Shown here in pieces: positions 1-64,000 of a DNA stretch of 64,000 nucleotides; position 1 is the first letter of the stretch, and every line of letters begins with the position of its first letter. The notes under the pieces are model-generated. The model saw nothing but the letters and a program-made list of their open reading frames with translations, was not told the DNA's origin and searched no databases. The position numbers and the translations under genes are program-made. This DNA is from Bacteroides stercoris ATCC 43183 (GTDB taxonomy: Bacteria > Bacteroidota > Bacteroidia > Bacteroidales > Bacteroidaceae), in assembly GCF_025147325.1 (NCBI RefSeq), contig NZ_CP102262.1:930001-994000 (forward strand), in the 5' to 3' direction.

Positions 1-171
1 GATGTAACTGTTTCGCATCAATCTTTAAAAGAAGGGTTTAAGAATTACCTGTTTACTACGTTGCCAGTATTGCATCAGCCCCATGGCAGCCGTCCGTGGA
101 AACAATTGAAATATAAGAATCCGTTGAAATATTACTGGTTGAAGTATACAAAGGGGTTAGATAAAATCTGA
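1..171 (+). CDS. Glycosyltransferase C-terminus (partial, probably GT8)
   Basis: The open frame enters from the left edge and stops with TGA at 169-171, leaving 56 residues. The tail has a His followed by an Arg-Pro-Trp, an Asn-Pro-Leu and a Tyr-rich end. It aligns by eye with the end of the complete GT8 protein at 5664-6584 (His, Lys-Pro-Trp, Pro-Leu, Tyr-Tyr-Lys-Tyr). A GT8 lipopolysaccharide transferase is therefore the best guess; the catalytic domain is outside the window. It lies 7 bp before the LPS kinase gene and is probably cotranscribed with it. Confidence 0.5.
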   Translation, partial: DVTVSHQSLKEGFKNYLFTTLPVLHQPHGSRPWKQLKYKNPLKYYWLKYTKGLDKI

Positions 172-178
172 TATATTT

Positions 179-943
179 ATGAAATCTGAAATGAGCCGGA
201 AATCCGATATGTTTCATCCTTATACATTAGTTATTCACCCGGACTTTAAGGAGTTGGGAGATTTTATCTTGTCTTTGCCGGAACGTTTTGAGAAAAACGA
301 AGGTGTCGTTATTCATAAAGGACGTAACGAATTGAGAAAGATGGAATATGGCGGTCGGGAGTATGTTGTTAAATCTTTTCACCGCCCGAATATCATTAAT
401 CGCTTTGTGTACGGTATTTTCCGTCCATCCAAAGCGAAGCGTTCTTACGATCATGCCGAACTGTATCTTAAGATAGGGGTAGGGACTCCGCAACCGGTAG
501 GATATTTCAATGTGCGCAGCGGCCTTTTATTCGATAAAAGTTACTATGTGAGCTGTCTGTCAACATGTCCGTATGTCTATAACGACCTGTTCAGGCGGAA
601 GTTTGACTATGAAGAGGAAGTTTTGCGTGAGATAGGGCGGGTAACTGCCGTTCTCCACGAACATGGATATGCCCATAAAGATTACGGACGTGAAAATATC
701 CTGTTTCAGAAAACACCGGAAGGCATTAAGCTGGAGATTGTCGACTTGAACCGTATGTTTGTCGGAACTATCGGCATGAAAGCCGGTTGCAAGAACTTCG
801 AACGGTTGCCGGCTACCCCGCAGATGCATCGCTGGATGGCGGAGGAGTATGCAAAGGCCCGCGGTTTCGATGTGGAAAAGTGTTTTGAGCTGATGGTTGC
901 TTACAGAAGTACTCAGCCGGGAAAGATTGATAATCTTTATTAA
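179..943 (+). CDS. Lipopolysaccharide kinase, WaaP/InaA-like
   Basis: This 254-residue protein kinase-like enzyme probably phosphorylates a sugar (Kdo or heptose) of the lipopolysaccharide core on the cytoplasmic side of the inner membrane. Visible kinase elements are VVKSF with Lys65, the catalytic loop HKDYGREN at 166-173 (His166, Asp168, Asn173) and IVDLNR at 188-193 with the metal-binding Asp189. The loop has HKD where many relatives have HGD. A second ATG at 191 is possible; ATG 179 is taken because it follows the previous stop closely. The neighbours are glycosyltransferases. Substrate is inferred from family and context only. Confidence 0.8.
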   Translation: MKSEMSRKSDMFHPYTLVIHPDFKELGDFILSLPERFEKNEGVVIHKGRNELRKMEYGGREYVVKSFHRPNIINRFVYGIFRPSKAKRSYDHAELYLKIGVGTPQPVGYFNVRSGLLFDKSYYVSCLSTCPYVYNDLFRRKFDYEEEVLREIGRVTAVLHEHGYAHKDYGRENILFQKTPEGIKLEIVDLNRMFVGTIGMKAGCKNFERLPATPQMHRWMAEEYAKARGFDVEKCFELMVAYRSTQPGKIDNLY

Positions 944-950
944 AATCGTC

Positions 951-1850
951 ATGAATATTATAGCCGTAGTTGTCACTTATAATCGGATAGAACTGTTGAA
1001 GAGAACGGTTCGTTGCCTGCAACAGAATAAGCCTGTTTCCTCAATTGTAGTTGTCAATAACGGCAGTACGGATGCTACTGCCGAATGGCTGAAGACCCAA
1101 TCGGGACTTACCGTTATCAATCAGGCTAATGTGGGGGGCTCCGGTGGTTTTTACACCGGTATGCAGTATGCATATCAGGCAGGTGCGGATTGGATTTGGT
1201 GCATGGATGATGATGTTTTTCCGCGTGCCGATTGTCTGGAACGGTTATTGCAGCATGCCGGTCGGGAAGATATAGGTATACTTGCTCCGCGCCGTTTGCA
1301 GGAGGGGAAGCTTTTCACGCATGAGTTTCAAGGGTATAACTTGACGAATCCTTTTGCTTCCATGTACACCGGGAAGCTGGCGAAACAGACTGTAACAGGG
1401 CCTGTGGAGATACAAGGAGCGGCTTTTGAGGGACCGTTTATCCGGCGTGAGGTTGTTGGGAAGATTGGCTATCCCAATAAGGATCTGTTTATCTTTTGTG
1501 ATGATACGGACTATTGTCTCCGTACGGTACAGGCGGGATTCAGAATATTGTATGTTCCTGATGCGCTGATGGATAAGGAGAAGTTTTTCTCGAATGACAG
1601 TTGGAGCGAACGGAGTAAGAAGAAAAAGTGGAAACGTTTCTATCAGGTACGTAATTCCACTTATTTGAGTCATCATTATGGACGTAATTGGGCAGTAAGG
1701 TATCTTCGTGGTTTTAATGGAGTGGCGGGCTATATTTTGACGGCGCTTGTCACTTGTCCGTTTACCGATGCTTACCGATGGAGTGATATCCCTAAACTGT
1801 GGAAAGCTTATTGCGACGGGATACACGAAAGGCTGGGGAAAATAGACTGA
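951..1850 (+). CDS. Glycosyltransferase family 2, GlfT2-like
   Basis: This 299-residue GT-A transferase begins with the typical AVVVTYNR segment, has an acidic metal/nucleotide motif MDDDV at 85-89, and an NVGGSGGFYTGM segment at 60-71 that is common in galactofuranosyl- and rhamnosyltransferase-like GT2 proteins. The frame is open upstream to 897, overlapping the kinase gene, but ATG 951 starts directly at the conserved core and avoids the overlap. A UDP-galactopyranose mutase lies in the same locus (7553-8662), so a galactofuranosyl donor is plausible but unproven. It is the last gene of the leftmost plus-strand unit and converges on the gene at 1862. Confidence 0.85.
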   Translation: MNIIAVVVTYNRIELLKRTVRCLQQNKPVSSIVVVNNGSTDATAEWLKTQSGLTVINQANVGGSGGFYTGMQYAYQAGADWIWCMDDDVFPRADCLERLLQHAGREDIGILAPRRLQEGKLFTHEFQGYNLTNPFASMYTGKLAKQTVTGPVEIQGAAFEGPFIRREVVGKIGYPNKDLFIFCDDTDYCLRTVQAGFRILYVPDALMDKEKFFSNDSWSERSKKKKWKRFYQVRNSTYLSHHYGRNWAVRYLRGFNGVAGYILTALVTCPFTDAYRWSDIPKLWKAYCDGIHERLGKID

Positions 1851-1861
1851 TTGACCGGTTG

Positions 1862-2743
1862 TCAGAATGCCTTATCGGTCAGGAGATGGGCATAGATTGT
1901 CTTTCTCCCGTTGCGGGTTTGCATGGCAAATGCTTTCTTGTAAGTCAGCTTGTGGAAATGGTATTTGGTATAAAACGTTTCCATTGCTTTTTTATCATAT
2001 TCCTGGTTTAAGCATTTAGAAAGATTACTCATGGGCTGTACCGGAATATTATTCACCATTTTCGATACGGCAGGAATATGTTTGTATGCTAAGGCAAAGA
2101 GGTAATCGATAAAAAGATAAGTTACAATCCGGTTGTTGTTTTTCCAATAATTGTAGAAAGCATCCAGGATGAAAGAGGGGAGAATATTGCCTTTACCGCA
2201 AGCAAGAAAGAAACCGGTCCATTTACCTTTTACTACGTTGCAGTTATTGGGGATGTGATGATGGCTGTAGTATGGCAGGCTCGTGTTGATTATCGAATCT
2301 ATATCTTTTGTGAGCAATATTGTGCTATCCAGCCATATGCCACCATGCCGTTTTAATAAATTCATTCTTAGCAAGTCGGAAAAATGCGTGATTGTCATTT
2401 CGCGTTTGTACAATCTCTGCATGATAAAGTCGGGCATTGTTGCATATTCCTGAAAATTTTTCTCTGTTATTAGGATTACGGGGTGGTTGTCTGCATGCCG
2501 GCATATGGAGGAATAGCATACTTTTACTATGTCGGGCATCTTCTTTTCTCCTTGCCACCAGCACACCCATATTGGAGATGTTGCACCGATAGGTTCTTCC
2601 TTTTGGGGTGTTTGTTCCTTATAATGGTCAAGAACCTCATTTGTCTTATATCTGTAAAGTATAATGAGGGTAAGCAGATAATGTTTGCCTTTAGATATAA
2701 CTTTTTGATCTATTTTTCTCAAGAATAACCTTAATTCTTTCAT
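1862..2743 (-). CDS. Capsular polysaccharide synthesis glycosyltransferase (Caps_synth family)
   Basis: This 293-residue protein carries the hallmarks of the Caps_synth/Gly_transf_sug fold: PIWVCWWQG near 57-65, then SDLLRMNLL and GGIWLDS around 122-140, the SD..R...GG.W.D arrangement that holds the nucleotide sugar and metal. It is the third gene of the minus-strand set GT11-GT6-this gene, and its start overlaps the stop of the GT6 gene by 4 bp (ATGA), which suggests translational coupling. The role is addition of a sugar to a surface polysaccharide or LPS; donor and acceptor are unknown. Its expression should depend on the invertible segment at 4401-4610. Confidence 0.8.
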   Translation of the reverse strand: MKELRLFLRKIDQKVISKGKHYLLTLIILYRYKTNEVLDHYKEQTPQKEEPIGATSPIWVCWWQGEKKMPDIVKVCYSSICRHADNHPVILITEKNFQEYATMPDFIMQRLYKREMTITHFSDLLRMNLLKRHGGIWLDSTILLTKDIDSIINTSLPYYSHHHIPNNCNVVKGKWTGFFLACGKGNILPSFILDAFYNYWKNNNRIVTYLFIDYLFALAYKHIPAVSKMVNNIPVQPMSNLSKCLNQEYDKKAMETFYTKYHFHKLTYKKAFAMQTRNGRKTIYAHLLTDKAF

Positions 2744-3516
2744 CGTTTCAGTAGCTTGTTTAGAATATTCCGAATGGCTTTGCTAATAAGTTTCAGGCGG
2801 TTCCTTTTTTTTAAGGAACAGATATAGGATGCTCCCAGGATGGTGTTCTTATCCCGGAATATTATTTTGGGAGTTGGGGGAACCGTCCATTCTTGTGGGC
2901 GGCCATATTCTGTACTCAGAATTTTAATTTGCTTATCCAGCAGATATTTGTTCAGGTAAGATTCATCATGCCAGCGTGCTGTGATGTTTCTTTTTAAGTC
3001 GGTTTCCGTCATAAGGCTGCATTGCTCTAACAGTTCGATATAGGCCTTGCTCTCACCGCCGATTAGTCCGCCTTGATAATAGTGCTCGCCGCTGTTGTAT
3101 GGTATGTATGCTTGTGAATTTTTTCTTCGCTCATAATGATATTTTTGCAATGGTTTGTTTCTATAGGTGTGCCATTCCAAACCGGTCAATGCCTCTTTCT
3201 CGGTCGGTAAAAATTCTTCGGGGGTTATTATTTGCAGAAACTCTGTATTGCCATTGAAAAAGAACAGATAATCAAAATGTTTGAGTTCTTCTTTGTGCCT
3301 TAGGAACATTTGGTAGCGGAACAGGACATTTTGGGGCCAGCCCAAATCTTCCTGGAACGAAACTTGTACATTAGTGCTGCTTTTTAACGGATAATCGGTG
3401 AATATGAAGTATTTCTTTTCATATTGAGGAAGAAACATCGATTCGCAACTGGAATAGAACTTATCCCAAAGTCGGATATATTTTCCGATACCCACATAAA
3501 GAATACCAATTTTCAT
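2740..3516 (-). CDS. Glycosyltransferase family 6 (ABO blood-group enzyme family)
   Basis: This 258-residue protein has GT6 landmarks in order: MKIGILYVGIGKY at the start, FFFNGN at 85-90 where animal enzymes have the metal-binding DxD, YYQGGLIGG at 146-154, and WHDESYLNKY at 182-191 with the catalytic Glu185. The NxN in place of DxD is typical of bacterial GT6 enzymes, for which metal-independent activity is known in Bacteroides ovatus. Family members add alpha-1,3 Gal or GalNAc, often to Fuc-alpha-1,2-Gal acceptors. The gene just upstream encodes a GT11 fucosyltransferase, which could make that acceptor. The Gal or GalNAc choice cannot be read with certainty. There is no membrane anchor, as expected for the bacterial form. 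Confidence 0.9.
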   Translation of the reverse strand: MKIGILYVGIGKYIRLWDKFYSSCESMFLPQYEKKYFIFTDYPLKSSTNVQVSFQEDLGWPQNVLFRYQMFLRHKEELKHFDYLFFFNGNTEFLQIITPEEFLPTEKEALTGLEWHTYRNKPLQKYHYERRKNSQAYIPYNSGEHYYQGGLIGGESKAYIELLEQCSLMTETDLKRNITARWHDESYLNKYLLDKQIKILSTEYGRPQEWTVPPTPKIIFRDKNTILGASYICSLKKRNRLKLISKAIRNILNKLLKR

Positions 3517-3519
3517 AAT

Positions 3520-4383
3520 TTATTGTATGCTGTCAGGTTGATTAATCGGTACTTTTATCCATTTGTCGGGACAGATGTCCGGTGTTTCGCAATGCCGGAA
3601 CCAGCGTTCGGGCATGATGACGGTTTTATTTTCCCGCGGGTTCAGCCATGCTCCCCACCAGCTGAACGTACTGTTACAGATAATGTGGTGGCGGCAGCGG
3701 CTCATCAGCATCATATCCTGCCAGCTTTCTGCACCTTTGTTCCAGTCGATAAAGAAGGCTTTTGGCAACGGCAGGTTTTCTTTCACCCAGGCAATGTCGT
3801 CCGAGAAAACATAGTAGGAGGGCTGGCTTATCCGTTTGTTCATTTCGGCTATGGCGTTGAGGTAATAAGGCAGTTGGCATACACAGCCGGTTGTTTTCCA
3901 ATATTTGGGTTCCAGGTAATCTCCCCGGCGTACATGTATGGAAACCGCATTCTCATCATGGTCTATCTGTTCGGACATTTCCTTTGTTTTCCTGTTGGAC
4001 AGGCGCGGATTGAATGTAAAAGCCTTGCGTATATCGTCTGCCATGTCGGCAAAAAAACGTTCCGACTGATAGAAACCCTTGAAATATAATAGAGGCCAGA
4101 AATACTTTTTGTCATATGGAACAAGACTTGACGGGACTTGCTTGCGTTCATAGATTTTCTTGAAAAATAGAAATTCAATAACCTTTTTTAAGGGTTGGTT
4201 GATACGGAATTCTATTGGGGGAAGATTGAAAACCCGATGCATCTCATAGCCGTTATGGGCTTTGTAGTGCACCATATCGGATAAATCAATCCGGGTATTG
4301 CTGTAATGTTTTTTCATCCGCATATAGAAGGCGTAGATAAACATTTGATTGCCCAGTCCGCCGGTCATTTTAATAAATCTCAT
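3520..4383 (-). CDS. Glycosyltransferase family 11 (alpha-1,2-fucosyltransferase)
   Basis: This 287-residue protein shows GGLGNQMFIYAF at 8-19, the GDP-fucose binding motif HVRRGDYL at 150-157, and a late NSTFSWWGAWL motif, all characteristic of GT11. It should transfer fucose from GDP-fucose to O2 of galactose on a surface glycan. The frame stays open to 4440, but those extra 19 codons lie inside the left inverted repeat (4401-4431). ATG 4383 starts at the conserved MRFIKMTGGLGNQ core and is preferred. It is the first gene of the minus-strand set and is 3 bp from the GT6 gene. In this sequence the only promoter box in the invertible segment points away from it. Confidence 0.9.
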   Translation of the reverse strand: MRFIKMTGGLGNQMFIYAFYMRMKKHYSNTRIDLSDMVHYKAHNGYEMHRVFNLPPIEFRINQPLKKVIEFLFFKKIYERKQVPSSLVPYDKKYFWPLLYFKGFYQSERFFADMADDIRKAFTFNPRLSNRKTKEMSEQIDHDENAVSIHVRRGDYLEPKYWKTTGCVCQLPYYLNAIAEMNKRISQPSYYVFSDDIAWVKENLPLPKAFFIDWNKGAESWQDMMLMSRCRHHIICNSTFSWWGAWLNPRENKTVIMPERWFRHCETPDICPDKWIKVPINQPDSIQ

Positions 4384-4400
4384 ATCTCTGTTTTTGAGGA

Positions 4401-4431
4401 AAATGTTTTTTAAACGTTCGTTTAAAAAACA
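4401..4431. repeat. Left inverted repeat of invertible segment
   Basis: This 31-bp sequence is a perfect reverse complement of 4580-4610. Its core TTTAAACGTTCGTTTAAA is itself nearly palindromic and contains AAACGTTCGT. That fits the ARACGTWCGT consensus I recall for crossover sites of the Bacteroides fragilis capsule-promoter invertase Mpi. The repeat lies just upstream of the GT11 start. Confidence 0.9.
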
Positions 4432-4579
4432 TCTTTTCAAACGATTTTAAATTGTTTCTATTTGTATATATTTATAACTGTATTATATGTGCGTATCCTC
4501 AGATTGATACATTTTTATCCGTAAATGCGAAAAAAACGAGTCACAATATTTTTTAGATAGGAAATAACTTTTATCTTTG
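4432..4579 (+). promoter_or_regulatory. Invertible promoter segment (predicted)
   Basis: These 148 bp lie between the two perfect inverted repeats and hold no gene. They are AT-rich and end with TATCTTTG (4572-4579), a full match to the Bacteroides -7 element TAnnTTTG, directly against the right repeat and facing the GT90 gene. A T-run at 4549-4554 sits at the right distance for a weak -33 element. I find no CAAAnnTA (the minus-strand form) inside the segment, so one promoter appears to serve either side depending on orientation. Inversion itself is inferred from layout. Confidence 0.85.
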
Positions 4580-4610
4580 TGTTTTTTAAACGAACGTTTA
4601 AAAAACATTT
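4580..4610. repeat. Right inverted repeat of invertible segment
   Basis: This is the perfect 31-bp reverse complement of 4401-4431. It abuts the TATCTTTG promoter box and ends 24 bp before the GT90 start. The predicted transcription start falls inside or just after it, so transcripts in this orientation should carry the repeat in the leader. Confidence 0.9.
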
Positions 4611-4634
4611 CTTTTGACCATAAAACGGTATTAG

Positions 4635-5654
4635 ATGAGTGATAGTCTGTTGTATAAGCTTCGTAGCGGCAAGCCCCCGAAGGTATTCTTCTTTTTAAAG
4701 GGATATTTGAAGCGGTGCATACCCGATTGCTTTTTCAGAATCCGGAGAAAGAGCTGTTTGGCACAAGTGGAGGCGCGGCCTGATAAGGATTACATTTATG
4801 AAAGGGTGAATTATTATAATAAGATGCAGTATCCGGTAGACCTGCCCGATACAATATTGCATGAGCATAAGCATAGCTATTATGTCTATCTGGACAAGAT
4901 AAAGAATTTCCGTCCGTCTACGTTTCACAAGGCATATTATTTTGATTTGCAGGATGTGGCCCGTTGGTTTGACCGCCAACTGTGCATCAGCTATATTCCC
5001 GGTGACGTATATTTTACTCCCGAATACCCTTCGATTGTAAAGAGCCGGCTGCTGAAGGAGGACAATGCGTATTCGGTTGTGCTTAAACTGGACAAACTGC
5101 GTCATTTTATATTTCTGAACGATCCTGTGCCTTTTTCACAAAAACGCAATCAGGCTATATTTCGCGGAAAGATTCGCCTTAGCCGCATTCGTGAGAAGTT
5201 CCTTCAAAAATATTTTGGCTCATCCATTTGCGATTGCGGCGTGGTGGGCAGGAACGAAGGTTATCCTGAGGAGTGGATGACTCCCAAGAAAACAATCCGT
5301 GAGCATCTTGATTATAAATTTATCATGGCGCTCGAGGGTAACGATGTCGCCTCCAACCTGAAATGGGTAATGTCGTCCAACTCCATTGCCGTAATGACGC
5401 GTCCTACCTGTGAAACCTGGTTTATGGAGGGAAAGCTGATTCCCGATTATCACTATATAGAGATTAAGGATGACCTTTCCGATTTGGAGGAGAAACTAAA
5501 CTATTACATCGCTCACCCGGCAGAGGCGGAACAGATTGTCGAGCATGCCCACGAATATGTTTCCCAATTTTTCGATGCCGGACGCGAACGGCTGATTTCA
5601 TTGCTTGTAATGGATAAATATTTTCAGGTAACCAAACAAACGTCAAATTGTTAA
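4635..5654 (+). CDS. Glycosyltransferase family 90 (CAP10/LpsA-like)
   Basis: This 339-residue protein belongs to the LpsA/CAP10-type transferases. The conserved block runs from an FRGK segment near 178 through RNEGYPEEW near 208 to KFIMALEGNDVASNLKW near 232-248, then a stretch ending in a WF...L.P..HY.E motif. These are the nucleotide-sugar binding parts of GT90. Relatives add a hexose or xylose to LPS or capsule. It is the first gene of the plus-strand set GT90-GT8-GT2 and is preceded by the right inverted repeat and the TATCTTTG box, so in this orientation it should be transcribed. The next gene starts 9 bp later. Confidence 0.85.
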   Translation: MSDSLLYKLRSGKPPKVFFFLKGYLKRCIPDCFFRIRRKSCLAQVEARPDKDYIYERVNYYNKMQYPVDLPDTILHEHKHSYYVYLDKIKNFRPSTFHKAYYFDLQDVARWFDRQLCISYIPGDVYFTPEYPSIVKSRLLKEDNAYSVVLKLDKLRHFIFLNDPVPFSQKRNQAIFRGKIRLSRIREKFLQKYFGSSICDCGVVGRNEGYPEEWMTPKKTIREHLDYKFIMALEGNDVASNLKWVMSSNSIAVMTRPTCETWFMEGKLIPDYHYIEIKDDLSDLEEKLNYYIAHPAEAEQIVEHAHEYVSQFFDAGRERLISLLVMDKYFQVTKQTSNC

Positions 5655-5663
5655 CACCATTGT

Positions 5664-6584
5664 ATGATACATATTGCTTGTAATATTGATGCTAATTTTA
5701 TACAGCACTGTGCTGTTACGCTGGTTTCTCTGTTTGAGAATAATAAGCGTGCCGATATTTGTGTGCATATTGTAGCTCCGTACCTTTCGGAAGCGGATCA
5801 GGCTATTCTACGCAACCTGGCTGCTCCTTATGGCAATGAAGTCTGCTTTTACTATCCTCCGAAAGATCTGTTGCAATGCTTTTCCATAAAAAAGTTCGGC
5901 AAGCGGATTTCCATGGCAACTTATTACCGTTGCATGTTTTCATCTATTCTGCCCGAGAGTTTGGAGAAAGTACTTTACCTGGACTGCGATATTGTAATAT
6001 TGGGAGATATTTCAGAATTCTGGAACACGGATTTGTCCGGGTGCGGTGCGGCTTGTGTCGAAGATATCGGCAAGGATGAGGATGAGCGTTACGAACGCTT
6101 GCACTATGATAAGTCCTGCTCGTATTTCAATGCGGGGGTGCTGCTGATTAATCTTGATTACTGGCGGAAACATAAGGTCGATGTGCAGTGTGTGCGGTAT
6201 TTCGAGACTTATCCGGAGCGCATCCAGTTTAATGACCAGGATTTGCTGAATGTCGTCCTATGCAAGGACAAGGTCTTTGTTCCTTTGAAGTGGAACATGC
6301 AGGATGGTTTTTATCGCTACGGCATTGACAAACGGGTGGCCGACTGGCAGGCTTTCCGTGAAGAACTGCTGCATCCTGTCATTCTGCATTATACCAACAA
6401 GAAACCCTGGAATTATGACAGTATGCATCCGTTGAGGAATGAATACTATAAATACCTGGATATGACGCCCTGGAAAGGGAAACGGCCGCTTTCTTCTGTA
6501 AAAGAGCGTTTAAAAAGGTACATTAAGTGCGTGCCTTATTTGTTGGGGCTTAGAAAACCCAAATATGTGAACCTCGGCAAGTAG
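5664..6584 (+). CDS. Glycosyltransferase family 8 (LPS hexosyltransferase)
   Basis: This 306-residue retaining transferase has the GT8 core: MIHIACNID start, ATYYRC at 85-90, the DxD motif YLDCDI at 105-110 (Asp107, Asp109), FNAGVLLINLDYW in the middle and a late HYTNKKPWN segment. It should transfer galactose or glucose from a UDP sugar to LPS or another surface glycan in the cytoplasm. It is the second gene of the plus-strand set, between GT90 and GT2 genes, and probably depends on the invertible promoter. The exact sugar cannot be read from the sequence. Confidence 0.88.
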   Translation: MIHIACNIDANFIQHCAVTLVSLFENNKRADICVHIVAPYLSEADQAILRNLAAPYGNEVCFYYPPKDLLQCFSIKKFGKRISMATYYRCMFSSILPESLEKVLYLDCDIVILGDISEFWNTDLSGCGAACVEDIGKDEDERYERLHYDKSCSYFNAGVLLINLDYWRKHKVDVQCVRYFETYPERIQFNDQDLLNVVLCKDKVFVPLKWNMQDGFYRYGIDKRVADWQAFREELLHPVILHYTNKKPWNYDSMHPLRNEYYKYLDMTPWKGKRPLSSVKERLKRYIKCVPYLLGLRKPKYVNLGK

Positions 6585-6639
6585 CAGCCCGCTGCCCGGG
6601 ACGTATCCTATGAAGCTGTTTGATAACTGATTAAGTGAG

Positions 6640-7545
6640 ATGGTAAAAGTTTCTATTGTAATACCTGTTTATAATCGGAAAAATTTCCTGACTGTATGCA
6701 TAAAAAGTTTGCTTGCACAGTCTTTTGAAGATTTCGAGATATGTCTGGTCGATGACGGAAGTACGGATGGCACCGGGCTTCTGTGCGACGAACTGGCGGA
6801 AAAGGATACTCGCATCAGAGTATTGCATGTGCAAAATGGAGGAGCAGCCTATGCGCGTCAAAAAGGGGTGGAGCTGGCAACAGGAGAATGGGTAGTCTTT
6901 GTCGACTCTGATGATACCATGCCTGCCGACGCTTTGCAGCGTTTGTTTCAAGCAACGTCGGAAGATACGGATATTGTAGTCGGTTTTTGCAGGAAAAAGC
7001 GCTTGTGGGGGGTAAACAGGCTTTCGCCGGCTTGTTACCGTAAGCTTTTAATCAAGGGCAGATACAACATTTCGGCTACATGCGGAAAGCTGTTCAGGCG
7101 CACGTTGTTTGATGAGTACACGCTACGTACACCCCGGGAGATTGTGATGGGAGAAGACATGCTTATGAACCTGCGGTTGGCGTTTGCATCATCCAAGCCG
7201 GTACGTCTGGTTGGCGGAAACAGTGTCTATAACTATATACAACATGGCGGGAATATAACGCATGTATTCAAACTTACGGCTGATTACGAGCACATCTTCC
7301 ATAAGGAGAGGCTGTTGTCCATTCCCGAAGAAGAACATGCCCGCTATATGCCTGTAATGATTTACCGCAGGCTGAGGATGCTGCGCCGCATTCTGCGGTG
7401 TGCGCAAAAAGACAATACGGTTGAAGAGCTGCGGACTTCTGCTTTTGTGAAAGAGCTGCTTGCAGATATCCATGCTATCCGTTATACATTCTGGCGTTAT
7501 CCGCACTGGAGGCTTTGGCAATTTCTCGCAAGTGCGGGTAAGTAA
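6640..7545 (+). CDS. Glycosyltransferase family 2
   Basis: This 301-residue inverting GT-A transferase shows SIVIPVYNR at 5-13, the nucleotide-binding VDDGSTDGT at 37-45 and the metal-binding VDSDD at 88-92. It is the last gene of the plus-strand set and starts 55 bp after the GT8 gene. It should add one sugar to the same glycan; donor unknown. It converges with glf, leaving only 7 bp between the two stops, so no room for a separate terminator. Confidence 0.88.
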   Translation: MVKVSIVIPVYNRKNFLTVCIKSLLAQSFEDFEICLVDDGSTDGTGLLCDELAEKDTRIRVLHVQNGGAAYARQKGVELATGEWVVFVDSDDTMPADALQRLFQATSEDTDIVVGFCRKKRLWGVNRLSPACYRKLLIKGRYNISATCGKLFRRTLFDEYTLRTPREIVMGEDMLMNLRLAFASSKPVRLVGGNSVYNYIQHGGNITHVFKLTADYEHIFHKERLLSIPEEEHARYMPVMIYRRLRMLRRILRCAQKDNTVEELRTSAFVKELLADIHAIRYTFWRYPHWRLWQFLASAGK

Positions 7546-7552
7546 GGCGGAA

Positions 7553-8662
7553 TCATAAGCTCTCTTTTTCCCACAGCCTTAATGCCGCTGCCACCGTATC
7601 GTCCATGTCTGCATACGTATATTGCGCCAGTCTGCCGCCGAACAGCACTCGCTCCTGTTGCTGTGCAAGTTCTTGATATTTCCTGAAAATCAGGCTGTTC
7701 TTTTCGTCGTTTACCGGATAATAAGGCTCTTTCCCCTGTTCAAAATCATCGGGATATTCATAGGTGATGACAGTAGAACGCTGTTTGCCGAACTCAAAGT
7801 GCTTGTGTTCGATGACACGGGTATAAGGAGTTTCGCGGTCGGTATAGTTCACGACTGCATTGCCTTGAAAGTCTTCTATATCCGTGAGGTGTCTGTGTTC
7901 GAATCGCAGGCTGCGATATTCCAGATGTCCGCATGCATAATCGAAGTATTCGTCTATGCAGCCGGTGTAGAGCACCTTCTCCGCCAAAGCGTCCAGCTCT
8001 TTGCGGTGCGCCATGTAATCGGTTCCGGTGCGCACCTCGATGTTCTCCAGCAAGGCACCGATTAAACGGTTATATCCTCCCATGGGAATGCCCTGATACG
8101 GGTCGTTGAAGTAGTTGTTGTCGAAGATAAACCGGAACGGAATGCGCCGGATGATAAATGCCGGAAGCTCTGTTGCCGGGCGTCCCCACTGTTTCTCCGT
8201 GTATCCTTTTATCAGTTGCCGGTAGATGTCCTCTCCGCAAAGTTTCAGTGCCTGTTCTTCCAGGTTTTGCGGGTGGGTTATATGCTCGTATTCCCTGCAC
8301 TGTTCCTGTATCTTTGCCCGGGCCTCTGCCGGAGTACGTACTCCCCACAATTGGTAGAAAGTGTTCATGTTGAAAGGCAGGTTATACAGTTTTCCTTTAT
8401 AATTGGCAATCGGAGAGTTGGTGTATCTGTTGAACTCAACAAGCCGGTTCACATAATTCCATACTTCCCTGTTGTCTGTATGAAAGATATGCGCACCGTA
8501 TTTATGCACGTTGATGCCGTCTACTTCTTCGCAGTAGATATTGCCGCCGGTGTGTGGACGTTTCTCTATCACCAGACATCTCTTTCCGGCTTTATGAGCC
8601 TCATGGGCAAACACGGCTCCGAACAGGCCGCTGCCTACAATCAGGTAATCGTATGGTTTCAT
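7553..8662 (-). CDS. glf: UDP-galactopyranose mutase
   Basis: This 369-residue flavoenzyme converts UDP-galactopyranose to UDP-galactofuranose, the donor for galactofuranosyl units of surface glycans. The N-terminal FAD-binding motif is VGSGLFGAVFAHEA (9-22), followed by EKRPHTGGN. The conserved HKYGAHIFHT and KQWG segments of the family and the usual length are present. It is transcribed alone on the minus strand, with a CAAAGCTA box (minus-strand TAGCTTTG) at 8692-8699. It supports the idea that a GT2 enzyme in this locus, possibly 951-1850, uses UDP-Galf. Confidence 0.95.
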   Translation of the reverse strand: MKPYDYLIVGSGLFGAVFAHEAHKAGKRCLVIEKRPHTGGNIYCEEVDGINVHKYGAHIFHTDNREVWNYVNRLVEFNRYTNSPIANYKGKLYNLPFNMNTFYQLWGVRTPAEARAKIQEQCREYEHITHPQNLEEQALKLCGEDIYRQLIKGYTEKQWGRPATELPAFIIRRIPFRFIFDNNYFNDPYQGIPMGGYNRLIGALLENIEVRTGTDYMAHRKELDALAEKVLYTGCIDEYFDYACGHLEYRSLRFEHRHLTDIEDFQGNAVVNYTDRETPYTRVIEHKHFEFGKQRSTVITYEYPDDFEQGKEPYYPVNDEKNSLIFRKYQELAQQQERVLFGGRLAQYTYADMDDTVAAALRLWEKESL

Positions 8663-8691
8663 TCTTCTTTAGCGTTGTTTTTATCCAGCTA

Positions 8692-8699
8692 CAAAGCTA
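8692..8699 (-). promoter_or_regulatory. glf promoter -7 box
   Basis: On the minus strand the sequence reads TAGCTTTG, matching TAnnTTTG, 29 bp upstream of the glf start. No clear TTTG was found 19-20 bp further up. Confidence 0.5.
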
Positions 8700-8846
8700 C
8701 ACAATTATTATCGGGATTGCAGAAAAAGTACCGGTTATTGTGCCGCGTTTTGATAAAAACAGTTGTTTCACATGCAATCGGCTGGTTTTTATCCGCCCGG
8801 CGCGCAAAAAAGAACCTGTTCGTTTTATTCTCCCCCTGCTTTGTGC

Positions 8847-8854
8847 TATCTTTG
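8847..8854 (+). promoter_or_regulatory. msbA-like gene promoter -7 box
   Basis: TATCTTTG matches the Bacteroides -7 element and lies 38 bp before the ATG at 8893. A TTTT run at 8823-8826, 20 bp upstream, may be a weak -33 element. Confidence 0.6.
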
Positions 8855-8892
8855 CGCCCGATACGAACGTAATGAATTAACTGTTTGACCGA

Positions 8893-10731
8893 ATGAAAGA
8901 ATTCTTCCGACTCCTGCGGCGTTTTGTTCCGCCTTACAAGAAATATCTGATATGGGCATTGTTCCTGAACCTGCTATCGGCAATTCTGAACATATTCTCT
9001 TTCGCCCTGATTATCCCTATCCTTCAGATACTTTTCAAGATGGATACCAAGACCTACGAGTTCATTCCCTGGGATGCGGCAGGAATCAACATGAAAGACA
9101 TAGCGGTCAACAACTTCTATTATTACGTCACCGAGATGATAGCCTCGCAGGGCGGCTCATTGACATTGCTGATTTTAGGCGTTTTCCTGGCGGTGATGAC
9201 CCTGCTGAAAGCATTCTCCTATTTCGCCTCTTCCGCCGTGATGATTCCTCTCCGCACGGGCGTGGTGCGCGACATCCGTGCGCAAGTATATAATAAGGTG
9301 CTGCACCTGCCGCTGAGTTTCTTTTCCGAGGAACGGAAAGGCGATATCATAGCCCGCATGAGCGGCGACGTTACCGAGGTGGAGACATCCGTAACCAGTT
9401 CGCTGGATATGCTGATAAAGAACCCGATACTGATTATAGCCTATTTCGGCACATTGATAGCCATCAGCTGGCAGCTGACGCTGTTCACGCTGCTGGTGCT
9501 TCCGGGTATGGGCTGGGTAATGGGTACGGTAGGCAAGAAACTGAAACGGCAGTCGCTGGATGCGCAGGCAAAGTGGAGCGATACTATGTCGCAGTTGGAA
9601 GAAACCCTGGGCGGGTTGCGTATCATTAAAGCCTTCATTGCCGAAAACAAGATGATGGAGCGTTTCAATAAGTGCAGCAACGAATACCGCGATGCTATCA
9701 ACCGGGTAGCCACCCGCCAGGCATTGGCGCATCCCATGAGCGAGTTTCTGGGCACATGCGTCATCGTTATCGTGCTGTGGTTCGGCGGCACGTTGATTCT
9801 GAGCAACAGCGCTACTATAGACGCCCCCTCGTTCATTTACTACTTGGTGATACTGTACAGTGTTATCAACCCGTTGAAGGAATTCTCCAAAGCCGGATAC
9901 AACATTCCCAAAGGACTTGCCTCCATGGAGCGTATCGACAAGATACTCTTTGCGGAGAATCCCATTAAAGAACCTGCCCGGCCGAAGCAGCTCGTCTCGC
10001 TGGATGACAAGGTGGAATTCAAGGACATCAGCTTCAGCTACGACGGTTCCCGCCAGGTATTGAAGCATATCAACCTGACCGTACCCAAAGGCAAGACTAT
10101 CGCACTGGTAGGGCAATCCGGTTCCGGAAAATCCACGTTGGTGGATTTGCTGCCCCGCTACCACGATGTACAATCGGGCAAGATCCTGATAGACGGTCTT
10201 GACATCAAGGATGCGCGCATCGCCGATTTGCGCGGCCTGATAGGAAACGTCAATCAGGAAGCCATTCTCTTTAATGACACTTTCTTCAATAACATTGCTT
10301 TCGGTGTAGAGAATGCCACCATGGAGCAGGTTGTGGAAGCTGCCAAGATAGCCAATGCCCACGATTTCATTATGGACACCGAGAAAGGTTACGATACCAA
10401 TATCGGCGACCGTGGCGGCAAACTTTCCGGCGGACAACGCCAGCGTATCAGCATTGCCCGTGCCATTCTCAAGAATCCTCCCATACTGATTCTGGATGAG
10501 GCCACCTCCGCACTCGATACGGAGTCGGAACGTCTGGTGCAGGAAGCTTTGGAGCGGTTGATGAAAACCCGCACCACGATTGCCATTGCGCACCGTCTTT
10601 CCACAATCAGGAATGCGGATGAAATCTGCGTGCTCTACGAGGGCGAAATCGTAGAACGCGGCAGGCACGAGGAGCTTCTTGCCAAAGACGGCTACTATAA
10701 AAAGCTGAATGATATGCAATCTTTGGGATAA
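8893..10731 (+). CDS. msbA: ABC exporter, MsbA-like (fused permease-ATPase)
   Basis: This 612-residue half-transporter has an N-terminal ABC membrane domain with about six hydrophobic segments (residues ~15-330) and a C-terminal ATPase domain with Walker A GQSGSGKST (~408-416), signature LSGGQRQR (~510) and Walker B ILILDEATSALD (~528). MsbA-type proteins flip lipid A-core across the inner membrane. The neighbouring LPS kinase and glycosyltransferase genes favour that role over drug or peptide export, but homologues are hard to separate by sequence. It has its own promoter box and is followed by a hairpin at 10784-10812. Confidence 0.85.
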   Translation: MKEFFRLLRRFVPPYKKYLIWALFLNLLSAILNIFSFALIIPILQILFKMDTKTYEFIPWDAAGINMKDIAVNNFYYYVTEMIASQGGSLTLLILGVFLAVMTLLKAFSYFASSAVMIPLRTGVVRDIRAQVYNKVLHLPLSFFSEERKGDIIARMSGDVTEVETSVTSSLDMLIKNPILIIAYFGTLIAISWQLTLFTLLVLPGMGWVMGTVGKKLKRQSLDAQAKWSDTMSQLEETLGGLRIIKAFIAENKMMERFNKCSNEYRDAINRVATRQALAHPMSEFLGTCVIVIVLWFGGTLILSNSATIDAPSFIYYLVILYSVINPLKEFSKAGYNIPKGLASMERIDKILFAENPIKEPARPKQLVSLDDKVEFKDISFSYDGSRQVLKHINLTVPKGKTIALVGQSGSGKSTLVDLLPRYHDVQSGKILIDGLDIKDARIADLRGLIGNVNQEAILFNDTFFNNIAFGVENATMEQVVEAAKIANAHDFIMDTEKGYDTNIGDRGGKLSGGQRQRISIARAILKNPPILILDEATSALDTESERLVQEALERLMKTRTTIAIAHRLSTIRNADEICVLYEGEIVERGRHEELLAKDGYYKKLNDMQSLG

Positions 10732-10783
10732 TACCCCCTCTGTGTTGTTTTTCGTTTTTTCTCGTCACTCATCACCTATAGCG

Positions 10784-10812
10784 CTCTATCCCTGTCCCGG
10801 AAAGGGATAGAG
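10784..10812 (+). terminator. Hairpin after msbA-like gene
   Basis: CTCTATCCCT (10784-10793) pairs perfectly with AGGGATAGAG (10803-10812) across a 9-nt loop. There is no T-run after it, so termination is uncertain. It is 52 bp beyond the stop codon. Confidence 0.4.
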
Positions 10813-11079
10813 GAACTGTTGACAACGGTGACGAGCGTGATGACAAATTGTTGGTCGTCACCCTCTGTCGTCATTTTTACCCTTCTTCTCTGTTGTAAAA
10901 TGCTTATATACAGCTACAAAACGCGCATGATGCAGAACGTGTTAACAGCGGTTAAAATCCTCTGTTTTCAGGGGCGGAGCATCCCAATCTCTGCGTTTTA
11001 ATGTGACTGTTGCCCGTTGGTTTTGTCGTTTTGGCGCATGTATAATATAGGAAAGCCTGATGCAAAACCTCGTTTTCCA

Positions 11080-11159
11080 ACTGCGGGCTCCCCGGTTGCC
11101 GGCTGCGGGCCGTACGGTTGCCGTATGCGGGCTGTCGAGCCCGCAATTGCGGGACGAAG
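11080..11159. repeat. 22-bp GC-rich tandem repeat, about 3.5 copies
   Basis: Units start at 11080, 11101, 11123 and 11145. Each has TGCGGG near its start and the first two end in GGTTGCC; the fourth is partial. The third unit forms a hairpin, TGCGGGCT (11126-11133) with AGCCCGCA (11138-11145) around a GTCG loop. The GC content is well above the flanking DNA. Function unknown. Confidence 0.6.
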
Positions 11160-11257
11160 TTTCAGTAGAAGGATAAGGCTGTTTCTGTAGTGGCATAACG
11201 ACATTATCCCCCGTGTATGCGAGGGTTTTGTCATGGGGATATGGGTGTTCCGCCCTG

Positions 11258-11902
11258 CTATTTTCTTCCGAAGTCCGCGGGTATTTCTCCCCACTGCCTG
11301 GTTTCCCATTTCAGGATAGGGGTGGAGTAGGTGTTTTCACGCAGCCATTTCTCGGCGCGCTCTATCAGCAGGAAAAGTTGTTCGGTTTTGGAGTCGCGGG
11401 GTAGCTTGGTCTTGCATTTCTTCTGTTTTACCCAACCGATGGCATTAACGCTGTCGCTGTAAATAGGCATGTCAAAGCCCTTTTGCTTCAGCAGGGCAAG
11501 GCCGTGCACGATGGCAAGAAACTCTCCGATGTTGTTGGTGCCGTACACGGGACCGTAGTGGAAAACCTGCTGGCGGCTGGCAACGTGTACCCCCCGGTAC
11601 TCCATTGCTCCGGGATTTCCGCTGCATGCTGCATCTACGGCAAGGCTGTTTTCAAGGACGGCGGTGGGGTAGGGAGCGTCTGCATTTTGAGGCGGCTTGG
11701 ATGGCGTGCTGCCTGCGGATGTATTGCGCTTGATGTAATCGTAGGGTGAAGCGGCAAAGGCGTGCTCTGCTTCCTCGCGGGTGTCGAACGATTTGAACTT
11801 TGCCCCCTCATAGCCTTTGGTCTGTAGCTGGCATTCGGTCCAGGATGTATAAATGCCCGGAGTGACGCCTGCCCATACAACGTAGAATTTCTCTTTTTTC
11901 AT
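11258..11902 (-). CDS. Ribonuclease HI with N-terminal viroplasmin domain
   Basis: This 214-residue protein has an N-terminal viroplasmin-like RNA/DNA hybrid-binding domain (about 5-50: FYVVWAGVTPGIY and FKSFDTREEAEHAF) and a C-terminal RNase H domain (about 75-214). Visible catalytic acids are in VDAACSGNPG, NNIGEFLAI and YSDSVNAIGW. It cuts RNA in RNA-DNA hybrids. The frame is open to 12172, but ATG 11902 begins at the viroplasmin core, has a promoter box 9 bp upstream, and avoids overlap with the nitroreductase gene. The hybrid architecture is common in Bacteroidota. Confidence 0.88.
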   Translation of the reverse strand: MKKEKFYVVWAGVTPGIYTSWTECQLQTKGYEGAKFKSFDTREEAEHAFAASPYDYIKRNTSAGSTPSKPPQNADAPYPTAVLENSLAVDAACSGNPGAMEYRGVHVASRQQVFHYGPVYGTNNIGEFLAIVHGLALLKQKGFDMPIYSDSVNAIGWVKQKKCKTKLPRDSKTEQLFLLIERAEKWLRENTYSTPILKWETRQWGEIPADFGRK

Positions 11903-11910
11903 AACTGCGG

Positions 11911-11918
11911 CAAAGGTA
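11911..11918 (-). promoter_or_regulatory. RNase H gene promoter -7 box
   Basis: The minus strand reads TACCTTTG, a TAnnTTTG match, only 8 bp before the ATG at 11902. The leader would be very short. Confidence 0.5.
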
Positions 11919-12079
11919 CGAATATATTTCACAAATGCGAACAATCGGCTCCGTTCGCTTGTTCTTTTAAATTGAGGAGAAGTGGGAAGTAAAAAAAGAG
12001 TATCGGTCCAATTCCTTGAGTTTGTAATTTTATATAACTCATTTATTCTTAATAAGAACAGACAATAAAATAAAAAGAT

Positions 12080-12682
12080 ATGAAGAGAACATTTGCAGAA
12101 GCGTTGGAACACCGGCGCAGTTATTATTCCATAGGTAGCGACTCTCCTGTTTTGGATGAGGAAGTGGTGCATATTATCCGTACGGCGGTGAAGAACGTGC
12201 CGTCGGCCTTTAATTCGCAGTCAACAAGAATCGTCCTGCTGCTGGGCGACGAGCATAAGAAACTATGGGATATTGTAAAAAATACGTTGAAGCAGCGCAT
12301 TTCGCCTGAGGCTTTTGCAAAGACGGAAGCCAAGATTGACGGCTGCTTTGCTGCCGGGCATGGCACTGTGCTTTATTTTGAGGACACAACGGTTGTAAAG
12401 AAATTGCAGGATGCGTTTCCCTCTTACAGCGAAAACTTTCCGACTTGGTCGCAGCATACATCGGCCATGCACCAGCTGGCTGTCTGGACCATGCTGGAAG
12501 ACGCAGGTTTGGGAGCTTCCTTGCAGCATTACAACCCGCTGATTGACGACGAGGTGCGCCGTACCTGGAACTTGCCGGAGAGCTGGATGCTGATAGCCGA
12601 AATGCCTTTTGGCACGCCCACTGCCGAACCCGGCGAAAAGGAGTTCGGGGAGTTGAGCGAGCGGATTAAAATTTTCCGCTGA
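12080..12682 (+). CDS. Nitroreductase family protein
   Basis: This 200-residue protein resembles the HBN1/YdgI-like group of FMN-dependent nitroreductases. The FMN phosphate site RRSYY lies at 12-16, PSAFNSQSTR at 41-50 binds the flavin, and a late GLGASLQHYNPLID segment (about 145-158) is typical of this subgroup. It likely reduces nitro or quinone compounds, or another electron acceptor, with NAD(P)H in the cytoplasm. Substrate unknown. It appears to be a single-gene unit, with AT-rich DNA upstream and the aroK promoter directly downstream. Confidence 0.85.
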   Translation: MKRTFAEALEHRRSYYSIGSDSPVLDEEVVHIIRTAVKNVPSAFNSQSTRIVLLLGDEHKKLWDIVKNTLKQRISPEAFAKTEAKIDGCFAAGHGTVLYFEDTTVVKKLQDAFPSYSENFPTWSQHTSAMHQLAVWTMLEDAGLGASLQHYNPLIDDEVRRTWNLPESWMLIAEMPFGTPTAEPGEKEFGELSERIKIFR

Positions 12683-12711
12683 TTGTGAGGTAGTCTCACT
12701 GTAGAATTGCT

Positions 12712-12719
12712 TATCTTTG
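12712..12719 (+). promoter_or_regulatory. aroK promoter -7 box
   Basis: TATCTTTG matches TAnnTTTG and ends 20 bp before the aroK ATG at 12740. Confidence 0.65.
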
Positions 12720-12739
12720 TACACAAACGGTAAGCAACT

Positions 12740-13267
12740 ATGATACGTATCTTTCTGACCGGTTACATGGGAGCCGGTAAAACAACTTTGGGAAAGGCTT
12801 TTGCCCGCGAACTGAATGTACCTTTCATTGATTTGGACTGGTACATCGAGGAACGTTTTCACAAATCCATCCGTGAACTGTTCGTCGAGCGGGGAGAGGC
12901 CTCTTTTCGTGAATTGGAGCGGAATATGCTGCACGAGGTGTCCGAGTTTGAGGATGTCATTATCTCGACCGGCGGCGGCACGCCCTGTTTCTTCGACAAT
13001 ATGGACTACATGAACGGACACGGGCAAACCGTGTTCCTGGATGTACATCTTGATATACTGTTCAACCGTTTGCGGGTGGCAACCCATCAGCGCCCCATCC
13101 TGCAGGGAAAAACGGACGAGGAGCTGCGCGCCTTTATTGCGGACGCATTGGAGAAACGCGCCCCTTTCTACGTGCAAGCCCGCTACCGTTTCGATGCAGG
13201 ACATCTGGAAAGCAGACGGCAGATTGCCGGGTCCGTGCAGCAGTTGCGTAGCCTGCTGGGCATTTAA
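12740..13267 (+). CDS. aroK: Shikimate kinase
   Basis: This 175-residue P-loop kinase phosphorylates shikimate at O3 with ATP, the fifth step of chorismate synthesis. It has Walker A GYMGAGKTT at 8-16, the shikimate- and Mg-binding FIDLD at 29-33, FRELE at 56-60 (Arg57), and STGGGTP at about 81-87. Length is normal. It has its own promoter box and is followed by a separate box before speA, so it is probably monocistronic. Confidence 0.95.
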   Translation: MIRIFLTGYMGAGKTTLGKAFARELNVPFIDLDWYIEERFHKSIRELFVERGEASFRELERNMLHEVSEFEDVIISTGGGTPCFFDNMDYMNGHGQTVFLDVHLDILFNRLRVATHQRPILQGKTDEELRAFIADALEKRAPFYVQARYRFDAGHLESRRQIAGSVQQLRSLLGI

Positions 13268-13323
13268 TCTCTTGTAAATGTGTGTTTTTCGCCCTAAAAG
13301 GCAAGATGTTCCAGATTTATATG

Positions 13324-13331
13324 TATTTTTG
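13324..13331 (+). promoter_or_regulatory. speA promoter -7 box
   Basis: TATTTTTG fits TAnnTTTG and lies 47 bp before the speA ATG at 13379. Confidence 0.5.
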
Positions 13332-13378
13332 TACCCCTTTTTTATAAATAAACTACTAAAACAGCAGAGTAACAAGAA

Positions 13379-15271
13379 ATGAGAAAATGGCGTATTGAAG
13401 ATTCGGAAGAGCTGTACAACATTACAGGTTGGGGCACTTCGTACTTTGGTATCAATGACAAAGGTCATGTTGTAGTAACACCGCGTAAAGACGGCGTCGG
13501 CGTCGATTTGAAAGACCTGGTCGACGAATTGCAACTGCGTGACGTGACGGCGCCCATGCTGGTGCGCTTTCCCGACATTCTTGACAACCGGATTGAGAAG
13601 ATTTCCTGTTGTTTCAGACAAGCGGCGGAAGAGTACGGCTACAAGGCGGAGAATTTTATTATCTATCCCATTAAGGTGAATCAGATGCGTCCGGTGGTCG
13701 AGGAGATTATCAGCCACGGCAAGAAATTCAATCTCGGACTGGAAGCAGGCTCCAAACCCGAACTGCATGCGGTGATTGCCATCAATATGGACTCCGACTC
13801 GCTGATTATCTGCAACGGATACAAGGATGAGAGCTACATAGAGCTTGCTTTGCTGGCGCAGAAGATGGGAAAACGCATCTTTCTCGTAGTAGAGAAAATG
13901 AATGAGCTGAAGCTGATAGCCAAAATGGCGAAGCAGTTGAATGTAAAGCCCAATATCGGCATACGTATCAAGCTGGCTTCGTCGGGAAGCGGCAAGTGGG
14001 AAGATTCGGGCGGCGATGCAAGCAAGTTCGGACTGTCGTCCAGCGAATTGCTCGAAGCGCTCGACTTCATGGCAAGCAAAGGCATGCAGGACTGCCTGAA
14101 GCTGATACATTTCCACATCGGAAGCCAGGTAACGAAAATCCGTCGCATCAAAACCGCTCTGCGTGAAGCGTCGCAGTTCTATGTGCAGTTGCACAACATG
14201 GGATTCAACGTGGAATTCGTGGACATCGGCGGCGGCCTGGGAGTGGATTATGACGGAACGCGCTCGTCCAACAGCGAGGGCAGCGTAAACTATTCCATCC
14301 AGGAGTATGTGAACGACTCCATTTCTACTCTGGTGGATGCCAGCGACAAGAACGGCATTCCCCATCCCAATATCATTACGGAGAGCGGACGCGCTTTGAC
14401 GGCGCATCATTCCGTACTTATATTCGAGGTGCTGGAAACCACCAATCTGCCCGAATGGGACGACGATGAAGAGGTGACCGAAAACGACCACGAACTCTTG
14501 CGGGAGCTTTACGGCATTTGGGATACACTGAACCAGAACAGGATGCTGGAAGCCTGGCACGATGCGCAGCAGATACGCGAAGAGGCGCTTGATTTGTTCA
14601 GCCACGGCATCGTGGACCTGCAGACCCGCGCCAAGATTGAGCGGCTGTATTGGTCTATCATGCGCGAAGTGAACCAGATAGCCGGCGGACTGAAACATGC
14701 GCCCGATGAATTCCGCGGTCTCCCCAAACTGCTGGCGGATAAGTATTTCTGTAACTTCTCGCTCTTCCAGTCCCTGCCGGACTCCTGGGCGATAGACCAG
14801 ATATTCCCCATCATGCCTATCCAGCGTCTGGACGAACGGCCGGACCGGACGGCTACCTTGCAGGACATTACTTGCGATTCGGACGGTAAGATTGCCAACT
14901 TTATCTCTACCAAGAACGTGTCCCATTACTTGCCGGTACACTCCTTGAAGAGTAAGGAATCCTATTATGTGGGGGTATTCCTGGTGGGCGCCTATCAGGA
15001 AATTCTCGGCGATATGCACAATCTGTTCGGCGATACGAATGCGGTGCACGTATCCGTGAGCGATAAGGGGTATACGATAGAGCAGGTTATCGACGGTGAG
15101 ACGGTGGCGGAAGTACTGGATTACGTGCAGTACAGTCCGAAGAAGCTGGTGCGTACTTTGGAGACCTGGGTGAGCCAGTCGGTAAAGGAAGGACGCATCT
15201 CCCTGGAAGAAGGCAAGGAATTTTTGTCTAATTACCGTTCCGGTTTGTACGGATACACATATTTGGAATAA
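13379..15271 (+). CDS. speA: Biosynthetic arginine decarboxylase
   Basis: This 630-residue PLP enzyme of the alanine-racemase fold decarboxylates arginine to agmatine, the first step of polyamine synthesis. The PLP lysine is in YPIKVNQ (Lys99). IHFHIGSQ and VDIGGGLGVDYDG contribute to the cofactor site, and ITESGRALTAHH is a further conserved block. Length and domain order match the biosynthetic form (barrel, helical insert near 360-460, C-terminal beta domain). Its stop overlaps the argB start by one base, so the two arginine-related genes are almost certainly cotranscribed. Confidence 0.95.
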   Translation: MRKWRIEDSEELYNITGWGTSYFGINDKGHVVVTPRKDGVGVDLKDLVDELQLRDVTAPMLVRFPDILDNRIEKISCCFRQAAEEYGYKAENFIIYPIKVNQMRPVVEEIISHGKKFNLGLEAGSKPELHAVIAINMDSDSLIICNGYKDESYIELALLAQKMGKRIFLVVEKMNELKLIAKMAKQLNVKPNIGIRIKLASSGSGKWEDSGGDASKFGLSSSELLEALDFMASKGMQDCLKLIHFHIGSQVTKIRRIKTALREASQFYVQLHNMGFNVEFVDIGGGLGVDYDGTRSSNSEGSVNYSIQEYVNDSISTLVDASDKNGIPHPNIITESGRALTAHHSVLIFEVLETTNLPEWDDDEEVTENDHELLRELYGIWDTLNQNRMLEAWHDAQQIREEALDLFSHGIVDLQTRAKIERLYWSIMREVNQIAGGLKHAPDEFRGLPKLLADKYFCNFSLFQSLPDSWAIDQIFPIMPIQRLDERPDRTATLQDITCDSDGKIANFISTKNVSHYLPVHSLKSKESYYVGVFLVGAYQEILGDMHNLFGDTNAVHVSVSDKGYTIEQVIDGETVAEVLDYVQYSPKKLVRTLETWVSQSVKEGRISLEEGKEFLSNYRSGLYGYTYLE

Positions 15272-16044
15272 TGAGAGAGAAACTGACTGTAATCAAGGTG
15301 GGTGGCAAAATCGTGGAAGAGGAAGCCACCCTCTGCAAGTTGTTGGATGACTTTGCCGCCATCGAAGGATATAAAGTTCTGGTGCACGGCGGCGGACGTT
15401 CGGCAACGAAAATCGCAGCCCTGTTGGGTATTGAAAGCAAAATGGTGAATGGACGCCGCATCACCGATGCCGAGACTTTGAAGGTGGTGACAATGGTGTA
15501 TGGCGGACTGGTGAACAAAAATATGGTGGCCGGTTTGCAGGCACGAGGCGTGAATGCGCTCGGCCTGACGGGTGCGGACATGGACGTGATCCGTTCCGCA
15601 AAGCGTCCGGTAAAGGAGGTGGACTATGGTTTCGTGGGCGATGTGAAGCAGGTGAACGGAGCGTTTCTGAGCGAACTCATCCATAAAGGCGTTGTTCCGG
15701 TAATGGCCCCGCTGACACACGACGGCGAGGGACACATGCTGAATACGAATGCCGATACGATTGCCGGAGAAACGGCCAAAGCCTTGTCCAGACAGTTTGA
15801 CGTGACGCTGGTATATTGCTTTGAGAAGAAAGGCGTGCTGCGCAACGAGAATGACGACGACAGCGTGATTTCCCGGATTACCCCGGAAGAATTTAAGCAG
15901 TATGTTGCCGAAGGGGTTATCCAGGGCGGCATGATTCCCAAGCTGGAGAATTCTTTCGAGGCTTTGAATGCCGGAGTCACGGAAGTTGTAATCACTTTAG
16001 CCTCAGCCATAAACAGTGATGGCGGAACCCGTATCAAAAAATAA
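15271..16044 (+). CDS. argB: Acetylglutamate (or succinylglutamate) kinase
   Basis: This 257-residue amino-acid kinase shows KVGGKIVEE near the start, the HGGGRSATKIAALLGI substrate loop (about 30-45), and an NTNADTIAGETAKAL block (about 154-168). It phosphorylates the gamma-carboxyl of an N-acylated glutamate in arginine synthesis. Bacteroides arginine synthesis is known to run on N-succinylated intermediates, so the true substrate may be N-succinylglutamate; this is inference. It overlaps speA by 1 bp. Coupling of arginine synthesis with arginine decarboxylation is suggested by this order. Confidence 0.93.
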   Translation: MREKLTVIKVGGKIVEEEATLCKLLDDFAAIEGYKVLVHGGGRSATKIAALLGIESKMVNGRRITDAETLKVVTMVYGGLVNKNMVAGLQARGVNALGLTGADMDVIRSAKRPVKEVDYGFVGDVKQVNGAFLSELIHKGVVPVMAPLTHDGEGHMLNTNADTIAGETAKALSRQFDVTLVYCFEKKGVLRNENDDDSVISRITPEEFKQYVAEGVIQGGMIPKLENSFEALNAGVTEVVITLASAINSDGGTRIKK

Positions 16045-16068
16045 ATCAAAAAAAAGTGGTGGCAGACT

Positions 16069-16093
16069 GTAACTTTCCGTTTGCTGAACCGTC
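16069..16093 (+). promoter_or_regulatory. Candidate ECF-type promoter of the sigma factor gene
   Basis: GTAAC (16069-16073) and CGTC (16090-16093) are separated by exactly 16 bp, as in many ECF sigma-dependent promoters (GGAAC-like -35, CGTC -10). It ends 12 bp before the sigma gene start, suggesting autoregulation. Confidence 0.45.
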
Positions 16094-16105
16094 AATTAAT
16101 TAGAG

Positions 16106-16615
16106 ATGCAGGAAATCAGTTTTCGTAATGACATTCTCCCTCTGAAAGACAAGCTCTTTCGGTTGGCCCTGAGGATTACATCCGACCGGGCGGAAGCGGA
16201 AGATGTTGTGCAGGAAACGCTGATTAGGGTATGGAACAAGCGCGACGAGTGGACGCAGTTCGGTTCTGTCGAAGCCTATTGCCTGACAGTGGCAAGGAAT
16301 CTGGCGATAGACCGCAGCGAAAGGAAAGACGCCCGAGCGGTGGAACTTACCCCCGATATGGAAGAGGCTTCCGAAGCATCGGGCCCTTACGAAAGGCTGG
16401 TGAATAAAGAACGAATGGCTCTGATACACCGCCTGATAAACGAACTTCCCGAAAAGCAGCGGCTGATTATGCAGCTGAGGGATATGGAAGGTAAGAGCTA
16501 CAAGGAGATTGCGGTTGTCCTGAGTCTGACAGAGGAACAGGTGAAAGTGAACCTCTTCAGGGCAAGGCAAAAGGTTAAACAACGGTTTATTGATATAGAA
16601 GGTTATGGACTTTAA
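16106..16615 (+). CDS. ECF-family RNA polymerase sigma factor
   Basis: This 169-residue protein has sigma region 2 (about 10-75, with EAEDVVQETLIRVWNKRDEW) and region 4 (about 110-165, LPEKQRLIMQLRDMEGKSYKEI and a recognition helix before NLFRARQ), and no regions 1 or 3. It directs RNA polymerase to a stress or surface-signal regulon. It overlaps the next gene, a probable anti-sigma factor, by 11 bp. A candidate ECF promoter precedes it. Target genes are not evident in this window. Confidence 0.92.
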   Translation: MQEISFRNDILPLKDKLFRLALRITSDRAEAEDVVQETLIRVWNKRDEWTQFGSVEAYCLTVARNLAIDRSERKDARAVELTPDMEEASEASGPYERLVNKERMALIHRLINELPEKQRLIMQLRDMEGKSYKEIAVVLSLTEEQVKVNLFRARQKVKQRFIDIEGYGL

Positions 16616-17087
16616 ATATATAGAACAACTTTTAGAACGTTATTGGCAGTGTGAGACTTCTCTTGAGGAAGAAGCGCAGTTGCGTACTTTCTTTACAGAA
16701 GAGGACGTTCCCGAACACTTGTCGCGTTATAAGGATTTGTTTGTATATCAGCAACTTCAGCAGGAAGAGCATCTGGGTGCGGATTTCGATGCACGGGTGC
16801 TTGCCGAGATTGAAGCTCCGGTTGTGAAGGCCAGGCGCATGACATTGACGGCGCGCTTCATGCCGTTGTTTAAAGCCGCAGCCGCAGTGGCAGTGGTGCT
16901 TTCATTGGGCAATGTGATGCAACATTCGTTCTTTGCCGATGTAAGAGAGGTGGCTGCCGCCGATACTATCGGCAAACAAATTTCCGCTCCGTCGGTCGCC
17001 CTTTCGGGGGATAGGGCCGCAACGCACGAGAAGCAGATATTGGATAGTCTGCACCGTGTAAGCAAGGAGAAGGAAAACAGACAGTAG
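16605..17087 (+). CDS. Probable anti-sigma factor, single-pass membrane protein
   Basis: This 160-residue protein has a soluble N-terminal part rich in acidic residues (1-80), with the YWxCETSLEEEAQL segment often seen in Bacteroides proteins encoded next to ECF sigma factors. One membrane segment follows (about 84-103, AAAAVAVVLSLGNVM) and then a short C-terminal extracytoplasmic tail. It overlaps the sigma gene by 11 bp. By position and topology it likely holds the sigma factor inactive. No zinc-binding HxxxCxxC motif is seen. Confidence 0.7.
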   Translation: MDFKYIEQLLERYWQCETSLEEEAQLRTFFTEEDVPEHLSRYKDLFVYQQLQQEEHLGADFDARVLAEIEAPVVKARRMTLTARFMPLFKAAAAVAVVLSLGNVMQHSFFADVREVAAADTIGKQISAPSVALSGDRAATHEKQILDSLHRVSKEKENRQ

Positions 17088-17090
17088 ATA

Positions 17091-17128
17091 TTTTCATTTG
17101 CTTTTAAAATAACATTTTCATTTGCTTT
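17091..17128. repeat. Two direct copies of TTTTCATTTGCTTT
   Basis: The 14-mer occurs at 17091-17104 and 17115-17128, period 24 bp, just after the anti-sigma gene stop. Role unknown. Confidence 0.6.
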
Positions 17129-17224
17129 AAATATAATATAGTTAGTGTGCTTTTATTAAAACAAAAACAGAGGCTGTGAAGTTTCAATTCTCTCAAAATT
17201 TTATAGAAACTAACTAAGATAAAT

Positions 17225-17255
17225 GGGACGCCGCGTGATGCAGCGTCCCTTTTAT
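17225..17255 (+). terminator. Rho-independent terminator of the sigma/anti-sigma unit
   Basis: GGGACGC (17225-17231) pairs with GCGTCCC (17243-17249), followed by TTTTATT. It is 137 bp after the anti-sigma stop codon. Confidence 0.75.
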
Positions 17256-17306
17256 TGTTGTTGGGGGAGCGGAAAGTTGCCCCCTCCCTCTGCAGTGTAT
17301 GTAGAA

Positions 17307-18164
17307 TCAAAGCTTGTATAATCCCTTCTTGGGGAAGTCCAGTTCCGGGTTGCCCTTATAACCGATGTTTCCGCTGCCGCTGGTACGTGCTTTCAGGAAG
17401 TCGGTGGCATGGCATTTGATGTCTCCCGAACCGGATACGCTTGCCGATACGCGTTTTGCCTGCAGACCGGATGCAAACAGGTCGCCCGAACCCGCTACAC
17501 GGTAATCGGCTTCCTGGGAAGTTCCCGTCAATATTGCCGTGCCCGATCCTGAGACGGAGGCTTCGGTGCCGGCGGCCGATACGTTGTCAAGCTTCAAATC
17601 TCCGGAACCGGCTATGGATGCCGTGAGATTGGCGCAAGTGATGTTGCTGCCTTCTATGTCGCCCGACCCTGCCACGGATACGTTAAGATTGCCGGTGCAG
17701 GTTATGTTGTCCGCGTCGATGTCTCCCGAACCTGCTACGGATACTTTCAGGTGGTCTGTTTTCAGTCCGTTGGCTAACTCTACATTACCGGAGCCGGCAA
17801 CGGAGATGTTGTTGAGTGTCTCGGAGGAGACGCGTATCTCCAGCTTGTTGTAAGATACGCTGACACCTTTCTTGAACTTGATATTCAAGGTGTTGTTAAC
17901 TACATTGATGTCCAGAAGGTCTACGATATTGTCGGAAGTGTACACTTCCACTTCGGGTTTTCCCGCCTTTTGGGTGTAAGTAACATTCGGGCTGCCTGCC
18001 AGGTTCAGACCGGTGAAGTTGTCTACTTTGATATTCTTGGTTACATAGTTCCTGCTGGCTTTGACTGTTTTTCCGCCAAACAGACCGGAGTTGCACGTGC
18101 AGGCTGTTGCGCTTAATGCGAAGATGCCTGATACGATGATTGCTGTTAATGTTTTCATGTTCAA
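17307..18164 (-). CDS. GIN-domain (DUF2807) beta-repeat lipoprotein
   Basis: This 285-residue protein has a signal peptide ending near Cys22 (LSATAC, a loose lipobox). It is followed by a head GIN domain (about 40-115) and a run of about eight short repeats built on S-V-A-G-S-G-D (about 120-275), as in right-handed beta-helix folds. These proteins are surface or periplasmic lipoproteins of Bacteroidota with no firm function; adhesion is sometimes suggested. A second in-frame ATG six bases later (18158) is equally likely. It converges with the sigma/anti-sigma unit, but no regulatory link can be shown. Confidence 0.85.
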   Translation of the reverse strand: MNMKTLTAIIVSGIFALSATACTCNSGLFGGKTVKASRNYVTKNIKVDNFTGLNLAGSPNVTYTQKAGKPEVEVYTSDNIVDLLDINVVNNTLNIKFKKGVSVSYNKLEIRVSSETLNNISVAGSGNVELANGLKTDHLKVSVAGSGDIDADNITCTGNLNVSVAGSGDIEGSNITCANLTASIAGSGDLKLDNVSAAGTEASVSGSGTAILTGTSQEADYRVAGSGDLFASGLQAKRVSASVSGSGDIKCHATDFLKARTSGSGNIGYKGNPELDFPKKGLYKL

Positions 18165-18423
18165 TGTATTTTAAGTGTTCTTGTTTGTTAGACGTAGTCT
18201 TTTCTCAAAAAGTTGCAGGGGATTATGACTTTTTACCGGGAACTTCTTGCTGCCGGTTCTTATTCAAATCCTATGCCATAAGCATAAATCTTTGTTTATT
18301 AGGATGTAATGGAGGAAATGCGGTGTCCGCTTTTGAACACATTGTTCGTTTTTGGTAGACAAGCGTTTGCTTTTTCGGACGATTCTTCGTTCTTTTGTCC
18401 TTATTTCAAGGAGGAAAGAACAG

Positions 18424-19128
18424 ATGGCAACGGAGCATGTTTTAGAGGATAAGGAGTTGGGACGTTTGTTGGTACGGGTGAATGTCCGTGCCCGGCGTCT
18501 GACCTTTCGTACGCGTGAGGATGCCATTCATGTAACTGTTCCGCCGGGTACAACCATCGGAGAAGTAAAGAATGCTGTGGAGCAACTGCGTCCCCGGCTG
18601 AGGGCCGCCCGACAGCAGCAAAGCCGTCCGCTGATTGATTTGGACTATCAGATTGATACGGAATTCTTCAAGTTGAGTTTGGTCGGCGGAGAACGCGACC
18701 GCTTCCTTTCGCGCTCGGAACTGGGGGAAATGCAGATTATCTGTCCGCCGGATGCAGACTTCTCAAATAAGGAGTTGCAGGCTTGGCTGCGTAAAGTGAT
18801 TGAGGAAGCCTTGCGGCGTAATGCCAAGATTATTCTTCCGCCTCGGCTTTATGCACTCTCGTTGCAGCATAATCTTTCTTATAAGAGTGTGAAAATAAAC
18901 TCCAGCAGCGGGCGTTGGGGAAGTTGTTCCGCCCGTGGAAACATCAATCTGTCCTATTTCCTTGTTCTATTGCCCAAACACTTGATAGACTATGTGCTGC
19001 TGCACGAGTTGGCACATACCCGTGAAATGAATCATGGCGAGCGCTTTTGGGCGTTGCTTGATGGCATGACGGATGGCAAGGCGCAACTGCTGCGCAGCGA
19101 GCTGAGAAAGTATAGGACAGACTTCTGA
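18424..19128 (+). CDS. YgjP-type (DUF45, M48-like) zinc metallopeptidase
   Basis: This 234-residue protein has the zinc-binding motif HELAHTREMNHGERFW at 194-209, with two His and Glu195 in HExxH and the third ligand His204, as in the YgjP/SprT-like peptidases. GRWGSC just upstream (about 168) is a family marker. The frame is open to 18352, but ATG 18424 follows a purine-rich AAGGAGGAAAG stretch and starts before the conserved region. Cellular target unknown; relatives are soluble. It seems to stand alone, convergent with the gene at 19166. Confidence 0.88.
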   Translation: MATEHVLEDKELGRLLVRVNVRARRLTFRTREDAIHVTVPPGTTIGEVKNAVEQLRPRLRAARQQQSRPLIDLDYQIDTEFFKLSLVGGERDRFLSRSELGEMQIICPPDADFSNKELQAWLRKVIEEALRRNAKIILPPRLYALSLQHNLSYKSVKINSSSGRWGSCSARGNINLSYFLVLLPKHLIDYVLLHELAHTREMNHGERFWALLDGMTDGKAQLLRSELRKYRTDF

Positions 19129-19165
19129 AGCAGGCCGATTATAGTGGGAGAGGCACGGAAACGGA

Positions 19166-19561
19166 CTACTGTGCCAACAGCTTCACTTCATCGCCGTCTT
19201 TTTCAAAACGATAGTTACCGCCTTTTTCGCTCAACTCAAACAGAGAAAGTCTGTCGGTTGCCTTGTCCACTATCATCAGTGCGCTTTGCTCGGCAAACCG
19301 TTTTACCTCGATATTGAAAGGCTCTTCACCGATGCGCCGGTCTGCCAGCACGCTGTCATTGAGAAGGATGGAGATGGAATCGCCGGCAAAGCCTTTCACC
19401 AAAGTGATGTTGTAGGTTTCGGCAAAGTGGCGTTCGCCCTCTTTCTGCCGTTGCAGGCGCATGCTCATGTAGACGAAGATAACGACAACGAATATTACGG
19501 CAAAAGCAAGGATGCCGTTGCCTATCATAAACTGTTTGTTGGTATTCAGGTGATGTGCCAT
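19166..19561 (-). CDS. Small single-pass membrane protein of unknown function
   Basis: This 131-residue protein has a short N-terminus, one strong membrane segment (about 14-36, ending in VVIFVYMSMRL) and a mostly beta-type outer or periplasmic domain. I do not recognise the family. The frame is open to 19588; ATG 19561 is preferred because a TACATTTG box lies 24 bp upstream on the minus strand. It is convergent with the metallopeptidase gene and divergent from rimP. No function is proposed. Confidence 0.65.
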   Translation of the reverse strand: MAHHLNTNKQFMIGNGILAFAVIFVVVIFVYMSMRLQRQKEGERHFAETYNITLVKGFAGDSISILLNDSVLADRRIGEEPFNIEVKRFAEQSALMIVDKATDRLSLFELSEKGGNYRFEKDGDEVKLLAQ

Positions 19562-19585
19562 GACGATTGAGTTTAAAGAACCCTG

Positions 19586-19593
19586 CAAATGTA
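19586..19593 (-). promoter_or_regulatory. -7 box for the small membrane protein gene
   Basis: The minus strand reads TACATTTG, matching TAnnTTTG, 24 bp before ATG 19561. Confidence 0.45.
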
Positions 19594-19660
19594 GTGATTA
19601 ATTTTGAATGGAAGATAAATTCGGGCAGGAGTGCTAAATATTCTTTTTTTCTCCTATTAT

Positions 19661-19691
19661 TTTGTAGTCGAACAGATTATTTATATCTTTG
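19661..19691 (+). promoter_or_regulatory. rimP-nusA-infB operon promoter
   Basis: TTTG (19661-19664), a 19-bp spacer and TATCTTTG (19684-19691) match both elements of the Bacteroides housekeeping promoter. The rimP ATG is 66 bp downstream. Confidence 0.8.
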
Positions 19692-19757
19692 CAACCGAAA
19701 CGGATGAAAGGTGGAGGGGCGATTGAGCTCCTCTTTTTTGTTCCTAATGGTTAATCT

Positions 19758-20225
19758 ATGATAGAAAAGAAAACAGTTTGTCAGATTGTAGACGAGTGGC
19801 TGGAAGATAAGGAGTACTTCCTGGTGGAAGTCATAATCAGCCCGGATGACAAGATTGTGGTGGAGATAGACCACAAAGAAGGTGTTTGGATTGAGGATTG
19901 TGTAGAACTGAGCCGCTACATAGAGTCCCGGTTGAATCGTGAGGATGAGGATTACGAACTGGAAGTCGGTTCTGCCGGTATCGGACAACCGTTTAAAGTG
20001 CTGCAACAGTACGTCAACCACATCGGCAAGGAAGTGGAAGTATTGGCAAAAGACGGCCGCAAGCATTGCGGAGTGTTGAAAGATGCCGACGAGCGGCAGT
20101 TTACCGTCACTGTTCAGAAGAAAGTGAAAGAGGAGGGAGCCAAGCGTCCTAAAATGGTGGATGAGGACCTGACCTTTACATACGAAGAGATAAAATATAC
20201 TAAATACTTAATTAGTTTTAAATAA
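19758..20225 (+). CDS. rimP: Ribosome maturation factor RimP
   Basis: This 155-residue protein helps assemble the 30S subunit. It has the two-domain RimP layout: an N-terminal alpha/beta domain with a VEIDHKEGVWIEDCVELSRYI-like core (quoted in part; about 33-52) and a VGSAGIGQPF motif near 71-80, then a C-terminal SH3-like domain. It opens the rimP-nusA-infB string conserved across bacteria, with 4 bp to nusA and a full promoter upstream. Confidence 0.92.
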   Translation: MIEKKTVCQIVDEWLEDKEYFLVEVIISPDDKIVVEIDHKEGVWIEDCVELSRYIESRLNREDEDYELEVGSAGIGQPFKVLQQYVNHIGKEVEVLAKDGRKHCGVLKDADERQFTVTVQKKVKEEGAKRPKMVDEDLTFTYEEIKYTKYLISFK

Positions 20226-20229
20226 GACT

Positions 20230-21495
20230 ATGGCCAAGAAAGAAGAAACTATCAGCTTGATAGATACCTTTTCGGAATTTAAAGAACTGAAGAATATTGA
20301 TAGAACCACCATGGTGAGCGTACTCGAAGAGTCGTTCCGCAGTGTGATTGCAAAGATGTTCGGAACCGATGAGAATTACGACGTGATTGTGAACCCGGAT
20401 AAGGGTGACTTCGAAATATGGCGTAATCGTGAAGTTGTGGCGGATGAGGACCTTGAAAACCCGAACCTGCAGATTTCTTTGAGCGAAGCCCGGAAGATTG
20501 ACGCTTCGTACGAGGTGGGAGAGGAAGTGACGGATGAGGTGAACTTTGCGAAGTTCGGCCGCCGTGCTATTCTGAACTTGCGCCAGACATTGGCTTCCAA
20601 GATTTTGGAACTGGAAAAAGACAGTATTTACAATAAATACATTGATAAGGTGGGTACTATTATCAATGCAGAGGTTTACCAGATTTGGAAAAAGGAAATG
20701 TTGCTGCTCGATGACGAAGGCAATGAACTGCTGTTGCCCAAGACCGAACAGATTCCGAGCGACTTCTACCGTAAGGGTGAGACTGCCCGCGCCGTGGTAG
20801 CCCGCGTCGACAACAAGAACAATAATCCGAAGATTATCCTGAGTCGTACGTCGCCCGTTTTCCTGCAACGTCTGTTCGAGATGGAAGTACCCGAAATCAA
20901 TGACGGACTGATTACTATCAAGAAGATTGCCCGTATTCCCGGTGAGCGTGCTAAGATTGCCGTTGAGTCATACGATGACCGTATCGACCCGGTAGGTGCC
21001 TGCGTCGGTGTGAAGGGTAGCCGTATTCATGGTATTGTCCGCGAGCTTCGCAACGAGAATATCGATGTTATCAACTATACGTCGAATATCCAGTTGTTTA
21101 TACAGCGCGCCCTCAGCCCCGCCAAGATATCTTCCATCCGTCTGAACGAGGAAGAGCACAAGGCGGAAGTCTTCCTGAAACCGGAAGAGGTGTCGCTGGC
21201 TATCGGTAAAGGCGGTTTGAATATCAAGCTGGCCAGTATGTTGACTGAGTACACCATTGACGTATTCCGCGAATTGGATGAAGCGGTAGAGGATGAAGAT
21301 ATCTACTTGGATGAATTCCGCGATGAGATTGACGGTTGGGTAATCGATGCCATTAAGGCTATCGGTATTGATACCGCCAAGGCTGTGTTGAATGCACCGC
21401 GCGAGATGTTGATTGAGAAGACTGACCTGGAAGAGGAAACGGTGGACGAAGTATTACGCATTTTGAAATCGGAGTTTGAAGAAGGGGAAAATTAG
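20230..21495 (+). CDS. nusA: Transcription termination/antitermination factor NusA
   Basis: This 421-residue protein binds RNA polymerase and nascent RNA. The order is an N-terminal polymerase-binding domain (about 1-130), S1 (about 135-200), then tandem KH domains (about 200-345, with VGVKGSRI and IGKGGLNIKLA) and one C-terminal helix-hairpin-helix-like segment. It lacks the longer acidic repeat tail of Escherichia coli NusA (495 residues), normal for this phylum. Its TAG stop is immediately followed by a long imperfect palindrome before infB. Confidence 0.95.
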   Translation: MAKKEETISLIDTFSEFKELKNIDRTTMVSVLEESFRSVIAKMFGTDENYDVIVNPDKGDFEIWRNREVVADEDLENPNLQISLSEARKIDASYEVGEEVTDEVNFAKFGRRAILNLRQTLASKILELEKDSIYNKYIDKVGTIINAEVYQIWKKEMLLLDDEGNELLLPKTEQIPSDFYRKGETARAVVARVDNKNNNPKIILSRTSPVFLQRLFEMEVPEINDGLITIKKIARIPGERAKIAVESYDDRIDPVGACVGVKGSRIHGIVRELRNENIDVINYTSNIQLFIQRALSPAKISSIRLNEEEHKAEVFLKPEEVSLAIGKGGLNIKLASMLTEYTIDVFRELDEAVEDEDIYLDEFRDEIDGWVIDAIKAIGIDTAKAVLNAPREMLIEKTDLEEETVDEVLRILKSEFEEGEN

Positions 21496-21593
21496 TGATA
21501 AGTGATTAGGGGTTAGTGATAAGTGATTTTTGGTATGTATAATAAAATCATCACTAAACACTAATCGCTAACCCCTAATCGCTAATCACTAAC
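21492..21593. repeat. Long imperfect palindrome between nusA and infB
   Basis: The left arm (about 21492-21530) is built from TTAGTGATAAGTGATTAGGG-like units; the right arm (about 21545-21593) is their complement with CTAATCGC substitutions. The element starts inside the nusA stop codon. It could fold into a large hairpin in the operon mRNA and act as an attenuator or RNA-processing site. Confidence 0.7.
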
Positions 21594-21629
21594 CACCACT
21601 TCTTTCTCCATTATTCATTAAATTAAAGT

Positions 21630-24587
21630 ATGACGATAAGGTTAAATAAAGTAACAAGAGATTTAAATGTAGGAATCACGACGGTAGTTGAGTTCTTGCA
21701 AAAGAAGGGATATGCCATTGAAGCAAATCCCAATACGAAGATTACCGACGAGCAGTACGACTTGCTTGTGAAAGAGTTTAGTACAGATAAGGATCTTAAA
21801 TTGAAAACGGAGCGTTTCATTCAGGAACGTCAGAGTAAGGAACGCAACAAGGCATCGGTGGCTATTGACGGTTATGACAAGGAAGCACAGGAAAAGCCGA
21901 AAACCGAAGAGGTGGTAAAGGCTGTGGTTCCCGAAGATGTACGTCCGAAGTTTAAGCCTGTCGGGAAGATTGATTTGGATAAACTGAATCGCAAACATAC
22001 TGTGGAAAAAGAGGAAGAAGCGGTGGAACCGGAGATGCCGGTGGTTGAAGAAGTAAAGGCGGAAGAACCTGCACCTGTTGTTGAGGCTCCGAAACCGGAA
22101 CCCGTTCCCGAACCTCAGCCCGAGCCGACACCTGCTCCGGTGGTTGAACCTGCTCCGGCGGCAGAAGAAGAAAAAACTGCGCCGGTGGCTGCAGAACCCG
22201 TACCGGTTTCTAACGCGGAGCCTGCTCCCGCTGCAACCGAAGAAGCTGTTTCGGAAAATAAAGATGAAAAAGAAGAAATATTCAAAATACATCAGCCTGA
22301 GTTTGTATCGAAGATTAACGTCATCGGACAAATAGACCTCGCTGCGCTGAATCAGTCTACACGTCCGAAGAAGAAATCGAAAGAGGAAAAGCGCAAGGAG
22401 CGTGAAGAAAAAGAAAAGCAGCGTCAGGATCAGAAGAAGCTGATGAAAGAAGCCATTATCAAGGAGATTCGTCGTGACGATAATAAGACGAAAGATGGCA
22501 ACGATGCCAACGGCAAGAAAAAACGCGTCCGCATTAACAAGGAAAAGGTGGATATCAACAATGCATCCAACTTCCAGCGTGGCGGAAACGATCGTCTGAA
22601 AGGCGGCCAGCAAGGGGGTAATAACCAACAAGCCGGTAAGAACAAGAATAAAGACCGCTTCAAGAAACCTGTAATCAAGCAGGAAGTAAGTGAAGAGGAT
22701 GTGGCAAAACAGGTAAAGGAAACTTTGGCACGCCTCACTTCCAAAGGCAAGAATAAGGGTGCGAAATACCGTAAGGAGAAACGTGACATGGCATCCAGCC
22801 GTATGCAGGAGCTGGAAGACCAGGAAATGGCGGAAAGCAAGATATTGAAGCTGACCGAGTTCGTGACTGCCAATGAGCTGGCGAGCATGATGGATATTTC
22901 CGTTACGCAGGTTATCGCTACTTGTATGAGCATCGGCATGATGGTTTCCATTAACCAGCGTCTGGATGCGGAAACAATCAATCTGGTAGCGGAAGAATTC
23001 GGTTTCAAGACAGAATATGTAAGTGCGGAAGTGGCCCAGGCTATTGTCGAAGAAGAGGATGCCGAGGAAGATTTAGAGCCTCGCGCTCCGATTGTAACGG
23101 TGATGGGTCACGTAGACCACGGTAAGACTTCGTTGCTCGACTATATCCGTAAGGCAAATGTTATTGCCGGTGAGGCGGGTGGTATCACGCAGCATATCGG
23201 TGCTTACCACGTGACATTGGAAGACGGACGCAAGATTACGTTCCTCGATACTCCGGGTCACGAAGCGTTTACCGCCATGCGTGCCCGCGGTGCCAAGGCA
23301 ACGGATATCGCCATCATCATTGTGGCTGCCGATGACAATGTGATGCCGCAGACCAAAGAAGCCATCAACCATGCCATGGCTGCCGGTGTGCCTATCGTAT
23401 TCGCTATCAATAAGATTGACAAGCCGACCGCTAATCCCGATAAGATTAAGGAAGAACTGGCTGCCATGAACTTCCTCGTTGAGGAATGGGGCGGTAAGTA
23501 CCAGTCTCAGGATATTTCAGCCAAGAAAGGTATCGGCGTAAGCGATTTGATGGAGAAAGTATTGCTGGAAGCCGAAATGCTGGATTTGAAGGCAAACCCG
23601 AATCGCCGTGCTACCGGTTCCATCATCGAGTCCTCATTGGATAAGGGTCGTGGCTATGTGGCTACAGTGCTGGTATCCAACGGTACTTTGAAGATGGGTG
23701 ATATTGTGCTCGCAGGTACAAGTTACGGTAAGGTGAAAGCCATGTTCAACGAACGTAACCAGCGCATGAAAGAGGCAGGTCCTTCGGAACCGGCTTTGAT
23801 TCTCGGCCTGAACGGTGCACCGGCTGCAGGCGATACATTCCATGTAATCGAGACTGAACAGGAAGCACGTGAAATTGCCAACAAGCGCGAACAGTTGCAG
23901 CGTGAGCAAGGTCTGCGTACACAGAAGATGCTGACGTTGGATGAAGTGGGCCGCCGTTTGGCATTGGGCGACTTCCACGAACTGAATATCATCGTGAAAG
24001 GTGACGTGGACGGTTCCGTTGAAGCGTTGAGCGACTCGTTGATTAAGCTGTCTACCGAGCAGGTACAGGTAAACGTTATTCACAAAGGCGTCGGCGCTAT
24101 CTCCGAATCGGATGTATCTCTGGCTGCCGCTTCGGATGCGATTATTGTTGGATTCCAGGTTCGTCCTTCGGGTGCTGCCGCCAAACTGGCAGAGCAGGAA
24201 GGTGTGGACATCCGCAAGTACTCTGTCATCTACGATGCCATTGAAGAGGTGAAGGCTGCCATGGAAGGTATGCTGGCGCCGACTTTGAAGGAACAGGTGA
24301 CGGCCACTATCGAGGTGCGCGAGGTATTCAACATTACCAAAGTGGGTCTTGTGGCAGGTGCCATGGTGAAGACCGGAAAGGTGAAACGCAGCGACAAGGC
24401 CCGTCTGATTCGCGACGGTATTGTTATCTTCACAGGAAATATCAATGCATTGAAGCGCTTCAAGGACGATGTAAAGGAAGTTGGAACAAACTTCGAATGC
24501 GGTATCAGCCTGACAAACTGCAACGACATCAAGGTAGGAGACATCATCGAATCTTACGAAGAAGTGGAGGTAAAGCAGACTCTGTAA
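21630..24587 (+). CDS. infB: Translation initiation factor IF-2
   Basis: This 985-residue GTPase brings initiator tRNA to the 30S subunit. It has an N-terminal IF2_N domain (1-55), a long low-complexity region rich in Pro, Glu and Ala (about 120-210) and Lys (about 245-400), and a second IF2_N-like segment (~410). The G domain has GHVDHGKTS (~493-501), DTPGHEAF and NKID, and domains II-IV follow. The long linker is usual in Bacteroidota. It is the third gene of the rimP operon; a GC-armed palindromic repeat follows the stop. Confidence 0.96.
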
Positions 24588-24607
24588 GCAATATATAAAA
24601 AATCTTC

Positions 24608-24680
24608 AGGCGCGGATTACACGGATTTCACGGATTGGTTAAGAAAAACCGTGTTTGTCCGTGTAATCCGCGCCTTTTTA
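24608..24680 (+). repeat. GC-armed palindromic repeat, copy 1; probable terminator
   Basis: AGGCGCGGATTACACGGA (24608-24625) pairs perfectly with 24658-24675, with an inner CACGG/CCGTG pair (24629-24633 and 24649-24653), followed by TTTTTAA. It belongs to the same family as the element at 30678-30750. It sits between infB and cvpA and may terminate or attenuate transcription. Confidence 0.8.
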
Positions 24681-24688
24681 ATATAGTT

Positions 24689-25201
24689 ATGGCTGTTGTA
24701 GATAGTATAATCTTGGTAATAATCGGTGCCGGAGCGCTTGTAGGTTTTATAAAAGGTTTTGTAAAGCAGTTGGCTACCTTGTTGGGACTGGTTGCCGGTC
24801 TGGTGGCGGCAAAGGCTTTGTATGCTTCCGTTGCCGAGAAAGTGTTTTCCAGGATTACCGATTCAATGACAGTGGCGCAAGTGCTGGCATTCATTGCTAT
24901 CTGGGTAGCGGTGCCTCTGGCTTTTGCGTTGATAGCTTCGCTGCTGACGAAGGCGATGGAAGCCGTGTCGCTCGGTTGGCTGAACCGTTGGCTGGGTTCC
25001 GGGCTGGGAGCGCTGAAAGCACTTCTGCTGGTGAGTTTGCTGGTGGGCGTTATCGAATTTATAGATTCGGACAATACGCTGCTCAGTCAAACAAAAAAGA
25101 AAGAATCGGTGTTATATTATCCCATGAAGTCATTTGCCGGAATATTCTTTCCTGCAGCAAAGGCTGTTACGGAACAGATTGTGAATGGAGATGTGGTTTG
25201 A
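24689..25201 (+). CDS. CvpA family membrane protein
   Basis: This 170-residue protein has four hydrophobic segments (about 5-22, 27-45, 63-85 and 103-122) and the GFIKGFVKQLATLLGLVAG segment typical of CvpA. Family members are needed for colicin V production in Escherichia coli and have been linked to envelope homeostasis; the exact activity is unknown. The frame is open to 24635, inside the palindrome, but ATG 24689 starts at the conserved first helix. It lies between infB and sufB, a common order in Bacteroides. Confidence 0.85.
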   Translation: MAVVDSIILVIIGAGALVGFIKGFVKQLATLLGLVAGLVAAKALYASVAEKVFSRITDSMTVAQVLAFIAIWVAVPLAFALIASLLTKAMEAVSLGWLNRWLGSGLGALKALLLVSLLVGVIEFIDSDNTLLSQTKKKESVLYYPMKSFAGIFFPAAKAVTEQIVNGDVV

Positions 25202-25234
25202 TTCGTAACTTGTAATTTTATAATTATAGAAACA

Positions 25235-26689
25235 ATGCAACAAGAAGAACCCAATAAATATGTAAAGGAACTCACTCAGGAGAAGTACAAGTACGGTTTT
25301 ACGACCGACGTGCACACAGACATCATCGAGCGTGGTTTGAATGAAGATGTGGTGCGGCTGATTTCCGAGAAAAAAGGAGAACCCGAGTGGTTGCTGGAGT
25401 TCCGCCTGAAAGCGTACCGCCATTGGCTGACGCTGGAGATGCCTGCATGGGCGCATCTCCGTATTCCTGAAATAGACTATCAGGCTATCTCATACTATGC
25501 CGACCCTACCAAGAAGAAGGACGGACCCAAGAGCATGGACGAGGTAGACCCGGAGCTGGTCAAGACATTCAATAAACTGGGCATTCCTCTGGAAGAGCAG
25601 ATGGCACTTAGCGGTATGGCGGTGGATGCCGTAATGGACTCTGTATCCGTAAAGACTACCTTTAAGGAGACGCTTATGGAGAAAGGCATCATCTTCTGTT
25701 CGTTCAGCGAAGCAGTGCGCGAACATCCTGATTTGGTACAGAAGTACTTGGGCTCGGTGGTGGGCTATCGCGACAACTTCTTTGCTGCACTGAACTCTGC
25801 GGTGTTCTCCGACGGTTCTTTCGTCTATATCCCGAAAGGGGTACGTTGTCCGATGGAGTTGTCCACTTACTTCCGTATCAATGCCCGCAATACCGGACAG
25901 TTTGAAAGAACGTTGATTGTGGCGGATGATGATTCGTACGTTTCCTACCTGGAGGGATGTACGGCGCCGATGCGTGACGAAAACCAACTGCATGCCGCCA
26001 TTGTGGAGATTGTGGTGCACGACCGTGCGGAAGTGAAGTACAGCACTGTCCAGAACTGGTATCCGGGTGATGCCGAAGGCAAAGGCGGCGTGTATAATTT
26101 CGTAACGAAACGCGGACACTGCAAAGGGGTAAATAGCAAACTGTCCTGGACGCAGGTGGAAACCGGTTCGGCCATTACCTGGAAATATCCGTCCTGCATC
26201 CTTTCGGGCGATAACTCTACGGCAGAGTTTTACAGCGTGGCGGTAACCAATAATTACCAGCAGGCAGATACCGGTACGAAGATGATTCATCTCGGAAAGA
26301 ATACCCGCAGCACTATCGTCAGCAAGGGTATCTCCGCCGGACGGAGCGAAAACTCTTATCGCGGTCTGGTGCGCGTTGCCCAAAAAGCGGACAATGCCCG
26401 CAACTATAGCCAGTGCGACTCCTTGCTGCTGGGCGATAAGTGCGGTGCGCATACGTTCCCTTACATGGATATCCATAACGAGACGGCCATTGTAGAGCAC
26501 GAGGCAACCACCAGCAAGATTAGCGAAGACCAGATATTCTATTGCAACCAGCGCGGTATCTCTACGGAAGATGCCGTAGGACTGATTGTGAACGGTTATG
26601 CAAAGGAGGTACTCAACAAGCTGCCTATGGAGTTTGCCGTAGAGGCTCAGAAATTATTAGCTATTTCACTCGAGGGAAGCGTAGGATAG
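25235..26689 (+). CDS. sufB: Fe-S cluster assembly scaffold SufB
   Basis: This 484-residue protein is the scaffold subunit of the SufBCD complex in the cytoplasm. It has a helical N-terminal part, then the beta-helix core with [19 protein letters not shown] (about 229-247), including the cysteine used by many SufB proteins, and conserved [11 protein letters not shown] and CDSLL segments. The C-terminal helix pairs with SufC. It starts the sufB-sufC-sufD-sufS string. No SufA, SufE or SufU is encoded in this window. Confidence 0.96.
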
Positions 26690-26721
26690 CTATTGGAATT
26701 CAAAATTCAAAATTAAATATC

Positions 26722-27477
26722 ATGTTAGAGATAAAAGACCTGCACGCCAGCATCAATGGCAAAGAGATATTGAAAGGCATCAACCTCACGATCCGCGACG
26801 GTGAGGTGCATGCCCTGATGGGACAGAACGGAGCCGGAAAGAGTACACTGAGCAATGTGCTGGTGGGACATCCTGCATACGAGGTGACACGCGGTACGGT
26901 AACTTTCAACGGTAAGGACCTTTTGGCTATGAGTCCTGAAGACCGCGCTCATGAAGGTGTTTTCCTTTCGTTCCAGACACCGGTGGAGATACCGGGAGTT
27001 TCGATGGTGAACTTTATGCGTGCCGCTGTCAACGAACAGCGTAAATACCGTCATCTGCCCGCCCTGTCTGCCAGCGAATTCTTGAAACTGATGCGCGAGA
27101 AACGCGCCATTGTCGAACTGGACAACAAACTTGCCAACCGTAGCGTGAACGAAGGCTTCAGCGGCGGTGAGAAGAAACGTAACGAAATCTTCCAGATGGC
27201 TATGCTGGAACCTACTTTCGCCATTCTTGACGAAACGGATTCCGGGCTTGATGTAGATGCTTTGCGCATTGTAGCCGATGGCTTCAACAAACTGAAGACT
27301 CCCCAAACCAGCGCAATGGTCATCACCCACTACCAACGCCTGCTGGACTATCTGAAACCGGATACCGTCCATGTACTGCTTGGCGGACGCATCGTGAAGA
27401 CGGGCGGTCCCGAACTGGCTAAGGAGATTGAAGCACGCGGCTTCGATTGGATTAAGAAAGAAGCGAGTGAATTATAA
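26722..27477 (+). CDS. sufC: Fe-S cluster assembly ATPase SufC
   Basis: This 251-residue ABC-type ATPase powers the SufBCD complex. It has Walker A GQNGAGKST (about 34-42), signature FSGGEKKRNE (about 150) and Walker B AILDETDSGLD, in which DETDSGLD differs slightly from the usual DEIDSGLD. The frame is open far upstream into sufB; ATG 26722 starts the domain at MLEIKDLHA and leaves a 32-bp gap after sufB. Confidence 0.96.
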   Translation: MLEIKDLHASINGKEILKGINLTIRDGEVHALMGQNGAGKSTLSNVLVGHPAYEVTRGTVTFNGKDLLAMSPEDRAHEGVFLSFQTPVEIPGVSMVNFMRAAVNEQRKYRHLPALSASEFLKLMREKRAIVELDNKLANRSVNEGFSGGEKKRNEIFQMAMLEPTFAILDETDSGLDVDALRIVADGFNKLKTPQTSAMVITHYQRLLDYLKPDTVHVLLGGRIVKTGGPELAKEIEARGFDWIKKEASEL

Positions 27478-27486
27478 ATTATGGAT

Positions 27487-27557
27487 TATGAATTATGAAT
27501 TATCCTGCGACATGATGATGCGCAGCCCGTTCATAATTATAATTCAAAACTCATAAT
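27487..27557. repeat. AT-armed palindrome with GATGATGCGCAGC loop (copy A)
   Basis: TTATGAATTATGAATTAT-like left arm (27487-27503) and TTCATAATTATAATTC-like right arm (27530-27557) flank a GC-richer loop, 27504-27529, containing ATGATGATGCGCAGC. It lies between sufC and sufD. Copies B and C are at 28911 and 60376. Confidence 0.7.
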
Positions 27558-27565
27558 CAGATAAC

Positions 27566-28909
27566 ATGAGTGTAGAGCAACAATATATAGACCTTTTCTC
27601 CCAGACGGAGGCGATGATATGCCGCCATAGCGCCGAAGCGCTGAATGCTCCGCGTGCCGCTGCATTTGCCGACTTCGAGCGGCTTGGATTTCCTACCCGT
27701 AAGACGGAGAAATATAAATATACCGATGTCAGCAAGTTCTTTGAACCCGATTACGGACTGAACCTGAATCGGTTGGAGATTCCGGTTAATCCCTACGAAG
27801 TATTCAAGTGCGATGTGCCGAATATGAGCACCTCCCTTTACTTTGTTGTGAATGATGCTTTCTATAACAAGGCTTTGCCGAAGTCGCATTTGCCTGAGGG
27901 CGTTATCTTCGGTAGCCTCAAGGAAATGGCGGAGCAGCGTCCGGAGCTGGTGAAGAAGTACTACGGTAAGCTGGCAGATACTTCCAAAGATGGAGTGACG
28001 GCTTTCAATACAGCCTTTGCGCAGGACGGCGTATTGCTGTATGTTCCCAAGAACGTGGTGGTGGAGAAACCTATCCAGTTGGTGAACATTCTGCGCGGCG
28101 ATGTCAACTTTATGGTAAACCGCCGTGTGCTTATCATTTTGGAAGAGGGTGCGCAAGCCCGTCTTCTGGCATGCGACCACGCCATGGACAGTGTGAATTT
28201 CCTTGCTACGCAAGTGGTAGAGGTATTCGTTGGGGAGAACGCCACTTTCGACTTCTATGAACTGGAAGAGACGCATACCAGTACGGTACGCATCAACAGT
28301 TTGTATGTCAGACAAGAAGCTAACAGCAACGTTTTGCTGAACGGAATGACTTTGCATAACGGTACTACCCGTAATACAACCGAAGTTACGCTTGCCGGCG
28401 AAGGTGCTGAACTGAACCTTTGCGGGATGGCTGTTGCGGATAAGAACCAGCATGTGGACAACAATACCACCATAGACCATGCAGTGCCCAACTGTACCAG
28501 CAACGAACTCTTTAAGTATGTGCTCGACGACCAGTCTGTCGGTGCTTTTGCAGGCCTGGTACTGGTACGTCCGGGTGCGCAGCATACGAGTTCCCAGCAA
28601 ACGAACCGTAATCTTTGCGCCACTCGCGAAGCGCATATGTATACCCAGCCGCAACTGGAGATTTATGCCGATGATGTGAAGTGCAGTCATGGTGCTACGG
28701 TAGGCCAGCTCGATGAAAGCGCCCTGTTCTATATGCAGCAGCGCGGCATCTCCGTGCATGAGGCACGTTTGCTGCTGATGTTCGCTTTTGTAAACGAGGT
28801 GATTGACACAATCCGCCTGGATGCCTTGAAAGACCGTCTGCACCTGTTGGTGGAGAAACGTTTCCGCGGTGAACTGAACAAATGCCGCGGGTGTGCAATA
28901 TGTAAATAA
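27566..28909 (+). CDS. sufD: Fe-S cluster assembly protein SufD
   Basis: This 447-residue paralogue of SufB is the third member of SufBCD, involved in iron entry. The beta-helix core runs from about 130 to 380, with conserved NLCATREAHMYTQPQLEIYA (about 347-366) and the CSHGATVGQLDE block (about 373) that mark SufD. It is separated from sufC and sufS by palindromic AT-rich elements, which may tune mRNA stability between members of the complex. Confidence 0.95.
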   Translation: MSVEQQYIDLFSQTEAMICRHSAEALNAPRAAAFADFERLGFPTRKTEKYKYTDVSKFFEPDYGLNLNRLEIPVNPYEVFKCDVPNMSTSLYFVVNDAFYNKALPKSHLPEGVIFGSLKEMAEQRPELVKKYYGKLADTSKDGVTAFNTAFAQDGVLLYVPKNVVVEKPIQLVNILRGDVNFMVNRRVLIILEEGAQARLLACDHAMDSVNFLATQVVEVFVGENATFDFYELEETHTSTVRINSLYVRQEANSNVLLNGMTLHNGTTRNTTEVTLAGEGAELNLCGMAVADKNQHVDNNTTIDHAVPNCTSNELFKYVLDDQSVGAFAGLVLVRPGAQHTSSQQTNRNLCATREAHMYTQPQLEIYADDVKCSHGATVGQLDESALFYMQQRGISVHEARLLLMFAFVNEVIDTIRLDALKDRLHLLVEKRFRGELNKCRGCAICK

Positions 28910-28910
28910 T

Positions 28911-28985
28911 GGAGAATTATGAATGAAGAATTGCCATGCGGGTACTGATGCTGCGCAGCTTATTCTTCATTCATAATTCATAATT
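28911..28985. repeat. AT-armed palindrome with GATGCTGCGCAGC loop (copy B)
   Basis: GGAGAATTATGAATGAAGAA-type left arm (28911-28931) is complementary to 28962-28985. The loop (28932-28961) holds TGATGCTGCGCAGC, related to the loop of the copy at 27487. It lies between sufD and sufS. Confidence 0.75.
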
Positions 28986-28993
28986 TAAAAGAT

Positions 28994-30205
28994 ATGGACC
29001 TTCAAAAGATAAGAGCTGATTTTCCGATACTTTCCCGTGAGGTATATGGTAAGCCGTTGGTTTACTTTGATAACGGTGCGACTACGCAGAAACCCCGTCA
29101 GGTGGTGGATGCCATTACGGATGAGTACTATTCGGTCAATGCCAATGTGCATCGCGGTGTGCATTTCCTTTCGCAGCAGGCTACGGAGTTGCACGAGGCA
29201 TCTCGCGAGACGGTACGGAAGTTCATCCATGCCGGCAGTACGAATGAAATCATCTTTACCCGCGGCACGACGGAAAGTATCAATCTGTTTGTATCCAGCT
29301 TCGGTGAAGAGTTTATGCAGGAGGGGGATGAGGTGATTCTCTCCGTCATGGAACATCACAGCAACATCGTTCCCTGGCAATTGCTGGCTGCCAAAAGAGG
29401 GATTGCCATTAAAGTTATCCCGATGAATGACAGAGGCGAACTTTTGTTGGACGAGTACAAACAGTTGTTTTCCGAACGTACGAAGATTGTCAGCGTAGCC
29501 CATGTATCCAATGTGCTGGGTACGGTGAATCCCGTAAAGGAGATGATACGCTATGCCCACGGGCAAGGCGTTCCCGTGCTTGTGGACGGAGCCCAGTCCA
29601 TTCCGCATATGCCGGTGGATGTGCAGGATTTGGATGCGGATTTCTACGTTTTTTCCGGTCACAAGGTGTACGGCCCTACCGGTGTGGGTGTGCTTTACGG
29701 TAAAGAAGAATGGCTCGATAAGATGCCCCCCTATCAGGGTGGCGGCGAAATGATACAGCACGTATCGTTCGAACGGACTACCTTCAATGAACTTCCTTTC
29801 AAGTTCGAGGCGGGAACACCCGATTATATCGGTACGACAGGGCTTGCCAAAGCGTTGGATTACGTTTCTGCCATCGGCATGGAGAAGATTGCCGCCCATG
29901 AACATGAACTGACTACATATGCCATGACACGTTTGAAAGAGATTCCCGGTATGCGCATCTTCGGTGAGGCCGAAGAGAAAGGGAGTGTTATCTCTTTCCT
30001 CGTAGACGATATTCACCATTTCGATATGGGCACTTTGCTCGACCGTTTGGGCATTGCCGTACGTACGGGGCATCACTGCGCACAACCGTTGATGCAGCGT
30101 CTCGGCATTGAAGGAACGGTGCGTGCTTCATTTGGCCTGTATAACACGAAAGAAGAGATAAATGTATTGGTAGCGGGTATAGAGCGTGTGAGCCGTATGT
30201 TTTGA
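28994..30205 (+). CDS. sufS: Cysteine desulfurase SufS
   Basis: This 403-residue PLP enzyme removes sulfur from cysteine as a persulfide for Fe-S assembly. The PLP lysine is in FSGHKVYGPTG (about 222-232), and the catalytic cysteine is in RTGHHCAQP (about 357-365). EHHSNIVPWQ near 118 and FDNGATTQKP near 24 are typical of the SufS/CsdA group. It closes the suf string. Confidence 0.95.
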   Translation: MDLQKIRADFPILSREVYGKPLVYFDNGATTQKPRQVVDAITDEYYSVNANVHRGVHFLSQQATELHEASRETVRKFIHAGSTNEIIFTRGTTESINLFVSSFGEEFMQEGDEVILSVMEHHSNIVPWQLLAAKRGIAIKVIPMNDRGELLLDEYKQLFSERTKIVSVAHVSNVLGTVNPVKEMIRYAHGQGVPVLVDGAQSIPHMPVDVQDLDADFYVFSGHKVYGPTGVGVLYGKEEWLDKMPPYQGGGEMIQHVSFERTTFNELPFKFEAGTPDYIGTTGLAKALDYVSAIGMEKIAAHEHELTTYAMTRLKEIPGMRIFGEAEEKGSVISFLVDDIHHFDMGTLLDRLGIAVRTGHHCAQPLMQRLGIEGTVRASFGLYNTKEEINVLVAGIERVSRMF

Positions 30206-30312
30206 TGCTTGCCGGATGAAATTGCGTATTTAATTTTTTTTTTGACTATTGCTGCAACTTTTCTTCCTCTTTGTGCGTCTGATAAGTTGCAGATAACTTA
30301 AAAATAAAGATT

Positions 30313-30633
30313 ATGTTAATAACAACGACTTCAGTGATTGAGGGTGCAAAGATAACCCGTTATTATGGCATCGTATCCGGCGAAACAATTATCGGCGCCA
30401 ATGTATTCCGTGACTTTTTTGCCAGTATCCGCGATGTGGTAGGCGGACGCAGCGGTTCGTACGAGGAAGTGCTTCGTGAGGCTAAAGATACGGCGCTTCG
30501 CGAGATGCAGGAACAAGCCCGTTTGTTGGGCGCTAATGCAGTGATTGGCGTTGACCTTGATTACGAAACGGTAGGTGGCAGCGGCAGTATGCTGATGGTG
30601 ACTGCTTGCGGTACGGCTGTGACGGTAGAATAA
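30313..30633 (+). CDS. YbjQ/UPF0145 family protein
   Basis: This 106-residue protein matches the YbjQ family in length and motifs: [18 protein letters not shown] at the start, [16 protein letters not shown] (about 44-59) and [17 protein letters not shown] (about 75-91). Family members form pentamers and are sometimes called heavy-metal-binding, but function is not settled. It lies 107 bp after sufS, and a palindromic repeat follows. Confidence 0.9.
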
Positions 30634-30677
30634 AGAGAGTGCGGCAAAATAAAAAACGCTTGCGGTTTATTTCTTTC

Positions 30678-30750
30678 AGGCACGGAATTATACAGGATTT
30701 CACGGATTAACTTTATTCTTTTCCGTGAAATCCTGTGTAATTCCGTGCCT
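30678..30750. repeat. GC-armed palindromic repeat, copy 2
   Basis: A 29-bp arm at 30678-30706 pairs with 30722-30750, with one G-T wobble and a 15-nt loop. Arm sequence AGGCACGGAATTATACAGGA is related to the copy at 24608 (AGGCGCGGATTACACGGA) and both continue with TTTCACGGATT. No T-run follows. Confidence 0.8.
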
Positions 30751-30888
30751 AAAGGAAATCATCAAGTACGTTCTGATATATTCTTTTGTTTTTCCAGTCT
30801 TTGGCATAAATTCGGTTAATCGTTTGCTTATTTCATTTCAAATCAATACTTTTAAGCTTTCGTTCAACCTTTTAATACGATTTATGCT

Positions 30889-33090
30889 ATGGACCAATTG
30901 CTTTTCTGGCTGGTACCGGCCGCTTCCGTTCTGGCGCTTTGCTTTGCCTGGTATTTCCATCGTCAGATGATGAAAGAGAGTGAGGGAACTCCTCAAATGG
31001 TTAAGATTGCCGCTGCTGTGCGCAAAGGCGCCATGTCCTATCTCCGTCAGCAATATAAGATTGTGGGATGGGTGTTTCTGGGACTGGTGATTCTCTTCTC
31101 GATTATGGCTTACGGCTTCGGAGTGCAGAACTCCTGGGTTCCGATAGCTTTCCTCACAGGCGGATTCTTCTCCGGCCTTTCCGGATTTCTCGGTATGAAG
31201 ACGGCCACGTATGCCTCGGCGCGTACGGCAAACGCTGCCCGTAACTCATTGAATGCGGGTTTGTGCATCGCTTTCCGCAGCGGTGCGGTAATGGGGCTGG
31301 TTGTAGTGGGGCTTGGCCTGCTCGATATTTCCTTCTGGTATCTGCTGCTCAATGCGGTTATCCCTGTGGATGTGATGACACCCACTCATAAACTTTGTAT
31401 TATCACCACTACGATGCTGACGTTCGGTATGGGAGCTTCCACACAGGCGTTGTTTGCACGCGTGGGCGGTGGTATCTATACGAAAGCCGCCGATGTAGGC
31501 GCCGACCTTGTGGGCAAAGTGGAAGCCGGCATCCCTGAAGACGATCCCCGCAATCCCGCAACCATTGCCGACAATGTAGGCGATAACGTGGGCGACGTTG
31601 CCGGTATGGGAGCCGACCTTTACGAGAGTTATTGCGGCTCCATTCTTGCTACGGCGGCTCTTGGCGCAGCCGCTTTTATCCATTCGGGGGATACGCTGAT
31701 GCAGTTCAAAGCCGTCATTGCCCCGATGCTGATTGCCGCTGTGGGGATTATCCTTTCTATTATAGGCATCTTCTCCGTGCGTACCAAAGAGAATGCCGGG
31801 ATGAAGGACCTGCTGAACTCCCTTGCTTTCGGTACGAACCTGAGTTCGGTGCTGATAGTCATTGCCACTTTCCTTATCCTTTGGCTGTTGAAGCTGGACA
31901 ACTGGGTGTGGATATCCTGCTCGGTGGTTGTGGGGCTGGTGGTAGGCATCGTTATCGGTCGTTCCACGGAATACTATACTTCCCAGTCTTACCGCCCCAC
32001 CCGGAAATTGAGTGAGAGCGGCAAGACGGGGCCAGCTACTGTCATTATCTCGGGTATCGGTCTGGGTATGCTCTCTACTGCCATTCCGGTAATTGCCGTA
32101 GTGGTGGGCATCATTGCTTCCTATCTTTTTGCTTCCGGTTTCGACTTTGCCAATGTAGGTCTGGGACTTTACGGCATCGGTATCGCTGCCGTAGGCATGC
32201 TTTCCACGTTGGGCATTACACTGGCCACGGACGCTTACGGTCCTATCGCCGACAATGCCGGCGGCAATGCGGAAATGTCCGGTCTGGGCGAGGAGGTGCG
32301 TAAGCGTACCGATGCGCTCGATTCTTTGGGCAATACGACAGCCGCTACGGGTAAGGGCTTTGCCATCGGTTCGGCTGCATTGACGGGACTTGCCCTGCTT
32401 GCATCCTACATCGAGGAAATCCGTATCGGTCTGACCCGTCTGGGCACTACCGACATCTTTGTGGGCGGTGAAGCGGTGTCCGTACAAGATGCCACTTTCT
32501 TTGATTTCATGCACCACTACGATGTAACGTTGATGAATCCCAAAGTTCTTTCGGGCATGTTCCTCGGTTCGATGATGGCTTTCCTGTTCTGCGGACTGAC
32601 GATGAATGCCGTAGGTCGTGCCGCTGCCCATATGGTGGATGAAGTACGCCGCCAGTTTCGCGAGATAAAGGGTATCCTTACAGGTGAGGCCGAACCCGAT
32701 TATGAACGTTGTGTAGCCATCTCCACGAAAGGCGCGCAACGCGAAATGGTAGTTCCCTCGCTGATAGCAATCATTGCTCCCATTCTGACCGGACTTGTCT
32801 TCGGTGTTCCCGGTGTGTTGGGACTGCTTATCGGCGGACTTAGCAGCGGATTCGTACTTGCTATCTTTATGGCGAATGCCGGCGGTGCGTGGGACAATGC
32901 CAAGAAGTATGTCGAGGAAGGCAATTTCGGCGGCAAAGGCAGCGAAGTGCATAAAGCCACGGTTGTAGGCGATACGGTAGGTGATCCGTTTAAGGATACT
33001 TCCGGTCCGAGCCTTAATATCCTTATCAAACTGATGAGCATGGTGGCCATTGTTATGGCGGGGCTGACTGTGGCTTGGAGCCTGTTCTAA
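30889..33090 (+). CDS. hppA: Membrane-integral pyrophosphatase (K+-dependent, ion-pumping)
   Basis: This 733-residue protein with about 16 membrane helices hydrolyses pyrophosphate and pumps ions out of the cytoplasm. The active-site acidic motif [20 protein letters not shown] lies near 226-245, with a second at [10 protein letters not shown] (about 455) and a third at [14 protein letters not shown] near the end. GNTTAA (about 480) has Ala where K+-independent enzymes have Lys, which marks the K+-dependent group. A related Bacteroides enzyme has been reported to pump both Na+ and H+, so that is likely here. A strong terminator follows. Confidence 0.95.
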
Positions 33091-33123
33091 ACATAAGCGA
33101 TTCGTTCCGTAAGACGAAATCAT

Positions 33124-33166
33124 TCATCCCGTGAGACGGATTTATTCATCTCACGGGATGATTTTT
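33124..33166 (+). terminator. Terminator of hppA
   Basis: CATCCCGTGAGA (33125-33136) pairs perfectly with TCTCACGGGATG (33149-33160), extended by one outer T-A pair, followed by TTTTT. Degenerate copies of the GAGACGnAT motif continue to about 33210. Confidence 0.85.
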
Positions 33167-33263
33167 GCCGTTTCGCGAGACGAATATATTTGTCTCATGG
33201 GATGGATTTATCACAATAATATCCTAATTTCTACGTTCGAAGCAGCGCTTTGTCTGTAATCAC

Positions 33264-33869
33264 CTATATCGAACAGAACAAGGTCACCAGAAACGGCACG
33301 CTGAAATCCACAACAAATCCGTGAAATATGGAGACTACGACAAACTGCTGTCCTGCGGTACGGGTGATTATCGGGAGTGTGGTATCCATCGTTGTGGCGC
33401 CGCCGGCAGAGATGGGAGCCAGGTTGCCAAACCAGCGTACCAGTAACGGTGCTGCCAGCAGGGTAAGTATCTCGCGGCTGATATTGGCGAGTAGGGCGAT
33501 AGTTCCGAGTTCGGCTCCTTTGTATTCGGTAATGAAGATACTGGAGAGTGAATAATATCCGAATCCCGAACCTACGGCCAGGCAATCGGTCAGGGAACGG
33601 TGCGTCAGGATGAGGCTGACCGCTGCAGAGCCTGCCAGTGTGCCCAGTATCGTCATAATGGGCAGAAATACCAGCCGGGGATTGAGCGAACGGAAATTCT
33701 TCAATGTCTGCGGGTCGTTACCCACACTCAATCCTACACTGAACATCAGGGCGCAAAGTGCATAGAAGCTGACCTTGCTATCCATGACTGCATCAACGGG
33801 TATCAGGTGGAAAATTCCGCAAAGCGTACCCAAAACAAAGAAACCGATTATAATAAGGCTGCCTTTCAT
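33264..33869 (-). CDS. LysO-family exporter, C-terminal part
   Basis: This 201-residue membrane protein matches the C-terminal part of the lysine exporter LysO (YbjE), including GSGFGYYSLSSIFI (about 98-111) and LLANISREI (about 126-134), with several hydrophobic helices. In Escherichia coli LysO is a single protein of about 300 residues; here the N-terminal part is a separate gene upstream whose stop overlaps this start by 4 bp (ATGA). The two products presumably assemble into one transporter that exports lysine or a similar amino acid. Confidence 0.8.
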   Translation of the reverse strand: MKGSLIIIGFFVLGTLCGIFHLIPVDAVMDSKVSFYALCALMFSVGLSVGNDPQTLKNFRSLNPRLVFLPIMTILGTLAGSAAVSLILTHRSLTDCLAVGSGFGYYSLSSIFITEYKGAELGTIALLANISREILTLLAAPLLVRWFGNLAPISAGGATTMDTTLPIITRTAGQQFVVVSIFHGFVVDFSVPFLVTLFCSI

Positions 33870-34144
33870 GCCGTTTTTCCTTTCTTCCTATATAAAGCTT
33901 TCCACAGCGCCCAGGCAGCAATGACACTGCCCAACGTACTGCCCAAGGTCAGTATCACGGCTTCGATGCCTATGGTGTGCAATCCTTTGATGATTTGCTC
34001 GTTGCCGCCAACTTCAATGCCGAGGATGAACAGCAGCGCCCAGATTAATACCGTGATGACAGTATGAATCTTATGTAAACTTCTTTTCCGTAAGAGATAG
34101 CCCAGCAACATTCCGGTGAGCATCAGTCCGATAATCGTAAACAT
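33866..34144 (-). CDS. LysO-family exporter, N-terminal part
   Basis: This 92-residue protein has three hydrophobic helices and corresponds to the N-terminal part of LysO, including GMLLGYLLRKR (about 11-21) and LFILGIEVGGN (about 38-48). It overlaps the C-terminal-part gene by 4 bp, so translation is probably coupled. The two parts together match the usual full length. A CAAAGATA box (minus-strand TATCTTTG) lies upstream. Confidence 0.8.
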   Translation of the reverse strand: MFTIIGLMLTGMLLGYLLRKRSLHKIHTVITVLIWALLFILGIEVGGNEQIIKGLHTIGIEAVILTLGSTLGSVIAAWALWKALYRKKGKTA

Positions 34145-34169
34145 CTCTGTTGTATTTTAATTTGCCGGC

Positions 34170-34177
34170 AAAGATAG
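34170..34177 (-). promoter_or_regulatory. LysO-type operon promoter -7 box
   Basis: The minus strand reads TATCTTTG, 25 bp before ATG 34144. It lies back to back with the rnhB promoter box at 34223. Confidence 0.6.
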
Positions 34178-34222
34178 TCATATTTATTCTCTTTAAAAAT
34201 CCGGTTTACTTATGAAAAGGTT

Positions 34223-34230
34223 TATCTTTG
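34223..34230 (+). promoter_or_regulatory. rnhB promoter -7 box
   Basis: TATCTTTG ends 21 bp before the rnhB ATG at 34252. Confidence 0.6.
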
Positions 34231-34251
34231 CGCATTCTAATGTAGTGATGT

Positions 34252-34857
34252 ATGCTGTTACCTTATTTAAATAAAGAACTGATAGAAGCGGGATGTGACG
34301 AAGCGGGGCGCGGCTGCCTTGCCGGTGCTGTCTATGCCGCAGCCGTTATTCTTCCCAAAGATTTCAAGAACGAACTGCTGAACGATTCCAAGCAACTGAC
34401 CGAAAAACAGCGGTATGCCCTGCGCGAAGTCATTGAGAAAGAAGCGTTGGCATGGGCGGTGGGGATTGTTTCTCCCGGGGAAATAGATAAGATAAATATC
34501 CTCAATGCTTCTTTTCTTGCCATGCACCGTGCTGTTGACCGGTTGCAGCTACGTCCGCAACATTTGCTTATCGACGGCAATCGTTTCAAGAAATATCGGG
34601 ACATTCCGCATACCACCGTTGTGAAAGGCGACGGCAAATACCTTTCCATTGCAGCTGCTTCCATTCTTGCCAAGACCTATCGCGACGATTATATGAACCG
34701 GCTGCACGAAGAGTTCCCTTATTACGACTGGAATCATAATAAGGGATATCCCACAAAGAAGCACCGTGCGGCTATTGCCGAACGGGGAACCACTCCTTAT
34801 CACCGCATGACGTTCAATTTGCTGGGTGGCGGGCAGTTGGAGCTTCCTTTCCTATAA
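34252..34857 (+). CDS. rnhB: Ribonuclease HII
   Basis: This 201-residue enzyme cuts RNA in RNA-DNA hybrids and starts removal of single ribonucleotides. It has [11 protein letters not shown] at 14-24 with the catalytic Asp-Glu pair, LLIDGNRF near 101, and the [20 protein letters not shown] block (about 125-144) before the late HKGYPTKKH motif. It has its own promoter box. Its end overlaps the end of the convergent HTH regulator gene by 6 bp. Confidence 0.95.
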
Positions 34858-35223
34858 TCTTTGTTCCAATAAGTCTATCCGTTTGGATAGCAGGTCGATG
34901 ATTCTGGTGTTGGCCTTGATGAGTTCACGGAGGTCATTCAGGTCATATGCGCTGTCATTGTTGCTGTTGTTTTTGCAACTGTTGTCTGTATTCGGATTCA
35001 TGCTTTTGTCTATGTAGCTGAATAGACTTAACGCAGAGATACCCAGTACCTTTGCGATTTTGTCTAATCTTGTCAGTGTTAAATCCGTTTCACCATATTC
35101 AATTTTACAGTAGGCACTTGTAGAAAGATTTAGTTTTTCGCTCATTTGTTCTTGTGTCAGGTTCTTCTCCAAGCGTAGCAGCTGCAGTTGTTGTCCTGCG
35201 ATTTTCTTTAGTTTTGTGTTCAT
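34852..35223 (-). CDS. Helix-turn-helix (XRE-type) transcriptional regulator
   Basis: This 123-residue protein has an HTH domain at about 12-65 ([17 protein letters not shown], then [24 protein letters not shown]). A short Asn/Ser-rich linker (about 72-86) and a C-terminal helix that may form a coiled coil follow. It converges on rnhB with a 6-bp overlap, and is divergent from the secreted-protein run starting at 35526, 302 bp away. That makes it a candidate regulator of that run, but no operator has been identified. Confidence 0.85.
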
Positions 35224-35525
35224 TCTGATAGTATTTTGGTTAATAGTAGGTGTTTATTGGGTAAATATAATAAAATTAGTGTACATACGCAATATTAAAA
35301 TGCGCTTATCTTTGTTAACGAAAAAAAAAGTTATCTGAGACGGATTGATAAGATGTGATATCATGATTAAGCAGATTGGAAACTGACTGTGAAGCGTATT
35401 TTCAGATTTAGTAAAAAGCTGTTCACAACTATCAATATTTTTTAGGCGAAAAGGGAGATTTACACATTTATTATAAACCCTGGAGCAGAAGTACTATTTC
35501 TGTTTCACATTAAAAATTACAGGTT
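35224..35525. other. 302-bp divergent regulatory region
   Basis: No gene is seen. It is AT-rich and lies between the HTH regulator gene and the first gene of the secreted-protein run. TATCTTTG at 35307-35314 points to that run; about 210 bp of leader would follow. No clear minus-strand box for the regulator was found. Confidence 0.6.
35307..35314 (+). promoter_or_regulatory. Promoter -7 box before the secreted-protein run
   Basis: TATCTTTG matches TAnnTTTG. It is 212 bp upstream of the first ATG (35526), so the transcript would have a long untranslated leader. Confidence 0.5.
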
Positions 35526-36224
35526 ATGAAGAAATATTTATTGGTTTTATTGGGTCTGCTTGTTTTGACTACCACTACTTACTCTCAGGAATTAACGGAG
35601 AAAGAGAAAGCAAGACAAGAAAAAGAAGCACGAAAACAAGCAAAAGAGAATGCCAAGAAAGAAGCTAAATTGAAGAAAGCAGCCAAGAAGGATGCTAAAA
35701 TAGCTGATTTGCGTGCAGATTATGAAGAATTTTTGGCAGAGTGGGAGCCTATCGAAGCCAATATAGGCATTGCGGAAGTTGATACATTTTTTATACACAC
35801 GAATGAATTGTTTGCTTTGCTGCAACGGGTAGAAGAGAATACCGCTTTTATAGAGATGGTTCCCGAACCTTATTTTGACGAAGAAATGGGAGTGACGGAT
35901 ACGATTTGGAATGCCAAAAACAAGAATACAAACGAACCCATTGCCAAGAATGATGCGCTGAAAGTATATAGTATCGCTACTCTGAATCTTACAGAGGCTG
36001 CTGCCCGTGGAGTCTCCCTTACTGCTGAAAGCGTATCGGCACTGGCATCTCTGACTTCGGACCCATTGAAAGCATTGACAATCGGAAAGAAAGTGAAACA
36101 GGCAACAAAAGCTATTAAGATGTCTGTAAATGTAATTCCATTGATTCAGCGTAATATCAAAGAGAACACGGAGAAACTGAAGTATAAGAAAGCCAACGAG
36201 GGGCAGGAAGTGAAAGAAGAATAG
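35526..36224 (+). CDS. Exported Lys/Glu-rich protein of unknown function (gene 1 of 8)
   Basis: This 232-residue protein begins with a signal peptide (1-20, ending TTTTYS before Gln). A very charged Lys/Glu/Ala stretch (about 22-62) follows, likely helical or coiled-coil, and then a mixed domain. No catalytic motif is seen and I do not recognise the family. It is the first of eight same-strand genes for exported proteins, 21 bp before the next. The charged segment could bind peptidoglycan, nucleic acid or a partner protein; this is only a guess. Confidence 0.7.
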   Translation: MKKYLLVLLGLLVLTTTTYSQELTEKEKARQEKEARKQAKENAKKEAKLKKAAKKDAKIADLRADYEEFLAEWEPIEANIGIAEVDTFFIHTNELFALLQRVEENTAFIEMVPEPYFDEEMGVTDTIWNAKNKNTNEPIAKNDALKVYSIATLNLTEAAARGVSLTAESVSALASLTSDPLKALTIGKKVKQATKAIKMSVNVIPLIQRNIKENTEKLKYKKANEGQEVKEE

Positions 36225-36245
36225 TTGTAAACAAGGGACAGCACG

Positions 36246-37133
36246 ATGAAAAAGATATATTTATTGTTTGTAATGCTTACTCTTGCTTTGGGTGTTTTTG
36301 CCCAAAGTAAGGGTAAGAACGCAATGACCTTACGTCTTGTAGATATAAAGGTTACGGACGGCACTTTGGTGAATATTGCCAAAGAGCAGGAGGCCAAAGG
36401 TAATACCAAACCTATGGATATGATTCGTATCTATGAGGGGAATGTACGTGCCAAGCTGGATGAAGTGGCAAAGGCGAGCGGGCGTTTTGAGATATCCGAT
36501 GAAAACGCATTGGAAGCCCTCACACGGGATGCAGAGGCCAGTCTGTTTATGAAGATGTCCAGAGCGGAAAAGATAGAGTACGTATCTTCCAAGCAGAATG
36601 ACTATACGCTTTCCTGTGATATAAACAGTTGCCAGTTCACCCGCAGGGCAGGTGGAGCAGGTTATTCCTGTGTACTTCGCCTGAAAGTAAGCATCAGTGA
36701 TGCGCGCGATTCTACGGCGGCAGCATTGATTTCGCGTGAGTTTATCAGCGATATCAAGAAAACCGCTATCCGTCCCAACCGGGACGCCGCTTGTCAGGAA
36801 GCTCTGGCTACTTTAACGGAGCCTTTGACGGACTTCTTTTTGAATAATATCCCGGTATACGGGCTTCTCGGCTACGAAGGAGATGAATATGTCATTACCT
36901 GCGGCGAGAGCCTGAATATAAGAAAAGGAGATCAGTTCCAGGTTTCTTTGATAAAATATAGTGGTGGGGAGCGTCAGAGCGAAGTGGTTGGTGCTGTAAA
37001 GGTACAAGACTTGCGCGCTTCTACATCTGCGGTTTCTTTCACCGAGGGTAAAGACCGTATAATAGAATTGATACCTACATTGGATGCCAACAGTTTCCTG
37101 CAATGTAGACTGTTACTTTTAAAATCCCGTTGA
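36246..37133 (+). CDS. Exported protein, possibly CsgG/FlgT-like (gene 2 of 8)
   Basis: This 295-residue protein has a signal peptide (1-19, ending LALGVFA before Gln). The middle (about 110-200) has strands and a helix pattern resembling the CsgG/TolB-N class of envelope proteins. The end (about 205-295, with LNIRKGDQFQVSL and VVGAVKVQDLRAS) resembles the C-terminal beta domain of FlgT-like proteins. These are by-eye impressions. It is 3 bp from the next gene, so translation is likely coupled. Confidence 0.6.
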   Translation: MKKIYLLFVMLTLALGVFAQSKGKNAMTLRLVDIKVTDGTLVNIAKEQEAKGNTKPMDMIRIYEGNVRAKLDEVAKASGRFEISDENALEALTRDAEASLFMKMSRAEKIEYVSSKQNDYTLSCDINSCQFTRRAGGAGYSCVLRLKVSISDARDSTAAALISREFISDIKKTAIRPNRDAACQEALATLTEPLTDFFLNNIPVYGLLGYEGDEYVITCGESLNIRKGDQFQVSLIKYSGGERQSEVVGAVKVQDLRASTSAVSFTEGKDRIIELIPTLDANSFLQCRLLLLKSR

Positions 37134-37136
37134 TAT

Positions 37137-37613
37137 ATGAAGAAGATATTGATTTTTTCTTTTTTCTGTTTACTGTGCTTCACGACTTCTTTTGCCCAAA
37201 AGGTAAAACCGGTGAATTATGGTGGATCGGTTAATTTAATGGAAGTAAGGGGACGTGGAGGAGATGCCGTCGTGGTACTCCGTACGTTGGGATATGGCAA
37301 GAATGATGCTTTGGCGCAGGAGGATGCGGAAGTGCGTGTAATCCGTGCTTTGCTTTATTCGGGTTTTTCCAAGGATTATCCGGCTGTGATTTCGATGACG
37401 GAGTCGGAGGCGGAAGCGAAGAGCCAGGGCAAGTTGCTTGCTTTTTTTGAGAACAAGGAGTATAAGGATTGTATAAGTTCGGTGAAGCCCATGGGAAAAC
37501 TGGACAAAGTGAAAGGTGAGAAAGTAAAGAAGAAGCCTTTTGATATTGCAGTCAACTATTATGTTTTGAAGAATAAGATAGCGAATATGAACTTCGATTC
37601 GTTCGGTTTTTGA
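37137..37613 (+). CDS. Small exported protein of unknown function (gene 3 of 8)
   Basis: This 158-residue protein has a signal peptide (1-20, ending TTSFA before Gln). The mature part begins with a VNLMEVRGRGGDAVVVLRTLG segment (about 31-50, quoted in part) and an ALAQEDAEVRVIRALLYSGF helix, which recall the strand-helix start of LPP20/CsgG-type domains. A Lys-rich segment lies near 120-135. I do not recognise the family. It is tightly packed between neighbours (3 and 9 bp). Confidence 0.6.
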   Translation: MKKILIFSFFCLLCFTTSFAQKVKPVNYGGSVNLMEVRGRGGDAVVVLRTLGYGKNDALAQEDAEVRVIRALLYSGFSKDYPAVISMTESEAEAKSQGKLLAFFENKEYKDCISSVKPMGKLDKVKGEKVKKKPFDIAVNYYVLKNKIANMNFDSFGF

Positions 37614-37622
37614 TTAATATAG

Positions 37623-38537
37623 ATGATTATGAGAATAGTTGTTTCTTTTTTAAGTCTGTTCCTACCTCTTTATCTGTTAGCCCAAAACGGTCAGGCGAGA
37701 CAGCCGAATGTAATGGTGGTTCCGTTTGTAGAACCCGGAGAAGGAGAGAACGACCGGATAAAAGATGCGGTTCTGAATGATGAAGCTGTGCCGTTGGCTC
37801 TTTCCAAGATAAAGGAAGAGTTTAATTTGCGTAATTTCAAGACGATTGACTTTATGACGGAGTTCCAGCGGGTGCAGAACCGTGCTTATGCGGCCTCTGC
37901 ATTGAATGCCAAATCTACCGGATTGCAGGCGTATGTGGATGGCGCACGGGCGGATATATATGTGACGGTGAAAATTTCCAAAGAAGATTTCGCCGGAGGA
38001 GCTTCCAATGTCACTCTTTTGATGGAGGCTAAAGAGCGTGAGACCGGTTTTTCGTTGGCAAACGCCAGTATTGTGAGCGACCGTTTCCGTGCGTCTAAAA
38101 AAGAGCTGACCGAATATGCCTTGGAAGGCATCTCTGAGAATTTCTTCAACCAGTTGAAACAGGCATTCCGTGATATGGTAACCAATGGCCGGGAAGTGAA
38201 CATAACCCTCAATGTCGATGAAAACTGCGACTTTGATATGGAAAACGATGTTGTCGGCACAAGAGATATGACGTTGAGTGATGAACTTGACGAGTGGGTG
38301 CTTGAAAATGCTTTCAAAGGCAACGGTGAAGTCCGTTCGGGAGGCAACGGTCTGAATGTCTATATGCGTGTGCCGGTATATGACCCTGATACGGGAAGAC
38401 CGCGTTCCATAAAGTCGGAAACGGGCAAGCTGAGAAGGTTTGCATCGGGATTGTTGAAAGACAAAGGCTATACGGTTAGCGAGAAGGCCGCTTCCGGACA
38501 GTACATACAGCTTTTAATTCAGAATTCCAGGGAATAA
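37623..38537 (+). CDS. DUF6175-like exported protein (gene 4 of 8)
   Basis: This 304-residue protein has a signal peptide (1-20, ending LYLLA before Gln). It then has a PNVMVVPFVEPGEGEN segment (about 28-43) and a LRNFKTIDFMTEFQ segment, a pattern like the nucleotide-free CsgG/TolB-N fold. I associate it with the Bacteroidota family DUF6175, by recall. The C-terminal half has a second alpha/beta domain (about 185-300). No catalytic residues are evident. A hairpin (38550-38591) separates it from the next gene. Confidence 0.65.
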   Translation: MIMRIVVSFLSLFLPLYLLAQNGQARQPNVMVVPFVEPGEGENDRIKDAVLNDEAVPLALSKIKEEFNLRNFKTIDFMTEFQRVQNRAYAASALNAKSTGLQAYVDGARADIYVTVKISKEDFAGGASNVTLLMEAKERETGFSLANASIVSDRFRASKKELTEYALEGISENFFNQLKQAFRDMVTNGREVNITLNVDENCDFDMENDVVGTRDMTLSDELDEWVLENAFKGNGEVRSGGNGLNVYMRVPVYDPDTGRPRSIKSETGKLRRFASGLLKDKGYTVSEKAASGQYIQLLIQNSRE

Positions 38538-38549
38538 CATTGGACTGGG

Positions 38550-38591
38550 TGTCCGGCAGGTGTTTTTATGGATAAGATACACAGCCGGACA
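38550..38591 (+). terminator. Hairpin between genes 4 and 5 of the secreted-protein run
   Basis: TGTCCGGC (38550-38557) pairs with GCCGGACA (38584-38591) across a 26-nt loop; CTGTCTTTT follows. It may attenuate rather than end transcription. Confidence 0.4.
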
Positions 38592-38613
38592 TCTGTCTTT
38601 TAATAATTATGAT

Positions 38614-39759
38614 ATGAAGAAATTCTTATTTCTATTGATTGCAGGATTTTGTACCGTTCAGCTTTCGGGACAGACAATCAACTTCTCCGTACAACCGTTG
38701 TCCGGGGAAAGCGAGTTGTCCGCAGCATCGCAAGAAATGCTTCAAAACAAGTTGAGACAAATTATCACCCGAAACAGTGCGGGAGCGGCAAACGACTATA
38801 ATGTCTTTGTCATAGAACCGGTAATAACGGTTTTAGACAAGCAGTCCACTTCGGGATTGATGCGTAATACCACGCTTGTAAAGGGAGAATTGACGCTGGT
38901 TGCCAAGAACAGGATAGACGGCAGCATGTATCACAGTGCCGTTGTGTCTGTGTCCGGGCAGGCTGCAGAAGGTGCCGACCCCTATAAAGCCATGATTTCC
39001 GCTCTGCGTACAACCGATCCGGTTTACACCCGTTTTATCCGTATTGCCCGGCAGAAGATACAGGATTATTATGCTGCTAATTGCGCCACTATTCTTCAGA
39101 AAGCACAAAGCCTTTACAATTTGAAGAAATACCCGGAGGCATTGAGTTATCTTTCTGCCGTGTCGGAGAGTGTGCCTTGTTATGAGCAGGCTTCCGTGCT
39201 CCAGACGGAGTTGGCGCAGTATGTGCCCGATGTACAGCCGGATACGGTGATTATACAGAAAGTGATAGAGAAACCTGTTGAAGTGGAGAAAATAGTGGAG
39301 GTTGAAAAGATAGTGGAAAAGCCGGTTGTGGTTGAGAAGGTAGTCGAGAAACCTGTGATTGTTGAGAAAGTGGTCGAAAAGCCCGTTGCGCAGGAAACTC
39401 CGGCAGCCCGCTGCGAAATTACCCTTTCCACAAACAGGCTGCAGTTCAAGGTTTTGAAGTGCACAGGTAATGCTACCCAGCAGCGTATCACGATTTTGGC
39501 GGAAATGACCAATGTGGACACAGGTCGTAATACGGATGAGTTCTTGCGATTTACTTCCGCCTTTACGGACAGTGGTACGGAATGCAAGAACTTCGAGATA
39601 CAGAACGGGGCATGGATGAAGATGCCGCCCCGTGTAACGGTACGGCGGGAATTTTATGTAACGAACGTATTCGATAGATTCTCCCTTTTTTCTTATATAG
39701 AGTTGTTGGTAGCGGATACAAAAGTATACATTCGTAACCTGCCGGTTCAATGGCAATAA
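38614..39759 (+). CDS. Exported protein with EKPV repeats (gene 5 of 8)
   Basis: This 381-residue protein has a signal peptide (1-18, ending QLSG before Gln) and an N-terminal CsgG-like alpha/beta domain (about 20-145). A TPR-like helical segment (about 150-200, AQSLYNLKKYPEALSYL) comes next, then a Val/Glu/Lys/Pro repeat linker (about 215-260) made of units like VVEKPVVVEK, and a C-terminal beta domain (about 265-381) with conserved cysteines. The frame is open to 38560, but ATG 38614 begins the signal peptide. The linker resembles periplasm-spanning spacers of TonB-like proteins, though no TonB domain is seen. Confidence 0.65.
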   Translation: MKKFLFLLIAGFCTVQLSGQTINFSVQPLSGESELSAASQEMLQNKLRQIITRNSAGAANDYNVFVIEPVITVLDKQSTSGLMRNTTLVKGELTLVAKNRIDGSMYHSAVVSVSGQAAEGADPYKAMISALRTTDPVYTRFIRIARQKIQDYYAANCATILQKAQSLYNLKKYPEALSYLSAVSESVPCYEQASVLQTELAQYVPDVQPDTVIIQKVIEKPVEVEKIVEVEKIVEKPVVVEKVVEKPVIVEKVVEKPVAQETPAARCEITLSTNRLQFKVLKCTGNATQQRITILAEMTNVDTGRNTDEFLRFTSAFTDSGTECKNFEIQNGAWMKMPPRVTVRREFYVTNVFDRFSLFSYIELLVADTKVYIRNLPVQWQ

Positions 39760-39774
39760 AAAGATAAAAAGCGT

Positions 39775-41076
39775 ATGAAACGATTGATATGGATGATTTT
39801 CATCACATTGCTGGCTGCGGGTGTCGCAGCCCAGACCAAAGTGGTGGAAAGGAGTGCAAAGAAAGTTCCGGGCTGGCTGAATACGGCGGTGGAAGATTAT
39901 CTGGTAGTGTCGGTTACGGCCGGTTCGTTGGCAGAGGGGCAGACGAAAGCGTTGACCGAGATAACCGAACGTATCATTCAGTCGGTAGCCAGCAATGTAA
40001 CGGTGTCCAAGAAGAATACTCTTTCGGAAGTCAATGTGAATGGAAACATAGAATCTTCGGATGCTTTTACGCAGATATCCAGGATAAAGTCTGCCAATCT
40101 TCCTTTTCTGAAAGGGATTTCCCTTTCCAATGTCGAAGAAATCTATTGGGAGAAAGTCCAGGACAAAGCCACGAAAAAAGAACATTATAATTATTCGGTA
40201 AAGTATCCTTTTTCGCGTTTGGAGCAAAGGAAACTGACTGCGGAATTTGAAGCATTGGATGCCGGGCAGGTGGCCCGGTATGAAGCGTTGGAGCAGAAGA
40301 TAGGGGCAATCGAATCTGCCGATGAGATAAGCCGTGCCATAACGGAACTGAATACCTTGTCCGAGTACTTCTTCGATGATGTACGTTTGAGCCGGGTAAA
40401 GGGGCTGACTGCCCGTTACAGGCAGTTGTACGATGCGCTTACACTGACGGGCACTTTCCTTGAAAGCGGAAAGTATCAGTGCCAGCTTCTGTTGGATGGT
40501 AATCCTATAAAAGTGGCGGCCAAACCCAAAGTTACGTCCAACTGCGCCGGTCAAATCAGCGTCCGTCCTGCCGACGGAATGTTCGTCATTACGTACAGTG
40601 CGGAAGACTGTCTGCCGGAAGAAGAGAACTTCCTGAACATCTCACTGACAGTCGGCGGCAAACGTTTGCAGCATAAAGCTTTCCTGAACGAGGCAGGAAC
40701 GGGAAGCATGGCTTTCTCCGTCGTACCGGAAGGGAAACTGGTGCTGACGGCCGATTCCGTGGCGGACAGAAAGATATTCAATATCAATATCCGTCTGACA
40801 TTGAACAACAGGGGAGGCACTCCTTTCGGGTTGAAGGCGTTGGAACTTCATGTTCCTGAAATATCCGCTCCTATTATATTCGATGATATAGATGGCGTTT
40901 ATAAAACCAAAGGCATCATACAGATAAAGGCATTGGCAGAGGGTGAATTTACGGTTGGAGAGAAAAAGAAGTCGCTTTTCTCCTTTGTGCAGGGTGCCAT
41001 AACATTCGTCAATCCGCAAACGGGTGCCGTAGAGCGCTCCCAGTTGTCTTTACCTTATGTCACAAACTGGGAATGA
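39775..41076 (+). CDS. Exported LPP20-like protein (gene 6 of 8)
   Basis: This 433-residue protein has a signal peptide (1-19, ending AAGVAA before Gln). Its N-terminal domain (about 28-150) has the PGWLN...DYLVVSVTAGS...ALTEI pattern of LPP20-type lipoprotein domains, followed by a helical stretch (about 155-225) and beta-rich domains to the end. It lacks a lipobox cysteine. It may form an envelope complex with the other products of this run, several of which share the LPP20/CsgG style of fold. Family assignment is by eye. Confidence 0.6.
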   Translation: MKRLIWMIFITLLAAGVAAQTKVVERSAKKVPGWLNTAVEDYLVVSVTAGSLAEGQTKALTEITERIIQSVASNVTVSKKNTLSEVNVNGNIESSDAFTQISRIKSANLPFLKGISLSNVEEIYWEKVQDKATKKEHYNYSVKYPFSRLEQRKLTAEFEALDAGQVARYEALEQKIGAIESADEISRAITELNTLSEYFFDDVRLSRVKGLTARYRQLYDALTLTGTFLESGKYQCQLLLDGNPIKVAAKPKVTSNCAGQISVRPADGMFVITYSAEDCLPEEENFLNISLTVGGKRLQHKAFLNEAGTGSMAFSVVPEGKLVLTADSVADRKIFNINIRLTLNNRGGTPFGLKALELHVPEISAPIIFDDIDGVYKTKGIIQIKALAEGEFTVGEKKKSLFSFVQGAITFVNPQTGAVERSQLSLPYVTNWE

Positions 41077-41107
41077 GTATATTATTAACAATAAAAAAGA
41101 AATGATT

Positions 41108-41737
41108 ATGAAAAGAAGTTTTGCGTTTTTTGCGCTTGTCTGCGCTATATTGTTCGGTTGTGCGGCAACTGCTGGTGCACAGTCCAAAGCTCTGAAAAAG
41201 GATGTCAAGAAAAGGGTGAAAGAGTTGACCAAAGAGGGATGGAAGCCATTGGCAAGTTCTTCTACACTGGAGTATGCTTTTTCCAAGTACCGCACGTATC
41301 TGGAGGAAGATCCGGAAAACCGCATCGAGCTGGTAGGTATTGCCATCGGCAAGAATGTAAAAATAGGCAGAGAGAATGCCATAATGAACGGCATTACCAG
41401 TTATGCTTCCAGAGCCAAAGCACAGGTTGTAGGCAAGATGAAAGGGTTGATGTCTTCCGAGGCGTCTTCTACTCCGGAAGAGGAGATTGACAAGTTCGGC
41501 GCGGCTTATGAATCGGGTGTCAATACAAAGATTGCCGGTCTTGTGAAGCAGCACCTTGTATTGGTGAAAGAAAACAAGGACGGCAGCAAGGAATTCAATG
41601 TATATATGTCTATCGATGAGGCCAAAGCAAAGAAAGCCAGGGAAGAGGCTGCGTTGGCGGCTAAAAAACAGGTGGCTTTGGGCGTACTCTCCCAGCAAGT
41701 GGAGGAGTTTATCGGCGAACCGGTAGAGGCTGAGTAA
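41108..41737 (+). CDS. Exported LPP20-like protein or lipoprotein (gene 7 of 8)
   Basis: This 209-residue protein has a hydrophobic leader (about 1-22). It can be cleaved either before Cys16 (AILFGC, a possible lipobox) or after TAGA. The mature part shows WKPLASSSTLEYAFSKY (about 45-61) and a GKNVKIGRENAIMNGITSYASR-like helix (about 85-105, quoted in part), again reminiscent of LPP20 domains. ATG 41108 is chosen over 41102 or 41057 because it starts directly at the positively charged leader. A terminator-like hairpin follows. Confidence 0.6.
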   Translation: MKRSFAFFALVCAILFGCAATAGAQSKALKKDVKKRVKELTKEGWKPLASSSTLEYAFSKYRTYLEEDPENRIELVGIAIGKNVKIGRENAIMNGITSYASRAKAQVVGKMKGLMSSEASSTPEEEIDKFGAAYESGVNTKIAGLVKQHLVLVKENKDGSKEFNVYMSIDEAKAKKAREEAALAAKKQVALGVLSQQVEEFIGEPVEAE

Positions 41738-41752
41738 TCTATATGGATTTAT

Positions 41753-41795
41753 AAAGGTTGTTCCTGTGGCACAGTGCTCCGGGTGCAACCTTTTT
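41753..41795 (+). terminator. Hairpin between genes 7 and 8 of the secreted-protein run
   Basis: AAAGGTTG (41753-41760) pairs with CAACCTTT (41786-41793), ending in a TTTTT run (41791-41795). It could partially end transcription before the transglutaminase-like gene. Confidence 0.5.
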
Positions 41796-41818
41796 CGGTT
41801 ATTTAAAACGATGCGATC

Positions 41819-43498
41819 ATGAAGAAAACGATATCTTTTATTGCAGGGCTTTTATTGGCTCTTACGGGAATGGCTCAGGAGAACAAGGGCGGCATATCCG
41901 GTTTTATGAAAGAGGAGCTGGAAGACTTCGATAAATTTATGGATGATGCCGATAAAGACTTCATCAACTTCATGCGTGAGCCCTGGAAGGAGTTTGAAGC
42001 GGAGAAGCCGGTTTTGAAGCGGGTGAAGCCCGAACCGGTGAAGCCGGTTGTATACGATGAAAAGACTGCGCCGAAGAGTGAAAAGCCGGTTTGCCTGACG
42101 ATTGAGGAAATACTCGATATGACAACTTCGGAAGGGAAACAGAAGCCGGTAGTACAGCTTAATGAGGTGGACAGAATTGTCTTTGACAAGCCCGAAGTGA
42201 TAGTTCGGAAGAAGAAAGACCCGAAAGTCATCATTATCGAAGAGAAAGCTGCGGACAAGCCGGCGGTGCAGCCGGAAAAGAAACCGGTGGTCGAGGTTGT
42301 CGAGGCCGAACCGGAAGCAGAACCTGCTCCTGTTGTTGAAGCAGACCGACGTCCGGAGCTGGCGGCAGAACCCCGGTTACCGGTCTCCTCAACTCCAACG
42401 TCCCCATTGTACAGGGGCGAATCGGGACGCAGCAAGATAGCGTATGGCGGTCTGGCTTTTTATTTGAATAACAGCCTGAACCGTAAATGCAGCCTGAACG
42501 GACTTAATGAGAATGCCATTGCGGATGCCTACGAGGCTTTATGCAACTCCGATTACAAGCCGTTATTGGCAGATTGTGCGCAGATACGGAAAGATTTGCG
42601 GCTGAACGATTGGGGAGTTTTTACATTGGTGAGGCAGGTAGCCGATACTTATTGCGGTACGGCCAATGAAAGCATTGTAATGCAACAGTTCCTGCTCAAT
42701 GAAATGGGTTACAAGGCACGTATGGCAAGAAAAGCCACGGAAGATAAAATGATGTTGTTCGTTGCTACGGATTGTTCTATCTATGCGCATCCTTATATAA
42801 CCTTAAACGGTCAGAACTACTATAATCTCAGCGGCAATAATGAACAATGCCAGTTTTACATGTGTCAGAAAGACTCTCCCAAGGCAAAGAACAGTGTAGG
42901 AATGCAATTGAAAGAGGCTCCGTTGTTTCCGGGTACAGTCGTCAGCTCCACTCACCAGGCAAAGGGAAGCGCTGCCAGGGTAACGGTGGATGTTCCGAAG
43001 GCTTTGATGGATTTCTATAAAGATTATCCCCAGTGCGATTACAGCGTCTACTTCAATGCTCCGGTCAATGTTGCCATGGAAAACCGGATATTATCTTCAT
43101 TGGCTCCTTTGGTGCAGGGGCGGAATGAGGCGGATGCGGCAAACATTCTGATAAATTTCGTGCAGACCGCTTTCCAATATCAGACAGATAGCCAACAGTT
43201 CGGATACGAGAAGCCGTTCTTTGTCGAAGAACTGTTCTACTATCCCTATTCCGATTGCGAGGACCGTGCGATGCTGTTCTCTTATCTGGTGCGGAAACTC
43301 TTGGGGCTTGATGTCGTATTGCTGGATTACCCGGAACACATCGCCACTGCTGTCCGCTTCAATGGCAATGTTTCCGGTGATTATCTCATGGTGAACGGTC
43401 GGAAATATATAGTTTGCGACCCCACTTATATCGGTGCTTCTATCGGTATGACAATGCCCAGGTATAAAACGGTGTCTGCAAAGGTGTTGAAATACTGA
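41819..43498 (+). CDS. Exported transglutaminase-like protein (gene 8 of 8)
   Basis: This 559-residue protein has a signal peptide (1-18), an acidic helical segment (about 22-60) and a long Pro/Glu/Val/Lys linker (about 60-205). Two domains follow. The last has a clear transglutaminase-like triad: Cys480 in YSDCEDRA, His507 in YPEHIATAV and Asp534 in CDPTYIGAS. The domain at about 245-340 may be a degenerate relative. Such enzymes act as proteases or crosslinkers; substrate unknown. It is the only obvious enzyme among the eight exported products and may act on them or on cell wall or surface proteins. Confidence 0.8.
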   Translation: MKKTISFIAGLLLALTGMAQENKGGISGFMKEELEDFDKFMDDADKDFINFMREPWKEFEAEKPVLKRVKPEPVKPVVYDEKTAPKSEKPVCLTIEEILDMTTSEGKQKPVVQLNEVDRIVFDKPEVIVRKKKDPKVIIIEEKAADKPAVQPEKKPVVEVVEAEPEAEPAPVVEADRRPELAAEPRLPVSSTPTSPLYRGESGRSKIAYGGLAFYLNNSLNRKCSLNGLNENAIADAYEALCNSDYKPLLADCAQIRKDLRLNDWGVFTLVRQVADTYCGTANESIVMQQFLLNEMGYKARMARKATEDKMMLFVATDCSIYAHPYITLNGQNYYNLSGNNEQCQFYMCQKDSPKAKNSVGMQLKEAPLFPGTVVSSTHQAKGSAARVTVDVPKALMDFYKDYPQCDYSVYFNAPVNVAMENRILSSLAPLVQGRNEADAANILINFVQTAFQYQTDSQQFGYEKPFFVEELFYYPYSDCEDRAMLFSYLVRKLLGLDVVLLDYPEHIATAVRFNGNVSGDYLMVNGRKYIVCDPTYIGASIGMTMPRYKTVSAKVLKY

Positions 43499-43520
43499 TG
43501 TCTGTAGCGTACACGTATTT

Positions 43521-44447
43521 TCAGAACCATTTGATCTTTCTGAACCATATAAAGGTCACGGCCGATAATATTGCGGACAGCAACACAATGAACACAAACG
43601 CATGTGGAAATCCTTCCAGATGTATATCCACGTTCATACCATAGAAACTGGCTATCAACGTAGGTATCATCAGGGTAATGGAAAGGCTTGTCATGCGTTT
43701 CATGATAGCATTCACGTTGTTGGAAATGATGGAAGCGAAAGCGTCCATTGTCCCTGTAAGGATGTCGCTGTAGATGTTTACCGTGTTGTACGCCTGTTTC
43801 AGTTCGATAACAACATCCTCCAGCAGTTCCAAATCAAGATAGTCCGTGTCTTGGAAGATGTTTTTCAACCGTCCTATCATGACTTCGTTGCCGCGGATGG
43901 AAGTGTTGAAGTACACCAGTGTTTTTTGCAGTTTCATCAGCTGGAGAAGGTCTTCGTTACGGATGCTCTTTTCCAGTTCCTTTTCGGCGGTGGCCACATC
44001 GTTATTGATTTGTTTCAGATATTTCAGGAACCATACGGCGGAGGAGTATATGATTCGTAAAATCAGTGTCAGCTTATTGTTGACAACAATCCCTTTGCGG
44101 CGGGTATGCTGTATGAAGTCCGGTATCAGTTCGGTGTGATGATAACATACGGAAACGATGATATCGTTGTTTGTAATGATGCCGATGGGCACAGTGATAA
44201 ACGGGATGCCGTGCTGGTTGCTCTGCATCGGAATGCGCAGAATGGTCAGCAGCCAGTTGCCTTCGGTCTCCGTACGCGGACGTTCGTCCGTATCGGCTAT
44301 GTCTTCAAGGAATGATTCGGGAACTTTCAGTTCTTGGGTAAGGAATTGGAAATCGTTGTCGTCCGGGCACTCCACGTTTACCCAGCAGTTAGGTTTCCAT
44401 TCGGCTTTTTCTACGAAGCCGTTTTCGCTGTAGAGATACTTTCTCAT
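43521..44447 (-). CDS. corA: CorA-type magnesium transporter
   Basis: This 308-residue protein has a large cytoplasmic N-terminal domain, a long helix, and two C-terminal membrane helices joined by the selectivity motif YGMNVD, with a short basic tail (FRKIKWF). It imports Mg2+ (and Co2+) down its gradient as a pentamer. The frame is open to 44492, but ATG 44447 has an AGGAGG ribosome binding site 7 bp upstream and begins the conserved domain. It converges on the transglutaminase-like gene. Confidence 0.92.
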   Translation of the reverse strand: MRKYLYSENGFVEKAEWKPNCWVNVECPDDNDFQFLTQELKVPESFLEDIADTDERPRTETEGNWLLTILRIPMQSNQHGIPFITVPIGIITNNDIIVSVCYHHTELIPDFIQHTRRKGIVVNNKLTLILRIIYSSAVWFLKYLKQINNDVATAEKELEKSIRNEDLLQLMKLQKTLVYFNTSIRGNEVMIGRLKNIFQDTDYLDLELLEDVVIELKQAYNTVNIYSDILTGTMDAFASIISNNVNAIMKRMTSLSITLMIPTLIASFYGMNVDIHLEGFPHAFVFIVLLSAILSAVTFIWFRKIKWF

Positions 44448-44454
44448 TGTTTTG

Positions 44455-44460
44455 CCTCCT
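44455..44460 (-). promoter_or_regulatory. Strong ribosome binding site of corA
   Basis: On the minus strand AGGAGG lies 7 bp before ATG 44447. Perfect Shine-Dalgarno sites are uncommon in this phylum, and this one decides the start. Confidence 0.7.
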
Positions 44461-44581
44461 TTCTTTAGTCCGAACAGAGGCATTGCGACCAACGTCTCCG
44501 CTCGCTTTAATTGTAAACACTATTGCACGTTCGTGGGTTTGAATCGTCCATAATTTCAGTTGATTTTATTTAAAAGCCATG

Positions 44582-44589
44582 CAAAAGTA
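44582..44589 (-). promoter_or_regulatory. Candidate corA promoter -7 box
   Basis: The minus strand reads TACTTTTG, a TAnnTTTG match, 134 bp before the corA start. Confidence 0.4.
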
Positions 44590-44715
44590 TGAAAATCATA
44601 TTGGATTTCATGCGTTGGCATGGCTTTTTTAGGATTTCTTGTTGTTTATGGAAAGCGCTCCTTTGTGCAAATGTTATTTTTACTTTCCGAATGACATAGT
44701 TTGGCTGCTATTTTG

Positions 44716-44723
44716 TACCTTTG
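44716..44723 (+). promoter_or_regulatory. gpmI promoter -7 box
   Basis: TACCTTTG matches TAnnTTTG, 77 bp before the gpmI ATG at 44801. Confidence 0.55.
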
Positions 44724-44800
44724 CAATTGGAAAAACGGATTGTAAATCAATTCCCTTCTTCCATATAAGTAGAGATTGTACAATTAAAAAACTAATAATT

Positions 44801-46318
44801 ATGAGCAAGAAAGCCCTTTTAATGATTCTTGATGGCTGGGGTATCGGCGATCAAGGTAAAGATGATGTGATTTTCAATACGCCTACTCCCTATTGGGACA
44901 GCCTGTTGGCCACTTATCCGCACTCGGAGTTGCAGGCAAGCGGCGAGAATGTCGGTTTGCCCGACGGACAGATGGGTAACTCGGAAGTAGGTCACCTCAA
45001 TATCGGTGCAGGGCGCATCGTATACCAGGACTTGGTAAAGATTAACCGTGCTTGTGCCGACGGCAGCATCCTGAAGAACAAGGAAATCGTTTCCGCTTTC
45101 TCTTACGCGAAGGAGCACGGTAAGAACATCCATTTTATGGGACTCACCAGCAATGGCGGTGTACACAGTTCTTTCGACCATCTGTTCAAGCTTTGCGATA
45201 TTTCAAAGGAATACGGCATCGAGAATACATTTATCCACTGCTTTATGGACGGTCGCGACACCGACCCGAAGAGCGGTAAAGGTTTCATCGAGCAGTTGAC
45301 GGCACATTGCGAAAAGTCAGCCGGTAAGATTGCTTCCATCGTAGGCCGTTTCTATGCCATGGACCGCGACAAACGTTGGGAACGTGTGAAAGTGGCTTAT
45401 GACCTGTTGGTAAACGGAGAAGGTAAGGTTGCTTCCGACATGGCCCAGGCCATGCAGGAGTCTTACGATGAGGGCGTAACCGATGAGTTCATCAAACCGA
45501 TTGTAAACGCGAACTTCGACGGTACTATCAAGGAAGGTGACGTAGTTATCTTCTTCAACTATCGTAACGACCGTGCCAAGGAACTGACTATCGTGCTTAC
45601 TCAGCAGGATATGCCCGAGCAGGGAATGCACACTATTCCCGGTTTGCAGTATTATTGCATGACTCCGTACGATGCTTCCTTCAAGGGTGTGCACATTCTC
45701 TTCGATAAGGAAAACGTACAGAATACCTTGGGCGAATACCTGGCAGCCAACGGCAAGACCCAGCTCCATATTGCCGAAACGGAGAAGTACGCCCACGTGA
45801 CATTCTTCTTCAACGGCGGTCGCGAAACTCCGTACGATGCGGAAGAACGTATCCTTGTTCCGTCTCCGAAGGTGGCTACGTATGACCTGAAACCGGAAAT
45901 GAGCGCTTACGAAGTAAAAGATAAACTGGTTGAGGCCATCAATACCAAGAAGTTCGATTTCATCGTAGTGAATTATGCGAACGGCGATATGGTGGGTCAC
46001 ACCGGTATTTACGAAGCCATTGAGAAAGCCGTAAAAGCTATCGACGAATGCGTGAAAGATACGGTGGAAGCTGCCAAAGCCAACGATTACGAGGTAATCA
46101 TCATTGCCGACCACGGTAATGCCGACCATGCCCTGAACGAGGATGGTACGCCGAATACGGCCCACTCTTTGAATCCCGTTCCGTTTGTTTATGTCACGGC
46201 CAATAAGAATGCTAAGGTAGAGAACGGTGTATTGGCGGATGTAGCTCCTTCCATCCTGCATATTCTGGGTATGAAGCAACCTGCTGAAATGACTGGTAAA
46301 GACTTGATTATAAGTTGA
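44801..46318 (+). CDS. gpmI: Phosphoglycerate mutase, cofactor-independent
   Basis: This 505-residue enzyme converts 3-phosphoglycerate to 2-phosphoglycerate in glycolysis, using two Mn2+. It has [10 protein letters not shown] (metal ligand Asp11) and the phosphoserine site [15 protein letters not shown] with Ser61. DRDKRWERV (about 185) and the later metal motifs [12 protein letters not shown] and IADHGNADH are also present. The frame is open to 44639, but ATG 44801 starts the conserved core and lies after the promoter box. A strong palindromic terminator follows. Confidence 0.96.
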
Positions 46319-46377
46319 TAATTGAGAATTAAAAATTAAGAAATGATAGCAAGGGATAATGTTATCCATGCTAAGTC

Positions 46378-46420
46378 GTATGCGTTTGCTATTCGAATAG
46401 TAAACGCATACAAGTTTTTA
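46378..46420 (+). terminator. 34-bp palindrome after gpmI, probable terminator
   Basis: GTATGCGTTTGCTATTCG and its complement run without a loop through 46378-46411, with one G-T pair, and AAGTTTTTA follows. Outer AT-rich arms (about 46319-46340 and 46500-46526) also complement each other, giving a nested structure. Confidence 0.7.
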
Positions 46421-46529
46421 GCGGATTCTCAGAAAGAATTCATATTGTCTTAGAAGAAGCGGATGAAACAATCTTTAAACAGGTGAACATTTATTTTTTA
46501 ATGCTCAATTTTTAATTTTCAATTTACTA

Positions 46530-47111
46530 ATGTTACAGATAGATGATGTTGTAGTTTCTTTTGATGTACTGCGCGAGAAGTTCCTTTGCAATCTGGATGC
46601 TTGCAAAGGAGAATGTTGCATTGAAGGGGATGCCGGTGCTCCGGTGGAATTTGAGGAGGTAGAGAAACTGGAAGAGGTACTGCCTGTGATTTGGGATGAA
46701 CTTTCTCCGGAAGCGCGTGCCGTGATAGATGCACAAGGAGTGGTGTACACGGATGAAGAGGGCGATTTGGTAACGTCTATCGTTAATAACAAGGACTGTG
46801 TATTTACTTGCTATGACGGGAAAGGCTGTTGCTATTGTGCCATAGAAAAAGCGTATAGAGAAGGTAAGACGGACTTTTACAAACCCGTTTCCTGCCATCT
46901 TTATCCTATCCGCATAGGCGATTACGGGCCTTATAAGGCGGTGAACTATCACCGTTGGGATGTTTGTAAGGCGGCTGTCCTGTTGGGGCGGAAAGAGGAT
47001 GTGCCGGTATATAAGTTCTTAAAGGAACCTTTGATACGTAAATTCGGCGAAGATTGGTATGCCGAGCTGGAACTGGCTGCCGAAGAGATGAAGAAGCAGG
47101 GAATGATATAA
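46530..47111 (+). CDS. DUF3109 family cysteine-rich protein
   Basis: This 193-residue protein matches DUF3109, related to the YkgJ-type zinc/iron-chelating group. Cysteines are clustered: Cys20, 25, 29 and 30 near the N-terminus, then Cys90, 94, 100, 101 and 103, then Cys122 (SCHLYPIRIG) and Cys146. The spacing suggests a metal or Fe-S site. Function is unknown. It appears to be a single-gene unit, bounded by palindromes on both sides. Confidence 0.85.
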   Translation: MLQIDDVVVSFDVLREKFLCNLDACKGECCIEGDAGAPVEFEEVEKLEEVLPVIWDELSPEARAVIDAQGVVYTDEEGDLVTSIVNNKDCVFTCYDGKGCCYCAIEKAYREGKTDFYKPVSCHLYPIRIGDYGPYKAVNYHRWDVCKAAVLLGRKEDVPVYKFLKEPLIRKFGEDWYAELELAAEEMKKQGMI

Positions 47112-47114
47112 GAA

Positions 47115-47154
47115 AAGCTCCGGTCAACAGGTATTTCCTGTCCGTCCGGAGCTT
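47115..47154. terminator. Bidirectional terminator hairpin
   Basis: AAGCTCCGG (47115-47123) pairs with CCGGAGCTT (47146-47154), with an inner ACAGG/CCTGT pair. It starts 3 bp after the DUF3109 stop. On the minus strand TTTTCTTAT follows, which would serve gyrB. Confidence 0.7.
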
Positions 47155-47185
47155 CTTCGTTGTAAGATGTGAGGTTGGTAAATAA

Positions 47186-47261
47186 AAAATTGAGGATTGA
47201 GAATTAAGAATTAAAATGATAGCATGTCTATTTTTCAATTCTTAATTCTCAATTTTTAATT
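47186..47261. repeat. AT-rich palindrome downstream of gyrB
   Basis: TTGAGAATTAAGAATT (47197-47212) is perfectly complementary to 47237-47252, with further partial pairing outside. The loop includes AAATGATAGCATG, similar to AAATGATAGCAAG at 46341-46353 after gpmI, so the two may be related elements. Confidence 0.7.
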
Positions 47262-47267
47262 TCCTGA

Positions 47268-49232
<1,965 letters not shown>

Positions 49233-49259
49233 CTAATTTCTCTTATTGTAATAACAAAG

Positions 49260-49267
49260 CAAAAATA
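49260..49267 (-). promoter_or_regulatory. Candidate gyrB promoter -7 box
   Basis: The minus strand reads TATTTTTG, a TAnnTTTG match, 30 bp before the gyrB start. Confidence 0.4.
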
Positions 49268-49382
49268 GTGAAAATCCTTGATATATCATGCCGGCGGCTT
49301 GATAAATTTGGGCTGTTTACAGCTTTTTAGCACCGTGAGGATTTGTTTGTTTTGAGGGTATTGTCCGGAAATGATACAAACG

Positions 49383-49412
49383 CAGAAAAGTCCGAACTAA
49401 AAAGTCCGGACT
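49383..49412 (-). terminator. Terminator of rpsT
   Basis: AGTCCG (49389-49394) and CGGACT (49407-49412) form a stem; reading on the minus strand, TTTTCTG follows it. It is 28 bp after the rpsT stop. Confidence 0.6.
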
Positions 49413-49439
49413 CCCATATCTTTTGTGTAACTTATCAGC

Positions 49440-49694
49440 TTAACCGAGTTTGTTGATATAAACTGCCAACTTTGACTTCAGATTGTTAGCCTTGTTCTTG
49501 TGGATTACGTTAGTCTTAGCCAACTTATCCAACATCTTTGTGATACCAGGATACATTGCTGTTGCTTCAGCTTTATCTGTAGTAGCACGAAGCTTACGAA
49601 CAGCATTTCTCATGGTCTTGCCATAATATCTGTTGTGAAGTCTTCTTGTCTCTTCTTGTCTGATTCTTTTCAGTGATGATTTGTGATTTGCCAT
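49440..49694 (-). CDS. rpsT: 30S ribosomal protein S20
   Basis: This 84-residue basic protein is S20: [20 protein letters not shown] at the start and a helical, Lys/Arg/Ala-rich body binding 16S rRNA. It lies 39 bp downstream of the tRNA-Glu gene on the same strand, with no separate promoter box visible, so the tRNA and rpsT probably share the promoter at 49861-49891. Confidence 0.96.
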
Positions 49695-49733
49695 CTCGAC
49701 TAATCTTTTTTAATTCGTTTATCTTTTTAATTG

Positions 49734-49805
49734 TAGCCCGTGGGGGAATCGAACCCCCCTTTCAAGAATGAAAATCTTGCGTCCTAACCGATAGACGAAC
49801 GGGCC
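49734..49805 (-). tRNA. tRNA-Glu (anticodon TTC)
   Basis: The minus strand folds as a complete tRNA of 72 nt: acceptor stem GGCCCGT with ACGGGCT (first pair G-T), anticodon stem CAAGA/TCTTG enclosing TTTTCAT with anticodon TTC, and T-arm GGGGG-TTCGATT-CCCCC. Discriminator base is A. No CCA is encoded. Confidence 0.97.
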
Positions 49806-49860
49806 ATCCTTGTTGAGCGTTTCCGCTCTTTGCAATCGTTTTTCCTTTCGTTTGCGGTTG

Positions 49861-49891
49861 CAAAGGTAGAAACTATTTTTGAATTGGCAAA
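49861..49891 (-). promoter_or_regulatory. Promoter of tRNA-Glu and rpsT
   Basis: Reading the minus strand: TTTG (49891-49888), 19 bp, TACCTTTG (49868-49861). Both elements and the spacing are a full match to the Bacteroides consensus. The tRNA begins 55 bp downstream. Confidence 0.8.
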
Positions 49892-50050
49892 CATTTCTGA
49901 TAAAAAATTTGCAGAATTTCTTCTGTGTTTCCTCTTGTATATGGTTTTATCTATTGATAATCAGATGTATAATGATGCTTTAAATTTTCTGTATTTGCTT
50001 CATTTTTTTTATTCCTCTTCTTTAAGTTCCGTAGTTTCGCGCTTTTTTTG

Positions 50051-50058
50051 TAGCTTTG
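50051..50058 (+). promoter_or_regulatory. recO promoter -7 box
   Basis: TAGCTTTG matches TAnnTTTG, 33 bp before the recO ATG at 50092. Confidence 0.55.
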
Positions 50059-50091
50059 TTAGCCGGATTGAAACTTGATTAAAGGACGGAA

Positions 50092-50820
50092 ATGTTACAG
50101 AAAACGCAAGGAATCGTATTGCATTCTTTGAAGTATAAGGATACTTCTATTATTGTAGACATCTATACCGAGGTGTCCGGACGGGCTTCTTTCCTGGTTC
50201 CGGTGTCCCGTTCGCGCAAGGCTGCGGTGAAGTCGGTACTGTTCCAACCTCTGTCTTTGGTAGAGCTGGAAGCGGATTTCCGTCCGAATACTTCTATATA
50301 TAAGGTGAAAGAGGCAAAGTCTTTCTATCCTTTTACTTCGATTCCTTACGACCCTTATAAATCTGCCATCGCTTTGTTTCTGTCCGAATTCTTATATCGT
50401 GCGCTGCGCGAGGAGGCGGAAAACCGTCCTTTATTCGCTTATTTGCAGCATTCCATTGTCTGGTTGGATGAATGCGGCAGTGGCTTTGCCAATTTTCATC
50501 TGGTCTTTTTGATGCGTTTGTCGCGTTTTCTCGGATTGTATCCGAACTTGGAAGATTATCACGGCGGCGATTATTTTGATTTGCAGAATGCCTGCTTTAC
50601 CCCGTTGCGTCCGCAATTGCATTCCGACTATATAGCGCCGGAAGAGGCGGCACGTCTCACAAGGTTGATGCGCATGAACTACGAAACAATGCATCTCTTT
50701 GCCATGAGCCGCATGGAGCGTGCCCGTTGTCTGACGATTATGAACGAGTATTACCGTTTGCATCTGCCGGATTTTCCCGTACTAAAGTCTTTGGAAGTCT
50801 TGAAAGAGTTGTTTGATTGA
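50092..50820 (+). CDS. recO: DNA repair protein RecO
   Basis: This 242-residue protein loads RecA onto SSB-coated DNA with RecR. The N-terminal OB-fold has [21 protein letters not shown] (about 5-25, quoted as one short block) and the [10 protein letters not shown] segment. The C-terminal helical part lacks the four-cysteine zinc site found in some RecO proteins. It is transcribed alone, and a repeat array follows its stop. Confidence 0.92.
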
Positions 50821-50824
50821 GCTC

Positions 50825-50985
50825 CGTTTCAAAGGGCATTCCGTTTCCTTACGTGTTTCCTGGAGTTTCCTGTAGAGAAACGCGCGTTTCCCTTAAGGGA
50901 AATTTCAGTTTCCTTAAAGGGAAATTCTCGTTTCTATGAAAGGGAACGGGCGTTTCTTCCGGGGGAAACGGGCGTGTCATAGGCA
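50825..50985. repeat. GTTTCC/GGGAAAC repeat array
   Basis: About nine GTTTC or GTTTCC motifs and several GGGAAA(C) complements are packed in 160 bp between recO and the YqeY gene. They include the perfect palindrome TTTCCCTTAAGGGAAA (50887-50902) and a close second copy at 50910-50924. Spacing is irregular, so it is not a CRISPR array. Function unknown. Confidence 0.7.
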
Positions 50986-50990
50986 TGAAA

Positions 50991-51049
50991 ACAATAAAAA
51001 GCCGTACTTCAAACTGCTCTCCAACCGGAGGGGAGCTTGAAGTACGGCT
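50991..51049 (-). terminator. Terminator of the YqeY gene
   Basis: AGCCGTACTTCAA (51000-51012) pairs perfectly with TTGAAGTACGGCT (51037-51049). On the minus strand TTTTTATTG follows the stem, as in a strong rho-independent terminator. It is 27 bp beyond the stop codon. Confidence 0.85.
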
Positions 51050-51076
51050 CTGTACGTATTGGGTTGGGCAGAACGC

Positions 51077-51526
51077 TTATCCCAGCAATTCCTTTACTTT
51101 GGCCGAGATGGCACGTCCTTCGGCAAGCCCGGCAAGTTTCTTGCTGGCTACGCCCATTACCTTGCCCATATCCTTACCGCTGGTAGCGCCTGTTTCGGCG
51201 ATGATTTCCTTCAAGGCAGCTTCCAGTTCTTCGGGAGACATCTGCTTGGGCAGGTATGCTTCCATAACCTTTACTTGCGCCAGTTCTGCATCGGCAAGGT
51301 CCTGGCGGCCTTGCTGCACGTAGATTTCGGCGGCGTCCTTGCCTTGCTTTGTCAGCTTCTGAATGATTTTCAGGGCATCGGCATCGGTCAGGGTATCATT
51401 GGCTCCCGGAGCGGTCTTGGCTTCGAGGAATACTTTCTTGATGTTTCTCAGGGTTTCCAAAGCTACTTTGTCTTTGGCTCTCATTGCGTTTTTAATGTCT
51501 TCGCTGACTCTTTCAAATAAATCCAT
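51077..51526 (-). CDS. GatB/YqeY domain protein
   Basis: This 149-residue protein is a stand-alone YqeY domain: LFERVSEDIKNAMRAKDK at the start, EAYLPKQMSPEEL near the middle, and GKDMGKVMGVASKKLAG near the end (about 113-130). The domain is related to the tRNA-binding tail of GatB; stand-alone function is unclear. It lies 67 bp after ftsZ at the end of the division cluster, and the terminator at 50991-51049 ends the unit. Confidence 0.93.
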   Translation of the reverse strand: MDLFERVSEDIKNAMRAKDKVALETLRNIKKVFLEAKTAPGANDTLTDADALKIIQKLTKQGKDAAEIYVQQGRQDLADAELAQVKVMEAYLPKQMSPEELEAALKEIIAETGATSGKDMGKVMGVASKKLAGLAEGRAISAKVKELLG

Positions 51527-51593
51527 ATTGTTCTTTATTGTTTTACTGTTTACAATGTACTGTTTCCGGCTGAAGTCCGGAACGACAGTCGGT

Positions 51594-52907
51594 TTAGAAA
51601 GTGATTATGCCGTTGCCGCCGCTTTCCGCTTCCTGCGCTTCTTCGGTGGCGAGTATGCCGGCTTCTTCCGCCTTGACCTTGATTGCCGCCAGGGTACTCT
51701 TGTCGCGCTGGTAGGTAGGGGAGTTCTCCACCATGCTGATGATGTCGGCGTTGTCCAGGTCTTCGGGGTTGAAGATATAGATATGCCGGCGGCGCAGGCG
51801 CTGATACTTGGTGTTGGCATCCTTTCCGTAATAGGTTTCGCGGCGTGAGCGTCTTTGCTCTTCCTCTTCCTCCAATTCGGCAAGGCGCTTCTGCTCTTCT
51901 GCGGTACGCTGGGTGATGCGGTCGTCCATCTCTTTCATGTGGATGTCCTGGATGCCGAAGCCGGTGGCAAGCAGGGTAATCTTGACTTTTTGCTCCAGTT
52001 CCGGGTCTTCCGCCATACCAAATTTGGTTTCGAAGTCGCGGTTGAAGCGGTTCATAAAGTCTTTTACTTCATCCATTTCGCTCATCATCAGTTCATGGTC
52101 GGGACTGTAGGAGATATTAAGCAGTACTTTCTTAGAGTTGAAGATGTCGTTATTGTTCAGCAACGGAGAATGTTGTGCATTCTTGATGGCTTCGCTGACT
52201 CGGCTTTCGCCTTCGCCGTAACCGGTACTCATAATAGCTACCCCACCATCTTTCATGACTGTTTTTACATCGTTGAAGTCGAGGTTGATGATGCCTCGCA
52301 TAGTGATGATTTCAGCAATGCTCTTGGCTGCAATCAGCAAGGTGTCGTTTGCTTTGGCAAATGCGCTGGTTACGGAGAGGTCTGGATAGATTTCACCCAG
52401 CTTTTCATTGTTGATGACAAGCAACGCATCTACGTGTTTGCTGATTTCTTCCACACCGTCTAATGCTTGGTCTATCTTCTTGTCTCCTTCCCAACGGAAA
52501 GGAATAGTAACGATACCAACAGTCAGTATGTCCATTTCTTTGGCAATCCGGGCAATGGTAGGAGCTGCACCGGTACCTGTACCACCACCCATACCGGCAG
52601 TGATGAAGACCATTTTCGTACCATCGTTCAACATCCCTTGCACTTCGTTTATGCTTTCTTCGGTCGCTTCTTTCGCTTTCGCAGGGCGGTTCCCGGCTCC
52701 TAATCCTTCGTGCCCCAGTTGCAGTTTAACTGGAACCGGAGATTCTTCCAATGCTTTGCGGTCGGTGTTGCAGACAACGAAAGCGACATCATGTATGCCT
52801 TCCCGGTACATGTGGTTTACGGCATTACCGCCACCGCCACCTACACCGATAACTTTGATGATTTTCGGTGAATCGGTCGGAAAATCGAATTGTGCTATAT
52901 CGTCCAT
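51594..52907 (-). CDS. ftsZ: Cell division protein FtsZ
   Basis: This 437-residue tubulin-like GTPase forms the division ring. It has GVGGGGGNAVN (21-31), the tubulin signature GGGTGTGAAP (107-116), and NLDFNDVKTVM in the core. A C-terminal linker rich in Arg/Glu (from about 330) is followed by the end peptide. Unlike the usual conserved tail for FtsA binding, the extreme end is GGNGIITF. It is the last dcw gene before the YqeY gene and starts 33 bp after ftsA. Confidence 0.96.
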   Translation of the reverse strand: MDDIAQFDFPTDSPKIIKVIGVGGGGGNAVNHMYREGIHDVAFVVCNTDRKALEESPVPVKLQLGHEGLGAGNRPAKAKEATEESINEVQGMLNDGTKMVFITAGMGGGTGTGAAPTIARIAKEMDILTVGIVTIPFRWEGDKKIDQALDGVEEISKHVDALLVINNEKLGEIYPDLSVTSAFAKANDTLLIAAKSIAEIITMRGIINLDFNDVKTVMKDGGVAIMSTGYGEGESRVSEAIKNAQHSPLLNNNDIFNSKKVLLNISYSPDHELMMSEMDEVKDFMNRFNRDFETKFGMAEDPELEQKVKITLLATGFGIQDIHMKEMDDRITQRTAEEQKRLAELEEEEEQRRSRRETYYGKDANTKYQRLRRRHIYIFNPEDLDNADIISMVENSPTYQRDKSTLAAIKVKAEEAGILATEEAQEAESGGNGIITF

Positions 52908-52940
52908 GAGTAATAGTTTATTCTGTTGTTAAAACTTATG

Positions 52941-54338
52941 TTACATTTTCTCTCCATCTCCTAGAATTTCTTCCTGAATTTTATCGAAGAGCCCCCAAAA
53001 CCTGTTTGGTTTTGGTCTTGTATTGCCGGGTTTCTTCGTACCTGTACCGGTTTTGGTGCCCGACGTGGGTTTGGAAGGTTCGGGCTTCTTGGGGGCTTCT
53101 TTGACCGTATCTTTGCCTGTATCAAATCCGATGACAGTTTGTGTGTCATTCGGGTCGTTGGGCTTTTCAAGGATCGGTTTCACCTCCTGCAGGCAGCAGT
53201 TTTCGTTGCCTGCGGCAAGAAGGCCGAGCAAGGTATTCTGCATACCGTCCTTGGTCAGTACGTCACTGAATCCGTGAACGGTGTCATGCACGAAGCGCAT
53301 CGTCTTTACTTTCTCTATTTTGCTTTGTTTGCGGAAGGCTTCCTCAATATTCTTCAGGTTTGCTCCGCCTCCGGTGAATACGACTCCGGAGAATAGCTTA
53401 TCCTCATAACCGGAGAGCTGCAACTGGTTCCATACGTTGGCAAGGATTTCTTCGGAGCGTGCTCCGATGATGTTGTTCAGCGTGGCCAGCTCAATGGCGC
53501 GTCCGTCTTCCAGTGCACATACGGCGGGTGTCTCGCTCTCTTCCTCTTCCTCGTAGAGGGCGTTGCCGTATTGCAGTTTCAGCTTTTCGGCATCCTGCTC
53601 TTCCATCTGCAGGGACGTGATGTCACGAGTAATGGTGTTGCCACCTAGCGGCAATACGCTCAGGTAGCGGAGAATATTGTTCTTGTAGACCGAAATGGTG
53701 GTGGTATCGGCGCCGAAGTCTACCAGTGCACAGCCCGAACGCATCTCGTTTTCCGTTAAAACGGCATTTGCCAACGCTATCGGAGCGATAAGCAGGTCGG
53801 CTATCTCTACCTTTGCCTGCTCGAAGCTGTGTTCCAGGTTCTTCTTGAGTGAGGCGCGTGCCACGATGTTGAGGAACTGTCCTGTGATGTGCTGGCCTGC
53901 CACGCCCACCGGGTCGGCTTGCAGGGTATTGTCTATCTTGTATTCTTGGGGGGCCACATCCAGTACACTCATGTCTGCCAACGGCACTTCAAGGTTCTCG
54001 TCACAGATAGAGTCTACCAGCTCTTGCGAGATGATGCCTTCTTCGTCCAGTGTACGACTCACCGCGTTTTTTACTGTGCGCAATGACTGTCCGCCGATGC
54101 CTACATATACTTTGGCAATGGAGTTGTTGAGCTGGTTTTCCAGCTTGTTGGTGATGGAAGTCAATGCCTGTGCTGTCTTGTCGATGTTGTAGATGACCCC
54201 CTTGTGGATAAACGAGGACGCATCTTCGCGTGCATAGGCCAACACCTGAATGCTTCCGTCACTGTTCTTCTTTCCTGCGATACCGGAAATCTTGGAAGAA
54301 CTCAACTCAATAGCGGCGATGAAATCTGTTGTTGCCAT
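52941..54338 (-). CDS. ftsA: Cell division protein FtsA
   Basis: This 465-residue actin-like ATPase tethers FtsZ to the membrane. It has the IAAIELSSSKISGIAG phosphate 1 region, a DFGADTTTISVY phosphate 2 region (about 205) and a VVFTGGGANLKNIEEAFR adenosine block (about 318). After a Pro/Thr/Lys-rich linker (about 405-445) comes the C-terminal amphipathic helix FWGLFDKIQEEIL, the membrane anchor. It lies between ftsQ and ftsZ. Confidence 0.95.
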   Translation of the reverse strand: MATTDFIAAIELSSSKISGIAGKKNSDGSIQVLAYAREDASSFIHKGVIYNIDKTAQALTSITNKLENQLNNSIAKVYVGIGGQSLRTVKNAVSRTLDEEGIISQELVDSICDENLEVPLADMSVLDVAPQEYKIDNTLQADPVGVAGQHITGQFLNIVARASLKKNLEHSFEQAKVEIADLLIAPIALANAVLTENEMRSGCALVDFGADTTTISVYKNNILRYLSVLPLGGNTITRDITSLQMEEQDAEKLKLQYGNALYEEEEESETPAVCALEDGRAIELATLNNIIGARSEEILANVWNQLQLSGYEDKLFSGVVFTGGGANLKNIEEAFRKQSKIEKVKTMRFVHDTVHGFSDVLTKDGMQNTLLGLLAAGNENCCLQEVKPILEKPNDPNDTQTVIGFDTGKDTVKEAPKKPEPSKPTSGTKTGTGTKKPGNTRPKPNRFWGLFDKIQEEILGDGEKM

Positions 54339-54392
54339 AACTGTTTTATTTACTATTTTACTATTTACTGTCTACTATTTGCTGCGCGGTAA

Positions 54393-55130
54393 CTATTCTC
54401 TTTTCGTGCAGATAATCTGGTTACCAAACTCAACACTGATACGGGAATATTTGTTCCAGCCTACCTTGTTCAATCCTTTTTCGTAGAATACCTTTACCCG
54501 TTTCAGTTTCCGTTCGAAGTCGTCCAGCTTACCGAGGTAGATGACATGGTCGCCTACGCGCGGTACCAGCTCTATGTTTTTGTCGGGCAATACATGAATC
54601 TGCTCGATTTGCGCGTTCCAGAACGAATTCTTTTGCAAAAATACACCAAACTTATATAAATCCCTCATGGCAAACGACTTTTCTACGTTTCCGGTCACAA
54701 TGGCACGGTGCGCAACGCACTTTGCATCGGGCGGCATTACCGTGCCCTTATTGTCCAGATAGTAGTTCTCGCCGTTGGCGCTCATTATCCTCAGGATAGG
54801 GATGCGCTGGGTTACTTCGATACAGAGTTTGCCGCTCGGCGTCTTGTAACATTCCACTTCGTCGATGAGCGGATGCTTGGAGAGCGCCTGCTCCAACGTT
54901 TTGGTGCGGATACGGTCCAAGTGCTTGCCTATGGGACTGACGCCTTTCTTTTCCAGCATGGCGGCTACTTCCTTTTTCGTGATGAAGCCGGCATATACCG
55001 TGTCTTTGATAACCAGCTCCACATCACGGCACACTTGACCCGCCGGCTTCCGGTTGAAAGCGGTAACGGCCACTATCAGGTAGGCAAGGACGAGCAACAG
55101 GACGATAGAAAGTAGAATCCTTTTAATCAT
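54393..55130 (-). CDS. ftsQ: Cell division protein FtsQ
   Basis: This 245-residue single-pass membrane protein has a short cytoplasmic start, a membrane helix (about 4-25), a POTRA-like domain (about 35-100) and a beta domain with YYLDNKGTVMPPD (about 126). It links early and late divisome proteins in the periplasm. Position between murC and ftsA is the conserved one for FtsQ in this phylum, where sequence similarity is otherwise weak. Confidence 0.9.
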   Translation of the reverse strand: MIKRILLSIVLLLVLAYLIVAVTAFNRKPAGQVCRDVELVIKDTVYAGFITKKEVAAMLEKKGVSPIGKHLDRIRTKTLEQALSKHPLIDEVECYKTPSGKLCIEVTQRIPILRIMSANGENYYLDNKGTVMPPDAKCVAHRAIVTGNVEKSFAMRDLYKFGVFLQKNSFWNAQIEQIHVLPDKNIELVPRVGDHVIYLGKLDDFERKLKRVKVFYEKGLNKVGWNKYSRISVEFGNQIICTKRE

Positions 55131-55160
55131 AGGCTTATTTGCTGTTTACTGTTTTACGGT

Positions 55161-56546
55161 TTACGCTTTGCTGCGCTGTTCGAGCAGCCGGGCTATGGAA
55201 GGTACATAGTTGTCCAGGTCTCCGGCTCCCAGCACTATCAGCACTTCAACCGGTTTCTTCGAGAGCAGGTCGGGAATGTCTTCCTTCCTGCATATGCACT
55301 TTTCGATGCCCGGGCGCAGGTTGTCGTATATGAGTTGGCTGCTGACACCGGGAATGGGTTGTTCGCGGGCAGGGTATATCTCTGTCAGAATCACTTCGTC
55401 CAGTAGCGAGAGGCTGTCTGCAAAGTCTTTGTAGAAGTCTCTGGTACGGGTATAGAGATGGGGTTGGAAGATAGCCGTTATCTTCTTGTCCCGGTAAAGT
55501 TCGCGGATAGACTTCACGCTTTGCGCGATTTCGGCGGGATGATGGGCGTAGTCGCTGAGGAATACGAGTCTGTCCGTCTTTATCTTGAAGTCGAAACGGC
55601 GGTCTACGCCGCGGAAACTGGCCATTCCCTGTCTGATTTCCTCATCGGTGACCCCGTTCAGGTGTGCAAGCGCCATGGCTGCCACGCCGTTCTCTATGTT
55701 GATGCCGATAGGTACACCGAGCCGGATATCGTTGATGCGGGTGTCCGGAGCAATGAAGTCGATGACGATTTCACCGTTTCCGATGCGGATGTTCTCGGCA
55801 TGGAAGTCTCCTTCGTCGCGGGAGTAGGTATAAGTTCTTACGCCCGGCTGTACATCCGGCTGCAAGGCAAGCCCCTTCCGGATAATCAGTGCCCCTCCCG
55901 GTTGGATAAGGGTGGTATAGTGGCGGAAGCTTTCAAGATAAGCCTCGCGCGTACCGTATATGTCCAAATGGTCGGGGTCGGTAGAGGTGATAACGCTCAT
56001 ATAGGGAGAAAGCCAGTGGAACGAACGGTCGAACTCGTCGGCTTCGATTACGGTGTACGGACTGGCCGGAGATAAGAGCAGGTTTGTTCCGTAGTTCTTG
56101 GAGATGCCTCCGAGAAAAGCCGTGCAGCCCACATGCGACTGGTGGAAGAGATGCGCCGCCATTGTACTTGTGGTGGTCTTGCCATGCGTACCGGCAACGC
56201 AGAGTCCTTTGCTGCTGCGGGTAATCGTGCCCAATACCTGGGAACGTTTATGTATCTCGAAACCATTCTCCCGGAAATAGGCCAGTTCGGCATGCTCCTG
56301 AGGAATGGCAGGGGTGTACACCACCAGTGTGCTTTCCTTGTCCTTGCAATTTTCAGGGATGAGACCGGTGTTTTCCTCATAATGTATTTGTGCACCTTCT
56401 GCAATGAGATGCCCGGTCAGTTCGCTTGGCGTACGGTCATATCCCGCCACGAACTTGCCTTTGGATAGAAAATAGCGTATCAGTGCGCTCATGCCGATGC
56501 CGCCGGCACCGACGAAATAAACGGATTTTATGGTTTCTATATTCAT
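55161..56546 (-). CDS. murC: UDP-N-acetylmuramate-alanine ligase
   Basis: This 461-residue Mur ligase adds L-alanine to UDP-MurNAc. It has the N-terminal Rossmann motif GAGGIGMSALIRYFL (13-27), the ATP-binding GTHGKTTT (119-126), and the EADEFDRSF and DHLDIYG segments. It is 7 bp after murG and 30 bp before ftsQ, so all are cotranscribed. Confidence 0.96.
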   Translation of the reverse strand: MNIETIKSVYFVGAGGIGMSALIRYFLSKGKFVAGYDRTPSELTGHLIAEGAQIHYEENTGLIPENCKDKESTLVVYTPAIPQEHAELAYFRENGFEIHKRSQVLGTITRSSKGLCVAGTHGKTTTSTMAAHLFHQSHVGCTAFLGGISKNYGTNLLLSPASPYTVIEADEFDRSFHWLSPYMSVITSTDPDHLDIYGTREAYLESFRHYTTLIQPGGALIIRKGLALQPDVQPGVRTYTYSRDEGDFHAENIRIGNGEIVIDFIAPDTRINDIRLGVPIGINIENGVAAMALAHLNGVTDEEIRQGMASFRGVDRRFDFKIKTDRLVFLSDYAHHPAEIAQSVKSIRELYRDKKITAIFQPHLYTRTRDFYKDFADSLSLLDEVILTEIYPAREQPIPGVSSQLIYDNLRPGIEKCICRKEDIPDLLSKKPVEVLIVLGAGDLDNYVPSIARLLEQRSKA

Positions 56547-56553
56547 GTACTTG

Positions 56554-57702
56554 TCATTTAATAAGTTTCAGCACCTCTTTGGCGATGACGGTTGCCGAGT
56601 CGGGCAATGCCAATCGGGCGATGTTGTTGCTCAATTCTTTCAGTTTATCACTGTCTTTTACCGTATCCAGTGCTGCGGGCAGGAGTTTCTCTTCGGCTTC
56701 CGCGTCCTTTACGTAGATGGCGGCGTCTTTATCGACGAGCGCCAGTGCGTTCTTGGTCTGGTGGTCTTCTGCCACATTGGGCGAGGGGACAAGGATTACA
56801 GGCTTGTGAAGCAGGCAGAATTCCGAAATGGAGCCGGCGCCGGCACGGGAGATTACCAAATCGGCAGCCGCATAGGCCTTCGCCATGTCTTTGATGAAAT
56901 CCGTCACATACAGGTTGGGTATGGCATTGATGTGCGGGTGGTGTACGGCTTCACCGGTTGCCGCGGTGATGGCGTCCCTTACCTGGTCGATGTATATTCT
57001 GCCGGTCTGCCAGATGAACTGTATGTCGGGGTTCTGCCGGATGACGTCAAGGCCGGCGGTCAGGGTGCGGTTAATGGTGCGTGCCCCGAGGCTGCCGCCC
57101 AGTATCAGGATGGTCTTTTTGGACGGGTTCAGGCTGAAGTAGCTTACGGCTTCTTCGTGCGCAACGGCATGTCCGAGCAAGTTCTGGCGGACGGGGTTGC
57201 CGGTCATGATAATCTTCTCTGCAGGGAAGAACTTTTCCATGCCTTCGTAGGCAACGCATATCTTGCAGGCTTTCTTGGCAAGCAGCTTGTTGGTGACACC
57301 TGCATAGGAGTTCTGCTCTTGTATCAGGGTAGGCACTCCCATCATTCCCGCCGTTTTCAGGGTAGGGCCGCTGGCATAGCCGCCCACGCCTACTGCCACC
57401 TGCGGACGGAATTGCTTGATGATGCTGCGCGCTTTCCATTGGCTGCGTGCCAGTTTCACCAATACGGCAAAGTTCTTCCACAAGTGCCTGCGGTCGAAGC
57501 CCGCCACGGGCAGGCCGATAATCTTGTAGCCGGCATCGGGTACACGCTGCATTTCCATGCGTCCTTCTGCACCTACGAACAGGATTTCCGCATCAGGACG
57601 CAATTCCTTAATCGCGTTGGCAATGGATACGGCCGGGAAAATGTGTCCGCCCGTGCCGCCACCGCTGATGATAATGCGCGGTTTGTTGTTCTTTGTTTCC
57701 AT
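56554..57702 (-). CDS. murG: Lipid II synthase MurG
   Basis: This 382-residue GT28 enzyme adds GlcNAc to lipid I on the inner face of the membrane. It has the N-terminal GGGTGGHIFPA (14-24), GVGGYASGP (about 130), and the C-terminal UDP-GlcNAc site LVISRAGAGSISEFC (about 285-299). It lies between ftsW and murC. Confidence 0.95.
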   Translation of the reverse strand: METKNNKPRIIISGGGTGGHIFPAVSIANAIKELRPDAEILFVGAEGRMEMQRVPDAGYKIIGLPVAGFDRRHLWKNFAVLVKLARSQWKARSIIKQFRPQVAVGVGGYASGPTLKTAGMMGVPTLIQEQNSYAGVTNKLLAKKACKICVAYEGMEKFFPAEKIIMTGNPVRQNLLGHAVAHEEAVSYFSLNPSKKTILILGGSLGARTINRTLTAGLDVIRQNPDIQFIWQTGRIYIDQVRDAITAATGEAVHHPHINAIPNLYVTDFIKDMAKAYAAADLVISRAGAGSISEFCLLHKPVILVPSPNVAEDHQTKNALALVDKDAAIYVKDAEAEEKLLPAALDTVKDSDKLKELSNNIARLALPDSATVIAKEVLKLIK

Positions 57703-57740
57703 ATATGAGTTTATCTACTTGCTACTACTGATAATTAATC

Positions 57741-59024
57741 TTATTCAAATTCGGCATCGCTGTTCAGCATCTTGGCTGTCGGCTCGGCAGCGCTTTGCGC
57801 TTCGCTGTAAGTGCTTTCGTTTCCGTTGCCGGTTTCCACCTGCATGGTGATTTGGGCATCGTGCGCTCTCTGTTCTTCCAGCTTGGCGGTGTACCGGCTC
57901 ACACTCAGTATCATGCCGATATAGGCACAGTTTATCAACGTCGAAGTACCTCCTTTGCTGATAAGCGGCAGCGGTTGCCCGGTTACGGGAGCCAGTCCCA
58001 CGGCCACCATCATGTTGAAGATGGCCTGCGACACCAGCAGCAGGGCTATGCCGATGATGAGGAAGGCGGGGAAGGTGCGGTCGCATTTCTTTGCGATACG
58101 TCCTACACGTATCAACAGACAGATGTAGAGGAATACGACTATGACTCCTCCTACCAGTCCGAGTTCCTCGATGATAATGGCAAAGATGAAGTCGGAGAAT
58201 GCCTGGCTCAGGAAGTCACGCTGTACGGAGTTGCCCGGTCCCTTGCCGATGACATTGCTGGTGGCGACGGCGATACGTGCGTGGGCTATCTGGGCGTCTT
58301 TGTCTATATCGAATTTTGCGGCAGGCACTACCTCGTCACTCGTAAACTTCTCGATACGGGCACGCCACGTGTCGAACCGGTGCAGGAAAGGTATGTCGCT
58401 GTTCTTTGTCATCAGCAGGAAAGTTACGGCAACAATGCCTACCGATGCCAGGCTGCCGGTCAGCATCAACAGTCGTTTTGCAGAGACACGCCCTATGAAC
58501 ATCATCAGAAAGACTACCCCGAACAGCAATGCCGCCGTGGATAAGTTCTCCGGAGCAATGAGCAGGCAGATAACTCCGGTTATTATCATAATCCGCTTGA
58601 AAGCCTTCGGGTTGGCGCCGTCCTCATCCTGCCCTTTGGACAGGATGAAAGCCGTGACTATGATAACCGCCATTTTGGCTATCTCCGAGGGCTGGAACTG
58701 TATGCCCATGAACGTCATCCAGCGCGCCGCCCCGTTGATACGTTCCATCATCATGACCAGTATCAGCAGTATTGCGGAAGCCGGCAACAGGAAGACAGGG
58801 AATACCTGAAACCATTTGTAGGGGATGTTGTGCATGAGGACCACAATCACAGCGCCTACCATCAGGATAATGCTGTGCTGGGTGATGGGCCCCCAATGGT
58901 CGCCGCTCTTATAGGTAAGCGTACTGGCAGCACTGAACACCTCTGTAATGGAGATGAGGCAGAGGAAGAGGAAAATAATCCAGATTACTTTGTCTCCTTT
59001 GAATATGCTTTTTAATAAATCCAT
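57741..59024 (-). CDS. ftsW: Lipid II polymerase FtsW (SEDS family)
   Basis: This 427-residue protein has about ten membrane helices and SEDS-family motifs, including GPGNSVQRDFLSQAFSDFIF (about 255-274) and a late GLAPVTGQPLPLISKGGTS (about 338-356). It polymerises lipid II with FtsI during division. The C-terminal tail (about 375-427) is cytoplasmic and charged. It abuts murD exactly, without gap. Confidence 0.94.
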   Translation of the reverse strand: MDLLKSIFKGDKVIWIIFLFLCLISITEVFSAASTLTYKSGDHWGPITQHSIILMVGAVIVVLMHNIPYKWFQVFPVFLLPASAILLILVMMMERINGAARWMTFMGIQFQPSEIAKMAVIIVTAFILSKGQDEDGANPKAFKRIMIITGVICLLIAPENLSTAALLFGVVFLMMFIGRVSAKRLLMLTGSLASVGIVAVTFLLMTKNSDIPFLHRFDTWRARIEKFTSDEVVPAAKFDIDKDAQIAHARIAVATSNVIGKGPGNSVQRDFLSQAFSDFIFAIIIEELGLVGGVIVVFLYICLLIRVGRIAKKCDRTFPAFLIIGIALLLVSQAIFNMMVAVGLAPVTGQPLPLISKGGTSTLINCAYIGMILSVSRYTAKLEEQRAHDAQITMQVETGNGNESTYSEAQSAAEPTAKMLNSDAEFE

Positions 59025-60359
59025 TTATAACTCTCTTACGTATTTCTTGAATTGGTCGCCCCGGTCTTCATAGCTCTTGAAGAGGTCGAAGGAAGCGCAA
59101 CAGGGACTCAATAATACTGTTTCGCCTTTCCGGGCTAATTTGAAAGCGGCGTCTACCGCGTCTTTCATGCCGGTCTGCACATCGGCCACCGGCAGACCGA
59201 GGCGGTCGAAAAAGCCGTGCAGCTTTTCATTGTGCAGTCCCAGGTAGACCAGCGCGGAGCATTTGCTACGTACCAAATCCTCTATTTCGGTATAGTCATT
59301 CCCCTTGTCTTTGCCGCCGAGAATAAGCACGGTTTTGGTTGTCATGCTTTGCAGGGCGTACCAGCAGGAATTGACATTGGTTGCCTTGGAATCGTTGATG
59401 AATTGGACGCCGCGTACGGTCGCTACCTTTTCCAGACGGTGTTCTACACCTTTGAAGTCGGACAAGGCTTTGCGGATATCTTCTTTGCGGATACCTGCAA
59501 GGTTGGCGGAAATGCCGGCAGCCAATGAGTTATACAGGTTGTGGGTTCCTCGCAGGGCAAGTTCTTCCTGCTCCATGTTGAAAGCAATCGGTTCGTTGAT
59601 TTCCACTTCACCGTCTTCCACATAAGCAATGGCGCCGTCTTCCTTTACGGCGGCGAAAGGATAGGGATGGGCTTTTAAGCCGTGCTTTTCCAGCTCTCTG
59701 CGGATGATGGGGTCGTCGTTCCAGTAGATGAAAGCATCTTCCGGAGTCTGGTTTTGCGTGATGCGGAATTTGGCATCCACATACTTCTGCATGCAGTGAT
59801 CGTATCTGTCCAGATGGTCAGGGGTAATGTTCATCAGAACGGCGATATTGGCGCGGAACTTATACATATTGTCCAGTTGGAAGGAGCTGAGTTCGATAAC
59901 ATAATAGTCGTGCTTCTCCATGGCCACCTGCAAGGCAAGGCTGTTGCCGATGTTGCCTGCCAGCCCTACATTCAGTCCCGCACTCTTGAAGATGTGGTAA
60001 ATGAGCGAGGTGGTGGTAGTCTTGCCGTTAGAACCGGTGATGCAAATCATTTTGGCGTTTGTATAACGTCCGGCGAACTCTATCTCGGAGATGATGGAGA
60101 TGCCTTTTTCTTTCAATTTCAGAATCAGCGGAGCGTCGTTGGGGATGCCGGGACTTTTTACCACTTCATCGGCATTCAGTATCAGCTCTTCCGTGTGCTG
60201 TCCTTCCTCCCAGGCAATGCCATGCTTGTTCAGCAGTTCCTTGTATTTGTCTTTAATGGCAGACATGTCGGATACGAACGTGTCGAAACCTTTCACCTTG
60301 GCAAGTACGGCAGCTCCCGCGCCGCTTTCGCCTGCTCCTAAAACTACAATTCTACTCAT
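59025..60359 (-). CDS. murD: UDP-N-acetylmuramoylalanine-D-glutamate ligase
   Basis: This 444-residue Mur ligase adds D-glutamate. It has VLGAGESGAGAA (6-17), GSNGKTTTT (109-117), and the DHLDRY and NDSKATN segments typical of MurD. It is directly followed by ftsW, and preceded by a 110-bp gap with a palindromic element before mraY's end. Confidence 0.96.
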   Translation of the reverse strand: MSRIVVLGAGESGAGAAVLAKVKGFDTFVSDMSAIKDKYKELLNKHGIAWEEGQHTEELILNADEVVKSPGIPNDAPLILKLKEKGISIISEIEFAGRYTNAKMICITGSNGKTTTTSLIYHIFKSAGLNVGLAGNIGNSLALQVAMEKHDYYVIELSSFQLDNMYKFRANIAVLMNITPDHLDRYDHCMQKYVDAKFRITQNQTPEDAFIYWNDDPIIRRELEKHGLKAHPYPFAAVKEDGAIAYVEDGEVEINEPIAFNMEQEELALRGTHNLYNSLAAGISANLAGIRKEDIRKALSDFKGVEHRLEKVATVRGVQFINDSKATNVNSCWYALQSMTTKTVLILGGKDKGNDYTEIEDLVRSKCSALVYLGLHNEKLHGFFDRLGLPVADVQTGMKDAVDAAFKLARKGETVLLSPCCASFDLFKSYEDRGDQFKKYVREL

Positions 60360-60375
60360 ATACTATTATAATTAA

Positions 60376-60464
60376 GAATGGAGAATGATGAATGAAGAAT
60401 CCGGCTGCATATTGTGATGCGCTGTATCGGTAACTCTTCATTTTTCATTCATAATTCTTCATTG
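60376..60464. repeat. AT-armed palindrome with GATGCGCTG loop (copy C)
   Basis: GAATGAAGAAT-type left arm (60376-60400) complements 60435-60464 imperfectly. The loop (60401-60434) holds TGTGATGCGCTG, related to the loops at 27504 and 28932. It lies between mraY and murD, inside the dcw unit, and is inverted relative to transcription compared with copies A and B. Confidence 0.65.
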
Positions 60465-60469
60465 GGTTG

Positions 60470-61738
60470 TTATCTTATCTTTAACGTTATAATTGTTATT
60501 GCTGCCAGTACAATGGTTACGATCCAGAAGCGGACGGTAATTTTCGATTCATGGAACAATTGTGCCGGTTGGGTAAATACCACTTTGCAACCGGGCTCTA
60601 TCAGGTTCATGCCGGTGCGGAAGTGGTCGTGTATCGGCGTCCGTTTGAAGAGACGCTGTTTAACCCCTTTCCGTTTGCCGGCTTTGTAGTAGACCCGTTG
60701 CAGAATTACCGACAGGTTCTCTACAAGGAATATGCCGCATAGGATAGGTATCAGCAGCTCTTTATGGATGATAATGGCGTATACGGCAATGATGCCGCCG
60801 ATGGTCAGACTGCCTGTATCGCCCATGAATACCTGTGCCGGGTAGGCGTTGTACCAGAGGAAGCCGATAAGTGCACCGATGAAAGCGCAGATAAAGATTA
60901 CCAGCTCTTCCGAACCCGGTATGTACATGATGTTCAGATAACCGGCATATTCGATATGGCTGGATACGTATGCCAGTATGCCCAGTGTCAGACCGATAAT
61001 GGCGGAGTTGCCCGCTGCCATGCCGTCCATGCCGTCATTCAGGTTGGCGCCGTTGGAAACGGCGGTTACTACGAATATGGTGACGAGTACGAACAGTATC
61101 CAGCCCGCCGTTTGTGCGTGTTCTCCCATGAAAGACACGAGGTCGGCATAGTCAAGGTTGTTGCTCTTGAAGAAAGGGATGGTAGTCTGTGTAGCCTTGA
61201 TTTCTTTGGCGGCATGCACTACCTCGATGCCTTGTCCCGGTCTCTCTACCTCGATGTTTTCACGGATAACGACCTGCGGACTGAGATACAGGGTAAGCCC
61301 TACAATGAGTCCCAAGCCTACCTGGCCGATAATCTTGAACTTACCGTGCAGGCCTTCCTTGTCTTTCTTGAATATCTTGATGTAATCGTCGGCAAATCCT
61401 AATGAACCTAACCACACAGTGGTGATAAGCATCAGAATCATATAGATATTATTCAGCTTGCCCAGCAACAGGCAGGGAATCAGAATGGCAAAGATAATGA
61501 TAACTCCGCCCATGCTCGGTACGCCCACCTTGTTTACGCCGAACGGGTCGATGTTGGCATCCCGTTGCGTTTCGGTAATCTGTTTGCGTTTCAGCAGGTC
61601 GATGAACTTGTCACCCCAGATGCTCGAAATGAGCAATGCCAGGATGATAGCCATCAATGCCCTGAAAGATGTATAGCCGAACATACCCGCACCGGGGAAG
61701 TCGTATTTATCTAACCATTGGAATAAGTAGTATAACAT
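60470..61738 (-). CDS. mraY: Phospho-MurNAc-pentapeptide transferase MraY
   Basis: This 422-residue membrane enzyme makes lipid I from UDP-MurNAc-pentapeptide and undecaprenyl phosphate. It has about ten helices, the FADDYIK motif (about 114-120) and NGANLNDGMDGMAAG (about 231-245), and MGDTGSLTIGG (about 307-317). It is about 60 residues longer than the Escherichia coli protein because of an extra loop near 155-200, which is usual in Bacteroidota. It lies 19 bp after murE. Confidence 0.95.
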   Translation of the reverse strand: MLYYLFQWLDKYDFPGAGMFGYTSFRALMAIILALLISSIWGDKFIDLLKRKQITETQRDANIDPFGVNKVGVPSMGGVIIIFAILIPCLLLGKLNNIYMILMLITTVWLGSLGFADDYIKIFKKDKEGLHGKFKIIGQVGLGLIVGLTLYLSPQVVIRENIEVERPGQGIEVVHAAKEIKATQTTIPFFKSNNLDYADLVSFMGEHAQTAGWILFVLVTIFVVTAVSNGANLNDGMDGMAAGNSAIIGLTLGILAYVSSHIEYAGYLNIMYIPGSEELVIFICAFIGALIGFLWYNAYPAQVFMGDTGSLTIGGIIAVYAIIIHKELLIPILCGIFLVENLSVILQRVYYKAGKRKGVKQRLFKRTPIHDHFRTGMNLIEPGCKVVFTQPAQLFHESKITVRFWIVTIVLAAITIITLKIR

Positions 61739-61757
61739 AATTTCTTACTTTATCACT

Positions 61758-63206
61758 TTAAAACATTATCGCCTTTAGTTCTTCTTTGTCATCGAAATGA
61801 TGCTTCACTCCTTTTATCTCCTGATAATTTTCATGTCCTTTGCCGGCTACGAGAATGACATCTCCCGGTTGCGCCAGCATGCAGGCGGTCTTTATGGCTT
61901 CTTTTCTATCGGCGATACTGATTGTCTTCTGCAAATCGTCCTTATCCAACCCTGCCAGCATATCGTTGATGATGTCTTGCGGCTCTTCAAAGCGGGGATT
62001 GTCGGAAGTGATGATGACACGGTCGCTCAAACGGGCGGACTCTTTAGCCATGATAGGACGTTTCCCTTTATCACGGTTGCCGCCTGCGCCGACTACGGTA
62101 ATCACTTTGCCTTTGCCTTCCAGTACGCCGTGGATGGCATTCAGCACATTCACCAACGCATCCGGAGTATGGGCATAATCCACAATGGCGGTAATGCCCT
62201 TCGGAGAGCGGATAGAGTCGAATCTGCCTGCTACAGGGTGCAAAGTGCTGAGGGCAACGAGCACATCTTCTTCTTTCTTTCCCAACAGTACGGCTGCGCC
62301 GAATACGGCAAGAAGGTTGGAAGCATTGAACTTGCCGATAAAGCGTACGGCCAGTTCATGGTTGTTAAAGTCGAGCAGCATGCCTTCAAAATGAGACTCC
62401 AATACTTTTCCCTTGAAATCGCTGAGGCTTCTCAATGAATACGTATATACGCGCGAACGTGTGTTCTGGGTCATGACCAGCCCGTTCTTGTCGTCCAGAT
62501 TGGTCAGGCTGAACGCGTTCTTGGGCATGTCGTCGAAGAACTTCTTTTTTGCTTTGAGGTAGTTTTCGACAGTCTTGTGATAATCCAGGTGGTCGCGCGT
62601 AAGATTGGTGAAGATGCCACCGGCAAACTTCAAACCGCTGATACGCTGTTGTGCGATAGAGTGGGAGCTGACTTCCATGAATGCGTATTTGCATCCGGAG
62701 TCTGCCATCTCACCCAGCAGGCGGTTAAGGGTAATCGGGTCGGGGGTGGTATGCTCGGTCGGCACGGGCCGGTCGTCAATGTAGTTGCATACCGTGGAAA
62801 TCAGTCCGACTTTATATCCGAAATAACGGAATGTATTATATAATAAGGTGGCAATGGTTGTTTTGCCATTAGTGCCGGTTACGCCCACCAGCTCCATTTT
62901 GGAAGTGGGATCACCGTAGAAAGTGGTGGCAACCTTACCCACCGCATTCTCGCTGTCTTTTACTTGGATATATGTAACATCAGGATTTGTTTCTTCCGGC
63001 ATGTCTTCGCACAGTACGGCTATAGCGCCTTTTTCAATGGCGGTAGGGATATATGCGTGACCGTCGGTCTGCGTACCGCGCATTGCCATAAACAAATGTC
63101 CGGCCGCAACTAAACGGGAGTCGATATTCACTCCTGTTATATCTTTCTCCGTACTGCCGATAATTTGTACCGGTTGTATCGCTTTTAATAGTTCGCTTAA
63201 TTTCAT
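61758..63206 (-). CDS. murE: UDP-MurNAc-tripeptide synthetase MurE (meso-DAP type)
   Basis: This 482-residue Mur ligase adds the third residue of the peptide stem. It has GTNGKTT (111-117), a TTPDP segment (about 155) and the DNPR motif near 400, which marks specificity for meso-diaminopimelate rather than lysine. It lies 31 bp after ftsI and 19 bp before mraY. Confidence 0.95.
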
Positions 63207-63237
63207 TCCTTATTATATAATAATGTATATTCTTATA

Positions 63238-64000
63238 TTAACGTAATGTCAAGGCTATTGTCTGTCCTTTTATCAATCGGCTTCCGCCTGCGATGGACTG
63301 GTTTCTTACCTTGCCGATGCCGTTGAGGCGTACTCTAAGTCCTTTGCTTTCCAGCAGATAAACAGCATCCTTGGCCCCCATGCCCACTACGCTGGGAACT
63401 ATGCCGTCGGAAACTTTCTGATTTTGCAGGATAACGGCGGACGGGGCAGCCTGGCTGTGTCCCCACAACTCTCTCTCGTTTTCTACCTCAAACTGTTTCT
63501 GCACCGGAACATCCAATGTGTTGAGCACGCATAATGCCTCGTTCATCTCTCCGGCTTTTACCGCAGGAATTACATTGGTGGTGCTGTCTATCGCACTGCG
63601 TATATCGAACCGCAGATTCTTGGCATATACCCTTTCTGCAATCTTGTTGAATACGCTACCCGCCATCAAGCCGCCCGATGCCGGAAGTCCCGGCTTCTGT
63701 ATGGAAACGATGCAACTGTATTTGGGAGCCTCTGCCGGGAAGTATCCGCAGAAACTGACGAGATAATTCACCCGCCCCGCCTTATAACCGGCGGCACCTT
63801 GCGAAATCTGCGCCGTACCCGTCTTGCCGGCTACGGCAAACTGTTTGCTTCCGGCGGGTTTGGCCAAACCTTCGGCAACTACTTTGCGCAGAATCTCCCG
63901 TATCTGTGTCAGCGTATTGTCCGAGCAAATCTTCGGATTGATAACTTCCGTAGGAAAGTCACGGACAACCTCACCGTCTTTCACTGCCGCTTTTACGAAT
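63238..64000 (-). CDS. ftsI: Penicillin-binding protein FtsI/PBP3, C-terminal part (partial)
   Basis: About 253 residues of the C-terminal part are present; the frame enters from the right edge with no start codon needed at the GTG at 63984. The transpeptidase KTGT motif is in VAGKTGTAQIS near the start of the fragment. A PASTA domain ends the protein (VPSVVGMGAKDAVYLLESKG to the end), as in Bacteroidota FtsI. It crosslinks septal peptidoglycan in the periplasm and is the first dcw gene in view; ftsL, mraW and mraZ would be expected outside. Confidence 0.92.
   Translation of the reverse strand, partial: FVKAAVKDGEVVRDFPTEVINPKICSDNTLTQIREILRKVVAEGLAKPAGSKQFAVAGKTGTAQISQGAAGYKAGRVNYLVSFCGYFPAEAPKYSCIVSIQKPGLPASGGLMAGSVFNKIAERVYAKNLRFDIRSAIDSTTNVIPAVKAGEMNEALCVLNTLDVPVQKQFEVENERELWGHSQAAPSAVILQNQKVSDGIVPSVVGMGAKDAVYLLESKGLRVRLNGIGKVRNQSIAGGSRLIKGQTIALTLR

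Follow-up and report, generated by a model that had tools for sequence, protein, structure and literature searches.

Two opposed gene sets around a repeat-bounded segment

The window, the whole stretch of 64,000 nucleotides analysed here, comes from Bacteroides stercoris ATCC 43183 and carries two sets of glycosyltransferase genes that point away from each other, GT11-GT6-Caps_synth to the left and GT90-GT8-GT2 to the right. These families had been named in a sequence-only reading of the DNA and were matched by Pfam. That reading had also placed between the sets a 148-bp segment within perfect 31-bp inverted repeats, with a single -7 box that touches the right repeat and is directed toward GT90. 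We found the arms to be 100% complementary with 148 nt between them and the box to abut the right arm, as described. The features of the locus are as follows.

179..943, + strand: relative of Kdo/WaaP-family kinases, cluster border (PF06293, 30.1 bits)
936..1850, + strand: GT2 at the cluster border, conserved in relatives
1862..2743, - strand: Caps_synth family glycosyltransferase (PF05704)
2740..3516, - strand: GT6, relative of BoGT6a and the ABO transferases, NGN motif (Pfam and similarity)
3520..4383, - strand: GT11, fucosyltransferase family, first gene of the left set (PF01531; start by homology)
4401..4431, + strand: left inverted repeat; palindromic site 4404-4431, central TT at 4417-4418
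4432..4579, no strand: segment between the repeats, 148 bp, presumably invertible; aligned with related segments
4465..4477, no strand: AT-rich motif TATATATTTATAA / TnTATATTTATAA, common to related switch segments
4530..4579, + strand: promoter third of the segment, 86-96% identity among three species
4572..4579, + strand: -7 box TATCTTTG facing GT90; fits TAnnTTTG as given in PMC4747536
4580..4610, - strand: right inverted repeat; palindromic site 4580-4607, central AA at 4593-4594
4635..5654, + strand: GT90, first gene of the right set (PF05686)
5664..6584, + strand: GT8 (PF01501)
6640..7545, + strand: GT2 of the right set (PF00535)
7553..8662, - strand: UDP-galactopyranose mutase (Glf), cluster border (TIGR00031)
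8893..10731, + strand: MsbA-like ABC transporter (best match TIGR02203, 511.5 bits, under the cut-off of 602)

Each arm is a 13-2-13 palindrome, TGTTTTTTAAACG-TT/AA-CGTTTAAAAAACA, so that, apart from three outer bases, nothing but the central dinucleotide, TT on the left and AA on the right, gives the two sites their direction. Nowhere else in the 4.0-Mb genome is the exact 18-bp core TTTAAACGTTCGTTTAAA found, and the repeat pair is therefore not a product of chance. TATCTTTG is the only TAnnTTTG directed toward GT90 in the 700 bp upstream of that gene (locus L092); none is directed toward GT11 in the segment or the rest of these 700 bp, and none lies between arm and start codon on either side. 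The start codons of GT90 (4635) and GT11 (4383) stand 24 and 17 bases outside the right and left arms, too near for a separate promoter to fit between arm and start. The GT11 start was chosen by homology because a longer frame begins at a TTG beyond the left arm. A promoterless gene set thus lies close by on each side, in opposed directions, which is the arrangement that an either/or promoter inverton calls for.

Outside its promoter third the segment is 55-57% identical between the window and the other two species, which share 80% with each other. Selection seems to hold one outward promoter. The AT-rich motif lies about 95 bp upstream of the -7 box; the segments of B. gallinarum, G056 and B. 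cutis carry it exactly as the window does, and that of G131 has it with one base different.

The gene sets probably belong to an LPS glycan cluster, as indicated by the Kdo/WaaP-kinase relative and GT2 at one border, Glf at the other and the MsbA-like transporter, with a weak kinase match (30.1 bits) and an MsbA match below cut-off. The kinase relative and its GT2 are also found in B. gallinarum, G131, C.10_2 (G056), B. cutis and two Paraprevotella; of these two border genes, the kinase relative alone was found in the B. fragilis type. Glf forms the opposite border in the window, B. gallinarum, G131 and B. cutis. The distal genes of the left set are GT6 and Caps_synth in the window and GT2/GT92-like, Branch and GT4 genes in B. 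gallinarum and G131.

The GT6 is similar to BoGT6a of Bacteroides ovatus (4ayj; E 7.8e-49) and to the human ABO transferases (4.9e-22), and GT11 gave no match to solved structures. In the GT6 alignment FFFNGNTEF stands against FFFNANLLF, so that an NXN motif (NGN here, NAN in BoGT6a) appears to replace DXD, as in metal-independent GT6 enzymes of the BoGT6a type. According to PMC3961637, BoGT6a yields A-antigen-like products on 2'-fucosyl-lactose, a fucosylated acceptor. The succession of GT11 and GT6 suggests an ABO-like product and, to judge from their gene families, both sets would make glycan modifications. Unlike BoGT6a, the B. stercoris GT6, whose specificity is putative, sits behind a probable inverton.

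Sites and recombinases of the Mpi type

Both arms contain AAACGTTCGTT, which fits the Mpi site consensus ARACGTTCGTN given in PMC8375218. The same paper places the approximate transcription start of the B. intestinalis capsule invertons inside the proximal repeat, and the position of the -7 box predicts a start within the proximal repeat here as well. We observed a second facing site pair in the B. stercoris genome (C1:2057237 and 2057439, with 3 and 1 mismatches), which stands before an UpxY antiterminator gene (NF033644, 171.4 bits, cut-off 100) and is OFF as assembled; at the present locus the first genes of the two sets are GT90 and GT11, not UpxY.

The genome has three resolvase-family genes, two of which exceed the cut-off of 272 for NF009949, the master DNA invertase Mpi family. 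One of the two (L090, 291.7 bits) is 80% identical to the sole NF009949 match of G081, which we take to be B. fragilis NCTC 9343; the second (L091, G000:C1:283606-284205) scores higher on this model, with 348.6 bits. Pairs of the form AACGTTCGT...ACGAACGTT occur in 20 of 149 genomes of the genus. A relative of L090 with at least 65% identity is present in 27 of the 149, and pairs occur in 17/27 genomes with it and 3/122 without it (Fisher 8e-13, a value that ignores kinship and uses an identity line drawn after the list was seen). Taking the whole family at E 1e-60 (53/149 genomes), pairs occur in 18/53 genomes with a member and 2/96 without (Fisher 9.7e-8, kinship again ignored). The G026 pair was kept in these counts, though by eye its ends mismatch beyond the searched core and it looks like a chance pair. 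From this co-occurrence, the L090-type gene (G000:C1:2391483-2392100, outside the window) is the most likely candidate for the acting recombinase.

We examined 54 site pairs, namely 49 of the 53 from the genus search (all except G026, G056:C148, G061:C157 and G148:C72), four further pairs and the second pair of the B. stercoris genome. For 22 capsule-type pairs we could assign both an UpxY relative and the direction of the promoter; 5 of these are ON and 17 OFF, and 32 of the 54 are unassigned. One capsule locus is ON in G014 (L191) and OFF in G123 (L194), both B. fragilis-type genomes; the flanks are 96.6% identical in the same direction and the segment is 98.7% identical in the opposite direction. 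Mpi-type sites with the same core do invert, as this capsule locus of relatives demonstrates.

With ORFs called mechanically (ATG start, 80 aa or more), 5 of the 54 pairs have both nearest genes diverging with starts no more than 30 bases from the sites: those of the window, G131, B. gallinarum, B. cutis (L083) and G138:C20 (L206). The neighbours of L087 (G056) are also GT90 and GT11, but its GT90 leader is longer (73) and its GT11 start uncertain; at L212 (G056:C134) one gene is near and the start of the other is uncertain. The pairs at L206 3096-3305 and L212 3025-3233 are further Mpi-type pairs between opposed genes outside glycan loci, each flanked by a DUF3575 protein and, on the opposite side, by a 202-aa ORF (L206) or an Lnb_N protein (L212).

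The GT90 and GT11 junction in relatives

Relatives of GT90 were found in 28 of 133 genomes of the genus (E 1e-40), 33 of 399 of the family and 10 of 393 of the order (both E 1e-100), in overlapping sets. We examined 65 GT90 loci (L092-L156), of which L119, L142 and L143 are cut and L147 repeats L092; the family matches in G244, G410 and G508 are not among these loci. GT90, an inverted-repeat pair and a divergent GT11 occur together in nine genomes of two genera: B. stercoris, B. gallinarum (G018), G131, C.10_2 (G056), G014 and G123 in the same genus, and G201, G238 and G345 in genus g22. We take g22 as Paraprevotella because named loci of P. clara and P. xylaniphila share its 29-bp repeat. Several candidates were rejected as switches: L122 and L124 have partial sites beside GT90 and lack the GT11 neighbour, L105 has a 23-bp repeat without GT11, and the repeat of L128 is too distant upstream.

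Perfectly palindromic arms persist in three species, whose segments were located by exact site match. The g22 repeats, of the TCTCTTNNNAAGAGA type, bear no relation to the Mpi-type site and are members of a family spread across the genome. Matches to the forward versus the reversed pattern number 20 versus 1 in G238, 27 versus 3 in G345, 9 versus 0 in G201, 7 versus 2 in G253 and 12 versus 1 in G267. In these five genomes the sites often form facing pairs 150-210 bp apart, and the middle three bases agree within a pair. Two unrelated repeats at the same place mean that a single gene junction has two recombination systems.

The site core of the B. fragilis type is symmetric (GTAC), and its GT90-side site, at L081 6757-6800, forms a long palindrome reaching into the -7 box. 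Among 39 GT11 loci of named genomes, repeats of at least 13 bp lie upstream in 7 (L043, L057, L062, L068, L077, L078 and L081) and none were found at the remainder. B. cutis has a related segment, with promoter and AT-rich motif, between other genes of the same cluster; this related inverton (L083 7013-9098) separates two genes without a clear Pfam family, and GT11 has a fixed place behind GT2. G031 (L094) has a closely similar GT90 promoter that directly follows the GT2 of the cluster (88% identical), with neither repeats nor the GT11 set, and is a natural fixed allele.

The TAnnTTTG box of the segment faces GT90 in 9 of 9 assemblies, the only orientation found at the orthologous locus (p 0.004 against equal odds if the nine are independent, with shared descent possible). 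We found no GT11-facing copy through GT90 relatives in the genus (133 genomes), family (399) or order (393), in the 18 genomes of the genus of G238, where no genome matched beyond those of the family search, or among the 39 GT11 loci of named genomes; viral contigs held no relatives of GT90 or GT11. This 9/9 is what speaks most strongly against a switch that flips freely. Among sequenced genomes the two states differ in frequency, and the GT90 state appears prevalent. Because each species is represented by one genome, the result is also compatible with inversion.

GT11 is under purifying selection, with a dN/dS of 0.073 between G131 and B. gallinarum and 0.054 between the window and G131, where dS is 1.65 and near saturation; a third pair gave no dS. 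Such selection is hard to explain for genes that are never read. Against this, the G056 copy of GT11 carries a frameshift. For the pair G131 and B. gallinarum (L082, L084) dS is 0.40 for GT11 and 1.64 for GT90, and the GT11 side may have undergone a more recent exchange.

A probable biased selector between two glycan programmes

We favour, at a probability of roughly three in four, a promoter inverton of the Mpi family that acts as a two-way selector between the two glycosyltransferase sets and is biased to the GT90 state. A serine recombinase of this family would exchange DNA at the central dinucleotides of both palindromic sites and so turn over the 148-bp segment. As assembled, transcription would leave the right repeat toward GT90-GT8-GT2; after inversion, it would leave the left repeat toward GT11-GT6-Caps_synth. 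Each cell would then express one of two alternative glycosyltransferase sets, probably acting on the same LPS-type acceptor, and the GT11-side state would add a fucose/ABO-like modification through GT11 and GT6. We infer the inversion of the B. stercoris copy, the responsible recombinase, transcription, mutual exclusion and the glycan products. The anatomy of the either/or switch first proposed for this DNA is borne out by the one promoter, the lack of room for fixed ones, two intact sets, a layout found in nine genomes and two unrelated repeat families; what did not appear is its second state, the nine assemblies having the GT90-facing orientation alone, with states that are not equally common.

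The uniform orientation could also reflect a frozen switch, in which the sites are remnants or hardly ever act, the segment is fixed facing GT90, and the GT11 set is either not expressed or transcribed from another place. The fixed promoter of G031 and the frameshifted GT11 of G056 agree with this. However, selection has kept GT11, the arms have stayed perfect palindromes in three species, and skew is common in this class of site, as in the 5 ON and 17 OFF capsule-type pairs. We consider a frozen switch unlikely. Skewed states have a precedent in that 5:17 ratio and in the large-capsule promoter of B. fragilis, OFF in three genome sequences and in both orientations by PCR (PMC3090145). This promoter (Tsr19) is likewise invertible with one state in sequences, and differs in its tyrosine recombinase and the single operon served.

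Somewhat less probable still is a plain on/off switch for the GT90 set, with the GT11 set under its own promoter or not driven by the inverted segment. Every copy of known state serves GT90, and most of the Mpi-type pairs that have been studied are on/off promoters of capsules. Against this, the GT11 start is 17 bases beyond the repeat and the 700 bp hold no GT11-facing TAnnTTTG, other kinds of promoter being possible; the inverted promoter is predicted to lie as near GT11 as the present one does to GT90; and the GT90 and GT11 pair has been retained in two genera. Finally, the repeats might be operators or RNA hairpins of both leaders rather than recombination sites, each arm being palindromic and the predicted leaders beginning with an 8-bp AU-rich hairpin, but this is very improbable, since the hairpins are not stronger than shuffles (z -0.8 and -1.3, on which we rejected a leader hairpin as a working part), capsule segments with the same core site are found inverted, and unrelated inverted repeats occupy the same place in g22.

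The two-way selector resembles the Mpi-controlled capsule promoters of B. fragilis and B. intestinalis (PVR7-12) in site consensus, segment size range, an outward TAnnTTTG beside the repeat and an Mpi-family recombinase in the genome. Those promoters turn one capsule operon on or off through a long leader with UpxY, whereas the B. stercoris locus lacks UpxY and has two gene starts, one on each side, within 28 bases; its segment is also about 25 bp shorter, with a spacing of 177 versus mostly about 200. In Hin/hix and Gin, a serine recombinase likewise acts at a two-base core between palindromic half-sites to yield one of two alternative products. Hin works with a repressor and Gin swaps gene ends; unlike in both, one promoter here would serve two opposed operons. 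We found no one-promoter, two-operon inverton between glycosyltransferase sets in literature searches or in the available portions of PMC4747536, PMC3090145, PMC11868660, PMC8748976, PMC8375218 and PMC11892184, and the locus may itself stand in a published inverton table.

We propose more tentatively, at rather less than even odds, a conserved selector in the LPS cluster between ABO-like fucosylated decoration (GT11 and GT6) and decoration started by GT90, served by two unrelated recombination systems and selected for exclusive choice. That the first genes, GT11 and GT90, are kept and the distal ones replaced would mean selection for exclusive choice and not merely for on/off control. Two unrelated repeat families at one junction make it possible to test by comparison what selection favours in such switches.

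Phase variation in Bacteroides has mostly been described for capsule or outer-membrane-protein operons that are turned on or off. The present case is partly supported: its either/or anatomy and evolution are well supported, and we infer its action. If this is right, each cell would run one of two glycan programmes, chosen by a selector that adjoins genes of LPS type and has a blood-group-like enzyme to one side, so that a single clone would contain blood-group-like cells and others. A gut commensal would then offer a clean and testable example of alternative surface glycans, with a bearing on phage receptors, antibodies and lectins.
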